Assembly: GCA_900095095.1 (NCBI GenBank)
Contig: FMBT01000292.1
Location: 620,001 to 684,000 of the forward strand
Source: Fragilariopsis cylindrus CCMP1102
Lineage: Eukaryota > Bacillariophyta > Bacillariophyceae > Bacillariales > Bacillariaceae
Length of the DNA: 64,000 bases
Direction: 5' to 3'
Shown here: piece by piece, positions 1 through 64,000 of the stretch
How positions within the stretch are numbered: the first letter of the stretch is position 1
How the letters are laid out: every line of letters starts with the position of its first letter
The notes under the pieces: generated by a model
What the model was told of the DNA's origin: nothing
Databases searched by the model: none
The model's input: the letters and a program-made list of their open reading frames with translations, nothing else
Translations under genes and position numbers: made by a program

Positions 1-229
1 GCATATTTTTTAATGTCATAGTTTATTGGTCCGATCCAATGCGATCCGTGAGTCGTTCAACGCTTGAATATGCATTTTTGTGTATTCGAAGAATCTCAAA
101 AAGGAAAAAACATTACTACAATTTCGGTTTGTTGACACATGTTGACATATCAACAACCCCCCAAAATGTGGAATTCACGTGAAAGAATTTCGTCGCATCA
201 GTTTTTAACACTTTCTGATGGTGCAAATT
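1..229. other. Left edge, no gene seen
   Basis: AT-rich sequence downstream of the minus-strand gene that follows. I see no coding signal or RNA gene in it. It probably holds the 3' untranslated region and terminator of that gene. Confidence 0.4.
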
Positions 230-2590
230 TTACTTGGTTAAAGAGCTAGTATCGGCACTGTTTGCTGACGTGCTTGCTCCTTCAAATGGTTTTGAAATTT
301 CATCCAAGCCCTCACCAACCAACTTTGAAGCTTGATCAATATTATAACAGCTCATTATCGCATGGTGACGTTCTTCTAGTTCCTCCAAATTTTCACGTGC
401 ACGATCCACCCTTGTTCGTGATCGACGTAGGTCTCGGGAAGCATCGTCGATATCAAGATCGATCTGTCGTAATTCTTCTACGTCTCGGCGTGATGCACCA
501 CGTGGAGATTCATCTAATTTGAGTCTTTTTCTCTCAGAATCAACCTTAAGAATGGTAATTTCTTCCTTTGCATTGGATTCTTTCCCAACCAAAAGCTTCA
601 ACTTTCGTTGTGCCATCTGAATATCTTCTTGTGCATCATAAAACGCCTTCACACGTGCCGTCATAGGAAGTTCACCAGAGGGTCCCCAAGCAGCAACATC
701 TGCTGGAGGTACTCGTTCCATAGCAATTTGTCGCTCCTCCCAACTTCGTTCTTTTTTTCTCGTTTCTTTTTTTGTGTCACCATCTGCCGGCACTTGTCGT
801 CGGCTTCCAGAATTCGATCGGGAAATTAAATCTTCGGGATCGTCCGATGGGTCGATATCAAGAATTGTAGGATTTTGATCGTCATCTTCGGTTACATCGT
901 ATCTATATGCATATCCTGACCTTTCTGGGTAGTCTCTAGCTGGTCCTCGTTGCTGATCAACAGGTCGTCTTCGATTTCGTTCCCGCTTCTGTTGCGATGG
1001 GTTTTTTTTCCGCTCTAGTCCCATTTTAGAATTGTAAACATCAGCTTTGTAATCCATTTCTTCTTTATCTATTCCGAGAAAGGATTCAATCATATTTATT
1101 GGTGACCAATCGCCAGAATTTTGCTGCCTTCGTCGTCGACGACTACCAGATCGACGTTCCACAAATTCATCATCTTCATCTTCATCTTCATTGTCATCAT
1201 ATCTTAGATCCCTATTTTTACTACCATTAACTCTTCTATCCCTATATTCGTCATCGTCGTCATAATAGCTTTTTCTCTCATCAATTTCATCAGTAGGAGG
1301 CGTGTTCCTTCTAGAAGGCGAAGGCTGCCTTGCATTTTTTTTATTTGTGTCTTTGGTGTCATCATCGTCATAGTAGCTTATGCCGTTAGTTTCTTTGTTG
1401 TAAATATCATCATCGTCGTCGTCATCATCATAGTAATCGTCGTTCATGTCAATATCTTCCCTTCGCCTATTATCGTCGTAACCTCTCCTCGTCGTCATTT
1501 TATCGCTTTTTGCAGGAGGTAAACGTCGATCAGGTATTTTTCGTCGACCGGATGATCCATTATTTCTTTCATTTTCTGCCGCTGATAGATAATTAAAACC
1601 ATTAAACTTTCCTTTTGTTCCACCAAAAACAGTCTTATCACCGACATCGGCACTTTCGTCAATATCAAATCCAAACCAAAATATAGTATCATAAAAATCT
1701 TTAAATACTTGAGGTACCTGTGGAGTACCCGTACGAACCGGTGATCGTGATCTTTGCTGTTGCTGTTGTTGCTGTTGTGGCCACCGGCGTGGTGGTGATG
1801 TTTGACGTCTTCGTCGTCGTCTACTACTGTCACCATCATCATCGTCGTCGTCGCCGTCGTTTTCGTAATCTGTATCTTCGTCATCGTCGTAGATATTTCG
1901 TTTTTGCTGACGCTTCCCTCTACGTGATATTCTAGGTGGTGGTCGATCAACGCCATTTGTTGGATTCGACCAGAAGTTTCCCGCTACGGCTTCACCGGTA
2001 TTGCCTTCACCATCCAAGTAATATCCATCATCATCATCGTCATCATCATCGTCGTCATCCCTTAGTCGACGACGGTCTTCATTATCATTCGAGTACCTTG
2101 CAAGTCTCCCGTTTCGTTGCTCGCCACGATTCTGATTCTCTCGACCATCATCTTTTTCGTCGACGTAGTAGTCGTCGTCTATGTCTTCTTCTACTTCGGT
2201 ATTATCATCGTTGTTACTTCTGCGAGGAAGATCGTCATCCCGTTTTCTATTGGCCATTCTTCTCAAACCGATTTCTTCTCGACTAGTTTCACTGAACTTG
2301 GTATTCGTTGAAAAATCATCGTCGAAGTCATCATTCTCAACGCCTTCAGCGTATGGTTTTCTTGAAAAACATATAGTATTATATCCATTCAACGGTTTTC
2401 GATTGGATTTTACTATTCTTTTTCTTGCCGTAATAGTCGGAAAGACTTGTCGTTGTTCCTGTGATGGATCTTGGAAATTGATCGACGACGATAATATTCT
2501 AGTAGTATGCGGCTGTGTGGAAAGGCCTTCTACAACGAGACCAAATTGCAGTAAGTGCAGCCACACTTGCATTGCCAAGATGAAGAACAT
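230..2590 (-). CDS. Acidic/basic low-complexity protein with signal peptide
   Basis: A 786-residue single-exon reading frame of unknown function. It starts with a hydrophobic stretch (about residues 1-24, ending near VEGLS) that looks like a signal peptide; a start at Met7 is equally possible. Residues about 90-600 alternate long Asp/Glu runs with Arg-rich clusters and a poly-Gln run. Less repetitive islands (one with FYDTIFWFGFDID, another with MIESFLGIDKEEM) are more likely to be folded or conserved. The last 170 residues, from about SWEERQIAMER, are charged and predicted coiled coil. Diatom preproteins entering the plastid carry such leaders, but there is no clear A-F cleavage motif, so secretion or plastid import are both open. 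I recognise no family. The long intact frame and the conserved-looking islands argue that it is a real gene. Confidence 0.7.
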   Translation of the reverse strand: MFFILAMQVWLHLLQFGLVVEGLSTQPHTTRILSSSINFQDPSQEQRQVFPTITARKRIVKSNRKPLNGYNTICFSRKPYAEGVENDDFDDDFSTNTKFSETSREEIGLRRMANRKRDDDLPRRSNNDDNTEVEEDIDDDYYVDEKDDGRENQNRGEQRNGRLARYSNDNEDRRRLRDDDDDDDDDDDGYYLDGEGNTGEAVAGNFWSNPTNGVDRPPPRISRRGKRQQKRNIYDDDEDTDYENDGDDDDDDGDSSRRRRRRQTSPPRRWPQQQQQQQQRSRSPVRTGTPQVPQVFKDFYDTIFWFGFDIDESADVGDKTVFGGTKGKFNGFNYLSAAENERNNGSSGRRKIPDRRLPPAKSDKMTTRRGYDDNRRREDIDMNDDYYDDDDDDDDIYNKETNGISYYDDDDTKDTNKKNARQPSPSRRNTPPTDEIDERKSYYDDDDEYRDRRVNGSKNRDLRYDDNEDEDEDDEFVERRSGSRRRRRQQNSGDWSPINMIESFLGIDKEEMDYKADVYNSKMGLERKKNPSQQKRERNRRRPVDQQRGPARDYPERSGYAYRYDVTEDDDQNPTILDIDPSDDPEDLISRSNSGSRRQVPADGDTKKETRKKERSWEERQIAMERVPPADVAAWGPSGELPMTARVKAFYDAQEDIQMAQRKLKLLVGKESNAKEEITILKVDSERKRLKLDESPRGASRRDVEELRQIDLDIDDASRDLRRSRTRVDRARENLEELEERHHAIMSCYNIDQASKLVGEGLDEISKPFEGASTSANSADTSSLTK

Positions 2591-3026
2591 GTCAAAGTAC
2601 GAATAACTTATCGACCCAAATTGATCATCAGCTTTTGGTTAGATGCTTCAACTAGCTAGCTAGCACAAGAGTGTTGTAACAATATTTGAATGTCGTCGAT
2701 GCAAACTTGTCAATTAATTTTCAATTTTCCAATTCTTGTGAATTTCTTCGAGAAAAACGTGGTTGTAAAGAGATTCGATGGCCGAGTAAAAGTACTGTAC
2801 ATGTTTTCAAAATAATGTGTCGTCTGTCTGTTGACACGTGGCGTGAATGAATGAATGAATGCAATCAATCGCCTCAAAGAAAATTTGAATTCAATCAATC
2901 AATCACACCAAGATTTCACGACGACAACTCACAATTCTCACAATCATCACTCATCATTACGACAACACATACATCGGCACATAAAGAAATAATTGAATAG
3001 CAATAGCACAAACCATCTTCCGAATC
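2591..3026. other. Divergent promoter region
   Basis: A 436-base gap between divergently transcribed genes, presumably carrying both promoters. It contains a short ATGA/AATG tandem repeat near 2846-2862 and AATC repeats near 2890-2905. I see no RNA gene or convincing reading frame. Confidence 0.4.
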
Positions 3027-5525
3027 ATGTATGATAAACGAACCATTGTAGCTCTTTCTGTTTTTGCACAATGTTTACTTCTGTCAACGGATGTCGCCGC
3101 GTTCTTTATCGGCCATCCAGCCGAACAGGCGAGAAGAAATCATATTTCTTCTTCTGGTACATCATCTTCTGAGCTATTTTCATTGAAACCTCTAGTGGAT
3201 GAAATTATACAGTCAGCAACATCCTCAACAGAAAAGAGAAAAACCATATTTGTTGGTGGCAAAGGCGGTGTGGGTAAAACAACTGTTTCCTCATCTCTAG
3301 CGGTTGAATTGGCAACTCAAGATTTAAAGGTTCTCATTGTTTCTACCGATCCTGCTCATTCACTAGGAGATGCTCTTGATGTTGATTTACGAAGAGGACG
3401 TGGAGATCCTATCGTCATGACGGATCCATTAACACGTGGTAATTTATATGCCAGTGAAATCAACGCCGAAGAAGCTTTGAATGATTTTCGAGAAAGTCTC
3501 GCAAGTTTCGACGTTGATCGGTTGGCACAATCAATGGGGATACCTATTGATTTATTGGATGGATTAGGATTACGAGAATTTAGTGGTCTGTTGAACAACC
3601 CACCACCGGGTTTAGATGAGTTAGTCGCTCTTGGTAATGTAATGGACGACAATAAAGTTAATGACTATGATGTTATAATTGTTGATACGGCACCCACTGG
3701 TCATACACTCAGACTTTTGGCTCTACCTCAATTTTTGGATGGATTATTAGGTAAACTTATAAAACTGCGAATGAAGTTGTCTGGTGTTGCTAGTACGCTT
3801 CAAGCCTTTTTAGGAGATAGTGCTGCTAAAGAACGCGCACAAACAATGGATAATGCCATGGATAGATTAGACGAATTTCGAATAAAGATTAAGAATATGG
3901 AAGTTGCATTACGTGATGAATCCAGAACGGATTTTGTAGTTGTAACGATCCCGACCAAATTAGCTGTTGCAGAATCGAAACGATTAGTATCGGAACTTAC
4001 CACCCAGGGGATTTCAGTCAGTAATGTTGTTGTGAATCAATGTGTGACAAGCATCGGTGAAAATACCGAGAGTGAGGGCATCATGAACTACTATCAACGT
4101 CGACGAGATGGTCAAAATCAATGGATCGAAAAACTAAAAGAAGCGGCGACTGATGTTAGCAGTAGTGAAGAATATAAAACGAATGGCTCTCCTTCTCCTA
4201 TTACCGTTACCGAGCTACCTTTTTTCGATGTTGAATTAGTTGGAATCCCGGCACTTGGCTATGTTGGAAATCAGCAGATAGTTGGTAACGAAAACTTTCA
4301 GCATCTTATGATGAATAATAACGAAGTTATTGGTGAACCAAAAGTTATAATATGTGGTGGGAAAGGGGGCGTTGGGAAGAGTAAGTTTAGTTTTCTATTG
4401 TTTTGTTGCGATTCTGGTGATATTCGTATGTAAGCAGTGATTTGACGATTGCCATTTATCTGTACCTTATCTTTTTTTCTCTTTATCTTTTCTTTTTGTA
4501 TCTGTTCTCGTCAACGTACGACTGTATATGTAGCTACCACAAGTTCTTCTCTGGCGATAGGCATGGCAGCAGAAGGTCTTAAGGTGGCACTGATTAGTAC
4601 AGATCCTGCACACAGTTTAGGTGATGCACTTGACATGGATTTGAGTGGTGGTTCCTTGATAGAATGTCCGTTGATCGGAGTACCTGGTGCGACAGGGGAA
4701 GGATCGCTTTCGGTGATGGAAATCGACCCTTCTTCTGCCATGAGCCAATTCAAAGGTATCGTAGACAATCTCATGGGCGACAGCGGAGATAGCTCAAAGG
4801 CAGGAGGATCAGATCTCCGTTCTACTCTTCAAGATCTTGAGGGCATCTTCGATACGCTTCCAGCTGGTACAGACGAGGTTGTAGCTTTAGCGAAAGTTGT
4901 GAACTTGGTCAAGAAGGGAAACTTTAATCGCATTGTGCTTGATACGGCACCCACTGGGCACACACTACGTATGCTGGGTACTCCAGGATTCTTAGCAGAA
5001 CTTATTGATCGCGTACTTGAAATCTCTCAAAAAGTGAACTCGAACGCCATGGTGAAAATGTTTATCGCGAGTGCAGCGGGTGGACAAGATGGAGAAGAAA
5101 TGGAATCGACCGCTACAGCTGCCAAATCGCAACTAATCGGCTTCCAACTTCAAATGTACGATTTGGAAGACTTGTTTGCTAATCCTGATCAAACAGAATT
5201 TCTGATTGTTACAGTACCGACTGAACTGGCTGTTCGCGAGAGTGTGCGTCTTTTGAATGATCTAACCTTTGAATCTCCCGATATGCCTATCAAGGTTCGA
5301 AATATAGTAGTAAATCAAGTGTTGAAGGATGATGGAAGCGATGTCACAACTTTTTTGTCTCGAGTAAGCGACGGTCAAACCTCGTCGATCAAGAACCTTG
5401 AGCAAGCAATGGGAGCTGTACAGAACCCTCCCGCTATAACAAAAGTTCAATACCTTGATACTGAACCACGAGGTGTCTTTGGTTTGAAAGTTCTTGGGGA
5501 TGCACTTATGATAGAAGGGGACTAG
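3027..5525 (+). CDS. Plastid-targeted tandem GET3/ArsA-type ATPase
   Basis: Two exons: 3027-4380 and 4534-5525, with a 153-bp GT-AG intron, giving about 781 residues. The protein is two complete GET3/ArsA ATPase domains in one chain. Domain 1 has the deviant Walker A GGKGGVGKTT at residues 77-86, then STDPAHSLGDALD and the switch II motif DTAPTGHTLR. Domain 2 repeats all three. The second Walker A is built across the splice: exon 1 ends after GGKGGVGK and exon 2 supplies the threonines, which fixes the junction. GET3 proteins shield tail-anchored membrane proteins; bacterial ArsA is an arsenite-pump ATPase. The N-terminus has a hydrophobic leader ending VAAFF, matching the ASAFAP-type rule for diatom plastid import, so I infer a stromal GET3B/C-like role. 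I see no CxxC zinc motif as in cytosolic GET3, and the arsenite-binding cysteines are not evident. Function in tail-anchored protein insertion is inferred, not shown. Confidence 0.9.
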
Positions 5526-5849
5526 TATATTTATATGATGGCCTCCTCCATTTCGTTACAGGTTGTGTCTAATATTCACAATTCACTTCTTCAACTTGAA
5601 GATAAATATGTATATACTACTTTAAATGTATTTTAGATAAATAAATAAACTGCATTATTTATATGATTGGTTGAAGCATTTATTATCAAACTTTATGCTA
5701 TGAGATACCATGGATCTAAACTTGTTCAGATATATGATATATAGATATATATATATATATTACTTGGATTTATTTATTTATTTAACTCATTGATTTACTA
5801 TGAGCTAGGACACAATTTAACTTAATAATTTAACGCATTGATTTACTAT

Positions 5850-5886
<37 letters not shown>

Positions 5887-6294
5887 CATATATATATTTA
5901 TTAATCTAGCTAATATAGTTAGTTGATGGGTTGATATGGCATGTGAATATGTGCCTTTTCCCGGTAGAACCATATGCTCCTAGTGATGATTGAGTAAGAG
6001 GAAATACCAACATCAGAAGCATTTGCCTATAAACAATGATAGGCTACTTGATTTCCAAATACATGTTTCTTGTGTTAAAAAAAAGGCTTGTCTGCACTCA
6101 GTACCTCTGAGGCAAGATCACAGGCGAGAAGAGGAAGTGCGTCTAGTGATTCGTTATTTGTACTAATTATAAGGAAAAGTAAGTGTATTCCTTACAATAA
6201 TTCCTATATGAATGAATTAAACTATAATATATGAAGATAAGGATGTCCAACATCTACTAGTATACTGAAACTTGATTTTGCTGTTCTGAGATTT

Positions 6295-6309
6295 GGGGGG
6301 GGGGGGGGG
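6295..6309. repeat. Poly-G tract (15 G)
   Basis: An uninterrupted run of 15 guanines in otherwise AT-rich DNA. A second run of 14 lies at 52919-52932. Confidence 0.9.
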
Positions 6310-6408
6310 ATGAGAGAAAATAGAAATTTTGATTTGTTCGAACGGACGGATGATGGTCGTCACAACACGAAATTTGAAAATCCAAACATAAGCAAAGCAC
6401 AAAGCACA

Positions 6409-6452
6409 ACAAACAAACAAACAAACAAACAAACAAACAAACAAACAAACAA
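6409..6452. repeat. (CAAA)n microsatellite
   Basis: About eleven tandem CAAA/ACAA tetranucleotides roughly 110 bases before the RPB9 start codon. Confidence 0.9.
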
Positions 6453-6558
6453 ACATTGAATATCAACCGAGTCTAGTCTAGCTAGCTATCAGCATTTTCC
6501 TATTAATAAAGATAATAATACTATTATTATTATAAGCACAGTGTATTAATACTCAAAA

Positions 6559-7242
6559 ATGGAACTAGAAAATGAGCCAGAGGTTCAAAACCAACAGGTC
6601 CTCGTTGACGACGAAGAGGACGACGACGAAGAGGATGACATCCTTGATATGGGTGATGACGACGAAGAGAAATTAACCAACGATAAAGAATCCTTACTAA
6701 TGAGATTCTGTCCTCACGATTCATCTATGTTATATCCGCAGGTAAGTTAAAATATCGAATGAAATGAATGAACTGTGACACTAAAATGACAAAACGATGT
6801 GACTGCATATACAGTACTGCGTATAAACAACAATCAATACACACGAACATTCCTCCTTCTAACGACTCTCCACGTCCCGTTTCATATATCATATCATTTA
6901 ATATAAATACAAAAATAACATTAAACACTCCTCATATTAATATAAAAGGAAGATAAACGGAACAGAAACTTACAATACGCATGTCGACTATGTCGATATA
7001 CAGAACTTGCACCAGATCAGCCTCTTATTTATCGATTCGATTTAAAGAAGGAGGTTGGAAATATCTTACATACAGTACCAAGTGCAGTTAGTGATGATCC
7101 AACCCTAGCACGATCACAGAATGCGAATTGTACAAATTGCGGTCATAATGAAGCTGTATTCTTTATGAGTGATACAACACAAAGTGACAGTCTTGCACTT
7201 ATCTTTGTTTGTTGCAACTGTGATCATAAATGGGTGAATTAA
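6559..7242 (+). CDS. RPB9: DNA-directed RNA polymerase II subunit RPB9
   Basis: Two exons, 6559-6741 and 6949-7242, joined in phase 0 by a 207-bp GTAAGT...AAG intron, giving 158 residues. The splice joins MRFCPHDSSMLYPQ to EDKRNRNLQYACRLC, which reconstitutes the first zinc ribbon of RPB9 (FCP..MLYP, then CRLC). The second, TFIIS-like ribbon follows: CTNCGHNEAVFFM and then CCNCDHKWVN at the very end. RPB9 sits at the jaw of RNA polymerase II and affects start-site choice, proofreading and elongation. Homologs are about 115-125 residues; the extra length here is an acidic N-terminal extension of about 45 residues (Asp/Glu-rich), which is unusual. The second cysteine of the first CxxC pair is not evident (CPHDSS), so that ribbon may be altered. 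The assignment to RPB9 rather than the Pol I or Pol III paralogs rests on the MLYP and DPT-rich linker. Confidence 0.92.
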
Positions 7243-8120
7243 ATTATATTATATTATATTATAATAAATTAAATTAAATTAAATTAAATTGAGATACGCG
7301 AGAAGGCGAGAGAGAGAGAGAGAGTGAAAGAAGGGCAACACAATTATAGATCTAGTATTCCACGATGTTTTTATCTCATACTATCGAAGTCATGACGGAA
7401 ATCTTGATATGTAATTCAACCTAACGATACAATCATTGATTAATCGAGTTCTATAAGGAAAAAGGGAACTACAGCTAACGTGCAGCAAACAGCAGTAGCA
7501 GCAGCATATAAAAAAGAATCTTTTTCTTAAATAGACACGACAGTCACAATAGGGTTTTCTTAGCTATATAGTAATCAACAATTTAATTTGAATTGATGGA
7601 TGATGAATGTATGGATTCGAAATATATTTCATGCAAGAACTATTACTTTGTATATTTATTTCTATGGATTCATCTGATTCATACAAGTATACGTAACAAA
7701 ACAGGCACATGAATGTACAAAGTATGGAACATCATTACTTGTACTATATTTATTATGTATTTTTTTATTATCTTATTCTGATTATCATTATTATATTGCC
7801 AACCTACACTGCACATAATCGATTTTTTTGTCATATCACACTCAAACTGACAACTGCGTACATGTATCCATACATCCCATTCACTCACTCACTCACTCAC
7901 TCACTCAAAGCTATTAGCCAGATAACTTACTCGTCAAATTAAAACGAAAGCGTCAATAGACTTGTAAATCCTTCGAAAATACGAGCCGATGATCCTTCCA
8001 CAAAAATAAGACTTTGTTATTGTTTCCCCCACTAAAGCATACCGTCTTGGCCGGTGTATACCGTAAAATGCATCGAATCTCTTTCACATCATCATAAATC
8101 AACAAAAAACACAGCGACTC
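7243..8120. other. Intergenic, convergent gene ends
   Basis: A region of 878 bases between the 3' ends of RPB9 and the AT-hook gene. It holds (ATTAA)n near 7246-7290, a GA tract at 7309-7325 and (TCAC)n at about 7881-7907. Short open frames here are AT-rich and have no recognisable content. Confidence 0.5.
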
Positions 8121-10439
8121 TTACTCCTGCATGGCATTTACTAATCCATCAATCTCTGCAGTAACGAATTCATCAATCTCTGCATCGGTAGTCATAGTAG
8201 TAGTAGAAGTAGTAGAACTAGAAAAGGCATCCGCCTGCATTTCAATTTTCATAGGAGGAACTTTGTTGTTGTTGTTTAATTGCTCATTTGATGAATCCTT
8301 ACCATCGGGAGAAATCATCTTTCCTAGAGTAGCAGTAGTTGCAGCGATGTCAGCGACTGCGACAATAGTAGCAGCAACAATAATAGGAGCGACAGCAGCA
8401 ACGGCAGCATCAGGACGAGGAGCGATTCTGACATCGACATCGACAACAGCAGGAGCAACAGCAGGAGCAACAGCAGGAGCAACGGTGTGAACGATCTTCG
8501 GTCTTCCCCTCTTCTTCTTGGGCTTAGGCTTTGCATTCTTCTGCTTTGTAGTCTTTTTGGTTGTTACTTTACTGGTTCTCTTCGTCGTATTCTTTTTGGT
8601 TGTTACTTTACTGGTTCTCTTCGTCGTCGTCGTCGTCAACAGTGGCTGTTTCTTTACAGCAGCAGCAGCAGCAGTAGTAGTCATAGTAGTAGCCACTACT
8701 CCCGATCCAGATCGAGATTTCTTCGTCTTAATGGTGGCAGCATTAACGGTGTTAACGGGGGTGTTAACGACGGTAAGATCAGGTGGGGGTTGCTCACCTC
8801 GGTACAAACCATGCCGTTTTGCAATCTCGTAACACCATTTATCTATCTTACGCGAGTTAACGAATGCACAAATTTCCGGTAGTGAATCAACACCCTCCAT
8901 AGAACCCCAAAAGTGATCGACGGGACTACCTCTCTTCATAGATGGGATAAAAACAAGTATACCGTATGAACATGCATTATTATTCATAAAGTTTGGACAT
9001 AACATTTTATGTAACTTTCCTCCGTATTGTGCATACCGTAAACGGAATTTCAACTTGAACTTATCAATTGGATTGGTCGGTAGGAGAACCTCATCGACTG
9101 TGTATATACTACTATCCAAATTCTTAACAACCTGTGCTATTTTTGTTTTCTTCGATGAACGTCCACCACCACGACTACCAATTGCATTTAATAATTCATC
9201 TTTTAATCTATTGACAGTGTATCGTCCAAGAGTACGAGCAACACAATATGAAGCCGGTACATCTAAGAATAAACATTCTGGTAACTGGTCCTTGCTTGTT
9301 AGATCATTCGTATAGATATACGAACGATTAATACTTTCATCAATAATTTGATTCCGATCAAGTTCCATACCATTCACAAAGTACGATACTGCAATATGTT
9401 CTTCAAGTTCTTCAATTGTCTGGAATGGTGGATGATGAGAATCATCATCATCATCATCATCAACAACATTATTGCTCGTCATCGTCATCGTCGTCGTTGT
9501 CGGTGTCATCGTCGTCGGCATAGTAGTAGCAGTAGTAGAGATTTCGTTGATGTAATTGTTGTCACTACCCCCGTTGTCGTTGCCACTACCAGTGCCACTG
9601 TTTATTATGTTGTTGTAGTTGTTGATACTGTTTTGGCTAATGCCCATATTATTAGAAGCCGAAACCTGATGTTGTTGATATAAAAGATCAACGACATCTT
9701 TGGCACTCGGATTTACCTCCTCGTGATTCAACAACGTAGGACTAAGATGAGCAACAGTAGCAGCAACAGTAGCAGTAGCAGGAGTAACAGCAGGAGTAGT
9801 AGCAGCAGCAAGTGAGGATGAGAATGATAGTAAGGTTTCCGCACAGAATGAAGTAGATTTAGTCATACGAGTGTCGGTAGTGGTCGTGGTCATGATCATT
9901 GCATGCGCAGCAGCCGTAGTCGAAGATGATGGTATCTTCTTCCTCTTCTTCTGTTCCTTCTTAGGCGTTGCTATCGTAGGAGTTGTCATCGGAGTCATCG
10001 TCGCCGCAATTGGTGAAAATGGTGCTGTAATGGCCTCTTTACTTCTACTGCTAGTTCCCCATCCACATGGTGACATTGGCTGACGAAGGAAACTTTCAGC
10101 TACAATATTCCCACCACGCGTAGATACTGGAATAGGACTGTTCTGGATGCTATTGATGTTGATGATGGTGTTGTTGTTGTTGTCGGCGGCATTATTGTCG
10201 GTGTTGTTATCAAAAATCCCAAGAGCGTTGTGTTCATAGTGATAGTGATTGATATTAACTTCATCAAGTGTTGTCATAGCGTTCGCATTCGCATTCGCGT
10301 TCGCAGTCGTATTAATGTCAACGTTCATGTTGTCTTCGTTAATATCAGCATCAATAGCATCAACAACAGCAACAAGTTCATCCAGAGCTTCATCACGAAA
10401 AAGTAGATCTTCATCCTTAATACGTGGGTACGTATTCAT
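8121..10439 (-). CDS. AT-hook, low-complexity putative DNA-binding protein
   Basis: A 772-residue single-exon frame of unknown function. The N-terminal half is low complexity (Asn, Thr and Ala repeats and short Asp runs). From about residue 345 to 555 the composition becomes ordinary: it includes ECLFLDVPASYCVARTLGRY, then a stretch with LPTNPIDKFKLKFRLRY, and FMNNNACSYGILVFIPSMKR. This is probably the folded, conserved module, but I do not recognise it. The C-terminal third is Ala/Thr/Lys-rich and carries KKKRGRPKI, a classic AT-hook core, after repeated KRTSKVTTKK units. A nuclear, minor-groove-binding role is therefore plausible. The low-complexity regions are built from GTA/GCA/GTC-type trinucleotide repeats, so their lengths probably vary between strains. 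Confidence 0.75.
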   Translation of the reverse strand: MNTYPRIKDEDLLFRDEALDELVAVVDAIDADINEDNMNVDINTTANANANANAMTTLDEVNINHYHYEHNALGIFDNNTDNNAADNNNNTIININSIQNSPIPVSTRGGNIVAESFLRQPMSPCGWGTSSRSKEAITAPFSPIAATMTPMTTPTIATPKKEQKKRKKIPSSSTTAAAHAMIMTTTTTDTRMTKSTSFCAETLLSFSSSLAAATTPAVTPATATVAATVAHLSPTLLNHEEVNPSAKDVVDLLYQQHQVSASNNMGISQNSINNYNNIINSGTGSGNDNGGSDNNYINEISTTATTMPTTMTPTTTTMTMTSNNVVDDDDDDDSHHPPFQTIEELEEHIAVSYFVNGMELDRNQIIDESINRSYIYTNDLTSKDQLPECLFLDVPASYCVARTLGRYTVNRLKDELLNAIGSRGGGRSSKKTKIAQVVKNLDSSIYTVDEVLLPTNPIDKFKLKFRLRYAQYGGKLHKMLCPNFMNNNACSYGILVFIPSMKRGSPVDHFWGSMEGVDSLPEICAFVNSRKIDKWCYEIAKRHGLYRGEQPPPDLTVVNTPVNTVNAATIKTKKSRSGSGVVATTMTTTAAAAAVKKQPLLTTTTTKRTSKVTTKKNTTKRTSKVTTKKTTKQKNAKPKPKKKRGRPKIVHTVAPAVAPAVAPAVVDVDVRIAPRPDAAVAAVAPIIVAATIVAVADIAATTATLGKMISPDGKDSSNEQLNNNNKVPPMKIEMQADAFSSSTTSTTTMTTDAEIDEFVTAEIDGLVNAMQE

Positions 10440-12094
10440 CGTTTGAATGGCTTAATGGTGTAATTGTTTAATCGTTATATAGTTTTTGCTGTTGCTATTA
10501 TTGATGATGTTAAATTTTTGAAATATGATGAAAGATTGTGCTAATGATATCTTGTATTGCTTGTGTGTTTGTGTGTGTGTGTGAAGTGTGTTGGTTGTTT
10601 ATTTTTTGCTATGAAATATTTTCGCCGTCGTGGAGTGAAGTTTGGACGGATGGAGAATGGCGGATTATTCTTTAAACAAGAATGAATCGGATAAAATTGA
10701 GAACAATGATCTCGTCCTCGACCGCTCAGAGGTTTGCTTCACTAGTATATTAGCGCCTACCTATTCTCTCGACGTCTAATGTAATATACGGCGCTTTTAA
10801 CGCGCTTTACAGTTTCATCGCGTACAATAAGTATTCAGTCACACAAAACAAGACACTCAACAGATCATACAAAAAATAAAAAATCCATCACCTCCTCTAA
10901 CATACAAGTACCTACCTCTATTTCCTTCTGCCTCTGCCTCTGCCTCTCCTCTACACCATGTAAACAATCCAGTTTAATATCCATGGATTTATGCAGATAT
11001 AGTATCTAAAGATATATGATCAATAATGAGTCTAGATCATAGATACTACTTACTTACAAAAATTGCATGCAATAAATACAGTAATATCTTGCACATCCGG
11101 CTCATTAGTGTCTGAGATATAACATCTCGAAAAATCACAAACAAGTACAAACTATGCTATCTTGATATCTAAAGTTGTACTTTTTGTGCATACTGCATTG
11201 ATTGGTAAGAAAAGTTAACAAAACATTACAGTATATTGCCACCACCACCAGTGCAGTGTAATCCTCTCATTTTATTGGTCTTAGTGCACTGCCTGTGTTG
11301 TAAGTATATATGTGGCATAGCGGGGTGTCTACCAATCTTTCATAGTGATAATGCGTGTATAAAAAGACGCATCTATCTTGTGTCAGATGAATTCAAAGAT
11401 GCACCTTTTTCATTACATGTATTGATGCGGTGATTCCTACATGTACATATATATACTAGTACAATATGTACCATTTGAACAATTATAAGTTAGTTTAACA
11501 ATAACACAACCAATTAAGAAATGAATTATCTACAATTTGAGAAGATCAGAATAACACTACGAGTCTGCAATGCGGCATAGAGATGCTGTAATAATTATTA
11601 CTTCTATGGGACTGATGATACTCCACGAAGAAGGCATATCACCATCATCAATATTATTATGAATTGAATTGACTGGCTGATACTCCCCAGGCAATGGATA
11701 TAAAGAGTCACCTATGATGGATACATGCCTACTACTAACTAGACTAGTAATAATAATAATACTCCACTACACTACTACTATAGTGCAAATATGCTCCCAG
11801 CACATTGTGCTAACAAATAAATAATAATCATGTCTACAGTCCATCCAAACATTATAATACAAACACACATAATAACAAGACATCACATGGCATAATTAGA
11901 TCTTTGAAAGCAGCCAGTCCAGGTCCCTAGAACTGCTACTAATAGAATACACACATTTTGACCGTGTACTGGATTTATATTGTACCAACACTTAGTAGGA
12001 TTCAATAACATACCTCAGCATGTGAGGGCCTATGAGAATTCTACAGCAATGGAAGAGATAGATAGAGATAGAGATAGAGAGAGAGAGGAAGAAT
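10440..12094. other. Gene-poor flank of retrotransposon
   Basis: About 1.65 kb upstream of the AT-hook gene and left of the copia element. The first 300 bases probably hold the AT-hook gene promoter. The rest is AT-rich with scattered short repeats and a GATA/GAGA tract at 12056-12090. I see no coding or RNA gene. Confidence 0.5.
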
Positions 12095-12099
12095 GTAGA

Positions 12100-12903
12100 T
12101 GTTAAATTATACATAGTACTCGATGTAGGAGTCATATGTTGTACATAAGCCCCGCGGAGTAGAAATACAAGCGCGATCAGATTAGTGAGGAGAAATGCAC
12201 GTGTATGCATTATTGAGATAAAAGAGAACCGAAAGTTAGCTAAAAGCCAACATCGTACTGTTGGAGTTGAAGTGACCTTGTCGAAGCCGTTGTCGAAGCA
12301 ATTGGAACCGAGCGCAAATAAGAGAAGTGCTTAGGTATATTTATACAAATCGGAACACGATTAGGAAGAGTGTCCGAATACATAGAACACGATTATGAAG
12401 AGTGTTATACATATGGAAGTCGAACAGATGTCGATGTCCACCTTTGAACCGCTAATGCGATATATATGCATTGAGGCGAAGTGAGTTAGGAACAGAAAGT
12501 TGTATGCAGGGTTACTGGAAACCGCAATACTAAAATACGAAGAAAAGAGCAGAATTACCTCGATTACGAGAAATGAACAATTACTGTCTTTTATTGTTGA
12601 GAAATTGTAATAACCATAGACTAAATAAACAAGTGTGTTAATAACAACTTTTGCGTTTGAACATCATCGTTAGTATCGTGCCACGTTACTATAGATATAT
12701 CTACAGAAAGTTACGCCATTCTTCTACGGAAGTTTTGCTGACAAGAAGGGGTTAGATATCCTGGTAGAACAACCGTGAGTAGTCTTTCAATATAAGGGTC
12801 AAGAGTATCAACCCTTCCAGCTTTAATAGAATCTTACAAGACCGAAGAGTAAGACTATTATAATCCTGTTTCACCAATCATCGATTGTCTGTGAAACGTA
12901 CAA
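12100..12903 (+). repeat. 5' LTR of copia element
   Basis: 804 bp beginning TGTTAAATT and ending GTACAA, directly repeated at 27914. Only two substitutions separate the copies (T/C near 12140 and near 12735). A TATA-like TATATTTATA lies near 12336. Two near-identical 21-base units (GAACACGATTAGGAAGAGTGT and its variant) lie near 12352 and 12387 and may be U3 control repeats. The last roughly 295 bases match the LTR of the nested element. The exact 3' end is uncertain by one or two bases because the flanking target copy overlaps. Confidence 0.92.
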
Positions 12904-13094
12904 GATTAACAGTCGCACGGTTTATCCTATAAACGTGCTGATCAACTTTCTTTTTAGTTCATCTGAACGACAAAAGGACCGGAGATCCAATTATATTTAA
13001 TTGTAATTATTGAATTAACGATCTCGAAAGAAGTCTAAATTACAATAACCTCAAGTCTTAACAAATAAGAACTAGAGAAGCCATTCAACTGTGA

Positions 13095-15659
13095 ATGAGC
13101 CAGCAAGAAGAACAAGAGGATACTAACGAAACACTACCTACTGAAGGAAGTGATAACGATAGTAGATCCACTTATTCCGAAGCAACAAGTGGAAACCAAG
13201 CGCCCGAAGCGTTAGGTGAAGGAACTCGTAGTCCCCCTTTTTGGGCAGACGCTAACCATCGGACTGAACTAACCTCTCTAGGTTATAACGTTCACACACC
13301 GAACCCGCGCAGAACTACTCGTTCAAGAGCTCCGACTATTAGATATACACCATCTGGTGATACTAATCAAGAGGAAGCCGATATAGAAAATAATCTTTTA
13401 AATATCCAGGTAGAAGTAAACACAGCTAGAGAAGAAGACGAAAGCACAGCAAGTGCTTATAGCGGCTTACGCCCCGGCGATCCACTCTACGTCTCTCCGC
13501 CTAGACTACCTCTACCAGATAGTTCAAGTACAGATACATCTAGTGTTCCGGAACGTCCCAGTCCACCTGAACCTATTGAAGAAGTCATTGATACGTCTTT
13601 TACGCTCGGAACATTTCCAACAGTACACGATCCTTACGTAAAAGGTTACGAAATTACTGCCAGAAATCCAGTTCCTATCAACGTACCTCTACCTTCTCTT
13701 CCAGAGACTCCACCTTTACCTTCTCTTCCAGAGTTACCGTTAACAGAACGCCTTGATACATTGCTAACCGAGATCTGCAATTTCAGAGTCCGTAACTTAA
13801 CAACTCGACGTGCATTTGCTACTAACATTACGCCTAGTAATACTAGCTCACCCAAGATGGCGACCACTCCTTTCGATGCGCAACTCGAAGTCCTCTTGGT
13901 GAATATGTTGAAATGTACGACGGCAACAAATCCGATATACCTTGTGTTAGATCAGAACCACATCCACACATTTGAACAATTTCGTTCTATTGAAATTGAT
14001 GATTTGCCAACGTTTAAATACGAAAAGCCAACCACTGCAGGCACCGAAGAAACTCTCCATATAACACCACTCAAGGAAGTACAAAACTGTGTACACTTTT
14101 GTTGTTATCTAGAGACCGCTGCTGCCGTTGCTCTTGCTGGTGGAGTCATCGATTGTGACGATCCGTCTACATGGAATTATGCGGATATGTTAAACTGGAA
14201 ACGTGCAATAACTGGTAAAGCTACATATCTTCGAACGTTAGTTATACCGGTAACGACTACAACAGGTGCTCCTGGCTCACCAACAATGATAGTTTCAGGC
14301 CCTATCACTTTAAAAGATGATGAAGCCGCACTTATCAGTTGGAATCGAAAGCCTCGAGATCCTGTAAAATACCCGACCATCAACAACGATGCTTTCTATC
14401 AAGATTGGAAACTAAATTTTAAGAGACAAATTATCCAAGATACATTGGAAAGAGTATTGGATCCTAATTTCAATCCCGATCTTCGATCATCAACATGCTC
14501 AGTACGTAGTGGACCCGATGCAGAACTAGCAAGACTTCAAGTTAATTACTTCGCTCAAATCTTGTGTGTAGTTCTTAAGAACCCCGAAGGTCTAGGTCTT
14601 CTTATGGTCCGTCCAGACGATCCGTTATATGTATGGAGAAATCACGAAGATCATCAGAATGACTCAGATGCAGCTCAGATAGCTACAACCACACTGATGA
14701 AGAAATTAATTGCATTGAAATTCAGCGATTTCAACACAAGACATGAATTTCTTACTTCATTTCAAGATACCTCCAGACGATACGATCAACTAGCTACTAA
14801 CGTCATGGATGATTCGGTAAAGATAACATTATTGCAAGCAGCAGTCATGGCCGATTCCGCGTTAATTAACTCCTGGCAATCATGTCAAGATAGTAAACGA
14901 GGAAGCGCTTTAGCTGGATCATCTAGACCTGTTACGTATTATGAGTACATCACGTTTCTTATCAAATCAGCCAAGAATCATGATCTATATACGCCATACA
15001 AGAAACCATCCCGTCAAGCTCATCAAGCTACATCAGAATCATTTTACAATGAAGAAATGAATGTAGACTATGGCGACACTGACGATGGCATTGACGAGTT
15101 CTTAGCTCATATGTCCGTATCCAACGAACCTATGACTGAACACGCTGAAAGTACAATGCAAGCCTATGCAGCATTCCAGAAGAACCGTCGTCCTCCTCGT
15201 GAGAGAGACCCTGACACTGAAATACCGAAACCAATCTTCGAAAAGTGTCCAAGAGATTTACGGATTGCATGGAGTAAGGCACCCAATGATATTAAGAAAC
15301 AGATTCTTAAAATCAAAAACCATCCCACTAAGCAAGGTGCTAAGAAAAATAGTGAGTTAGGTGTCTACATTAGCGATTTTGAAGGATATGACTCCGACGC
15401 ATCCGGCCAATCAGAGCATACCTACGTATACGACGCTGATGATGCTGACGATACATCTGTCATAGAAGCAACTGATTTGACGGCAAATGCAGCAAGACGA
15501 AGACAGCCCAATCAAGGTATACTCAAGAAGAAGGAATTACCAAGGAAGACTGAGCTGCCTTTAGCCGATCCACGTCGATTCATGGCCAACAAAACCACAC
15601 CAGTAATAGGTAAAGATGGTAAAGTTGTTGGTCTGATAAGTTTCACAAACAATCGATGA
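13095..15659 (+). pseudogene. Copia gag-pol, 5' part (gag), interrupted
   Basis: The first 846 codons (13095-15633) are the gag portion of a gag-pol polyprotein. The last eight codons and the stop come from the inserted element. The start is the first ATG after the 5' LTR. The N-terminal 270 residues are Pro/Ser/Thr and acid-rich; residues about 255-650 look like a structural capsid region. I see no CCHC zinc knuckle, which is not unusual for diatom copia elements. The phase at 15633 matches the phase at 22677 beyond the insert, so before insertion gag and pol formed a single frame of about 2,540 codons. Translation now stops 27 bases inside the insert, so this copy could still give Gag protein but not a Gag-Pol fusion. 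Confidence 0.85.
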
Positions 15660-16226
15660 TTGTTGAAACGGGTTCAGTATCAAATAGGATTTGATATTCA
15701 GACAATCTTACTCTTCGGTCTTGTAAGATTCTGTTATGACGGTAAGAAAAGATACTCTCGATTCTTATAGACTGGTTGCGGTGTTCTACCAGGATACTCT
15801 CCCTTTTAGAATGCTGAAAGTCCTTCCGAACAATGTTCACTCTGTAAATGTAGATATTTCTATTATCTTTCCAGACAACGATATGTTCAAACGCAAAAGT
15901 TGTTATTAACACACTTGTTTAATTAGTCTATGGTTATTACAAATCATAAGATAACTCTTCTCTTGTTTGAGGTCTCTTGCTGTACTGTAGGTACATCTGC
16001 GCTTTGGGCAGTTCTTTACAGTGTTATTCGGTTCATAGGAAAATGACCCAAATGACTCATTATTCCATTCCTTAAGTAAGGGATCATGGTTCGCACAGAT
16101 GATCCAAATGACTCATGACTGGTTCGATTCACTAGTGCTTCCAAACCTGCTTTCAAACGTGCGCGCATTTGACCAACTTGATTCAATTGGCTAGCACGGT
16201 TCACTTGGGCTTTGTGGATTTTAACA
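15634..16226 (-). repeat. LTR of nested element, left (inverted)
   Basis: 593 bp. Read on the minus strand it begins TGTTAAAATCC at 16226 and ends TTATCA at 15634. Its last roughly 300 bases (R/U5) are clearly homologous to the host copia LTR, sharing for instance GTAATAACCATAGACTAA and ACAACTTTTGCGTTTGAACA. Its U3 is different. Confidence 0.9.
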
Positions 16227-19200
16227 CTCCCCATTGATTGGCTCAACAATCGTATTGTAACAATCAAAAGAATACACAAACACAATTGTACTGGTATCAT
16301 TGAGATAACGTGATCATATATCAATACCATTCCCAGGTTACAATCCAATTGATCATTCTTCTCCCCATTTTGAATAGTTCTAATCAAAGTGGTCGTCTCA
16401 TCTCCAATAGAGGTACGCGTCGTCTCATCTTCAATGCTAATCAAAGTAGTCGTCTTATCATACTTCCTGTTGATATCGTTGACATTTGTATAGATATCGA
16501 TCTTGCCTTCATTGTATCGTACTGATGCATCAGTTGCAATCATATCAAAGCTGTCCTTGGAATCAATTGCTATAATATTGTGGCAAAACTGGATCATGTA
16601 TAGGGCTTCATTGGAGTTACACGTCGTTTGCTCCCCATTTTCCTTTATCGTACTATTACAATAATCATTATTATTAGATATAATGTTGTTGTTATTGTAG
16701 TTACTATTCTTTATCCATGGCTCTTGAAACATTCCTTCTTCAGCATTATAAACTTCATCTCTATATTGCCCTTCGGAACGTAATGCCCTTGATTGGTACT
16801 CCCCAATTTTCTTCATTGTACCATTACAATAATCACCATTATCAAATCTAATGTTGTTGTAGCTAGTATTCTCTACCAATAACTGATTCGTACTTCTTGT
16901 TCTTGTTACATCATTACCAGAATAATCATATTGAATATTACCATGATTCTTTGTTACGACTTGATAGGGAATTGCATCAGTAGCAACGTCTTCAACAACT
17001 TCCATCTCCCCATTCTTTGTGGAATCGTTGACAGAATCATTCTTGTCTTCCCTTGAAGTAATCGGTTCCTTGATCGTATCCATATCGTTGATTGTATCCG
17101 TATTCGAATAAGTCGAATCCTTGATCGTATCCGTATCGAATGAATTAGTAAGATTTTCGGTCCTATTCATCGTCATCGTCGTTGATTCACTTGTATTCAT
17201 CGTCATCGTCGTTGATTCACTTGTACGATCTGTACCAGGATCTGTACCGGGTTCTGTACCGGGTTCTGTACCAGGATCTGTACCAGGATCTGTACCAGGA
17301 TCCGTTGCTGACGTAAGCTCAATTCTATACGAATATTTATTCCGGGCTGCATTAGTAGTATCAGTAGTACTTGTTGTAGCAGGAGCTTGATACTTGATAG
17401 AATTATCTTTATACTTCGATTGACTTGTATATTTGCTTGTATATTTCTCCCCATTAATTGAAGTAGAAAAATAACCATCATCCTTGATGGGATCAAATGA
17501 TTGAATCACAGTAGAATCAATAATATCATTATTATTATTATTATACCAATGATTACCATTATTCTTGATTAAATCAAATGGATGATTATCATACCAACGA
17601 TTATGATTACCATTATTCTTGATAAAATCAAATGGACTAGTATCATCGTTGTAACCATTCGTATCTCCGATTATTGTTGTATCATACCATACGCTCTTGT
17701 CTTGATATAGAACTACTAGTTGCATAATTGCAATATTATCATCATCGTTGTGTTCTTGGACTTGATATACTGATCGAAATACTAATTTCTTCTCTCCATT
17801 ATTATCATAATTATTATTATCATATTGATGGTTATCGTGATAGAAATAAATAATTCCACTAAAATTATCATTATCATTATTATCACACCAACGATTATTA
17901 GTATCGTTCTTGTTTGTATCGGCCTTCATCATCATCGTTGTCGTTGATTCACTTGTATGATCTGTAGCAGGATCAGTACCAGGCTCTGTACCAGGTTCTG
18001 TACCAGGTTCTGTACCAGGATCTGTACCAGGCTCTGTACCAAGATCTGTACTAGGATCTGTAGCCGGGGCTTTAGCAGAAGCTTTAGCAGGATCTGTAGC
18101 AGGAGCTGGACGGTCGTCGTATGAGTTCTTTAAGGAATCTTCCATTGTTATTATTTGACTCTTGCCATACTCATCTTTATACTTCGATTGACATGTATAT
18201 TTCTCCCCATTAATTGAAGTAGAAAATTTGGTATTGTCATCATCGTTGTTGTTATAGATCAAATTTAATGGCGATATCATCTCACATTTTACTTGATAGA
18301 GAACTACTACTAGTTGCATAGTGGTAATAGTTGTAGTATCAAGGTCGTTGTCATATAACGAATAATAATGAAAACGTATCATCTTGTATTTGACTTGATA
18401 TTTCTTGGTACATTTCGATTGATTTGTTGATTTCTTCCTATTGGTACTACTGAGATCTTCCAATCGAAATAACAATATCAACTCCCCATCAATTGTAGTA
18501 GTAGGCTGGTTCCTCTTGTACTTGATTTGAAGTAGAACTACTAGTACGTTCATATCTAAGGTATCATTGCCACCACTATCGTCATTGTTTGTATTCGTAT
18601 CATCATATAGAATAATGGTATTTTCATCAGCTAAATAATCGAAATACAGATTGAAATCATCATAGCAATAATATTCTTTGTCGTGCTTCCAATCTTTAGT
18701 CGCGGAAGATGTCATATCTAAACTTGATATATCATCGGTCGAATTATCGGTACTACTGGAATCTTCCGTTGTTGGCGTAATCTTCATGTTATAGGAATAG
18801 TTATTTTGGGCTAGTTGCATAATATATTCGTGGACGTTTTGGTGGAGTACTACCTGTTGCATAGTGGCAATAGTATTATCGTTGTTGTTGTCCTTGCTCG
18901 TATCGTTACCATCAATTAGATCTTCGGTTGTATTTGTTAAAGCGTTTTTACTTAAAACAAAATGATACTCCCCATTTAAGATCTTATCTCTATCTAAACT
19001 TGATATAATAGCAATAGTGTGATGATAAGTATCTTGATATAGAACTTCTAGTTGCACTTGAACGCGATACGTCGATCGAAATAGCAGTATCTCCCCATTG
19101 GTTGATGTATGACGATCAATAATAACATTGATAATATGGCCGAATAGATCATCGTGAACGTCTTGATATCGTTCTATATCATCGTCGTTATGAACAGCAT

Positions 19201-20077
19201 TGATTACTTGATTTCGATACATCGGTCGAAGTAGTAGTACTTGTATCGTCAGATATTCTTCATTGTATTCCCCATTATTATTATTATTATTATTATTATA
19301 CCGACGACTATCATGATATAAATAATACTTTTCTTTGTATTGTTGCATAATACAATTACGTATGATATCTTTCATCTCTTTCGCTAACATATAAAAATTA
19401 CTATTATCCTTGATCAAATCAAATGGACTAGTATCATCGTTGTAACCATTCGTATGTCTGATCATTGTCGTATCATGCCATACGCTCTTGTTCTGATAAC
19501 AATAGAGACCTACTTGTTGCATAATGGCAATAGTATTTCCAATTATTGTCGTATCATCTTTGCGAACACATGGCCTCATCTTGTACTTGTCTTGATCGAG
19601 TATTATTAGTAGCATAATAATAGCAATAGTATCATCTTCTTCGTGGACGTTGGCACTGTTATCATCGTCATCATTGTCATCGTAAACTTGAACTCGATTT
19701 ATCAATCGAAATAATGATATCAATATCGATATAAACTCCCCATTGGTTGTAGTAGTAGAGTAACCGTATCGATCATCGTTATTATTATCACCAATAAATG
19801 ATGGTGTTGGCTCTGGTAGCGGTGGTGGATGTGGAGGTGTATTCTCTACCGAACTAAATTCACCATTAACAATAGTGATTCGAACAGTAGCAGCAACCAT
19901 CGTGCGCTTCTTGTTCTCGTCTTCTGGAAAATCCAATTGGATAATCATTGTAGACGCGGCGTCCGTGGCTTCGGCTCCTTCTGAAATAGAACTTTCTTCT
20001 TCTATTCTGATGTCCTTGTGTAGATTTACTCTATCTAGTAGCGGGTTTCTTTTATGAAAGTACGTCAATCTACCCAA
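16016..20077 (-). CDS. 1,353-aa repetitive protein of nested element
   Basis: An uninterrupted frame covering the loop and much of the left arm, with no recognisable gag, protease, integrase or polymerase motif. The N-terminus (MGRLTYFHKRNPLLDRVNLH) is unique; the rest is built from diverged repeats rich in Asn, Asp, Tyr, Ser and Thr. Each repeat tends to begin with Asn-Gly-Glu, encoded by the polypurine-like AATGGGGAG. Recurring phrases include FRxxYQVQ, TIAIMQLVVLYQ, DDTSPFDLIK and the minisatellite DPGTDPGTEPGT. The frame runs through the true polypurine tract into the U3 of the LTR, so the last roughly 70 codons are LTR sequence. It may be a real protein, or a stop-poor by-product of repeat expansion; codon-level selection would decide. 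Confidence 0.45.
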   Translation of the reverse strand: MGRLTYFHKRNPLLDRVNLHKDIRIEEESSISEGAEATDAASTMIIQLDFPEDENKKRTMVAATVRITIVNGEFSSVENTPPHPPPLPEPTPSFIGDNNNDDRYGYSTTTTNGEFISILISLFRLINRVQVYDDNDDDDNSANVHEEDDTIAIIMLLIILDQDKYKMRPCVRKDDTTIIGNTIAIMQQVGLYCYQNKSVWHDTTMIRHTNGYNDDTSPFDLIKDNSNFYMLAKEMKDIIRNCIMQQYKEKYYLYHDSRRYNNNNNNNNGEYNEEYLTIQVLLLRPMYRNQVINAVHNDDDIERYQDVHDDLFGHIINVIIDRHTSTNGEILLFRSTYRVQVQLEVLYQDTYHHTIAIISSLDRDKILNGEYHFVLSKNALTNTTEDLIDGNDTSKDNNNDNTIATMQQVVLHQNVHEYIMQLAQNNYSYNMKITPTTEDSSSTDNSTDDISSLDMTSSATKDWKHDKEYYCYDDFNLYFDYLADENTIILYDDTNTNNDDSGGNDTLDMNVLVVLLQIKYKRNQPTTTIDGELILLFRLEDLSSTNRKKSTNQSKCTKKYQVKYKMIRFHYYSLYDNDLDTTTITTMQLVVVLYQVKCEMISPLNLIYNNNDDDNTKFSTSINGEKYTCQSKYKDEYGKSQIITMEDSLKNSYDDRPAPATDPAKASAKAPATDPSTDLGTEPGTDPGTEPGTEPGTEPGTDPATDHTSESTTTMMMKADTNKNDTNNRWCDNNDNDNFSGIIYFYHDNHQYDNNNYDNNGEKKLVFRSVYQVQEHNDDDNIAIMQLVVLYQDKSVWYDTTIIGDTNGYNDDTSPFDFIKNNGNHNRWYDNHPFDLIKNNGNHWYNNNNNDIIDSTVIQSFDPIKDDGYFSTSINGEKYTSKYTSQSKYKDNSIKYQAPATTSTTDTTNAARNKYSYRIELTSATDPGTDPGTDPGTEPGTEPGTDPGTDRTSESTTMTMNTSESTTMTMNRTENLTNSFDTDTIKDSTYSNTDTINDMDTIKEPITSREDKNDSVNDSTKNGEMEVVEDVATDAIPYQVVTKNHGNIQYDYSGNDVTRTRSTNQLLVENTSYNNIRFDNGDYCNGTMKKIGEYQSRALRSEGQYRDEVYNAEEGMFQEPWIKNSNYNNNNIISNNNDYCNSTIKENGEQTTCNSNEALYMIQFCHNIIAIDSKDSFDMIATDASVRYNEGKIDIYTNVNDINRKYDKTTTLISIEDETTRTSIGDETTTLIRTIQNGEKNDQLDCNLGMVLIYDHVISMIPVQLCLCILLIVTIRLLSQSMGSVKIHKAQVNRASQLNQVGQMRARLKAGLEALVNRTSHESFGSSVRTMIPYLRNGIMSHLGHFPMNRITL
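16227..16235 (-). other. Polypurine tract of left nested copy
   Basis: AATGGGGAG on the minus strand, directly next to the LTR start, as expected for the plus-strand primer of reverse transcription. Confidence 0.8.
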
Positions 20078-20409
20078 TCAAAATCGATTTCGGTTCTTGA
20101 TGTACAGATCGATTCCCTGAGTAGCAAATAGCTACAGTCAAATCAAATCTTCTATTGTCTTTCTTGAAACTCAAGGAAATAAGACGGTGGACTTCTAAGA
20201 ATCCAGATGGATTATCATAGGCTGATGCGGCGGCTGTAGCTTTGGCTTGTTCTGAAATACAACTCTCGTCTTGTATTCTTATACGTTCCTCTGTATCGTA
20301 TAAGTAGCGTTATAGCACGTCTATATATCAAAATCAAAGTCGATTTATTATGATTATTATTATTATTATTATTATTATTATCAATATTAATATTAATTAA
20401 AATAAATGA
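17884..20409 (-). other. Single-copy loop of nested palindrome
   Basis: 2,526 bp present once between the two arms. It carries the first two thirds of the minus-strand repetitive frame, and upstream of its start a 330-base stretch that includes a diverged duplicate (20222-20340) of the sequence around 19960-20090. An (ATT)n run at 20351-20390 and AATAAT-type sequence occur exactly where the right arm begins, and could have allowed strand fold-back. Confidence 0.8.
20351..20390. repeat. (ATT)n at palindrome junction
   Basis: A tract of ATT triplets just before the right arm starts at 20410. The matching inner edge of the left arm (about 17865-17883) is also made of ATTATCATT-type repeats. Confidence 0.85.
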
Positions 20410-22289
20410 ATAATAATGATAATGATAATTTTAGCGGAATTATTTATTTCTATCACGATAACCATCAATATGATAATAATAATTATGATAATAATGGAGA
20501 GAAGAAATTAGTATTTCGATCAGTATATCAAGTCCAAGAACACAACGATGATGATAATATTGCAATTATGCAACTAGTAGTTCTATATCAAGACAAGAGC
20601 GTATGGTATGATACAACAATAATCGGAGATACGAATGGTTACAACGATGATACTAGTCCATTTGATTTTATCAAGAATAATGGTAATCATAATCGTTGGT
20701 ATGATAATCATCCATTTGATTTAATCAAGAATAATGGTAATCATTGGTATAATAATAATAATAATGATATTATTGATTCTACTGTGATTCAATCATTTGA
20801 TCCCATCAAGGATGATGGTTATTTTTCTACTTCAATTAATGGGGAGAAATATACAAGCAAATATACAAGTCAATCGAAGTATAAAGATAATTCTATCAAG
20901 TATCAAGCTCCTGCTACAACAAGTACTACTGATACTACTAATGCAGCCCGGAATAAATATTCGTATAGAATTGAGCTTACGTCAGCAACGGATCCTGGTA
21001 CAGATCCTGGTACAGATCCTGGTACAGAACCCGGTACAGAACCCGGTACAGATCCTGGTACAGATCCTGGTACAGATCGTACAAGTGAATCAACGACGAT
21101 GACGATGAATACAAGTGAATCAACGACGATGACGATGAATAGGACCGAAAATCTTACTAATTCATTCGATACGGATACGATCAAGGATTCGACTTATTCG
21201 AATACGGATACAATCAACGATATGGATACGATCAAGGAACCGATTACTTCAAGGGAAGACAAGAATGATTCTGTCAACGATTCCACAAAGAATGGGGAGA
21301 TGGAAGTTGTTGAAGACGTTGCTACTGATGCAATTCCCTATCAAGTCGTAACAAAGAATCATGGTAATATTCAATATGATTATTCTGGTAATGATGTAAC
21401 AAGAACAAGAAGTACAAATCAGTTATTGGTAGAGAATACTAGCTACAACAACATTAGATTTGATAATGGTGATTATTGTAATGGTACAATGAAGAAAATT
21501 GGGGAGTACCAATCAAGGGCATTACGTTCCGAAGGGCAATATAGAGATGAAGTTTATAATGCTGAAGAAGGAATGTTTCAAGAGCCATGGATAAAGAATA
21601 GTAACTACAATAACAACAACATTATATCTAATAATAATGATTATTGTAATAGTACGATAAAGGAAAATGGGGAGCAAACGACGTGTAACTCCAATGAAGC
21701 CCTATACATGATCCAGTTTTGCCACAATATTATAGCAATTGATTCCAAGGACAGCTTTGATATGATTGCAACTGATGCATCAGTACGATACAATGAAGGC
21801 AAGATCGATATCTATACAAATGTCAACGATATCAACAGGAAGTATGATAAGACGACTACTTTGATTAGCATTGAAGATGAGACGACGCGTACCTCTATTG
21901 GAGATGAGACGACCACTTTGATTAGAACTATTCAAAATGGGGAGAAGAATGATCAATTGGATTGTAACCTGGGAATGGTATTGATATATGATCACGTTAT
22001 CTCAATGATACCAGTACAATTGTGTTTGTGTATTCTTTTGATTGTTACAATACGATTGTTGAACCAATCAATGGGGAGTGTTAAAATCCACAAAGCCCAA
22101 GTGAACCGTGCTAGCCAATTGAATCAAGTTGGTCAAATGCGCGCACGTTTGAAAGCAGGTTTGGAAGCACTAGTGAATCGAACCAGTCATGAGTCATTTG
22201 GATCATCTGTGCGAACCATGATCCCTTACTTAAGGAATGGAATAATGAGTCATTTGGGTCATTTTCCTATGAACCGAATAACACTGTAA
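20406..22289 (+). pseudogene. Truncated inverted copy of repetitive frame
   Basis: A 627-codon open frame in the right arm. From its second or third codon on it repeats the C-terminal part of the 1,353-residue protein of the minus strand, with one Ser/Asn change near the end and an additional four-residue DPGT unit. Its ATG is created by the junction sequence, so it is best read as a partial inverted copy and not as a separate gene. Confidence 0.75.
22070..22078 (+). other. Polypurine tract of right nested copy
   Basis: AATGGGGAG immediately before the TGTTAAAATCC that starts the right LTR. Confidence 0.8.
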
Positions 22290-22671
22290 AGAACTGCCCA
22301 AAGCGCAGATGTACCTACAGTACAGCAAGAGACCTCAAACAAGAGAAGAGTTATCTTATGATTTGTAATAACCATAGACTAATTAAACAAGTGTGTTAAT
22401 AACAACTTTTGCGTTTGAACATATCGTTGTCTGGAAAGATAATAGAAATATCTACATTTACAGAGTGAACATTGTTCGGAAGGACTTTCAGCATTCTAAA
22501 AGGGAGAGTATCCTGGTAGAACACCGCAACCAGTCTATAAGAATCGAGAGTATCTTTTCTTACCGTCATAACAGAATCTTACAAGACCGAAGAGTAAGAT
22601 TGTCTGAATATCAAATCCTATTTGATACTGAACCCGTTTCAACAATCATCGATTGTTTGTGAAACTTATCA
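22079..22671 (+). repeat. LTR of nested element, right
   Basis: 593 bp, TGTTAAAATCC to TTATCA, the mirror image of 15634-16226. The R/U5 half matches the host LTR, including the stem-loop CTTAC-AAGACCGAAGA-GTAAG near 22577 that is also present in the host LTR near 12836. Confidence 0.9.
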
Positions 22672-22676
22672 TGGTC

Positions 22677-25600
22677 ATATCGCATATACGGCAGCTATGG
22701 CTAAAATCAATCATCGTTTTGATCAAGTCGATTGTCATCTACCAAATACTTCCAAAGACAACTACGTCGTCTCCGTTAATGCAACGAAATTCTTTAATGA
22801 ACCACTCGCATTAATGGATGGCGGAGCTAATGGTGGAATTGGAGGCAGAGATATGAGACTCATGTCTTACAATGCTGACGGACGACGTGTCAATATAGGT
22901 ATTGCAGGTGATCATCAAATGACTGGCAAGAGACTTGGAACATTTTGTTCTGTAATTGTTACAAACAGAGGCAAGATTCTAGCCATATTTCATCAATATG
23001 CTCATGTACCTGAACAAGAAAAATCGATTCACTCGAAATGTCAGTTCCAAGCGCATAATAATCTCGTTGGAGATACAGCGACAGCCTATGGCGGGCCACA
23101 ACGTATTCAAACTGCAGACGGATATCAGTTACCATTATCTATACGCTCTGGATTACCGTACATTCGCCAAACATATCCTACCAATGATGAGATTAAAGAG
23201 CTTACACATGTACAGTTTACTTCACCTGCCGAATGGAATCCTACTCTGAATGACGATAGCCGTACACCTGAAGAAATGCTCAAGCAATTTCCTCCTATGC
23301 CACGGTCCGCTATCAACGAATTCTACGATCAAGAAGGTAATATTAATTACGACTATCTTTCTAAACAAGAACATAGACCAATACGTGCAACAGTTCAAAC
23401 CGTTGAAATTGAACATGACGATGATGACAGTGTTGGGTCTATGCCTAGTTTACAAGATCGAGCTCGAGAAGAAGATTCCTCAAGTGATGATGACAGTGTC
23501 TGTGATGAACAATCCAAACAACCAACTAAGATTGTATGGAATGTTCCAGTCGATGACTCCAATGGGGAGAAAACCGGATGTCCTCGACTTAGAAAGAGTA
23601 AACTCAAGCGTCGTGTACGAATCAGAGAAAAACGACGCAAAGCTGCAGCTTCTAAGCAAGAACTGATTGATAAGAACACATCTGCTGTTACAGCTAATGA
23701 GTTACCAATCCCAATTATTGATAACATGGGCAATAATAAAGAATCCCCTACATTAGTAGACGGTATAGAGTTCTTTTCAACGGATCCTCATCCGCTTCAA
23801 CCTAATATCATCGACGACGTTATTGAAGAAATGAAAATGGACGATCTACTGTTCTACGATTCAATAGATTCACCCAATGACTCCACAGTATTCGTAGATA
23901 CAAAATCAGACACCTCGTATCTTGATGACTTATCTACCTTCAGACCGACTGAACACGAATACTGGGAAGACTTTTTATTGGATGAATCTACTCAGCGTCT
24001 GATCTATCAAGGAAGACTCGATTATTATGAACAATATGACATTAATGCTACCGACATTGCTAATGTAATGAATCCTCTTACACCAAGATATTCTGTACCC
24101 ACGGTCATCGATTATGAATCCAAAAGGAAGTACTTTGCACATCTACCTGCTTCTGTTGTCAAAGCTACATTCAAGCATACAACTCAGAATATGAAACTGC
24201 CCCCAGCCTCATATCTGCACAAGATGTTCAAATCACCTAATCCTTCTGCAAATCTCAAACGCCGTGATGAAGACGATGCTACCGACATGATCTATTCAGA
24301 TACTCCTGCATGCAACGGTGGTGAGAAATGTGCACATATCTTCGTGGGACGAAAATCGAAACTCACCGATGCATACAAAGTAAAACATCAGAATGCTGAA
24401 GACTTTCTACTTTGCTTCCAAGATCGTGTCCGTCAAAGAGGATGTCCCACTGGACTAGTAGCAGATAATGCTCCTATGTATCGAGGATGGAAAAACGCAG
24501 TGTACCTTCGAGACATTTGTATCTCATTATGGCAATGCGAATCCAAATATCAGCACCAAAACTATGCTGAAAATCGATGGCAAACCGTCAAACGGTACAC
24601 GAACCGAGTAATGGACCGCAGCGGTTGCCCTCCCTACGTTTGGTTTCTAGCATTATCCTATGTTATATTCTGTCTCAACAATTGTGTTGATCCAACCATC
24701 GGAGAGGGAAACAAGAGCCCACTACAAATCGCAACATTTCAAATGACTGATATTAGCCCTATGCTATACTTCTATTTTTGGGAACCTGTTTATTATCTCG
24801 TTGATGAATCAGAACAGCATTTCCCAAGTAAGTCCAAAGAAATGAGAGGTCGATGGGTAGGAATCTCCGAACATATCGGTAACAAGATGACCTACAAAAT
24901 CATTTCCGATACAACTGGAAACGAAATTTGTCGCTCGGCCATACGTACTGCACGAGACAATACGATGAAGAAACTACGCGAAGATCCTGTCACGGTAGAC
25001 AAAGATCTATTCAATGTTGAAACTATCCTTTCTCCGGCAGAAGATATTGCTAACAATAAGTTAAAAGAAGTAACCTCGGGAAATACTTTTAACAATTTTG
25101 ATGCATCAGCAATATCCAAGGATATCGAAATTCAACTCCAGGCAGAATTAGATGCAAGATTTAACGACTCGAATGAACAGCAGACTGGTCATTTTAAAAC
25201 GGCGTCGCCAAAACGTGCACCTCCTACTGGACCACAACGTCATGTAAAACAGAAGCGTTTAAGCGACTTAAATCCTCTGGATAAAACTAAGGATAAAGGT
25301 TTACGACGTAGTTCACGACATAAACCCCTTCAAAACTTGAACGTTAAAGGAGTTACCACACTATTGACCCAAGTCAATAATACTGATATCAACCATCCCA
25401 CCAACCCACAGCCGTCTACCGCAACTCGTCAACAAGTCCTCAAGCAACGTGACACATCTATCAAGGAACAGCTAGATTCATTTGTCTATCTTCGAGAAAA
25501 TGGGGAGAATGAATATCTTTTGGGAAAAGAATTTGAGTTTCCTCTTAAAGACGAAAATGGCAACGCGATACTCGGAGACGACGGCAAACCGTTGGTAGCA

Positions 25601-27769
25601 ATAGCGCCCCCACCAAGTGATCTAGTAGGAAGAGTTTTCCTAACCAAACCCGACGAGAGAGGTGAAGTTAATAGAGCCCGAGTTGTAGAACTTATCAAAG
25701 ACTTTGAAGGCAAAGTTGAAAAGGATATGAATCTAATCAAGTTCAAGCTAAACTATGATCACAGTTCCCAAGAAGACATCATGTCGTGCAACGAAATTCT
25801 GGACTACATCGAAAGAGAACAGAACAATGAAGACGGACATCATTGGAAATTTCGTACTATCTTAGGACACGTACATACTCCTGTGGGACACAAGGATAGA
25901 ATGGGGAGTGACTACAACGTCAGAACAGCTTGGGAAACGGGAGCAATTTCGGTTGAACCATTGGACTTCCTTGCTAAGGACATTCCTGTTGATCTTGCTA
26001 TCTATGCCAAGAAATTTGACCTACTCGAATTGGAAGGATGGAAACGCTTTAAAAGAATTGCTAACCGAGATAAGCATATTCGACGACTTGTGAAACAAGC
26101 CAAGCTACGATCCTTCCATGTTACTCCTAAGTACAAGTATGGATTCTCTATACCGCGTAACTACAAGGAAGCCCTTGAGTTTGACGAAAGGAACGGTAAT
26201 CATAAATGGCAAGAAGCAAATGTATTGGAACATGCACAATTAACGGATTATGCAGTATTCAAGAACAAGGGAGAATTCCATGATGCAAAGATACCAGAAG
26301 GTTATCGCAAGATCAAAGTTCATACTATCTTTGATGTGAAACACGATGGCAGGCATAAAGCTCGAGTTGTAGCTAATGGTAACCTAACGGATACGCCACT
26401 CGAATCTGTTTACTCAGGTGTTGTTTCATTACGCGGATTACGTACATGCATATTCTTAGGAGAACTTAACGGCATGACCCCATGGGCTACTGATATTGGA
26501 AATGCTTATCTTGAAGCAAAGACCACCGAAAAGGTATGCATCAAAGCAGGGCCAGAATTTGGGGAGCTACAAGGAAACCTTCTTATCATCGATAAGGCTC
26601 TTTACGGATTAAGACTTAGCGGAAAAGCATTCAACATTTTGCTATCTGATTGTCTACGCGACCTAGGATTCTACCCATCCAAAGCAGAATCAAGTATTTT
26701 CATGAGAAAATGTCCTACAAGAGACGTGTACGAATATGTGGCCACATATGTTGATGACCTATGCATTGTTATGGAGAATCCTAGGGAGTTCCTAAACCAG
26801 CTGTCGTCAGCACCGTACAACTTCAAACTGAAAGGTTCAGGAGAAGTTAACTTCCACTTAGGTTGTGGATTTGAGAGAGACTCTGATGGAGTATTATGTA
26901 TGGACCCAAGCCGGTACATAGACAAGATGGAAGATGCCTACAAGCAATATTTCAAGGAATTGCCTAACCAGAAGCACAGATCACCGCTAGTGAAGGGAGA
27001 CCATCCAGAACTTGATGTAACCGAGTTTCTTGACCAAGACGGTATTGAAATATATCAATCATTAATAGGAGCTATGCAATGGGCAATCTCTATTGGACGA
27101 TGGGATATACAATCCGCAGTAATGAGCTTATCAAGCTTTAGAGCGCAACCACGAAAGGGACATCTGGAAAGAATCAAGCGTATCTACGGATTCTTATGCA
27201 AGTTCAGGCATTTCAAACTACGGTTTCGAGTTGATGAACCAGACTATTCCGGTATTCCACCAATGCCACCCTACGATTGGAGCCATTCTGTATATGGAAA
27301 CCCAACTGAAGACATCCCTAAAGATGCACCAACTCCACTGGGAAAACGAATCGTTTTGACCCATTACTTCGATGCAAATCTAATGCATGACGTACTATCA
27401 GGAAAAGCAGTTACAGGTGTAGTTCACTTCTACAACAAGACTCCCGTTGATTGGTATTCCAAGAAACAATCTACCACGGAAACCGCAACGTACGGATCTG
27501 AATTCCTGGCATGTCGAACCTGTTTCGAACAGATCATTGATCACCGACAGTATCTACGATACCTTGGAGTACCAGTAGGAGATGAAGACTACGCATGGGG
27601 AGACAATGACGCGATGATCAATAGTGCAACCATACCGGACGCAAAGTTACATAAACGACATAACATTCTGTCATTTCACTTTGTTAGAAGCTTAATTGCA
27701 AGTGGTTTCATTAATCTGCAACATATTAAATCGGAAAGTAATATTGCAGATATACTTACGAAACATTGA
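22677..27769 (+). pseudogene. Copia gag-pol, 3' part (pol), cut from its start
   Basis: About 1,697 codons of copia pol in the same frame as gag. Aspartic protease: LMDGGANGG (near 22813), with DGGA replacing the usual DSGA. Integrase: SDTPA then HIFVGRKS (near 24296-24355), VADNAP (near 24460) and the Glu in NYAENRWQ (near 24560) give the DDE triad. Reverse transcriptase: ATDIGNAYLEA (near 26490) and the catalytic YVDDL (near 26750). RNase H: HYFDANL, TYGSEFLACR and WGDNDAM, ending NIADILTKH. I see no internal stop, so the coding sequence is intact except that the nested insertion has separated it from the gag start. An in-frame ATG exists inside the inserted LTR at 22622, so translation from a nested-LTR transcript is conceivable. 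Confidence 0.92.
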
Positions 27770-27904
27770 GGTTATCAAAGTACGTACGAATTGATCCGCC
27801 CAATCTTTCATTTTGGAGGTAACACGGCCGCGTTATATTTTGATGATACATTAGAAGTCGATCGTCACATTACTGAATCAGAGTTAGCAGAAATCGTTAC
27901 GACC

Positions 27905-27913
27905 AATGGGGAG
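27905..27913 (+). other. Polypurine tract of host copia
   Basis: AATGGGGAG directly before the 3' LTR. It is identical to the tract of the nested element, which supports family membership. Confidence 0.85.
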
Positions 27914-28717
27914 TGTTAAATTATACATAGTACTCGATGTAGGAGTCATATGTCGTACATAAGCCCCGCGGAGTAGAAATACAAGCGCGATCAGATTAGT
28001 GAGGAGAAATGCACGTGTATGCATTATTGAGATAAAAGAGAACCGAAAGTTAGCTAAAAGCCAACATCGTACTGTTGGAGTTGAAGTGACCTTGTCGAAG
28101 CCGTTGTCGAAGCAATTGGAACCGAGCGCAAATAAGAGAAGTGCTTAGGTATATTTATACAAATCGGAACACGATTAGGAAGAGTGTCCGAATACATAGA
28201 ACACGATTATGAAGAGTGTTATACATATGGAAGTCGAACAGATGTCGATGTCCACCTTTGAACCGCTAATGCGATATATATGCATTGAGGCGAAGTGAGT
28301 TAGGAACAGAAAGTTGTATGCAGGGTTACTGGAAACCGCAATACTAAAATACGAAGAAAAGAGCAGAATTACCTCGATTACGAGAAATGAACAATTACTG
28401 TCTTTTATTGTTGAGAAATTGTAATAACCATAGACTAAATAAACAAGTGTGTTAATAACAACTTTTGCGTTTGAACATCATCGTTAGTATCGTGCCACGT
28501 TACTATAGATATATCTACAGAAAGTTACGCCATTCTTCTACGGAAGTTTCGCTGACAAGAAGGGGTTAGATATCCTGGTAGAACAACCGTGAGTAGTCTT
28601 TCAATATAAGGGTCAAGAGTATCAACCCTTCCAGCTTTAATAGAATCTTACAAGACCGAAGAGTAAGACTATTATAATCCTGTTTCACCAATCATCGATT
28701 GTCTGTGAAACGTACAA
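27914..28717 (+). repeat. 3' LTR of copia element
   Basis: 804 bp, near-identical to 12100-12903. It follows the polypurine tract and precedes the target duplication GTAGA. Confidence 0.92.
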
Positions 28718-28722
28718 GTAGA

Positions 28723-30416
28723 TAATGAACTATGTGCTCTGTTAGATTATCATGACATACAGATAATCACCAGACACAGGTGTAACATGCATACCTGAGC
28801 AGTTTGTTGTGTGAAATTCATTGAAGTTCAATCTTGCATAATAAGATTGAATTACACTCTCACACTCACTACTTGCCTAAAATACTCTATCTGTGTACAT
28901 GAACATATGTTGAAACTGTTTTCTTCTCTTCACAGCACCAATAGAAGATAGCTCTTATAGGATTGTAAACTTACTTTAAACTCTAACTTCTCTCTGGTAT
29001 CCACTAGCTGTAACTTTTACACCCAGCATTTGCTGATACATATCCCAACATATATTATAGAACTCATCTTGATTATTCTACAAAATTTACCCATCAATTT
29101 TTTTGCAAAGCAATACTGTAGGAGACACTTGCACACAGATTAAAATGTGAGTAGTAGCCAGTCAATCATTACTCAGCAGTACATATGATTTCTTGTTGTA
29201 GTATCATCAATTGTTACACTCTCCCTGGTCCATACACACAAAGAAATTAGCAAGTACGGTGACAGTAAGTTGATACACAAGTAAATGTTCTGCTTCACTT
29301 CAAATACATACAGTCTCTCAATGCTAATACATACTAACATATGCTCAGATAGTATAAAGGCTCATACATTGATGAGTTCATGTTCACCACACTTACCAAC
29401 AGTAAGTGGTGTTACCAACACCCAAGCTAAACCCAAACTGCTACTACATTACATTTACCTACTGATCAAGGCTATGTAGTAGGTATGTACATGTCAGAAA
29501 GTTAGCAAAAATAGGTAGGAGACCCTATCTCATAAGAAAATAATGTTTGTACTTGTGGAAATCGGTGACTTGCTGGTGATTGCTCATATTCATGAACATA
29601 CATGCTAGGGAGTGTATGCCACAATATTCATCTAATAGCAGATTAAAGAAATACTAAATCTCTCTGAAGTGTTTGAAACAGCCTCTCATATATACATTTG
29701 GGTTGTTGACTTGTAACCATCATACTCAAATTTTGGGATGCCAGAAGGAATTATGTCAGAAAGTCAATGGAGGCAGAAATATCATCAGTTTTCACCACAG
29801 GGTATGACCAGTCACAGTCACATAACCAGACATTGATGATAACACTTATCATCTATCAGTGTACAAGTGCTCCATAAATGCTAAGGGCTAGAAAGGGTAT
29901 GTCTGTTTTAGATCTAATACACCAAATACAACAGAAGCCAAGGGAAATAGTAGCTGGGAGTACTTAAAACCAAAGCAAAGCAAAAATGAATATAATTTTT
30001 TATGAAATATAGCTACTAGAATTGGTGAATATGAGTATTTTTCTACGGTTGAATATACTGTGGAATTTGTAATCCATCGTTCTAATAGGCTGATATTAAC
30101 TTGCTAAGCTCTGATAGGCTTCACTCGTCTCAATCGAATCATAGGTAATTTTTTTGCACTTGAAAACTTTCGATTATTTCATTGGACCCACAGGGTCATC
30201 ACATCCACCACTCAGACCAAAAACCATACGAAGGCATCCGCTATTGGACGAAGAAAGTAGATATGTATTCATCTAGTTTCGAAACAATGTCCATTCCACT
30301 TTGTAGTTAGCTAGATGTACAATTACTGTCAGTTTTGACAATCAACCACTACCGAATGCAGTGACTTTATCTTTCTTATTCTTCGCTCACTTTCTCGTTA
30401 CACTACTAAATCGTAT
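28723..30416. other. Gene-poor region right of retrotransposon
   Basis: About 1.7 kb of AT-rich DNA. Short frames are scattered but none has recognisable content or splice support. I see no RNA gene or repeat of note. Confidence 0.5.
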
Positions 30417-31544
30417 CTACTTCAATTTTGACTTTGTTTTATTCTTTCTTTTTCTGGTCATGAAACCAAAGAAACCTGCTCGCCTTTTAGGCTGCTTCTG
30501 TTTTATGTTACCGTCACTCTCATCTTCGTTCGTTTTACTGAGCGCTTTATTACCATTTGCTTCAAAAGAGGATAGCTTCTTCGACGGAAGAATCTCAATT
30601 TGCTGCTGCTGTTGTCGAATCTCAACTTGTGGATGCTGCCGCCGCTGCTGCTGCTGTTTTTGCTGCTGCTGAATCTCAACTTGCGGCTGCTGCTGTAACG
30701 ATCTTTTCTTTGGTGATTCTACTTGGCGTCTTTCATCAATAATATCCTCGAGGTAGATAATCGCACCAGCCCCAGTTGGTGGTTCCTTGCGTATAAGATT
30801 ACCATAAACGGACTTGAAATATGTTCGCCGTCCACTAATTCCATTAACGATAATCCTTTCGACCCAGATATCATCATCATGATTGGTGATTACGTTCTGC
30901 TTATCAAATCGTCGAGAGATACTTGTTGATTTTTGTGGAGCAAACTTGTTACTGTTTGAATCTGCAACACGATTTTTTCTTCTATTATTGACGCTCGGAT
31001 GAGCGGGGCCTTTCCTATACATCATAGAGTTTGCTCTACTTAGTTGAGGTCGGGAAGACGGTGACGAAACGAAGTTGTCTAGTGATGACATTGGCAACGA
31101 ATTAGATCGTCGATACTGCTGTCTTGGCTGGGCAAGTCGATCACCGCCCTGAGGATTACCACTACTAGTAGTAGTGCGGGGTTCGACATACCGATATCCA
31201 GAGTCTTTTCGTTGAAGCGATGGTCGTCCATGATGTCCCTGAAGTCCAGAAGCTCTTCGTTGAAGTGTTAGTCGTCCATGATGTCCAGAGTCTTTGCGTT
31301 GAAGCGTTGGTCGTCCATGAAGGCCAGAGGCTTTTCGTTGAAGCGAAGGTCGTCCATGATCTCTTGAAGACATAGATGAAGGATATGATCCTTCCACTGG
31401 GTAAATTTTACTGTTATTTGGTTGGAAAGGTTGTATTGGCGCCGTTGAGCGGTAATTGGGACGCGAATTTGGTTGATAGGAGCTGAACCTTGGAGGGGGA
31501 CGAGGTGGTAACCTATTGCTTCCTTCATGAAAGACAGGATTGTG

Positions 31545-31584
<40 letters not shown>

Positions 31585-31874
31585 ACACGAACATTGTCAT
31601 TTAAAAATCTTGGAGAAGGATTTCTTGAATTATTTGACTGATAATCACGATGCTGCTGATGATGGTAATTTACTGATGAATTTTGACGACGAAAAGTAGG
31701 GGGAGATGGATTCTGAATTCTCATCGATTTAGAACGTTGCAAGAAACGGGGACGATCTTCGTCAACACACATGGCTTTCATTCTTTCTCGAGGATTAGAT
31801 GTTTCATTAGTCCGTTGTACTTTGCGTTGTTCTGCCATCATCATCGATGTCGTCGATACCTGATCGACCATCAT
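30417..31874 (-). CDS. Basic RKxSG-repeat protein, unknown
   Basis: A 485-residue single-exon frame. The middle (about residues 172-240) has five tandem units of about 12-14 residues with the core GRPxLQRKxSG; RKxS is a typical basophilic-kinase (PKA/AGC) phosphorylation site, so I infer a phospho-regulated scaffold. Singletons of the same type (LQRSKSM, RRSNSL, SRANSM) occur outside the array. A compact region near residues 340-395 (DDIWVERIIVNGISGRRTYFK, interrupted here, then IYLEDIIDERR) looks folded and is the best candidate for a conserved domain. A poly-Asn run and a poly-Gln/Arg stretch flank it, and the C-terminus is very basic (TRKRKNKTKSK), which could act as a nuclear or membrane-contact signal. 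I recognise no family. Confidence 0.7.
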
Positions 31875-32373
31875 GTTCAGATTATTATTACCGAGTCGAT
31901 AATAGAAACGTCTAGTTGTACGCTAACTTACTATACCTCTTACTTCGAGATTATTTTACTGCTTTTTTGATTTTTATGTCAGAAAGATGCTCACCATAGA
32001 GAAAAGTTTAACTTTACGACTCTACAACATTCTCTCTTGATGCCTTGTTGATGAACCTACTGATTGTTGTACAAGTAGTAGGAAACGAATGTTGGTCATG
32101 TTGGTTTTCGAGTTTGATGATGGTTTTACCGTACAGTTTTTCAAAAGAGATCACAAGCAAAAACTTGGTTTCAATTTTTCATTCTTTTTACGAATCTTCA
32201 AGCGCGTTCAGTCGTGTTTTCGCGCGATATTTTCTATTATTATAAAACGACATGATGCAACGAACAATGCAGAATTTGGATGTCCAACAAATTGAAAATA
32301 AATGGTCAATCATGATACAAAATACAAAAACATAACTGTCAGTGTCGATCAAGAAGGAAAAAGACGATAAACT
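31875..32373. other. Divergent promoter region
   Basis: 499 bases between the RKxS-repeat gene and the PPPDE peptidase gene, transcribed away from each other. No gene or clear element was recognised. Confidence 0.4.
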
Positions 32374-33495
32374 ATGAGCTTTGGTAACGGATACAATGGA
32401 GGAAGGACAAGCATGGTGAGACAACTTAATTCGATTCGATATCATGTCTTTTGGTGATCAATTGATTGATGACGCATCTTTTTAGATTCTCTTGTCCACA
32501 TTTTATTTCTCTGACAATAATATTTTTGTACCGCTCCCTTTTGGGCACTCTCCTGATACTATACTTTGATCTATTCTTCATAAAAATTCAAATATACAGA
32601 CCTCCAAGGTTCTTTTGAATGTCTACGATCTCGCGCCAGCCAATGATTATCTTTACCCAATTGGTACGGAGTTACATTAATTCGATTCGATTCGATTCGA
32701 TTCGATTCTAACGGCGTGAAGAGTTATATTATTATTATTATTATTATTATTACTATTCTTGTTTCTATTTTATTCTAATTTGATTTTATCTTCCTATCTT
32801 TAATAATCATAACACTTTGTATCCATCGAACTAAATTGAATTGAATTGAATTGAATTAAATTAAATCAAATCAAATCATTAAAGGGTGGGGTCTGAACCA
32901 TACGGGCGTAGAAATTAATGGACGGGAATATAGTTATGGTAGCGGAGGAGGTGGAATTTTCGACGGACCACCTAGGGAGGCGCCAGGCGCTAGATTTCGT
33001 TGCCAATTGGAGATGGGAACATTTGATGGTGGGATAAAAGAATTGAATACGGCATTAGATGAATTACGACATAATGGTGGTTTCGGATCCAACGGTTACA
33101 GTCTAATTCGAAAGAATTGTAATCATTTTTGTAACGCATTAGTTTGGCAACTATTGAAACGTCCTATACCTGCCTACATCAACCGTTTAGCGAACGCAGG
33201 AGAGTTTTGCAGTTGTCTACTTCCGAAACACTTATTGGAAGATTCACCTGTGGGGGGACCAGGAAACAATAAATCATCATCATCTACTTCTTCCTTTGCG
33301 GTTCCAACTCGTGCCTCCATGAATCGAGGTCCAACAAATAATGTATTTTCTGGTAAAGGATATAGTTTAAGTGGGACGCAATCTACTTCTACTAGTAGCG
33401 GTAATTCTTCACCATCTGATTTGACGGATCGAAGGGAAAAGGCGCGTAAGGCAGCGCTCGCTAGATTAGAACAAAATAGCAACAAAGATTCATAG
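32374..33495 (+). CDS. PPPDE/DeSI-type thiol peptidase
   Basis: Three exons: 32374-32415, 32600-32663 and 32885-33495, giving 238 residues. The spliced N-terminus reads MSFGNGYNGGRTSM, then KVLLNVYDLAP..YLYPIG, then GWGLNHTGVEINGREYSYG. This is the start of the PPPDE (DUF862, DeSI) permuted papain-fold family, whose members remove SUMO or ubiquitin or act as acyl-protein thioesterases. The catalytic His is in NHTGVE and the catalytic Cys in RKNCNHF, followed by the family hallmark PIPAYINRLA. The last 80 residues are Ser-rich and end in a charged helix (REKARKAALARLE). Both introns are GT-AG, and intron 2 is packed with pentanucleotide and ATT microsatellites. Which modifier it cleaves cannot be told from sequence. 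Confidence 0.92.
32664..32884 (+). repeat. Intron 2 with pentamer and ATT repeats
   Basis: Within this intron lie (ATTCG)n at about 32680-32707, (ATT)n at about 32729-32753 and (GAATT/AATCA)n at about 32832-32879. The donor is GTACGG and the acceptor AAAG. Confidence 0.8.
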
Positions 33496-33556
33496 AAGGG
33501 GGAAAAACCCCTTGACATCATTTACTTTGAAATTTATGGTAATAATAATTTATCTA

Positions 33557-35005
33557 TCAATTCCATTTGGTCTTTTTCTTGACAGGTTCCTTACTTTCAT
33601 TGGAAGTAGCAGCTGCCTCATCGTCATTTTTTTCGTCGATTGTTGCCAACGTCTCACCAACTCCCATAAGTAATGTCGCGAGAAAGCATACATCTTCTTT
33701 TTCACGTCCCAAATCTACTGCATTACTACTCGCCAATTTCCCCATAAAGAATACAGCCTCTTGCTATGTGTACAAGTACCGGTAAATGGACAAATAAGAT
33801 GGAAACGAACGAGAATTTTTGTAAGAAATAAGTTCCCAAGAGTTTTTGAAAGTAACAAAAACAAATTAGTACATAGAGAAGCATATATATATATATATAT
33901 TAAAAAGAAAGCAGCGATAGAATCAATACTGAAAATAGTAGTAGAATTTAATAACAACAAACGAACACACTGAGAAAGCACTTACCAAAGAATCACGGGC
34001 CTGATCGTAATAGCCTCGTGCATAGGAGACACATTCATTAGCTTTGACAATCAAACTCTCAGTTTCTGTCGTTACTACATCTTCATTTGGTGGACACGAT
34101 AATAATTCTTCTGCAATCAGAATATTTGCTTCGCATACCATACGATGAGCTTGGAGGTGTTCAATAGTGTGCTGATTTTGATCAGCACTACCCTCGCTAA
34201 TATTCGCTGCTACAAGTTCTTGTAATTGAACTTTACGTAATTCCAATGCACGTGAAAATGCATCGGCAGCATCAGCGTGACGACTTAAAGTTGATAAAGT
34301 ATCACCAATTCCAAGCAAGATACGAGGAATTTGTTCCTTAACCCAACCATAATATTTGCATTTCTTCTTCTTATTCTCATCATCATCATTGTTGTCATTC
34401 CTAGTGCTACATTCATCTTTCTCTTCCTCATTACATTCTTTGTATTCTTCGAGAATTGACCAAGCATTCTCCATCATTTCCAATGCTAAGTTCAGATCGT
34501 CATTATTATTACTATTATTATCTTCTTCTTCCCGGTGCTCATTATTATTCCCGTCGCCATCATCATCGTCTTCGTCGTTCGTTCTAGTAGTTACAGCCGC
34601 TGGTTTTTTATCTTCTTCTTTGTCATCATCATCTTTGTCAACAGAAGATTGCTGCTGCTGCTGCTGCCGCCTTTCGGCTGCTGCAGCGGCGACAGATCGT
34701 GTATCAGAGTCGACTACCTTTTTTGTTACTATTTCTTCTTCCTCGTTCGATATGGCGATATTTTTGTTTGTTGCTCTCAAGAGAGAGTTCCCATATTCAT
34801 AATATGTTGGAGCAGTTTCTATCGAATTTTCACCATATTTTTGCGTTGTTTCTTCCAGTAATGTAGCATATATTTCAATAGCCTCATCGGCCAAACCTCT
34901 TTCACAAAGTTTACGACCAGCCAAGAATCGTGGATCTTTCGTGACAACTGGCGGGGTGTTGGTATTAGTGGGTTCCGTCATATTGCTTTTGGCTTTTAAT
35001 AGCAA
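33557..35005 (-). CDS. NASP/Sim3-like SHNi-TPR histone chaperone
   Basis: Two exons on the minus strand, 35005-33986 and 33757-33557, joined in phase 0 (ARDSL to AVFFM) by a 228-bp GTAAGT intron, giving 406 residues. The first TPR-like helix pair is RKLCERGLADEAIEIYATLLEE; a long acidic insertion (about residues 75-170, with poly-Gln and Asp/Glu runs) interrupts the TPR array, exactly where NASP, Sim3 and Hif1 proteins carry their acidic tract. SHNi-TPR repeats follow (IPRILLGIGDTLSTLSRHADA, then DAFSRALELRK), and the last repeat is completed by exon 2. NASP-type proteins bind free histone H3-H4 and deliver it to chromatin. The C-terminus ends in VKKKTKW, a possible nuclear signal. It is convergent with the PPPDE gene, with only 61 bases between stop codons. 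Confidence 0.85.
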
Positions 35006-35423
35006 AAGATTAATTTGAACTACGCACGTCTTCGAAGCGTTTGAATGCGTTGTATGTTCAATGTGTTAATAATAATGTTGCTTGTTGCTACAGAATTGAG
35101 ACTGATCTTTTCATCTTTTCTCGCCAAATCGAAAATATAATATCTTTATGACAAATCAATCGTAGTTCAAAACAAACAAGGTAAATCATTCGTAACCAAC
35201 CAAATTATTACACAATTGAAATCGTGACTAAACTTTCGCCTTTAATTGTACACGTCACCTATTTAGGCATTTATGATTATGCTTTGCTCGTCTTGATTAT
35301 TGGACGACGAACTACCGTAAAACAAATATTCACAATTCACACAATTTTTTCTTATCTCTTCGAATCTAGCTAGCTACCGTAGAAATCTCATCAGAGAATT
35401 AGAAAAAAAAAGAATATACCACC
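35006..35423. other. Shared divergent promoter
   Basis: 418 bases between the NASP-like and EF-3-like genes. It presumably serves both. No element recognised. Confidence 0.4.
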
Positions 35424-37826
35424 ATGTCGCTTTTAACACCACCCGAAAACATTCAAAGAATTCTCCAGGAGAGTGTGCCCGATTCTGTATTTTCCGATTC
35501 GGCAGACGGCGTAAATCCTAACGAGGATGTATTGTCGTACGTAGCCTTTTTAGGTGCGGGCCTCGCAGAGGTAGAAGAATTTGGACCCGATACCTGGAAG
35601 GAACAGTTGGGACCGTATTTGGAAGATATTAAGGAAGTTGGCGATGATGAAATCGAAGCTTTTCGTATCGCTGTTGCGAAGGAAACTTTAGGAGAAGACG
35701 ATGAATCGTATGGAGATGAAGATGATGATGGGTTTGAAGAAGTTTGTAATCTACGATTCAAGTGAGTAGAGTCGGTTGGTCGGTCATTTCAATTTCATTG
35801 CTGCAGCATATTATGACGATACTGCTACTTATTTTGTGATAAAACCATACAATCCATTCTGACACGTTTGTGTCCTTTCTATTCCTTTATCTTACATCTT
35901 CTCCTCAATTACTTTCTATTTTATATCAGTCTTGCCTACGGTGGAAAGATTTTGTTGCGTGAAAGTAAATTGCGTTTGTTGCGAGGACGTCGTTATGCAA
36001 TTGTCGGAGGAAATGGTGTAGGGAAGACTACACTCATGAATGCTATTAACACTGGTAAACTCGATGGATGGCCTCAACATCTCAAAACTGCATACGTTGA
36101 TTCTGGTTCGAATGTTGACCCAAAGTTTGAATTGCAAAAAGTCGTAGATCACCTAGTTAACGATACCAAACGTTCTGCGGAGGACTGTATTGCCAAAATG
36201 AAAGAACAAGATTTCACCGATCAAATGATTAAAGGGACAATCGGAGCACTCTCTGGTGGTTGGCAAATGAAATTGAGATTGATTCGTGCTATCTTGATGG
36301 ATCCTGATATCTTTCTTCTTGATGAACCGACCAATCATTTAGCGGCAAATGCAGTCAAATGGTTCACTGATTTTATTAATGGTCTGGACAGACAAACGGT
36401 TTTATGCGTTTCCCACGACACTACGTTCCTCGAAAATATATGTACAGACATCATTCATTACGAGCAACGTTCCATTTGGGGACCTTACCGTCGTCTGGTT
36501 CATTATAAAACCAAGATGTCTGGTTTTGTGAAACTTCAGCCACAGGCAAAGCATTACTTTGAGCTCGCAACGAGCGACGACGGCCTAGCGTTTCTTTTTC
36601 CTGAACCTGGACGACTTGATGGTATCAAGACATCGACGCAAAAGTTTTTGGAGATGGACAACGTTGACTATCGTTATCCAGGTTCTGAAGAAAATCAGCT
36701 CACTGGCATCCATTTAAAAATGAGTCTATCTAGTCGTGTTGTCATCTTGGGTGCGAACGGTGCTGGAAAAACAACTCTTCTAAAAATGATCGTTGGTGAG
36801 ACTACTCCGTCTAATAAGGGAGTTGGTCGCTTTTATGTTCACCAAAATCTTCGTATTGCTTATGTCGCTCAGCATGCCTTTTCTCATGTGGAGCGTCACA
36901 TGGAACAGAGTCCAGCGGCGTACCTGCAGTGGCGTTTCAAAGACGGGTTCGATAAGGAAAAGCTAGAATCTGAGGCCTACCGTATCACTCCGGAAGAGCA
37001 AATTGCTATCGATGAATTTGGTATCGAAGGCGTTTGGTCTCGACGTATGCGAGGCGGCATAATGGAATATGAAATCAAGAAGAAGAATGTCCGTGAAAAG
37101 GATAATAAGTATTTCAGCCGTGATGAACTATTGGGTATGGGCTTTGAGCACTTGTTAAGGCAAACTGACGAAAAGATCGCTGCCAAGGAGGCTGGAATGG
37201 ATTTGAGACCTGTTACTACAACCGAAATTCAGAAGCATTTAGATGGATTTGGATTACCTCAAGAGTTCGGTACCTATGGAAAAATCCGTGGTCTTAGTGG
37301 TGGTCAAAAAGTGAAGTTGGTATTGGCGGCTGCATTTTGGACTGTCCCTCACTTGGTAGTTTTGGATGAACCTACAAACTTTTTGGACCGTGAGGCACTT
37401 GGTGCCTTATCCAAAGGGTTGAACGATTGGGGTGGAGCCGTTATCATGATTTCACATAATAAAGAGTTTTATTCCTCAGTTTGCCGTGAAGAATGGCATG
37501 TAGGAGGAGGCGAAGTCATAATTGAAGGTGCTTCCGAAGAACGTGAAATGAAGGCGGTTGCACGAAAGAAGAAGTACGACAAGGAATTGGACGGAAATGC
37601 GAAGTCTGAGAAGGCTGGTGGGAACACGAATGCGAATGGTGACAAATACAAAGACGCTACCACCAATTTCTGGGGGGCAACTGTCTCGAAGAAGGAAGCT
37701 CGTCAGTATGAAAAGGCCAAGAAGAAGGGTGACGTTACATTGATGCGAAAGATCTTGCAAGTTCCAATGGGAAAACTCATGCCTGGCCACGAAAATCTCG
37801 GCGATGGTAAAAGTGAACCTAAATAG
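35424..37826 (+). CDS. EF-3-like ABC-F ATPase without HEAT repeats
   Basis: Two exons, 35424-35761 and 35930-37826, with a 168-bp GTGAGT...CAG intron, giving 744 residues. The junction reads EEVCNLRF-NLAYGGKILL, the start of the first ABC domain in elongation factor 3 proteins. ABC1: Walker A GGNGVGKTT (about 139-147), signature LSGGWQMK, Walker B FLLDEPTNH. ABC2: Walker A GANGAGKTT (about 387), signature LSGGQKVKL, Walker B VVLDEPTNF. The segment between the second Walker A and its signature contains a long insert (WSRRMRGGIMEYEIKKKN) at the position of the EF-3 chromodomain. Fungal EF-3 (about 1,040 residues) helps release tRNA from the ribosomal E site. This protein lacks the N-terminal HEAT array and instead has about 110 acidic residues. 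The C-terminus is Lys-rich, as in ribosome-bound EF-3. Confidence 0.9.
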
Positions 37827-38092
37827 ACAGTTGAAGCTTACTGTACAACTTTTCTTACTTTTAACATCTTGGAATTAAAATGCTAATTTCAAAATGCGCT
37901 TTATAAATCTTATGTATCTCTCAAATGTAGTTCAATCTCAATGCCCACTATCTTACCTGAGTGCTCGAATTAAAGTGTATATATATAACGCATCTTACCT
38001 ATAGAATGACGAGTTCATCATATCGATGAAGACTTCAGATGAGCGCTTCTGATTTTAAATACATTTTTAGTATCAGATTCTAAAACAATACA

Positions 38093-40396
38093 CTAGCTTA
38101 TCCATTCATTGGAACTCAGGTATCTTACGTCACGGTCTTCCCCTTGAGGGGGTCCATGTCTATCTCCTCTAAAATTTTCTCCATTTAACATTTGGTGACG
38201 TCCACTACTGGCTGCCGATTCATGTTCGATCTCCATAAATGATCGCGATCCAAGTTCCGTTTGGGCTTGGGCCTCATCATCACTATCTAGTGGCTCGCTT
38301 AGCAATCTATTTGTCAGCATAGTAAGTGCTCTGTCAGAAGATGATTCCGATCCATGTTTAACAGCCATGTACGTCAATGCACCGAAGACGAAAAGAGTAA
38401 AGACGATAGAAGAAGACGTCATCGTCTTCAGCTCTGCCTTAAATTTTGATCCAGTCTTGCTGACATTATCCCACACGGGAATGTTCTCCACAAGAGCAAA
38501 AGAAACCGCCCCGCGTACACCAGCCAGCAACATAATCAGTTGTGTCTTTCGATCAAGATATATACGCGTGTGACTACCTATTGAGTCATCATCCTCAGCT
38601 AGATTGATTCTTTGGAATGGATTGACTGAGCGTATAAATCCTCCGATTCGATTTTCAAAGTCCAAAAAGACAGCAAGGTTAATGAAAACACTAAGAATCA
38701 CCACCATGAACAATCTGGAGGAAACACAGCTCGCAATAGCGGTAAAGTTGAGTCGCAGATTCCACTTGTTGTCATTGAATAAAAACAATCCGAGGTAAGC
38801 AAAAATGGCCGTCTCCATGATCGAGGCAATAACTTCAGCTACGAACCCAACATGATGACGCGATAGAGGCAAAATGTGACCGCGTCCGGAGAATGCCTCT
38901 CTTAGAATTTGTTTACATCGATTCGTACATCGATTGGTTACGGAGTGCTGTTGAGGATTCATTCTGTTGTCTCCGTTATCTTGTTGCTGCATCACCGTGT
39001 AATCATTCAATGTACTTACTTCCGATTGAAAGCCTCCTATGACAAAGTAATCTAGAAAAAATCCCATGACCATAATAGCAATAATACCAGAACAATGTAA
39101 GCCGTCGGCAATATAATATGGAATCAAAGCCCAACAAAAGAATATTGCCACTTCGGTGACTGCCGTTTGTTTTTCTCGCAATGCCCAAAAATAGAGTGTA
39201 CAACACACAGCAACACCGATCCCAATACCTATAGACCCACAGAGGACAATGGTAAAGTTCCTCGCCATTTCCTTGTAGGCGTCTTCTCCTAAGGAATCAT
39301 CTTCACCGAGATGATCTTTTAGAACCTCAAAAAATACGATAGCTACACCATCATTTAGTAAAGCTTCTCCAAATATGAGTGTATACAAAGTGTCCGTCTG
39401 CGAAACACCAACACCAGATAAGATCGAGAGTGTAGCAACTGGATCTATGGATGATATAAGTGAGCCAAAAACAAGAGAATCCAACCAGGGAAGGTTGATG
39501 CTGTTTCCACCCAAATTAGACACTGTATACACCATCCAACCAATGGCAATCGCAGAAAATGCAGTCCCGATCACAGCAAATAATAAAATAGGAAATAAAT
39601 CTCGACGAAAGGCTTTCTTGTCGATACTTAGTGCTGCTTGAAAGATAATGGGTGGCAACATTATCTGCAGAAAAAGATCATTGTCGAAGGTCAATTTAGG
39701 CACTAGACTAGAATCCAGCAATCGTAATCCACCACCAACTAAAGTTCCAACGAGTATAAAGGCACATGCATCGGGTATCCAATTAATATTCCAGGTTTTT
39801 AGTAAAGCCTTGATAATAGTGCAAGATAACAATACCAGTGTTACTCCCAACAGCTGAGTACTATGAAAGCCCGTATCGTTTTCGCAATTCTTTTCGTAAT
39901 ATCCTTCTATGTAATCACAACATTCCCAATTCTCAAAAAAGTCATCGATGACAACATCGTCCGTGGTCTTGTTTTTATCATCATCCTGCAACTCGTTACC
40001 AAAAATGTCAACATGGGTTTCATCGGCACAATCTGCGGTACGATATGCATTGTAAAATGCTTGACATTGATCGTTGGCATCTGTTGTACCATTCAAAAAA
40101 TTCATTAGGTAACGTTTGCAGGCTTCGGTTCTCGTATTGTCGTCATCAATGGTTGTTGGTTCCTCGTCTACTTCAAGAAATCGATGGGATTCAATTGATG
40201 AGGATGCAGACGATAGCGTAGTCGGTTCTTGTTTTTGTTTTGTTCCGTCATGCCAAACAACAACAACGCTGAGAAGAATCACAATACCAGTTATCGACAA
40301 GATACTTAGTTTCGAGCTCTCCTTTTTGTGTTTGTGACAGTGATCAATGGTTGTTGAACATCGTTTTTGATTCAAATCTTCCTTCATGACCGTCAT
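38093..40396 (-). CDS. CPA1 Na+/H+ exchanger (NHE family)
   Basis: A 767-residue single-exon membrane protein. After a signal-anchor-like segment (about residues 30-48) comes a Cys-rich, acidic domain of about 110 residues with four or more Asn-X-Ser/Thr sites, likely lumenal. From about residue 180, around eleven hydrophobic helices follow. Family motifs: LFLQIMLPPIIFQAALS (amiloride-region helix), SSIDPVATLS and FGEALLNDGVAIVFFE, the last holding the Asn-Asp transport pair typical of eukaryotic NHE/SOS-type exchangers. MLLAGVRGAVSFAL matches the AGLRGAV helix of SLC9 proteins. The C-terminal tail (about 100 residues) is hydrophilic. It exchanges cytosolic H+ for Na+ or K+ in the plasma membrane or an internal organelle. 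The Cys-rich N-terminal domain is not usual for NHEs. Confidence 0.93.
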   Translation of the reverse strand: MTVMKEDLNQKRCSTTIDHCHKHKKESSKLSILSITGIVILLSVVVVWHDGTKQKQEPTTLSSASSSIESHRFLEVDEEPTTIDDDNTRTEACKRYLMNFLNGTTDANDQCQAFYNAYRTADCADETHVDIFGNELQDDDKNKTTDDVVIDDFFENWECCDYIEGYYEKNCENDTGFHSTQLLGVTLVLLSCTIIKALLKTWNINWIPDACAFILVGTLVGGGLRLLDSSLVPKLTFDNDLFLQIMLPPIIFQAALSIDKKAFRRDLFPILLFAVIGTAFSAIAIGWMVYTVSNLGGNSINLPWLDSLVFGSLISSIDPVATLSILSGVGVSQTDTLYTLIFGEALLNDGVAIVFFEVLKDHLGEDDSLGEDAYKEMARNFTIVLCGSIGIGIGVAVCCTLYFWALREKQTAVTEVAIFFCWALIPYYIADGLHCSGIIAIMVMGFFLDYFVIGGFQSEVSTLNDYTVMQQQDNGDNRMNPQQHSVTNRCTNRCKQILREAFSGRGHILPLSRHHVGFVAEVIASIMETAIFAYLGLFLFNDNKWNLRLNFTAIASCVSSRLFMVVILSVFINLAVFLDFENRIGGFIRSVNPFQRINLAEDDDSIGSHTRIYLDRKTQLIMLLAGVRGAVSFALVENIPVWDNVSKTGSKFKAELKTMTSSSIVFTLFVFGALTYMAVKHGSESSSDRALTMLTNRLLSEPLDSDDEAQAQTELGSRSFMEIEHESAASSGRHQMLNGENFRGDRHGPPQGEDRDVRYLSSNEWIS

Positions 40397-40825
40397 TCTC
40401 GTTTACTTGGGGTTATTGCGGCTAATGATTGTCTGGTATAAGAGTTTAATATTAAATCGTCGACATTGAACGTAATACAACTAGTGAATACACGAACAAG
40501 TATCAATCATGTGAACAAAAGTGAAGTCACAAGTTCCGATTCTTCTTCCATTTTCGTTTTGAGTTTTATTCGTGTACGGGAAGGGGATGCGATTTGAATC
40601 TGCACCTGCTAAATCTTAGTCCCGAATTCACAGTCACGTCTAGTGAAGAGGGCCCTGGCAAATTCGACTTTTTTTTCTCTCTTATCATGTAAATTTAAAA
40701 ATTTAGAAATTTTTAATTTAGTAGTATAAAATTTATGTTTACAGTACATGAACTGAAAACTGAAATCTTGAAGTAATCAATGAAGCCGACACCGTCATCA
40801 ACGTCATCATCTCCCCTGTCGTCCT
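40397..40825. other. Divergent promoter region with uORF
   Basis: 429 bases between the exchanger and cyclin genes. The right end contains a 20-codon upstream frame (40780-40839) that overlaps the cyclin start codon in another phase. A G/A-rich segment lies near 40578. Confidence 0.4.
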
Positions 40826-42458
40826 ATGATTCCAACTAATAATAGTAACAATAGTAATAATAAGTTGACTAGACTGGATCGTAGTGTCGCTGTGATCATC
40901 GCGAATCCCGATCAGACCGGATCACGTAAAGCTGGAATTACCATAGATGTCGAACGTTTACATCGATTTCATGGAACATCAATCATATTAGAATCCTCAC
41001 GAGGGTTGAAACTTGAACCATCTTCCTATGCAACGGCTTGTACTATATTTCATCGCTTCTATCATCCAATGTCACTGAAACAATACGATGTATGGAGCGT
41101 TGCCATGGCCAGCACCCTATTGGCTACCAAAGTCGAAGAGGATCCAAAAAGTCTACAACAAATTATCGAGGAATACGCAAAAATCTACGCACGGCGGCTA
41201 ATACTGGCCGATTTATTACCAGATGATGATGTCGACAAGAAGGATGATTTGATCACCACAACAAAAGAAAAAGAACTTGTTCGATCCTCACCTCATATTG
41301 CGTACCTTCCAATTCAAATATCAAGAAAGCAGAGGAAATACATCTGTGACACACGTCTACCTCAACATCTGAACAAATTCGGACCTATTTTCAAAGAATG
41401 GCATACACAAATTTCCAAAATGGAATCGATTTTATTACGGCAGCTGGGATTTACATTCTACTGGATCTCGGATTCTCATCCACACAAATTTATACTTAAC
41501 TTTTGTCAAGCCTTGGAATTAAATGACAAAATGGTGTGTGTATATATATATATATGTGCAATGGAGTACTGAGACGATTTGGAAGATTCATCACAAGTAT
41601 TACACACGCACACACACGCAGACAAATACTTACTCAGTACTCACCCTCAATTCTCACTGTTTGATATTTTCTATTACAACGTCCTGCAGGTTACACAGCG
41701 AGCTTGGAATTATTGCAACGATTCATATCGACTCGATTTATCAGTACGTTATCCTCCAGAAGTGATTGTAAGTACTATAATTAATTATGTATCAAATTCC
41801 ATTGATTATGACAATCTTCGCTTGCTGCAGAATAATATCATAACTGTTTTCATTTGAGTGCATGTCACTATTTTTTTTCTGAATTAAGAAAGATAGTGTA
41901 AGAGTTTTAGCAGCGAATATATAGTATATTTATTGCGTTACACCATGTCAACTCACAATATTGAATATTTTCAATTGTTTCATATATCTCTCTGTTGTAT
42001 GATTCGTGTCGTGCACATACACCTCCTACATATACATTTAAAAGGCTGCCAGTGTCATTTTATTGGCAGCTCGAGACTTCAACATCGTTCTACCAACCAA
42101 GCCTCGACCTTGGTGGGAAGTCTTTATAGGGAAAAAAATTAATAGAGCAAACGAATTAGTCGATGTGGCCAATGCAATTTTGGGGATTTGTAGTTTGCAT
42201 TTGGGAATGGAGGAAAACAGTTTTCAACTCAATGAACAAAAAGCTATAGATAACAAAGGAGCACCAAACAATGAACGTAAAGATGATGACAGCTTACATA
42301 CGGACTGGCTGATCGCCTCAAAGGGTTACGTTCGTTCCCTACTGGTCAACAACGGAGAGGAAGACAACGAGAAGAGTTTTTTGGATCCAGATAGTTTTTT
42401 GTGGTTTTGTCAGAAGGAGACATTTGAAAAGGAAATTAAAGCCTTGAATGGTGTTTAG
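40826..42458 (+). CDS. Cyclin L-like protein
   Basis: Three exons: 40826-41533, 41690-41767 and 42045-42458, all in phase 0, giving about 399 residues. Exon 1 holds the first cyclin box (RIHRFHG-like [12 protein letters not shown], then [22 protein letters not shown], interrupted here, [15 protein letters not shown]). The exon 2 and 3 junction reads [20 protein letters not shown], the second cyclin box, followed by [12 protein letters not shown], a hallmark of the cyclin L/K/T group and especially of cyclin L. These cyclins partner CDK11/12-type kinases in transcription and splicing. The Arg-Ser tail of animal cyclin L is absent. The start was taken at the first ATG in frame; a 20-codon uORF overlaps it and may reduce translation. 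An unusual hydrophilic insert (about residues 135-155, DDDVDKKDD) lies in the first box. Confidence 0.87.
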
Positions 42459-42948
42459 TTAACACATAAAAAAAATTTAGTAGCTAAAGTGTAGGAAGCC
42501 TCAGTGACAGAAAGTCTATAATAAGATGGTAAAAACTTAAAACTTTTTCCTCTTATAAAATGATCTTTATTAAAAAATCACAAATGCAGTTAAGAAACAA
42601 AGACAATATCATCATTTGACAACCAAAACAAGAGCAGTAGATACACCTGCAACAATTTATACTCAGGGCTTCAGCCTCTTTCACTCTATACACTTGACAA
42701 TCATGTAACGTTAGTAGACTAAACCAAGTAGTTTGGCTTTGAAGTTGCTCTGTGTTACTAATAGTTTTTATTATCGAACACGTGACTCGACTCCTTTGAC
42801 CGAAAAATGAGTCATTTCAATCCCGCCAAGCGTTCTTCATTATTTGAATTCAGTACTTCAGTAACTTAGATCTTTTATTACGCGACGAGACAATATCATA
42901 ACATGATGAACATAACATTGAACAAAACAGGACATGAAAACATGAACG
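42459..42948. other. Intergenic spacer
   Basis: 490 bases between the cyclin stop and the dioxygenase start. It should contain the cyclin terminator and the next promoter. No gene seen. Confidence 0.4.
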
Positions 42949-45789
42949 ATGACGAATTCAAGTAGGAACAGCAATAGCAACGAACTGACCACGAAAGATG
43001 CTAATAAGGCGTCGGCTAGAATAATTCGACTGGTTGGCTGGATATGTCGACTTATACTATTCGACTTGCCATTGTTGGTACTTTTTGCCATTTTCGTTTT
43101 TACGGTGTTGTTACATAAAATACACGATGATTTTCTTTATCCGCAACTCCAATTAATGTTCTTTGAAAGAGACAATCGACAATATACTGATACGACCTAT
43201 TACCATCGTTCTTGTACTGGAGATGATATTACTGCCACTTCTCATCATGAATTGATGATTCAAGATAACTTTACCACGGAAGATTCCGTCCAGCATATGT
43301 TAACTCATGGAGCATCTATATATCCAAATCTAATTACCAACGAAACAGCGACCGAATTAAGAGATTGGATCTCACGAGAAAACAAGATCCGAGAGGGATG
43401 GAATGTAATTGAAAGTCAAAATCGATATACATGGGGAATTGACATTAATATGCATCCAATGATACAAACATTTTGGAAAGAATTGGCAAGTAATGAGAAA
43501 TTTCTGAATGGAGTACAAGCTATTGTGGGACCAGATCCAGCGATCATCGAACTTACTGCGATCACAAGCTCGTTTGGGGCTACAGAACAGTATCTGCATT
43601 CAGACGTAGTACCTAGCGGCTCTGCAGTAAAATTTTCTAGGGCTTTCGTCCCATCTTATTCTCTCTTCGTTCCTCTCCAAGATACAACCTATGACATGGG
43701 AAGTACAAAAGTTTGCCCAGGAAGTCACTTATGCTCTGCTGGTGCCGATGACTACTGTGATGATTATAACCTTGCCATGTCCGGTACAGATGGTGTTTGG
43801 AGGATGGGTTCGGGTGCACTCTTGAATCAACAAATATTTCACAAAGGAACGGCATTTACACAAAAGGGAGCTCAAGACAGAGTTGTTCTTATGTAAGCAG
43901 CTATGATGAACTTTATTCGAATTTATTTGGTTCTATTCTTGGTGTCTTTCCTATATTTCTTCTCTTCGTCTTTTTTTCTTCCTCTCACAGCGATTTTTTC
44001 TCTTCTCACACAATTTGAATGGAAATAAAACAGCGCTACATTTGCACCACGACCAAACTATCGAAATGGCTTAGAAACTAGAATGATTGGTAAGAAAAGA
44101 AAAATACAATGTGTCTGTGTTTGAACTTGTACAAAAAAATAATCATCACTCTAACGTGACTATTGTGCTGCATTATACGTACTGTACACTGTGATGTATA
44201 TACAATTGTACATATTCGACTGTGTTTAGGCCAAGGAGGTAGTTATAGCCTGCTTTGGAACCAATGGGGACATAGTATGTCAGACTTCGTCCATGCAGAC
44301 AAACGAATGACAGAGCCCCAGAAGACACTTCGGAGTCTCGGTCTTATCAAGGGCAATGGATGGAATTTTATTAGCACTCTTAGTATGAGAATAGCTAACG
44401 AAGACACAGAAATGTCCAGTGACGATTTAGAAGAATTTATTGAAGAAGGGGTAGGTTTCTCTTTCTTGCCAACGTCATGGCAGACTGACATTGACGAAGT
44501 TTCAGAAATTTCAGAGTGGCACGCCTTTTTGTTTGGGGTGTTGAAAAAGGTAGAATCGGAATTGAATCGTGTCTATGTGATAGCATTGGGCGTTTATTTA
44601 TTATTAATTTTCCTTTGGACTATTGTTCAACGCGCATTTGGCCTTGGTAATAAAAGAAAGCTATCGACTTCGTATACTATTGTTCGTATTTTCTTTCGCA
44701 TCGCCACAACGCATGGCTTGGTTGTCGTTCTTGCTTGGCTCGCTTTGAATGTGGTCGAAGATTCCAACTGGGCTAAAGCTATTCGGGCTCGAAAAGCATT
44801 CCGCATTCCAGTGGCTGACGTTGATAACCCGCCACCCAGTACAATACCGTATAGAATGGACATTCTCTTCGTTCCACATTATGCAAGTAACTATTTGGCA
44901 TCATACGGCAGAATTATAGATTTTGCACACCCCGGTAATGCATACTGGAAAGAAATCACAAATAGATATGCACCTGGATACGCTACCCTCTCCATAGACT
45001 TGCAAAGAGACTTCTGCTTCACTCTAATCGACTGGGTGACGATCGAAAGACGATTCCTGAAATTAGATAAGGAAAGATTTTGGACCTTGGTTGACGATGA
45101 GGACGAATTACAAAAATTCTGTCGTCGAGAGTTGATGATTTCATTCAATCCTATGCTTGAAAGTATGCTCCGTCAGATCGACTCATTGCATAGTGAAACT
45201 AGATTCGGACTATTTCGCGAGACTGTAATGCAGACAGAAATTATTCCAGACTTCATACAAAATTGGGATACTCTATTGATGTCACCCCTCAACGACAGAG
45301 AGGAAGAAGATAATTCGAAAAGACTAAAACTAAAATTATTCGCGACAACACCAAAGCAGATGACACAGATGAGCTTTAGTCGAGTAATCCATTCTCGGGG
45401 ACGGGCTGAAAGGTTGCCTAGAACAAGCACTTCGATGCAAGCTTTTCTGAGTCGTTCTCTACCACCAAAGCCTTCGCGAATGGAACCAGATGATGGTGTC
45501 TGGCTCCAGGAAGGTGATAAAGTTGAAGCATTGTACCAGTGCGACTACGAAAGTAAGTAATTTGGAAGCTATGAAAAATATGCTTGCAACATTAGTATGC
45601 GAATACTCAAAATCGTCCTCTCTCTCTCTCTCTCTCCCTATTCCGTGTATGGTAGGGAATAATTGGTTTCCTGGAACGATAACGGCTGCAATTCCGAACG
45701 AGGGAACGTTCGATATAGCGTATGATGATGGCGACACAGATGAAGCCCTATCCAACGATTGTGTCCAACGCCTTTATCGGTACTCATAA
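42949..45789 (+). CDS. Membrane PhyH-type dioxygenase with Tudor-like end
   Basis: Four exons: 42949-43892, 44034-44089, 44230-45552 and 45656-45789, giving about 818 residues. A hydrophobic segment near residues 40-60 anchors the N-terminus. The phytanoyl-CoA dioxygenase-like Fe(II)/2-oxoglutarate domain follows: iron ligands H217 and D219 (YLHSDVVP) and H298 (IFHKG), with RPNYR just after as the candidate 2-oxoglutarate-binding arginine. The third exon gives QGGSYSLLWNQWGHS, then a linker and two further hydrophobic segments (YVIALGVYLLLIFLW; GLVVVLAWLALNV). The last exon completes a Tudor/Agenet-like barrel (GDKVEALYQCDYE-RNNWFPG, interrupted here, then FDIAYDDGDTDEAL). Each junction was fixed by keeping these motifs in frame. 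The substrate is unknown. PhyH enzymes hydroxylate small lipids or metabolites, and a Tudor barrel usually reads modified proteins, so the combination is unusual. Confidence 0.82.
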
Positions 45790-46932
45790 ATACCCATTTG
45801 CTGTAAACAATTTCCTTCAGTGATGGCTAATCAGATGTATTATACATACCCACAATAGCCCCAGATTTTCAAATGTTCTGCTGATCCCCTGTTCGATTAT
45901 AAGAAAATGTATATCTAATTAATTAAATGACCTAGATAGTGCATTACAATGTTATTTTACGTTAGTATAGAACTATTAGATCACCTTTTACACACATCTG
46001 CACCAGCTACAAGTGTTTCTACTAGAGTTGAGCTGATTCTAAAATGAGTATTTAGGTCCTACAAATCATGCGCCAGCTCTGTTGAGATACCTATCGATAC
46101 AGTTAGTTAGTTGATGTCGCACCCAATAATGTGGGGATATAAATGGTTTGAGACCACCAACAATGTTAGTTGTCGGTACAGAGCTCTAATAATTGACTAA
46201 CTACTCCACCCCCTACATATGTCATCATACTAGTACAATAGGCCTCCATACACAGGCAGGTAATAATATTATGATATACTGTATGATATGGATTTTTCTT
46301 ACTGTATTTTGTATTTAGCAATACTATCCTTTAGGGGTTGATTCCTAAATATCTACTTTTCCCCCGAAATTGCAGACTTTCTTTGAAAGCTGCTTTACAG
46401 TACGTAGAAGAACGTAGTCGCTTAAGAAGTACTCAATCGTAATGATGACGCATTCGTGGAGGTAAATTTTTTCCCCGTTAAGTAAACGGACAGCTCGGCC
46501 ACATCACACAAAGGCAATCAAGTTGTCAACTCTAACTTTTCGCCTTTTTTAAATAATTTTGTGGTGACCTGTATGTGTTTTCGGTTGGAGTACGCACGAG
46601 ATGTCGCGTAAAATTTCATTTGAGGTGTCAAGTTTTCAGAAAACAATCATCAATAGATCGCACATATGCACATCTTCGAGCCTTCGAGCCAAAAAGCATT
46701 CCGAAATTCTGATGTAATTGGTCGAATTTCTATTCCAATAACATGAAAATATGCATCGATCCTAAACCACAAAAAAGAAAACATCAACAGCTTTGTACGA
46801 TCATTCACAGCTTTTGCCCTCATTATTTTAACTTCGATGAATATCTTAAATACCTTTCATATATCTCATCGTACTCATACATTACCAAAAACTCACTGTA
46901 GCGACTAACTACTCCCAACAAAGAAGACCACA
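45790..46932. other. Intergenic, 1.1 kb
   Basis: AT-rich sequence between the dioxygenase and HSF genes. I find no supportable coding frame or RNA gene. The last 150 bases upstream of 46933 probably carry the HSF promoter. Confidence 0.45.
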
Positions 46933-47804
46933 ATGAATCCCATACATACAGCAACAACTATGTCAGCCGTGGAAGGCGCTCTTTCATCTAATCTCCTGGC
47001 TCTTTCCTATCCTCGAACAGGAAAGCGTGGTGTGCCTCAGCAATTTGCTCGTAGACTCTATGAAATGCTGCAGAGCGAATCGAAGCTAGCAATTACATCC
47101 CCCAATCAAACTGTTTTCATTTCTTGGTCAGAATCAGGTCTTGCATTTCGCATTCATGATGTGGATGGATTCACTTCTTCCGTTTTACCGAAGTATTTTC
47201 GAACAAAAAAGTTCAGTTCCTTCCAAAGAAATTTAAACTTGGTAAGTACCAATCGGCTCACTCACTCGACTGCATACCAGTGCAGTGGGAAATACGATAT
47301 ACCCACAGTGTTACAAATGAACTCGCTCATCTCACGCACTCTTTTCCTCTTTGTTGATTATTGCAGTACGGATTTGCCAAAATGCGGAGGGGTCCAGATA
47401 CAGATAAGTACGCCCATCAATCCTTCACTCGGGGCAATCCTGAATTGCTCTTGCATATACGGAAGAGCTCATCAGCTTCCCGTCGGAAGATGTCGGCTGC
47501 TTCCATCATTAGTGATGATAGTAGTGATTCTTCAGGCAGCAGCAGCACGAGAAAGCGAGATGCGAATAGCGAGACTACATTATCTCCTATCATATCACCA
47601 AGAACCATAGTGGATCCTTTCCTGTCAAAAACGGATACATCGTCTACTTTGCTAAGCTATGAACGCAACACGAACCAAACTTGGTTGACCTTTCGCAACC
47701 AGCCTTTGATATCCAAGATGTCGACATGTTTACCGAGAACAAGTGGTGGAGGTGCAGGAAGACTCGATCTTTTGGCTTTGGCTGTTGAGCACGCTACGTT
47801 CTAG
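46933..47804 (+). CDS. Heat-shock-factor-type DNA-binding protein
   Basis: Two exons, 46933-47241 and 47367-47804, joined in phase 0 by a 125-bp GTAAGT...CAG intron, giving 248 residues. The splice rebuilds the HSF winged-helix: VPQQFARRLYEML, ISWSESGLAFRIHD, LPKYFRTKKFSSFQRNLNL, then YGFAKMRRGPDTDKYAHQSF. The intron sits in the recognition-helix/turn region, a position often used in HSF genes. The family is greatly expanded in diatoms and regulates stress and cell-cycle genes. Behind the domain is a Ser-rich tail with no obvious heptad-repeat oligomerisation region, so it may bind as a monomer or via partners. The start at 46933 is the first ATG; a second (MSAVEG) ten codons downstream is also plausible. 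Confidence 0.92.
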
Positions 47805-48239
47805 AGGGCTTTTATGGGGTTCTGTTATTCTATACAGAAAATGCTATCGAGAAGAATACGCATTTGACAGAAAAAAACTGTAAATAATTGGTCATGACGA
47901 GCATTCCTTACAAGAATGAGGATCGCCTTCATGCGAAGCATACTTTAGCCCCATGCACAAACCGCACGCACCATCTACCTCAATGCTAGATTACCATTAC
48001 ATGCTAATACTGATAAATAAACATCGCTACTGTATATATATATATATATATATATATATGACTTTACATTCTATTGAATACCTCTTTCTTGTATACAAAA
48101 TAAAAAGAGTGCACATAAAAGATAAAATAAATGCAAATAATAATGATCAAAAACGAAATAACCCTAAACATCACTATATTTCCTCATTGTATGAAGGCGT
48201 CTCTACACTGTACTGCACTGTATGTTACTTATGCTAACT
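47805..48239. other. Convergent gene ends
   Basis: 435 bases between the HSF and helicase stop codons. It contains (TA)n at about 48032-48059. No gene. Confidence 0.4.
48032..48059. repeat. (TA)n microsatellite
   Basis: About fourteen TA units. Similar tracts lie at 5850-5883, 33884-33901 and 55273-55293. Confidence 0.85.
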
Positions 48240-51200
48240 TTACGTTTCGCCTTTGAACACAGCGAGGGCAATTGATTTCATAGATGTTGGCTTTCTACAC
48301 TGTGGACAAGTATTGCTTCGACCAAGCCATTGTTGCCACTGATCAGTTTTTCAAACAAGCAAACAAAAGAGATACAATATATCAAATGAGTAGATACCGT
48401 GAGCATAACAGGTAGAAGAGTAACATCAATGTCAATAAACTACATGACAAATAAAATTTCGTGTTGTACATCCCCATTGATAATATCCAAAAATTTAATT
48501 CACTTACACACTGCAAACATGCCATATGGCCACATTCGGATACATATAGTTTCTCCAAACGAAGATCACATATAGTGCAGTTTATATTCTTCGGTGCATT
48601 AGATGAAAAAATCGTTTGTCGTATTTTCTCCACGCTACCAGCGTAGATATTAATATCTGATCCCGAATGACGAACAATGTTCTCCAATGATGAACCTGCC
48701 GGTGATTCCCCGCCTTGATTACACCGCTCGACATCCCTCTTTTTCTTATCTAATAGCGCACTTAGACTGTGTTTTCCCTGAATGGAAGTAGCACGCCCTT
48801 TAGCTTTGACGACTGGCATCTGAGTATTTGGTTTAGTCTTGGCATATGGATTCTTTGTTATCTTTATCTTCTTGCTTACATCTTGACGATGCGACGAACG
48901 TGAATCGGTAGGGGTTCTCTTTACTTTTAATCCGTTATGATGATCTTCGGGTTTCTCCAAAGCGGAAGCTTTAACACTGCTATATTTTCCTTCTTTTTCT
49001 TCTTTGGCTAGACTGTCTCCATTTTTACTAATAAGGTAGCCTTTACGAAAATGCTCACTTTTGACACTATCCTCTCCCATTCGAGCCTTTTCGCATGCTT
49101 TGATCTTTGACACATTTATAGAAGCTTTCACTTCGCCGATAAGATTTACGGTTACTCGCTGTAACTCAGAAGGTACGATATTCACAAACTGCGTCAAGGC
49201 TAATTTTGTAACTTTGTAATTTTTAACGATACGACCGAGGAGTTCCTCAAGCTTCTCAAGAAATTTCTTGAATGCATTTTCTTCGAACCAAACTTTCGTT
49301 AGTAATATCACACATTCCATGTGAAGTTTCATGTACTCTTCAGATGGAACAACCGATCTTAGTTCGTTTCGAATTAGTGATTTCCGAAAAATCAAGTGAA
49401 TAGTCAATTGTTCTCCATCCTTTACAAAATGCTTCGGAAGAAGTTGAAGAAGCGAAACAATAAGCTCGGGTTTTTGTTTCGTTGAACGATTATCGAAAGT
49501 TTCATGATTAAGAATGATTTGGATTATCTCCCGAGCCGCACTCATGAATTCCTTTCGATGTTTCTGCTGTGTATACTTTTTCATTGAAACTACAGCTTTT
49601 TTAATTGAATCAAATTCATCTCGAGTCATAGTTGACTTGACACGATGAAAGAATTGCGCAGCAGGTGAACTGCCAGGACTCTTGGTTTGGATAACATTTG
49701 GTTTGTGACCATGACTGGCGGAGGACGGCATCAGAGGCTTCTGCACTGATTGTGGTTGCGAGTGAGAATGTGCACTATTTTTTTCCTTTTGCGGCTGTAC
49801 GTCCTTACCCACTTGCATCATAGTAGCATTTGTCATATCTACACGTGCAATGACTCGTTGTGGATCAATGTAGCTTTTATCGATATAATCATCCCCTTTC
49901 GTCTCGACTCTAGTCTCTTTTTCCTCGGAAGTTCTGATGAAAGCGATCTTCGTAATGTCGTCCTCGTTAGCCAATAAACCAAAATGGGTGTTCTCCTTTC
50001 CTTCGTTTTCGTATTTGAGAATCATCGAAACGTTTGTAGGCTTCCGAGGGGGCGATTGCGCGGTCATTAAGTCCTCCTCTTCTTTTTGCTCTTTTTCTTT
50101 TGCTTTTAAGTAGAATTGAGCCAGTTTTTGGGTAGTTTGACCAAAGCCGTTGTCTGGGAGAATATGAGGCCTTATCCACTTGCTGAGACCGTTTTGATTG
50201 CCAGGAAGTCCAAAGCGAGAGTCCATTAAAAGCACGGCACCATAATCACGTTTGTTACGAATCACACGACCAATAGCCTGATTCACAGCCCTATGGGCCT
50301 GCTGCGTATACCACTCATGACCCGAGAGAGAGGAGTTTTCCTTTCGCTCGTTTCCCTTGAACCCACCGTTGGTCGACGCCTTCGCATTTTGCTTGGCTTT
50401 ATTTTGGTCAAGGAATTCTCGTTTCATCTTTACCTTAGGATCGAAAGATGGAGCAAATGGCAACCCTGTTATGATCACAGCTCGACACATCTCATCTGCA
50501 AAATCTATTCCCTCACTAATTTTTCCTCGACAAACTCCAAATAGGGCAACACCTTTCGATTTGGGCAGATTGAGGAATCTGTGAAATTCTGCGATAGCAT
50601 CTGGTAGATCTGAAGATGATCTCGGTTCAACAACAATTGCCTTATGTGAGAGGAGACGCTTCCACGGCGTCGAATTCGTCTGTTTTGATGTAGATTCCGT
50701 AGCTATCTGTGGAAAGGAATACCTAGCAGTATTCGCAGATCCACTCTTAAGCTGGCGTGCGGCAAAGAAGTTGCTTGCCGTACCATTAGTTTTGCTGAAA
50801 GATCGAGAAGGTGCGGGCCCTCCCCATCGTTCGATGGAAGTTTCCATCACTCCATAACTCGGAAAGAATACGAGCATACCGCAAGGAATGACACGACTAA
50901 GACTGGCTAAGGTATTTCCAAGTTCCACATAATATTCGTTACTTTGGCGTCGTTCATACGAGCTGGTAAGTAGCTTATTACTCACTCCTTGTCCAATCAC
51001 TCTTACGTGCATTTGATCTTCGGAAATAATGTGAGGATTCTCTAACCGATTAGGAAAGGGAAGATCTAATTCCAACGCATAACTTTCAAGGGGGCTTAAT
51101 GTTCCGGACGTCACAATAATAGATCGAACATTTAAATTAGCGAGTTCGCGCATGGCCTCGGAAGGAGCAAAGCACCAATATGAAAGTGTTCGGCCACCGT

Positions 51201-52632
51201 TGCCGCCGCCTTTGAATGATGATGATGATGATGACGACGACGTTGGGCCAGGTGCCGTTTTTTGTGATTGACTCAAATGAACTCTGTACGACTGTGTCTT
51301 AGCCTGACATCTTGACTCAGTTCGTTCCCCAAAGACTCGTTTCATACACTGAACAAAGAGTTCCAATTTCGGCGCGCCGTTGGAGTTACCTCCCCGTATC
51401 TCCATAAACATATCAAGAATCTTTTTAATTTCTTTTAGTACCAGTTGATGATTGTCAAAATTGATTTGTGCTCCCTGTTCAAATATCTCCAAAATTCTAT
51501 CGCCTTGGTATGATGTTGCTTGTTGCGGTAATCCCTTCAGAATGTGTTCTTCAAAATTAAGAAATACAGCTTTCAGCCTAACCAAATTCTGTACATTCAC
51601 ATCCTCAAAACGATCCGGATAGGACTCGACCAAATTTAATGCCTTGTCAATTTCGCTCATACAACCGGCAATATCCTTCGAGGAGATATCAAAGGATGCC
51701 GAATCGCTAGCAAAAGACTCTAGATTGTGTGCCTCATCAAATATGATCACTGCATTATCCCAAGGGATATCTGATAGAGTAGTTGTTCTAGCATCCTTGT
51801 CAAATAAATAATTATATGGCACCAAAATCAAGTCGGCGTCTTCCACTAGGCTGCGTGTATAGTAAAAGGGGCAAACTTGGTGTGATTTTCCCATTGATAC
51901 CAAATCTTCCATATCCATAACAGGTTGTGTCCCTAACCAACCGCCTTGAGATGATTCATTCGACGGTGCCTTAAAGCCTTCTACTTTGTTTTTGAATCTA
52001 CATCGTCGATCCTTATTCAATACCGAACAGTCGTGGTTGATGGTTGAAGCAGCGGATGTTCCATCGGCCTTTTTGACTTTAGGATTGACACAAAATTGTT
52101 CCCTTGAACCAAGAACTGCGTGTTTGGGCCTGTATCGTGTATTACGAAGTTCTCGAACAACCTGGGATAGCTGGGAGTGTGTACGAGAAGCGTAAATGAT
52201 AGTGGGGACCCTCCGCGACCGATGTTGTGTCGGTTCTTGCTGTTGCAGTGCCGCCGCAGCAGCAGCGGTCGCCGAAGAGGATGAGCCAAAATCGCCGTTC
52301 GGTTTAATATTAAGATCTTTCGCTTGTTCTCGTTGCCAGGCAAGAGCAGAACAAAGTAAGCACAAAGTCTTTCCTGTCCCCGTTGGACTTTCTAAAAGCG
52401 CATTCTCAGATCTATTCAACGCATCCAGAACTTTTTCCATGTAATCTTGTTGACATTTATAGGGCTGGAATGGGAAATGGATCGGTACACCTCGTAATTC
52501 TATAGTAGTAGGTGGTGATACCACCCGATTGGTGGGTTTTCTCTGTCGCTGTCGCTGTTCTGCCGATGCCGATGCTGATGCTGATGCCGACCTGCTTTTC
52601 GTGCTAGCAGTTTTATTTCGGTGAGCTTTCAT
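48240..52632 (-). CDS. RTEL1: RTEL1-like Fe-S DNA helicase with C-terminal RING
   Basis: Two exons on the minus strand, 52632-48508 and 48338-48240, with a 169-bp GTAAG...CAG intron, giving about 1,407 residues. XPD-family helicase: Walker A SPTGTGKT (82-89), Fe-S cluster cysteines around residues 157-265, DEAH (about 299), and motif VI QAIGRVIRNKRDYG (about 785). From about residue 1,010 come two harmonin-N-like helical domains (FFHRVKSTMTRDEFDSIKKA; SVVPSEEYMKLHMECVILL), as in vertebrate and plant RTEL1. The C-terminal zinc finger is split by the intron: exon 1 gives NCTICDLRLEKLYVSECGHM then ACLQC, and exon 2 gives WQQWLGRSNTCPQCRKPTS, completing a RING of the C3HC4 type. RTEL1 dismantles D-loops, telomere T-loops and G-quadruplexes. 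I see no PIP box. Without the short last exon the RING would appear truncated. Confidence 0.93.
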
Positions 52633-53524
52633 AATGAACGAACGCTGTTATTGTATCATCACAATCACCAATGAGTTTTCAACGTAGCTTTGAGTTACTA
52701 CCATACATCGCCATTTATTCTATTTCGGTAACAATTTTATGTCAAATTGTTGAGGATCATTTATTTTTATTTTTGCTTTTGCTTTGTTTTCTTTTATCAT
52801 CGTTTGTCGTGTCTGGTCAATTTAATAATTTGGCGCGAGTAAAAAACCCTCCTATCATGTCAAAGGATAGGGTTTTAATGCTTATCTATATCGTGTGCAC
52901 GAGAAAGTATGTGTGTGTGGGGGGGGGGGGGGTATTTTTTGCTTTGTTTTATCATCGTATCCCCTCCCCCCAGTCATATCATGTAAAAGGATTGGGTTTT
53001 TTGTAAAGTTGAAGTGATGAGATACGCATTGCATCTGTTTGTGGCTACTGTAGGATACTGTAAAATTAGTAGTCTTTCTTTTGTGTGTGCTTTCTTTGTC
53101 CTCGTAAACATCAAATCACCTCATAATCCTAATTTAAAAAGGTAAGTTTAATTGAACAAGGAATGTCAGTACGGGAGGGGATTAGTAGCCACTTCCAGTT
53201 GTTTGGAAGTTATTGATACGGAAAAATACCGTAGATAGAAAGAGAGAGTGAGAGATAGAGAGATTGGTCGATTTCGTTTGAGGGACTTGTGTATCTTCGG
53301 ATTTTGACGGAAAGTGTGGAGAGAAGGGTTGAGCAGAAGAAATACACCTGGAATAGAACGGCTCGTGCTACTAGTATATTTAAGGTGTGGTTGACCTCCC
53401 CTAATGTTTCCTAAATTCTGGCTTTTATTCTAATAAGTTTTTCTACTGCTCTTTGATTCGATTGTTGCTGCATACCGATACAGATTTTCCTTTATTAAAA
53501 TAAAACAAAAATATACACATTACA
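52633..53524. other. Divergent promoters of RTEL1-like and FCP genes
   Basis: 892 bases. It contains a 14-base G run at 52919-52932, GA-rich sequence near 53240-53265 and a TATA-like TAGTATATTTAAGG at about 53391, 120-130 bases before the FCP start. The FCP promoter should be light-regulated, but I see no certain motif. Confidence 0.45.
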
Positions 53525-54145
53525 ATGAAGCTTGTACTCGCCGCCCTCCTTGCCGGTTCTGCCGCCGCCTTTGCCCCTACACAACAGGCACAGTCATCTA
53601 CCGCCTTGAATGTCAACGAACTTGAGATCGGTATGACTGCCCCATTAGGTGTCTATGATCCTCTTGGATGGTTAGAAACCCAACCAGAATCCTTCGAACG
53701 TCGTCGTGCTGTCGAACGTAAGCACGGACGTGTCGCTATGGCGGCCGTTGTTGGAGTTATCGTCCACAACAATCACATCACCTTTGATGGATACCTATCA
53801 ACATCTCTTGACCTAAAATTCTCCGATATTCCTACCGGTGTTGATGGAATTCGTGCCATCCCAACCGCAGGTCTATGTCAAATCCTTGCCTTCTTTGCTC
53901 TTGTTGAACTTGCATGGATGCCTGCTTCACAATACGACGGAGATTACGGTGTTGGTTGGTTCGGAGAGAACCTCAACCCAGAAGAAAAGTCACGCAAGCT
54001 TAATGCTGAAATCAACAATGGAAGAGCCGCTATGATGGGAATTATGGGTAACATGGTTGTTGAAGTTATGACCGGACAAACCATGTACGAACAATACTCT
54101 GCTGGACACGTCTCACCTTTCGGAGATGGTGCCGGTGTTTTCTAA
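53525..54145 (+). CDS. Fucoxanthin-chlorophyll a/c light-harvesting protein
   Basis: A 206-residue single-exon frame. The signal peptide ends GSAAAFAPTQ, the ASAFAP-type cleavage site that sends diatom proteins through the ER into the plastid. LHC hallmarks: helix 1 ERKHGRVAMAAVVG, with the Glu-Arg pair that binds chlorophyll; helix 2 around ILAFFALVELAWM; helix 3 EINNGRAAMMGIMGN. The pre-helix segment TAPLGVYDPLGW is the FCP N-terminal pigment-binding motif. It binds fucoxanthin and chlorophylls a and c in thylakoid antenna complexes. It differs from the two FCPs to the right (56613, 62786), which lack the TAPLG motif and keep introns. I place it in the Lhcf/Lhcr-like FCPs without choosing the subfamily. 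Confidence 0.95.
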   Translation: MKLVLAALLAGSAAAFAPTQQAQSSTALNVNELEIGMTAPLGVYDPLGWLETQPESFERRRAVERKHGRVAMAAVVGVIVHNNHITFDGYLSTSLDLKFSDIPTGVDGIRAIPTAGLCQILAFFALVELAWMPASQYDGDYGVGWFGENLNPEEKSRKLNAEINNGRAAMMGIMGNMVVEVMTGQTMYEQYSAGHVSPFGDGAGVF

Positions 54146-54787
54146 GCTTTTTTTGTATCATTAGAGCAGTATACTAATTGTAACTAAGACTATCTAATTT
54201 TGACATACATATATCTTTCATTTTTTAAACTAAACATTATATTAATTTGGAAAAGCATGTCTTCTACACGGAACAACATGCAAGAACAAATGTTGTATGA
54301 ACTGTCTTCGTCTTCAAATAGATTCCAAAATTCGTCGTCATTTAATAAGGGGATTTAAATGCCGTTTCTGCATGATACCGGTTTTAGAATTGTTCTCAAT
54401 ACAGGTCTTTTCTTCGCCCTCACCCCAGTTCCTTACCATCAAATACAGTGGTTATCCACTGAGTATGAATAGCAAGGTGAATTTAGCCTCATCCCAGGCC
54501 CTGCTTCATCTAGTACATTTAGTTCTCGGCTCATATTGTGAAAATTGAGTTTTTGCGACAGAAACAGGCGGATTCTACGAAGCTTAAGTCGTTTCGTTCA
54601 TCCCAATTCGTCTCAATGTACTATTTGATGATGTACCGTAATAATGGATAGAACCAATAAATAAACTAGACTAAGATATATAATAGACAAATGATTCGAT
54701 TCGATTCGATTCGATTCGATTCGATTCGATTCGATTCGATTCATTTAATTTAAATTTACTTTACTTTTTTATATACTATATTTTCCT
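54146..54787. other. Convergent gene ends with ATTCG satellite
   Basis: 642 bases between the FCP and signal peptidase stops. About ten tandem ATTCG pentamers lie at 54691-54741. No gene seen. Confidence 0.5.
54691..54741. repeat. (ATTCG)n microsatellite
   Basis: About ten perfect tandem copies of the pentamer GATTC/ATTCG. Confidence 0.92.
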
Positions 54788-55920
54788 TCAATACATTCCC
54801 GTGTTACCAACCCTCCATGGAGGCCAATAAATAAATACAGCTCTACCGATGACATTCTTTTTGGGTAAAAATCCCCAAATATGTCCATCTAAACTATGAT
54901 TCCGATTATCACCAAGTACTAAAACATTTTCAGGTGGGACCTTGACGGGACCAAACTCATATTTGGCATCCTCAGCGGTGAAGGGTTCATCCTGTTCGTC
55001 ACCATTTACAAAGAGTTTACCACCCTTAACTTCAACCTCATCACCCTGAACATGCATTAAAGTTAAAACAAAGTAGAAAAGAAATTGAGTTAGAGAATTA
55101 TATACAGGAAAATATTTATAAGAAAAGAATAGTGTATCAAATCAAATCAAATCAAATCGATTTGAATTGAATGCATTGGACATGCTACTATTGGATAATA
55201 ATAATGTTTTATCATTGATTGATTCGTTTCTTCATCATCATCCTCCACCACCTCCTCTTCATCGTGTCACATAATATATATATATATATATAGGATATGG
55301 CGATCGGTACGTACCTCAATAGCAACAATTCTCTTTATGAGTGCCTCCTTAGCACGAGCAGTACTTTGTCCATAATCACCGACGATAATATCTCGAAAAG
55401 ATTCAGGTGGATTAAATACAACAACCTCCTGTCGATAAAATGGTGAGATCCGTTTTGTTACTTTTTCAACAGCAAGTTGATCACCAACGTCAAAGGTTGG
55501 AAACATCGATAATGATGGTATGTATCGTGGTTCAATAATTGTAAATCGTAATGCTAATGCAATAAATAGACTAACAAAGTACGTCTTTACATCATCTTGA
55601 CCTTCAGCAGATTTCAACCATCGTTGAAATTGTTCAATGATTGATGGCGAATCGTTACCATTATTGTTATTATCTGGTTCCTCAGTCCATTGGTCATCTG
55701 AATCTTCTTCGGCGGCAGATAATATCAATCGTATTCCGCCATGATATTGTTTTGTTGTTGATTGTGGTCGTTGCTGCTGCTGCAGCTGCTGCTGTGATGA
55801 TATCCGCCGATACGATGAAAACGATGATACTGGAGATTGAAAAGCATCACAAGTGTACACAATATTCAACCCTATAAGCAGTATAGAGCATAGGCAGCAG
55901 ATAAAAGAAGAAGAATTCAT
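54788..55920 (-). CDS. Plastid type I signal peptidase (Plsp1/TPP-like)
   Basis: Two exons on the minus strand, 55920-55315 and 55045-54788, joined in phase 0 (RIVAIE to GDEVEV) by a 269-bp GTACGT...CAG intron, giving 287 residues. The start chosen, MNSSSFICC, begins a signal peptide that ends CDAFQSP, a diatom plastid-import cleavage type; a further ATG 17 codons upstream is open but would bury the leader. The catalytic Ser is in PSLSMFPT and the general-base Lys in EALIKRIV; VLGDNRNHSLDGHIWG is the conserved box E, followed by the YWPP-containing C-terminus found in thylakoidal processing peptidases. A membrane segment (YFVSLFIALALRFTII) precedes the catalytic Ser. The enzyme cleaves lumen-targeting presequences in thylakoid or envelope membranes. 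Confidence 0.92.
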
Positions 55921-56612
55921 GGTGGACGAGAAATGGCCTTTGTTTCTTCCTCTTTCCTTTTTCTGTCCCACTTTGAATTCAATTCTTACTTCAATTTACT
56001 TGGTATTGTTGTTCAAGACAATTTCACTTCAGCAATAGATAATTTCACTTCAGCAATAGATTCAATCAAATTCTATTCATACAACCCGCTCTGCACCTCT
56101 TTCGCCGATACCCAATCGACTACAAGTGGCAATCCCCTCTCGAGTTGTAAAAGATCCCGCCCTGTTAAGAATAAAATTGATGATTGTGGCGACAAGCAGT
56201 TCTTAGCACTAGCCCTAGTTTCTTTACTATCCGCACTTTATCGTCGCTGCCAATCAAAACAATCAAAGAAACGTGGAGCATGGATTTGATGGCTTTTGAA
56301 GATTTACAAAATCAATCACGTGATATTGAGTCACTAGTCGATACGAACCTCTCACGGTTGGATGCAAGAAGGACAAAAAGATTCTCGCGATCTTCGTGCT
56401 CGAATGTTCAACAAACAAACCTGCTGATGTTTCCTGCTTGACAACAAAATACCATGTAAACTCGTGCTTTTTTTGACACTTGAGATCACGAAAAAATGAA
56501 ATACGACAGGAGTAGTACGTACAAGATACGGTAACATTGTTTCTATTGTTCCTAGACAATTAATTATACATAATTTTAATCTCTAACACCCCAAACAAAA
56601 AATCCTAACAAA
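55921..56612. other. Divergent promoter, signal peptidase/FCP
   Basis: 692 bases between a minus-strand and a plus-strand gene. It contains a 20-base direct repeat (AATTTCACTTCAGCAATAGA) near 56021-56060. Open frames here show no family features. Confidence 0.45.
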
Positions 56613-57495
56613 ATGAAGTCCGCTATCTTACTATCTCTTGTAGCCTCGGCCTCGGCCTTTGCTCCTGCTCCAACGAATTCCCGCGCTTCGGTTGCTGTTC
56701 AAGAATCGAAGGCTGATCTTGAGGCATTGGCCGCCGATCTTAACCCTATCGTTAAGTTTTATGATCCTTTGAACCTTGCCGAAGCTGAATTCTGGGGAAC
56801 AACAAATGAGGAAACTATTGGCTTTTTGCGTCATGCTGAAATCAAGTAAGTATAGTACACTGTAGTAGAAGAGTATTCGAGTATAGCAACGGCAGAATTA
56901 GAAATGAAAATCGAACCAATCAACTGACTAACAATATATCTCTCTCTTCTCGTTTTTCTTTAGACATGGACGTGTTGCTATGTTTGCCTTTGTTGGTTAC
57001 ATTGTTCACGCTAACGGTATCAAATTTCCATGGGCTATGCAAATGGATGGAACACCATTCCCTACCGGTACAAACCCACCAGAATTATGGGATCAAATTG
57101 GCGATTCTGCTAAGTGGCAAATTTTCTCTCTCATTGGATTTTTGGAATTCTGGTCGGAACTTAGTACTCCTAACCACAAACATTACATGAAGGGTGGCAA
57201 GCCTGGAGATTACCCAGACTTTGAATCTGGTCCTGATGGAATCCCTCACCCTATCCCATTCAACTTTTATGATCCATTCAAATTGAGCAAAAACAAGAGT
57301 GAAGAATCGAAGGCTAAGGGACTTAAGGTTGAAATCAACAATGGACGACTAGCTCAACTTGGTATCTTTGGTTTCTTGTGTGAACAAACTATTCCTGGAT
57401 CTGTTCCATTGCTTTCTAAAATTGTGGAACCATACAGTGGCGAAGTTATGGCACCATTCAGTGAGAACGTTCTAGGTATGCCATTTGGAATGTAA
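56613..57495 (+). CDS. Fucoxanthin-chlorophyll a/c protein, two-exon paralog
   Basis: Two exons, 56613-56845 and 56964-57495, with a 118-bp GTAAGT...TAG intron, giving 254 residues. The leader is MKSAILLSLVASASAFAPAP, with a textbook ASAFAP site. The intron falls in the LHC helix-1 motif, between HAEIK and HGRVAMFAFVGY. Helix 2 follows (WQIFSLIGFLEFWSEL), and helix 3 is EINNGRLAQLGIFGFL. The loop between helices 1 and 2 has an MxxGTPFPTGTNPPELWDQ-type stretch seen in Lhcr-like and related FCPs. The gene is a paralog of the one at 62786: most of exon 2 and the 3' end are nearly identical in DNA, but this copy lacks the intron in the segment after DPF. Antenna function in thylakoids is a family inference. 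Confidence 0.95.
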
Positions 57496-58053
57496 ATAAT
57501 AATGTCCTTTTATTGTTTTCATCATCAATCATTACGTACAGTATAGTTATATACACGTTTGGCGAGACGAGAGAGACCCCTTCGGTGGGACATTGATATT
57601 TGTGTAGCAGTAGTGCACTAGCTACCAACCTGTCTTAAAGAAGAGTAGAGTTCCTTGTTTCTACTTCTTAATTCTTGACTATGACAAAAAATAGAAATGA
57701 CCATGCTAATAATTAAATATATATATTTTGTCAGAATTACTTATATTGAATAGTCTAGATATTATAGATAGGCAGCATTATGTACAATGTAGTATCTTAA
57801 TATCTTAAAGAGCATACGTAATTTGCTCGTAGACAAAGCCACATTCGATCGAATATAGTTAGTTTTATATTGTTATATTCAACATTGCGACTAGATTAGA
57901 TGATTTGCTTATCAGGAAAAAACTTTTCCTACAACCAAGCAGTCATGTCATTTTCACCACAAAAACCGATGAGAAAGAAAGTAGCTAATGTGACGTATTA
58001 TGATTTTAACAAGCTACAAATTAACAGTTAACAATTAAAGAGAAGAAAAATTC
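57496..58053. other. Intergenic, convergent gene ends
   Basis: 558 bases between the FCP and IQ/coiled-coil gene ends. AT-rich, no gene seen. Confidence 0.45.
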
Positions 58054-59616
58054 TCACCTTCTTTTTAATCTATCTTCTAGTGCTTCCGGGATCGGATTAT
58101 CTGGAATTTCCTTCAAGGTTTTCTGACATGAATTCATTTCTTTCTTCACTAATTTTACCAAACTTGGATCCTTACTCTTTGCTTCAATCTCTTTTAAAAT
58201 TTTCTTCAACTGCTTTCTGTAGCATTCCTTAATCCTAAATTCGGTGACACAATAGACATTCCGTAGAGCAAGATCTTCTCGATACTTTGGCAGGTAACGG
58301 TGTCTACACTTTTGATCCGCAGCTTCATGTTTTTGAATGGCAACATTCTTCGTATCGACCCATTGCTTCAGCGATGAAAAATTCGTAGATATTTCCTCTG
58401 AATGGGTCGTTAAGAGTTCAAATTGCTTTTCTAATACATCATGTTCCCTCTGGAGGGTCTTTTGTAATATTCGTGACTTTTGATTCTCAGCCTGTAAGTA
58501 TTTCACCATGTCTTGTCCCGATCTCTTCACTCTTTGTAACTGTTCGTCTTCTTCCTTGATTTGTTTGCGATATGTTCGTTTCAGTTCCTTTTTCTTTAAT
58601 ACATACTCCTGTTTCATCTCTTTAATATCTGACTTTGTCTTTTTTGGCATTTTTTCGATCGCTTTATTCGTTTTCTTCATTTCCTTACCGTTGCGTTCTC
58701 TCCGTCTTTTGAATTCTATTATGTTTCTATAACGCTTACGCTGAATGTACATCCGAAACGTATTTTGAATAGTTAAAATCGCTGCTTCTCGTCTCCGTTT
58801 CTCTGTCAAAATCGCCGCTTTTCGTTTCCGTTTTTCCGCTTTTCGTTTCTGTTTCTGTGCATCTAAGTGACGTAAATTTTGATACTGAACTCGTGCATAC
58901 CATCCTAAGAAAGCAGCTTGTACGAGTGATGCGGATCGATATTCTTTTTCTTCTACTGCCCGACGCCGTCTTTCTTCTTTCGCTTGTACCTGATGTTCTT
59001 TTTCTTCCTCTACCCGACGTCGTCTTTCTTCTCGCTCTTGTACCTTGCGAATATGTTCTGGAATATTACTAGTATTCCCCCCCGACGGCGAAGAAGATGA
59101 TGATGAATGAGATTTCGCATAATTCGAACGTTGCCTTGCCTTAATTTTTTCTTGAATATCACTCTTCACTTGTATTTTAATGTCTGGTTCAGTGTCCAGG
59201 TTAGAAAATGGTATCGCTCCTCCAAATCCATTAGGGGTATAGGAAGAAGTTACTTTGGATTTAGATTTTTCTGGCGGGGGTGTTCCGTATTGTTTGTTCA
59301 AATAGGAAGACGTCGCATACTTGCTCATGGAACTTGTAGCGAAAGAAGGTGGAGAAAAAGTTCCTGAATTATTCTTCCAGCTAGTACGAGGATCATTGGA
59401 AGATTTTTTGCGACCGGGAGAAACGAAAGATGGTGGGTTAAGTGATGTGTTATATCTACCATTATCATTCTTTTTCGCAAGTCCCCCCTTTTTTCTCATA
59501 GGTGATGTGAATTGCGTGAATGAAGCGTTTCCGTCGATCGTATCCATTTCCTTCTTTCGGAACAAGGCTGCTGCTCCTGAAAATTGGCTATCTCTTCTCG
59601 GATTTTGTGATGACAT
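58054..59616 (-). CDS. IQ-motif coiled-coil protein
   Basis: A 520-residue frame. The first 170 residues are Ser/Pro-rich and disordered, with repeated PPSF and SPGRKK segments. From about residue 185 the chain is almost entirely charged coiled coil. Within it, two IQ-like calmodulin-binding segments stand out: SLVQAAFLGWYARVQY (about 228) and ILTIQNTFRMYIQRKRYRN (about 281). Heptad-rich helices then continue to the end (REHDVLEKQFELLTTHSEE). This fits a cytoskeletal, basal-body or centrosome-type linker, but I recognise no specific family. The frame ends at LKRR; the stop lies next to a GTGAGA donor-like sequence, so a further 3' exon is possible. Acidic or serine residues do not suggest plastid targeting. 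Confidence 0.75.
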   Translation of the reverse strand: MSSQNPRRDSQFSGAAALFRKKEMDTIDGNASFTQFTSPMRKKGGLAKKNDNGRYNTSLNPPSFVSPGRKKSSNDPRTSWKNNSGTFSPPSFATSSMSKYATSSYLNKQYGTPPPEKSKSKVTSSYTPNGFGGAIPFSNLDTEPDIKIQVKSDIQEKIKARQRSNYAKSHSSSSSSPSGGNTSNIPEHIRKVQEREERRRRVEEEKEHQVQAKEERRRRAVEEKEYRSASLVQAAFLGWYARVQYQNLRHLDAQKQKRKAEKRKRKAAILTEKRRREAAILTIQNTFRMYIQRKRYRNIIEFKRRRERNGKEMKKTNKAIEKMPKKTKSDIKEMKQEYVLKKKELKRTYRKQIKEEDEQLQRVKRSGQDMVKYLQAENQKSRILQKTLQREHDVLEKQFELLTTHSEEISTNFSSLKQWVDTKNVAIQKHEAADQKCRHRYLPKYREDLALRNVYCVTEFRIKECYRKQLKKILKEIEAKSKDPSLVKLVKKEMNSCQKTLKEIPDNPIPEALEDRLKRR

Positions 59617-60432
59617 CTTCGGGTATTACTGTGCGTACACTAGCGTGCTGATAGTATGTTCCTTGTCCTGTTTTGGCGCCTCGCCTATTGTAATAATAGA
59701 TACTGTATTGTAGTAATATAATAACGGAGTGACAAGTGACAACATGCAATGGGATGACAGTAGTACAGTAAGTACTTCAAGTACAGGAATGTCAGCGAAT
59801 TCAAACCACGACAGGAATAATAAGAGCTTGATCTTGGGGCACAGCAAAAATATTTGACAAAAAGTTCTTCGATTATTCCTTCGCTCGCGTAGCGTACTGA
59901 AAATGACTTTTTATACGCTCATACGCTTGCTCAGCCTAACTTCACGGTTCACATTAACGAAAACGAAGAGTACGCAGGAAAACATTTTGTTGAATCCAAA
60001 GCTACTCGAAGTAATGTTGACAAATTACAAATTACAAATTACGTACTACTGTAGTAAACGAAATTATACTCATGACTTGCAGTTCACTAATTCAAGATAC
60101 TTCAAATAGTCTAGATGATTTCAATTTTTTAAGTGAGTTTCATCACATCTTTCAAGATGTTAACAATTGATACATATATATTGCACGATATGCATTGTCA
60201 ATCATCTACCCAATATACTATCATAACCATGGAACCGTTTGGTCAATACTTCGATAGTGCATTCTTTGATAGCCATGCGTCTTGTCTTGATATCAATGAG
60301 AGCACTGACTCATATCAATAGTTCAGAACTGTTGAAGAAGACAAATAGGATGAGAAACGACCAGCTCAACTCAATGCTTGTCTACTTCAAATGCAGCTAC
60401 GTAGTCAAATCCGTTTACAATCAGAAAGTTAA
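59617..60432. other. Intergenic, transposon-like relics
   Basis: 816 bases between the IQ-protein promoter and the decayed transposase fragment. Short frames do not match anything I recognise. Part may be transposon sequence linked to the next feature. Confidence 0.4.
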
Positions 60433-60805
60433 AAAAGGAAACGAAAATATTCCATTAAGAAACGTCTCATTGAATGCGTTGACGATGATGGGACTGTATG
60501 CATCCTTATACCAAGGAAAACGTTCTGGTATCAATATCATATTTTAAATGGTAAAAACCCGGATGCAAAGGCTGATAGCAAATTTTGTAGAAGATTCCGG
60601 TTACCTTACAAAAAATTCAATGAGTTGCTAAGTACATCACTTAGAAGAATCAGAAAATTTTCTTAGATGGAAGAAGGGAACCACAAACTGTTCTATAAAT
60701 CCATCTTCTCTTATGTCTCTACTTGTACTTGGAGCATTGCAATATCTAGGACAAGGATGGACATTTGATGATATAGAAGAGAGTAACAATTTTCATCAAG
60801 GTTAA
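60433..60805 (+). pseudogene. Degenerate PIF/Harbinger-like transposase fragment
   Basis: One frame reads KYSIKKRLIECVDDDGTV, then PRKTFWYQYHIL, then KFCRRFRLPYKKFNELLST, until a stop near 60666. After a one-base shift it continues WKKG, SLLVLGALQYLGQGWTFDDI, EESNNF, to a stop at 60803. The order FRRRFR-P, a LLVLGAL-YLGRG-TFDDIEE motif and the missing catalytic DDE domain fit the N-terminal half of PIF/Harbinger (IS4EU-like) transposases, which are common in diatoms. Two disruptions and the loss of the C-terminal half show that it is dead. Further relics (possibly RNYFRTYVEWLF near 60865) may follow in another frame. I see no terminal repeats. Confidence 0.7.
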
Positions 60806-61227
60806 ATAATGAACTGTAGTAACTTACAGTAAATCTTCATTTACAATTACATAGCCTCATCAGAAACTATTTTCGCACGTATGTTGAATGGCTATTTATA
60901 AGTAGCAAAAATAATCAAGGTAGTATGTAAAGTTACAGGAATCCACTGTAATTGCATACCGTACATCAACATGGGAAACATTTTTTTTGCTTTCATAAGG
61001 ATCTCAGGCAACTAGTCAAGAATTATACTCATCAAAAAAGTTAATATTAATAATCAGTATCTATCCAATTCCATTGCTTTGTATTGAGTACAATATCATC
61101 GCATTGTGAGATAATATTTGGTCCTATCGAATAGCTATATCTAACTAGCTAGTAGGATATAGGACCTAGTAGTAACGTCTACATATGTTCCTATACAATA
61201 TACAATATAGTCCTACAATAAAAAATA
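60806..61227. other. Intergenic, possible transposon remains
   Basis: About 420 bases between the transposase fragment and the DOT1-like gene end. No supportable gene. Confidence 0.4.
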
Positions 61228-62208
61228 TCAGTTTGTTTCGTGTTTTATTTTTTTGTGGTATATCTTTACCCTACCAGCCCCCCAACTCATCTGAACAAAA
61301 ATATCTCGTTCTTCCCATTCTTCTTTTTGTTGATATATCAGATCCAGTCGATTCAACGCCGCAATTACACGAATATGAGGTAAGCGTATCAATTTATCCT
61401 GTACCGCCAGCAGTACATTTTCAGGAAAGCACAGAGAAGATATGTAAACGTGCGTAGTCGAGTCTAACAAATCCATTTCTATAACATCACCATGGATAAG
61501 TTGTATAGGAAATTGAGTTGTAACGATCGATTTCGTATCATCGTCATTGTTGTTGTCGTAGTCATCCGGCGCTTGTAGTAAGGTTCCGTCTTTAATATTA
61601 TTATTCCTGTACAATAATTGTTCTTGAATGATACCGTCCAAAGCTTTTATTCCAATATCATGTCTATCTTTAGCCAATTCTATTCCAATAGCCTTTGTAA
61701 CTCGATCGGGTTGATCGATATATATTTGAGTGACAAGTCTTGCAACTCCAGATCCTAAATCATAAAATATTATTTCGTCATCATCATCAGCAGTCTTATT
61801 TTTTTCCAATGATATTATTAGATTGTTGTCGTTGTCGTTGTCGTGTTCGTCGCCGTCGTTACAATTGGCAAAAGAAATGTCCATTCCGTAGGCAAGTTGC
61901 CTTACACCTAACGGCGTAACTTCACCGTACGTTAATTGATGAGAAGTTAGATCCCCGAGTCCGCCGACACCATCATCTGGTGACCAGTAACGACTTAGTA
62001 TCCAGTCATTTCGATTCCATTCCTCACTATTGCATTTGAAATTCGCTGGTGGGATGTCAACCAGATGCGTGATTTCCTGGTATTGTCTACTAGAAGACAC
62101 GAAACAACTAAAACTTGAAACCGGGTCACATACATTATTATAAGGTTCTTGATTGACCGTCGATCCGACAAAAACTTCCATCGTATTTCTTTTATTGGCA
62201 AATTTCAA
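61228..62208 (-). CDS. DOT1-like SAM-dependent methyltransferase
   Basis: A 326-residue single-exon frame. The fold signature is HQLTYGEVTPLGVRQL (the DOT1 YGE-type loop), FYDLGSGVARLVTQ (SAM-binding motif I, DLGSGVG), GIELAKDRHDIG (motif II acidic residue), GDVIEMDLLDSTTHVYIS and SLCF, where classical DOT1 has NNFAF. Animal and fungal DOT1 methylates histone H3 Lys79. Diatoms have several divergent DOT1-like proteins whose substrates are unknown, so histone methylation is inferred only at family level. Compared with DOT1L the protein lacks the long C-terminal region, and an Asp/Asn-rich insert (about residues 120-140) interrupts the domain. A second insert (APDDYDNNNDDD) follows. The N-terminus has no targeting peptide that I can see. 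Confidence 0.85.
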   Translation of the reverse strand: MKFANKRNTMEVFVGSTVNQEPYNNVCDPVSSFSCFVSSSRQYQEITHLVDIPPANFKCNSEEWNRNDWILSRYWSPDDGVGGLGDLTSHQLTYGEVTPLGVRQLAYGMDISFANCNDGDEHDNDNDNNLIISLEKNKTADDDDEIIFYDLGSGVARLVTQIYIDQPDRVTKAIGIELAKDRHDIGIKALDGIIQEQLLYRNNNIKDGTLLQAPDDYDNNNDDDTKSIVTTQFPIQLIHGDVIEMDLLDSTTHVYISSLCFPENVLLAVQDKLIRLPHIRVIAALNRLDLIYQQKEEWEERDIFVQMSWGAGRVKIYHKKIKHETN

Positions 62209-62785
62209 CTATTTTCTTTCTGTACATTTGACTTCTTGTTCTTCTTCTTCAAAGTCATATGAATGCAATCGCTTGACGATATCGTACTGTAGGGCCACAG
62301 CCAGCCAGAGCCAAGATAATGAAAATAGATAAATAGGTAACGTTAGATGCAAATCATTCAAGGATCACAACTCGTCATGATCATACAGTACGCAATACTG
62401 TGTGTATGATGGTACTTGTACTCAAGTGAAAACTCTTAGATTTTATTCGTGATGCTCGATGCACGACTCAAAAACCGACTCATTCGACTTAAACTTTCAA
62501 AATACGTGACCTGCATGCGACGAAGTTCGAAAGTGCATGATTGATCAAAATTCGAGTATCTAAAATTGAAACCGCCTTCAACTTTCATCTTCATCTGTTT
62601 TGTTTTGGCTCGATCGATTAAAATCCGAACAACACTACATAACAACTACTGCATGTAGCTAGCGCATGCACTGTTGGTAATAAGTGTGGTGTAGTGTTGT
62701 GTGAAAATTGCAACTCGAAGACGATCAGCTATAGTCATTTATATTTTTAAGGAGAAGAAGAAAAGAAACAGAAAAAACATCCACC
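62209..62785. other. Divergent promoter, DOT1-like/FCP
   Basis: 577 bases between a minus-strand and a plus-strand gene. No gene seen. The FCP promoter should lie in the last 200 bases. Confidence 0.45.
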
Positions 62786-63944
62786 ATGAAGTCCGCTATT
62801 TTATTAACTCTTGCAGCCTCGGCCTCGGCCTTCGCTCCTACTTCAACGAATTCCCGTGCTACGGTTGCGGTCCAAGAAACTAGAGCCGATCTCGAGATAT
62901 TAGCAAAGGAATTGAACCCAACGGTCGGTTTTTATGATCCGTTAAACTTGGCTGATGCAGAGTTCTGGGGTGCAACAAACGAACAAACGATCGGCTTTCT
63001 CCGCCACGCTGAAATCAAGTACGTATTTATTTATTGGGATCATTTAGTATGTTATGCATATAGTCGCAGCCATGAGATGACTACCGGAATTGTCATGGTC
63101 ATTTGTTGATGTTGTTATAGGTTTAGGTTATATATGTAATACTATGATACCGTGCACTTAAGTAGTTTTAATCGAATAAAACAACTGAAATTTTTTTCTA
63201 ATAATTGTCTTGTCTGATTTTTTTCTTTCTATTCATTTTCATTTCCAAACACTGCGAAGGCACGGACGTGTTGCTATGTTTGCCTTTGTTGGTTACATTG
63301 TTCACGCTAATGGTATCAAATTCCCCTGGGCTATGCAAATGGATGGAGCATCATTCCCTACTGGTACAAATCCACCTGAATTATGGGATCAAGTTGGCGA
63401 TGCTGCTAAGTGGCAAATTTTTGGTCTTATTTTTTTCCTTGAGGCATGGAGTGAAATCGGTACTGCTGATCACCCGCATTACATGAGAGGAGGAAAACCT
63501 GGTGATATGCCAGACTTCGATGGTGTCGATGAAATGAAACTACCGCATCCAGTCCCATTCAATTATTTTGATCCATTCGGTAAGAACAGCGAAAAAATCC
63601 TAGTCTGTTAGAGACATAGATCAAGCATCATTATTTCATTCCATGGAAGAAAGCTAATGGTTTCTCACACTCTAAAATCATTCATTGTCTCCCTCTCTCT
63701 CTCTCTCTTCTTTTAATACTACAACCTTTCTCTAGGAATCAGCAAGAAGAGAAGCCCAGAAGCAAAGGCTAAAGGATTACGTGCAGAAATTAACAATGGA
63801 CGTTTAGCTCAACTTGGTATCTTTGGTTTCTTATGTGAACAAACCATTCCTGGATCTGTTCCATTGCTTTCTAAAATTGTGGAACCATACAGTGGCGAAG
63901 TTATGGCGCCTTTCTCTGATAACATGCTTCGATTTGGTCTTTAG
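62786..63944 (+). CDS. Fucoxanthin-chlorophyll a/c protein, three-exon paralog
   Basis: Three exons: 62786-63018, 63260-63579 and 63736-63944, giving 253 residues. The leader MKSAILLTLAASASAFAPTS has an ASAFAP site. Intron 1 (241 bp, GTACGT...AAG) sits at the same place as in the 56613 paralog (HAEIK/HGRVAM). Intron 2 (156 bp, GTAAGA...TAG) splits the codon after DPF, where the paralog has no intron. Exon 3 holds helix 3, EINNGRLAQLGIFGFL, and is nearly identical to the paralog at DNA level until the last few codons (MLRFGL versus VLGMPFGM). It is another thylakoid antenna protein, presumably co-expressed with the other two FCPs. Confidence 0.95.
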
Positions 63945-64000
63945 AGGAGGAAAATTGAAACTCTCTCCTTATCAAGACTACAAACAACAATATATAATAA

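Follow-up and report, generated by a model that had tools for sequence, protein, structure and literature searches.

The locus described here raises the question of how an LTR retrotransposon came to be integrated with the same U5 end at both of its termini. The insertion (15634-22671, 7,038 bp) is an inverted repeat, known here from the assembled sequence alone, and it interrupts a copia element (copia-2). The window is the whole stretch of 64,000 nt that was analyzed; its GC content is 39%, and two neighbouring ORFs at 3027-5525 both match an ArsA-type ATPase. Coordinates are positions in the window, and a C followed by a number labels a locus elsewhere in the assembly. Genome-wide searches were run on the assembly of 67.9 Mb in 818 contigs. 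The features of the insertion and of its target are collected in Table 1.

Table 1. Positions of the features of the palindromic insertion and of the copia element that carries it
Feature	Position	Strand	Basis or remark
copia-2 5' LTR	12100..12903	+	TSD GTAGA before LTR; PBS GATTAACAGTCGCA from 12904
copia-2 ORF before insertion	13095..15633	+	ORF, phase arithmetic
TSD TGGTC, left	15629..15633	.	read directly
Left arm, 2,250 bp	15634..17883	-	inverted-repeat comparison
Left R-U5, copia-1 type, 309 bp	15634..15942	-	terminus CTTATCA on minus strand
Left U3 of element X, 284 bp	15943..16226	-	comparison with X copies and copia-1
X ORF from ATG, 1,294 aa	16019..19900	-	translation of window copy
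Left polypurine tract AATGGGGAG	16227..16235	-	sequence match
Internal AATGGGGAG copies in X ORF	16361, 16631, 17006, 17447, 18203, 18968, 19091, 19736	-	
Loop, 2,526 bp	17884..20409	-	N-terminal part of X ORF and 5' leader
Turn of palindrome at 20409/20410	20398..20435	.	copied strand starts with ATAATAATGATAATGATAAT, complement of 17864-17883
Right arm, 2,262 bp	20410..22671	+	C-terminal part of X ORF and second PPT-LTR
Right polypurine tract AATGGGGAG	22070..22078	+	sequence match
Right LTR, 593 bp	22079..22671	+	ends CTTATCA (U5 end)
TSD TGGTC, right	22672..22676	.	read directly
copia-2 ORF after insertion	22677..27769	+	RVT_2, E 1.2e-21
Internal AATGGGGAG copies in copia target	23561, 25499, 25900	+	
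copia-2 3' LTR	27914..28717	+	then TSD GTAGA

The insertion is an inverted repeat with a U5 end on both sides

An initial sequence-only reading of this DNA had described a 7,038-bp inverted repeat with near-identical arms, both integrated termini of which were the same U5 end. Both descriptions held. The arms enclose a loop of 2,526 bp and differ from each other by three substitutions and one 12-bp indel, and the same terminus was read at both outer ends (TGATAAG.../...CTTATCA). All three substitutions were transitions, two of them at CpG, and the indel was one 12-bp tandem unit. The arms were therefore probably identical at birth, and their differences are as expected for changes that followed the insertion. 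Two of the three substitutions could be polarised and both were derived on the right arm; because two polarised sites are too few, we rejected this polarity as a guide to the direction of priming.

The LTR of the inserted element, measured from the polypurine tract (PPT) AATGGGGAG, was 593 bp at each end. The two PPT-U3 junctions of the insertion both faced outward (contig positions 636220, minus strand, and 642069, plus strand). No PBS was found in the insertion, even when three mismatches were allowed, and no LTR sequence was found in its interior (16236-22069). The palindrome thus consists of a PPT-LTR end on both sides, with no detectable PBS or 5' LTR. Two outward PPT-U3 junctions together with the lack of a PBS and of an inner LTR are what minus strands contain as long as the second transfer has not taken place.

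The target is a young copia element with an empty site in its relatives

The target, copia-2, is a young copia element, and its LTRs were 99.75% identical over 805 bp. Of the features of an autonomous copia element, an RVT_2 reverse transcriptase and LTRs were present, and a Pfam search up to E 1 recognised no integrase domain in its ORFs. The 5-bp duplication TGGTC that had been noted on both sides of the insertion was confirmed: when the two 40-bp flanks were joined with one TGGTC, their alignment with the copia copies at C793 and C439, neither of which is interrupted, was free of gaps and contained TGGTC once. The empty site shows TGGTC to be target sequence, and we accordingly rejected its assignment to the element. 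Further, the two parts of the flanking ORF (13095-15633 and 22677-27769) summed in phase (1 + 2 nt). Many matches in the genome ran 8 bases past the LTR (copia leader GATTAACAGTC... versus GACCAACAACT in the window), which is a short chance extension.

The precise 5-bp TSD and the gap-free empty site point to a single integrase event that used two U5 ends. The insertion is real and aberrant, and it was probably a single event.

The inserted element belongs to a small family with its own U3

The terminal 309 bp of the insertion are shared with an abundant 8.9-kb copia element, copia-1, the LTR of which is about 816 bp. We considered whether the insertion was a rearranged copy of this element and rejected this assignment, because the 284-bp U3 and the interior differ. 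The insertion belongs instead to a small separate family of copia type, X, which is seemingly non-autonomous and in which the distance from PBS to PPT is 3.7-3.9 kb. The X ORF of the window copy was compared with Pfam (E 0.001) and with PDB (E 0.1), and neither gave a match; thus, X looks non-autonomous, with no reverse transcriptase or integrase of its own recognised in the ORF that was scanned.

Copies with direct LTRs, for which the sequence-only reading had advised a search, were found in this family. The X copy at C279 carries LTRs of 549 bp in direct orientation that are 99.8% identical and are flanked by a 5-bp TSD (GTTTG). In that at C401, also in direct orientation, the LTRs were identical where compared (264 of 264 bp). 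These two copies therefore have the direct LTRs of the Ty1/copia type, whereas the LTRs of the window copy are inverted. Further, PBS and PPT lie in one orientation, as in that type, in the X copies at C279, C307, C388, C401 and C226 (the LTRs were compared in C279 and C401), whereas the window copy carries a PPT on each side and no recognisable PBS. At C226, two X-type PPT-U3 junctions (4923 and 5879) were found 956 bp apart in the same orientation, perhaps as the result of a partial tandem duplication.

The PBS, located at 12904-12917 in copia-2, is the reverse complement of the anticodon region of tRNA-Asn(GTT), and this complementarity suggests a half-tRNA primer derived from tRNA-Asn. The 14-mer has 59 exact sites in the genome. 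Three of 13 inspected sites were tRNA-Asn genes; these 13 were picked by eye among sites with no U5-pattern match beside them, and some other such sites were left out. At the PPT, CAATGGGGAGTGTTAAA has 49 exact sites in the genome.

The PPT sequence was present nine times on the sense strand of 15634-20409, once as the PPT itself and eight times within the ORF, compared with an expected mean of 0.01 and a maximum of 1 in 1,000 order-1 simulations. Ten of the 13 GGG codons of the X ORF fall in [ND]GE motifs. The copia target and C793, which represents another copia family, have three internal PPT copies each, with matching flanks, and those of the target lie in two reading phases. The internal copies may be extra sites at which plus-strand synthesis starts.

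The LTR of the insertion is a mosaic

The outer 309 bp of the insertion were 99.0-99.7% identical over 307-315 bp to the copia-1 LTRs that were compared, and 306 of the 309 bases were identical in one copia-1 LTR at C793. The U3 (15943-16226) matched the X copies at C279 (220 of 233 aligned bases) and C299 (235 of 247) more closely than it matched copia-1 (151 of 196). At C279 and C299, the X-type U3 is followed by an R-U5 of the copia-2 type, with 98% and 100% identity, respectively. Across these copies, X keeps its own U3, whereas its R-U5 comes from two different autonomous copia families; the sequence-only reading had noticed neither this chimeric make-up nor the apparent lack of autonomy.

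In three X copies and in both types of copia, one and the same base, TTGTAATAACC, marks the start of the shared sequence; the U3/R-U5 boundary is at 15943/15942 in the window, and at C279:21813, C279:17503 and C299:3991. Over the initial 60 bases of R-U5, a single difference, at base 21, separates the window copy from copia-2; further on, the two diverge. At base 21, the window copy agrees with copia-1, and C279 and C299 agree with copia-2. Since R is shared, it is uncertain where exactly the switch took place. Exchange of R-U5 with different autonomous families from a common start base is the signature expected of an intermolecular first strand transfer, which, passing through the shared R, would leave such a pattern. 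Both arms of the palindrome carry the same U3(X)-R-U5(copia-1) LTR, which is absent from the other copies with this U3 (C279 and C299), and this identity fits descent from one parent RNA or one molecule.

The palindrome turns in an AT-rich tract of the leader

From the PPT to the turn, which sits in an AT-rich tract, the left copy measures 4,173 nt, compared with 3,657-3,885 nt from the PBS to the first PPT in the five other X-type copies in which both sites were located. Thus, the left copy covers at least the internal sequence of a minus strand before the second transfer. Relative to position 20150 of the window, the turn is 259 nt upstream; in C279, which shares this U3, the distance from the matching point upstream to the PBS is 222 nt. 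In C307, C388 and C401, the PBS lies about 930 nt upstream of the point that matches 20014, and the turn 395 nt upstream in the window. The leader from anchor to PBS is therefore about 360 nt in C279 and about 930 nt in C307, C388 and C401, and leaders of the latter length imply that synthesis could have stopped some 500 nt short of the PBS.

In a search with simple repeats skipped, the end of the leader (20347-20409, about 60 bases) matched only its own inverse near the turn. A stable local hairpin at this end was considered and rejected: no special folding was found for 20300-20420, which folded no better than shuffled sequences (z -0.17).

Origin of the palindrome

We propose, with a probability of about 0.66, that the insertion is an aberrant X cDNA in which a minus strand was primed on a minus strand, and that the resulting DNA with two U5 ends was integrated. 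The X cDNA would have been made inside the particle of an autonomous copia helper, with minus-strand synthesis beginning from a half tRNA-Asn primer and R-U5 being supplied by copia-1 RNA, in the same or an earlier cycle. After the first strand transfer, the minus strand would have been copied through the U3 and ORF of X into the 5' leader and would have stopped at or before the PBS, so that no 5' LTR existed. Its AT-rich 3' end would then have paired with ATTATCATTATCATTATTAT (17864-17883) on a minus strand, either its own or that of a co-packaged sibling, and would have been extended to the U5 end of the templating strand. Finally, integrase would have joined the two U5 ends to the target across a 5-bp stagger. 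Points that weigh against this proposal are the longer leaders of C307, C388 and C401, the second PPT of C226 and the lack of special folding at the end of the leader.

The sequence-only reading had proposed that a minus strand folded back near its 3' end and primed itself. Its core, self-primed synthesis from a minus strand, is the best-supported origin and is strengthened by the missing PBS and 5' LTR, whereas a simple fold-back does not suffice. When a single strand folds back on itself, the product is a hairpin that is open at one end only; therefore, either an extra step or mutual priming is needed. As to the order of priming, and one molecule or two, we infer the following alternatives. 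Two sibling minus strands that primed each other, in the manner of primer dimers, would give a linear double-stranded palindrome with a U5 on each side. In the version with one folded strand, a further step of synthesis would have to open the hairpin. We tentatively suggest, at somewhat less than even odds, that two sibling minus strands carrying the U5 of the helper primed mutually and that the palindrome was a full substrate for the integrase of the helper in vivo. If this is true, the U3 terminus is not required for concerted insertion in the copia group concerned, and plus-strand synthesis is possible without a PPT or a second strand transfer.

It is unlikely that two X cDNAs were instead joined by their U5 ends, one to each strand of a single target site, and that host end joining then connected the shortened free ends of the two head to head. 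In vitro, integrases are able to pair donor ends that are identical, and this course of events would also account for the two U5 ends, the single TSD and the asymmetry of the loop, with its AT-rich join. End joining likewise uses short AT-rich matches. However, one cDNA must then have lost its whole 5' LTR and PBS, of which the insertion retains no trace, and the other must have lost its 5' LTR, its PBS and about 2.5 kb more. Further, both donors would need the same chimeric LTR that the other copies with this U3 lack.

An artefact of assembly or amplification, in which a fold-back chimera was placed in the contig, is less probable still. Fold-back chimeras likewise use short matches and give inverted repeats. 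The sequence-only reading had argued against this explanation from the TSD, the TG...CA ends and the resumption of the host pol, and its argument was upheld: the palindrome does not run into an inverted left flank and ends exactly at the end of the LTR, after which TGGTC follows and the reading frame of the target resumes in phase, with an empty site that matches its relatives. The 3 bases and 12 bp by which the arms differ, and the length of the contig (1.02 Mb), also argue against an artefact.

We consider it very improbable that the locus began as a normal X insertion with direct LTRs and underwent chromosomal rearrangement afterwards. Break repair at AT-rich repeats is one way in which inverted duplications form, but the right end of the insertion is a U5 end that stands exactly at the TSD, and such a rearrangement would have needed to exchange the U3 terminus of the 5' LTR at precisely that point.

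The palindrome is the only one of its kind among the sites searched

Two U5-end patterns, with two or one mismatches allowed, gave 85 and 44 sites (128 distinct), counts that leave out older or other families and copies cut by contig ends. Direct adjacent pairs within 20 kb numbered 20 with the first pattern and 12 with the second. The pooled list contained 32 direct and five opposite adjacent pairs, and only the pair of the window faced outward; pairs were counted by adjacency alone, and some of the direct ones had unusual spacing (3-4 kb or 14-19 kb). Similarly, the 51 PPT-U3 sites included three adjacent direct pairs within 20 kb, and the only opposite pair was that of the window. With 32 direct pairs against one outward pair, the palindrome is not a normal product. 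Recurrence, which the sequence-only reading had named as the key question, was thus not borne out: no other copy with two U5 ends was present among the 128 U5-end sites.

The other opposite pairs were considered in turn. At C58:132606-132645, two U5-like ends lie tail to tail; this locus was rejected as a second case, since the inverted repeat measures 42 bp and no longer one was found in the 2.1 kb inspected. C294 and C306 were rejected as further cases because their U5 sites, plus and then minus, face inward and have different types of end. The spacings of these sites, 15,849 bp (C294:7431-23299) and 15,859 bp (C306:167883-183761), perhaps reflect a segmental duplication. The remaining opposite pair is formed by the 5' LTR of the target and the neighbouring left end of the palindrome. 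At C448 (6823 and 10490), two copia LTR ends, separated by 3,667 bp, lie within a direct duplication; this duplication is exact, measures at least 2.3 kb, includes flanking repeats and is possibly a duplication of the assembly.

The single outward pair and the normal X copies with direct LTRs suggest an accident rather than a family with palindromic architecture. It is scarcely credible that palindromes with two U5 ends form a family of their own, fixed and inherited, as no supporting point was found with patterns that exclude distant families, neither the U5 nor the PPT sites gave a second such pair (the latter within 20 kb), and the relatives at C279 and C401 are arranged normally.

Comparison with known systems

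Non-autonomous LTR elements of the LARD, TRIM and BARE2 kind borrow the machinery of helpers. X resembles them in that no reverse transcriptase or integrase domain was found in it and in that it shares PBS, PPT and LTR signals with autonomous copia elements; it differs from them in its large ORF with no known domain, its mosaic LTR and the repeated PPT-like motifs in its ORF. DIRS-type elements have inverted terminal repeats, as does the palindrome, and they use a tyrosine recombinase and make no TSD. In contrast, the palindrome has a 5-bp TSD, copia-type TG...CA ends and relatives with direct LTRs, and no recombinase domain was found in the X ORF. Retroviruses are known to yield snap-back and inverted cDNAs, and integration of two U5 ends occurs in vitro. 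These represent the same kinds of intermediates; unlike them, the palindrome is natural, integrated, flanked by a TSD and found in the copia group.

Among the papers listed in the literature searched, which included passages of PMC5086612 and PMC1950507 and few subscription journals, we recognised none that describes the integration of an LTR element with U5 at both ends. One of the closest known systems is that of the complex LTR elements of Triticeae (Sabot and Schulman, 2007, PMC1950507), which are ascribed to template switching between R regions. In these elements, identical outer LTRs and a third, internal LTR accompany a pair of internal domains. Co-packaging was invoked for them, and BARE2 and VejuL were named as template-switch products, in that paper. 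Like them, the palindrome is an aberrant product of reverse transcription with multiple parts that entered the genome in one insertion event with a 5-bp TSD. Unlike them, so far as they are described there, it has inverted parts, two U5 ends, and neither an inner LTR nor a PBS; instead of three LTRs and two internal domains, it has two inverted LTRs.

The palindrome is thus a natural record of an accident of reverse transcription, and it bears on the choice of ends by integrase. The locus indicates that DNA carrying U5 at both termini was accepted by a copia integrase and inserted with the normal 5-bp duplication, which suggests that a pair of identical ends can suffice for insertion.
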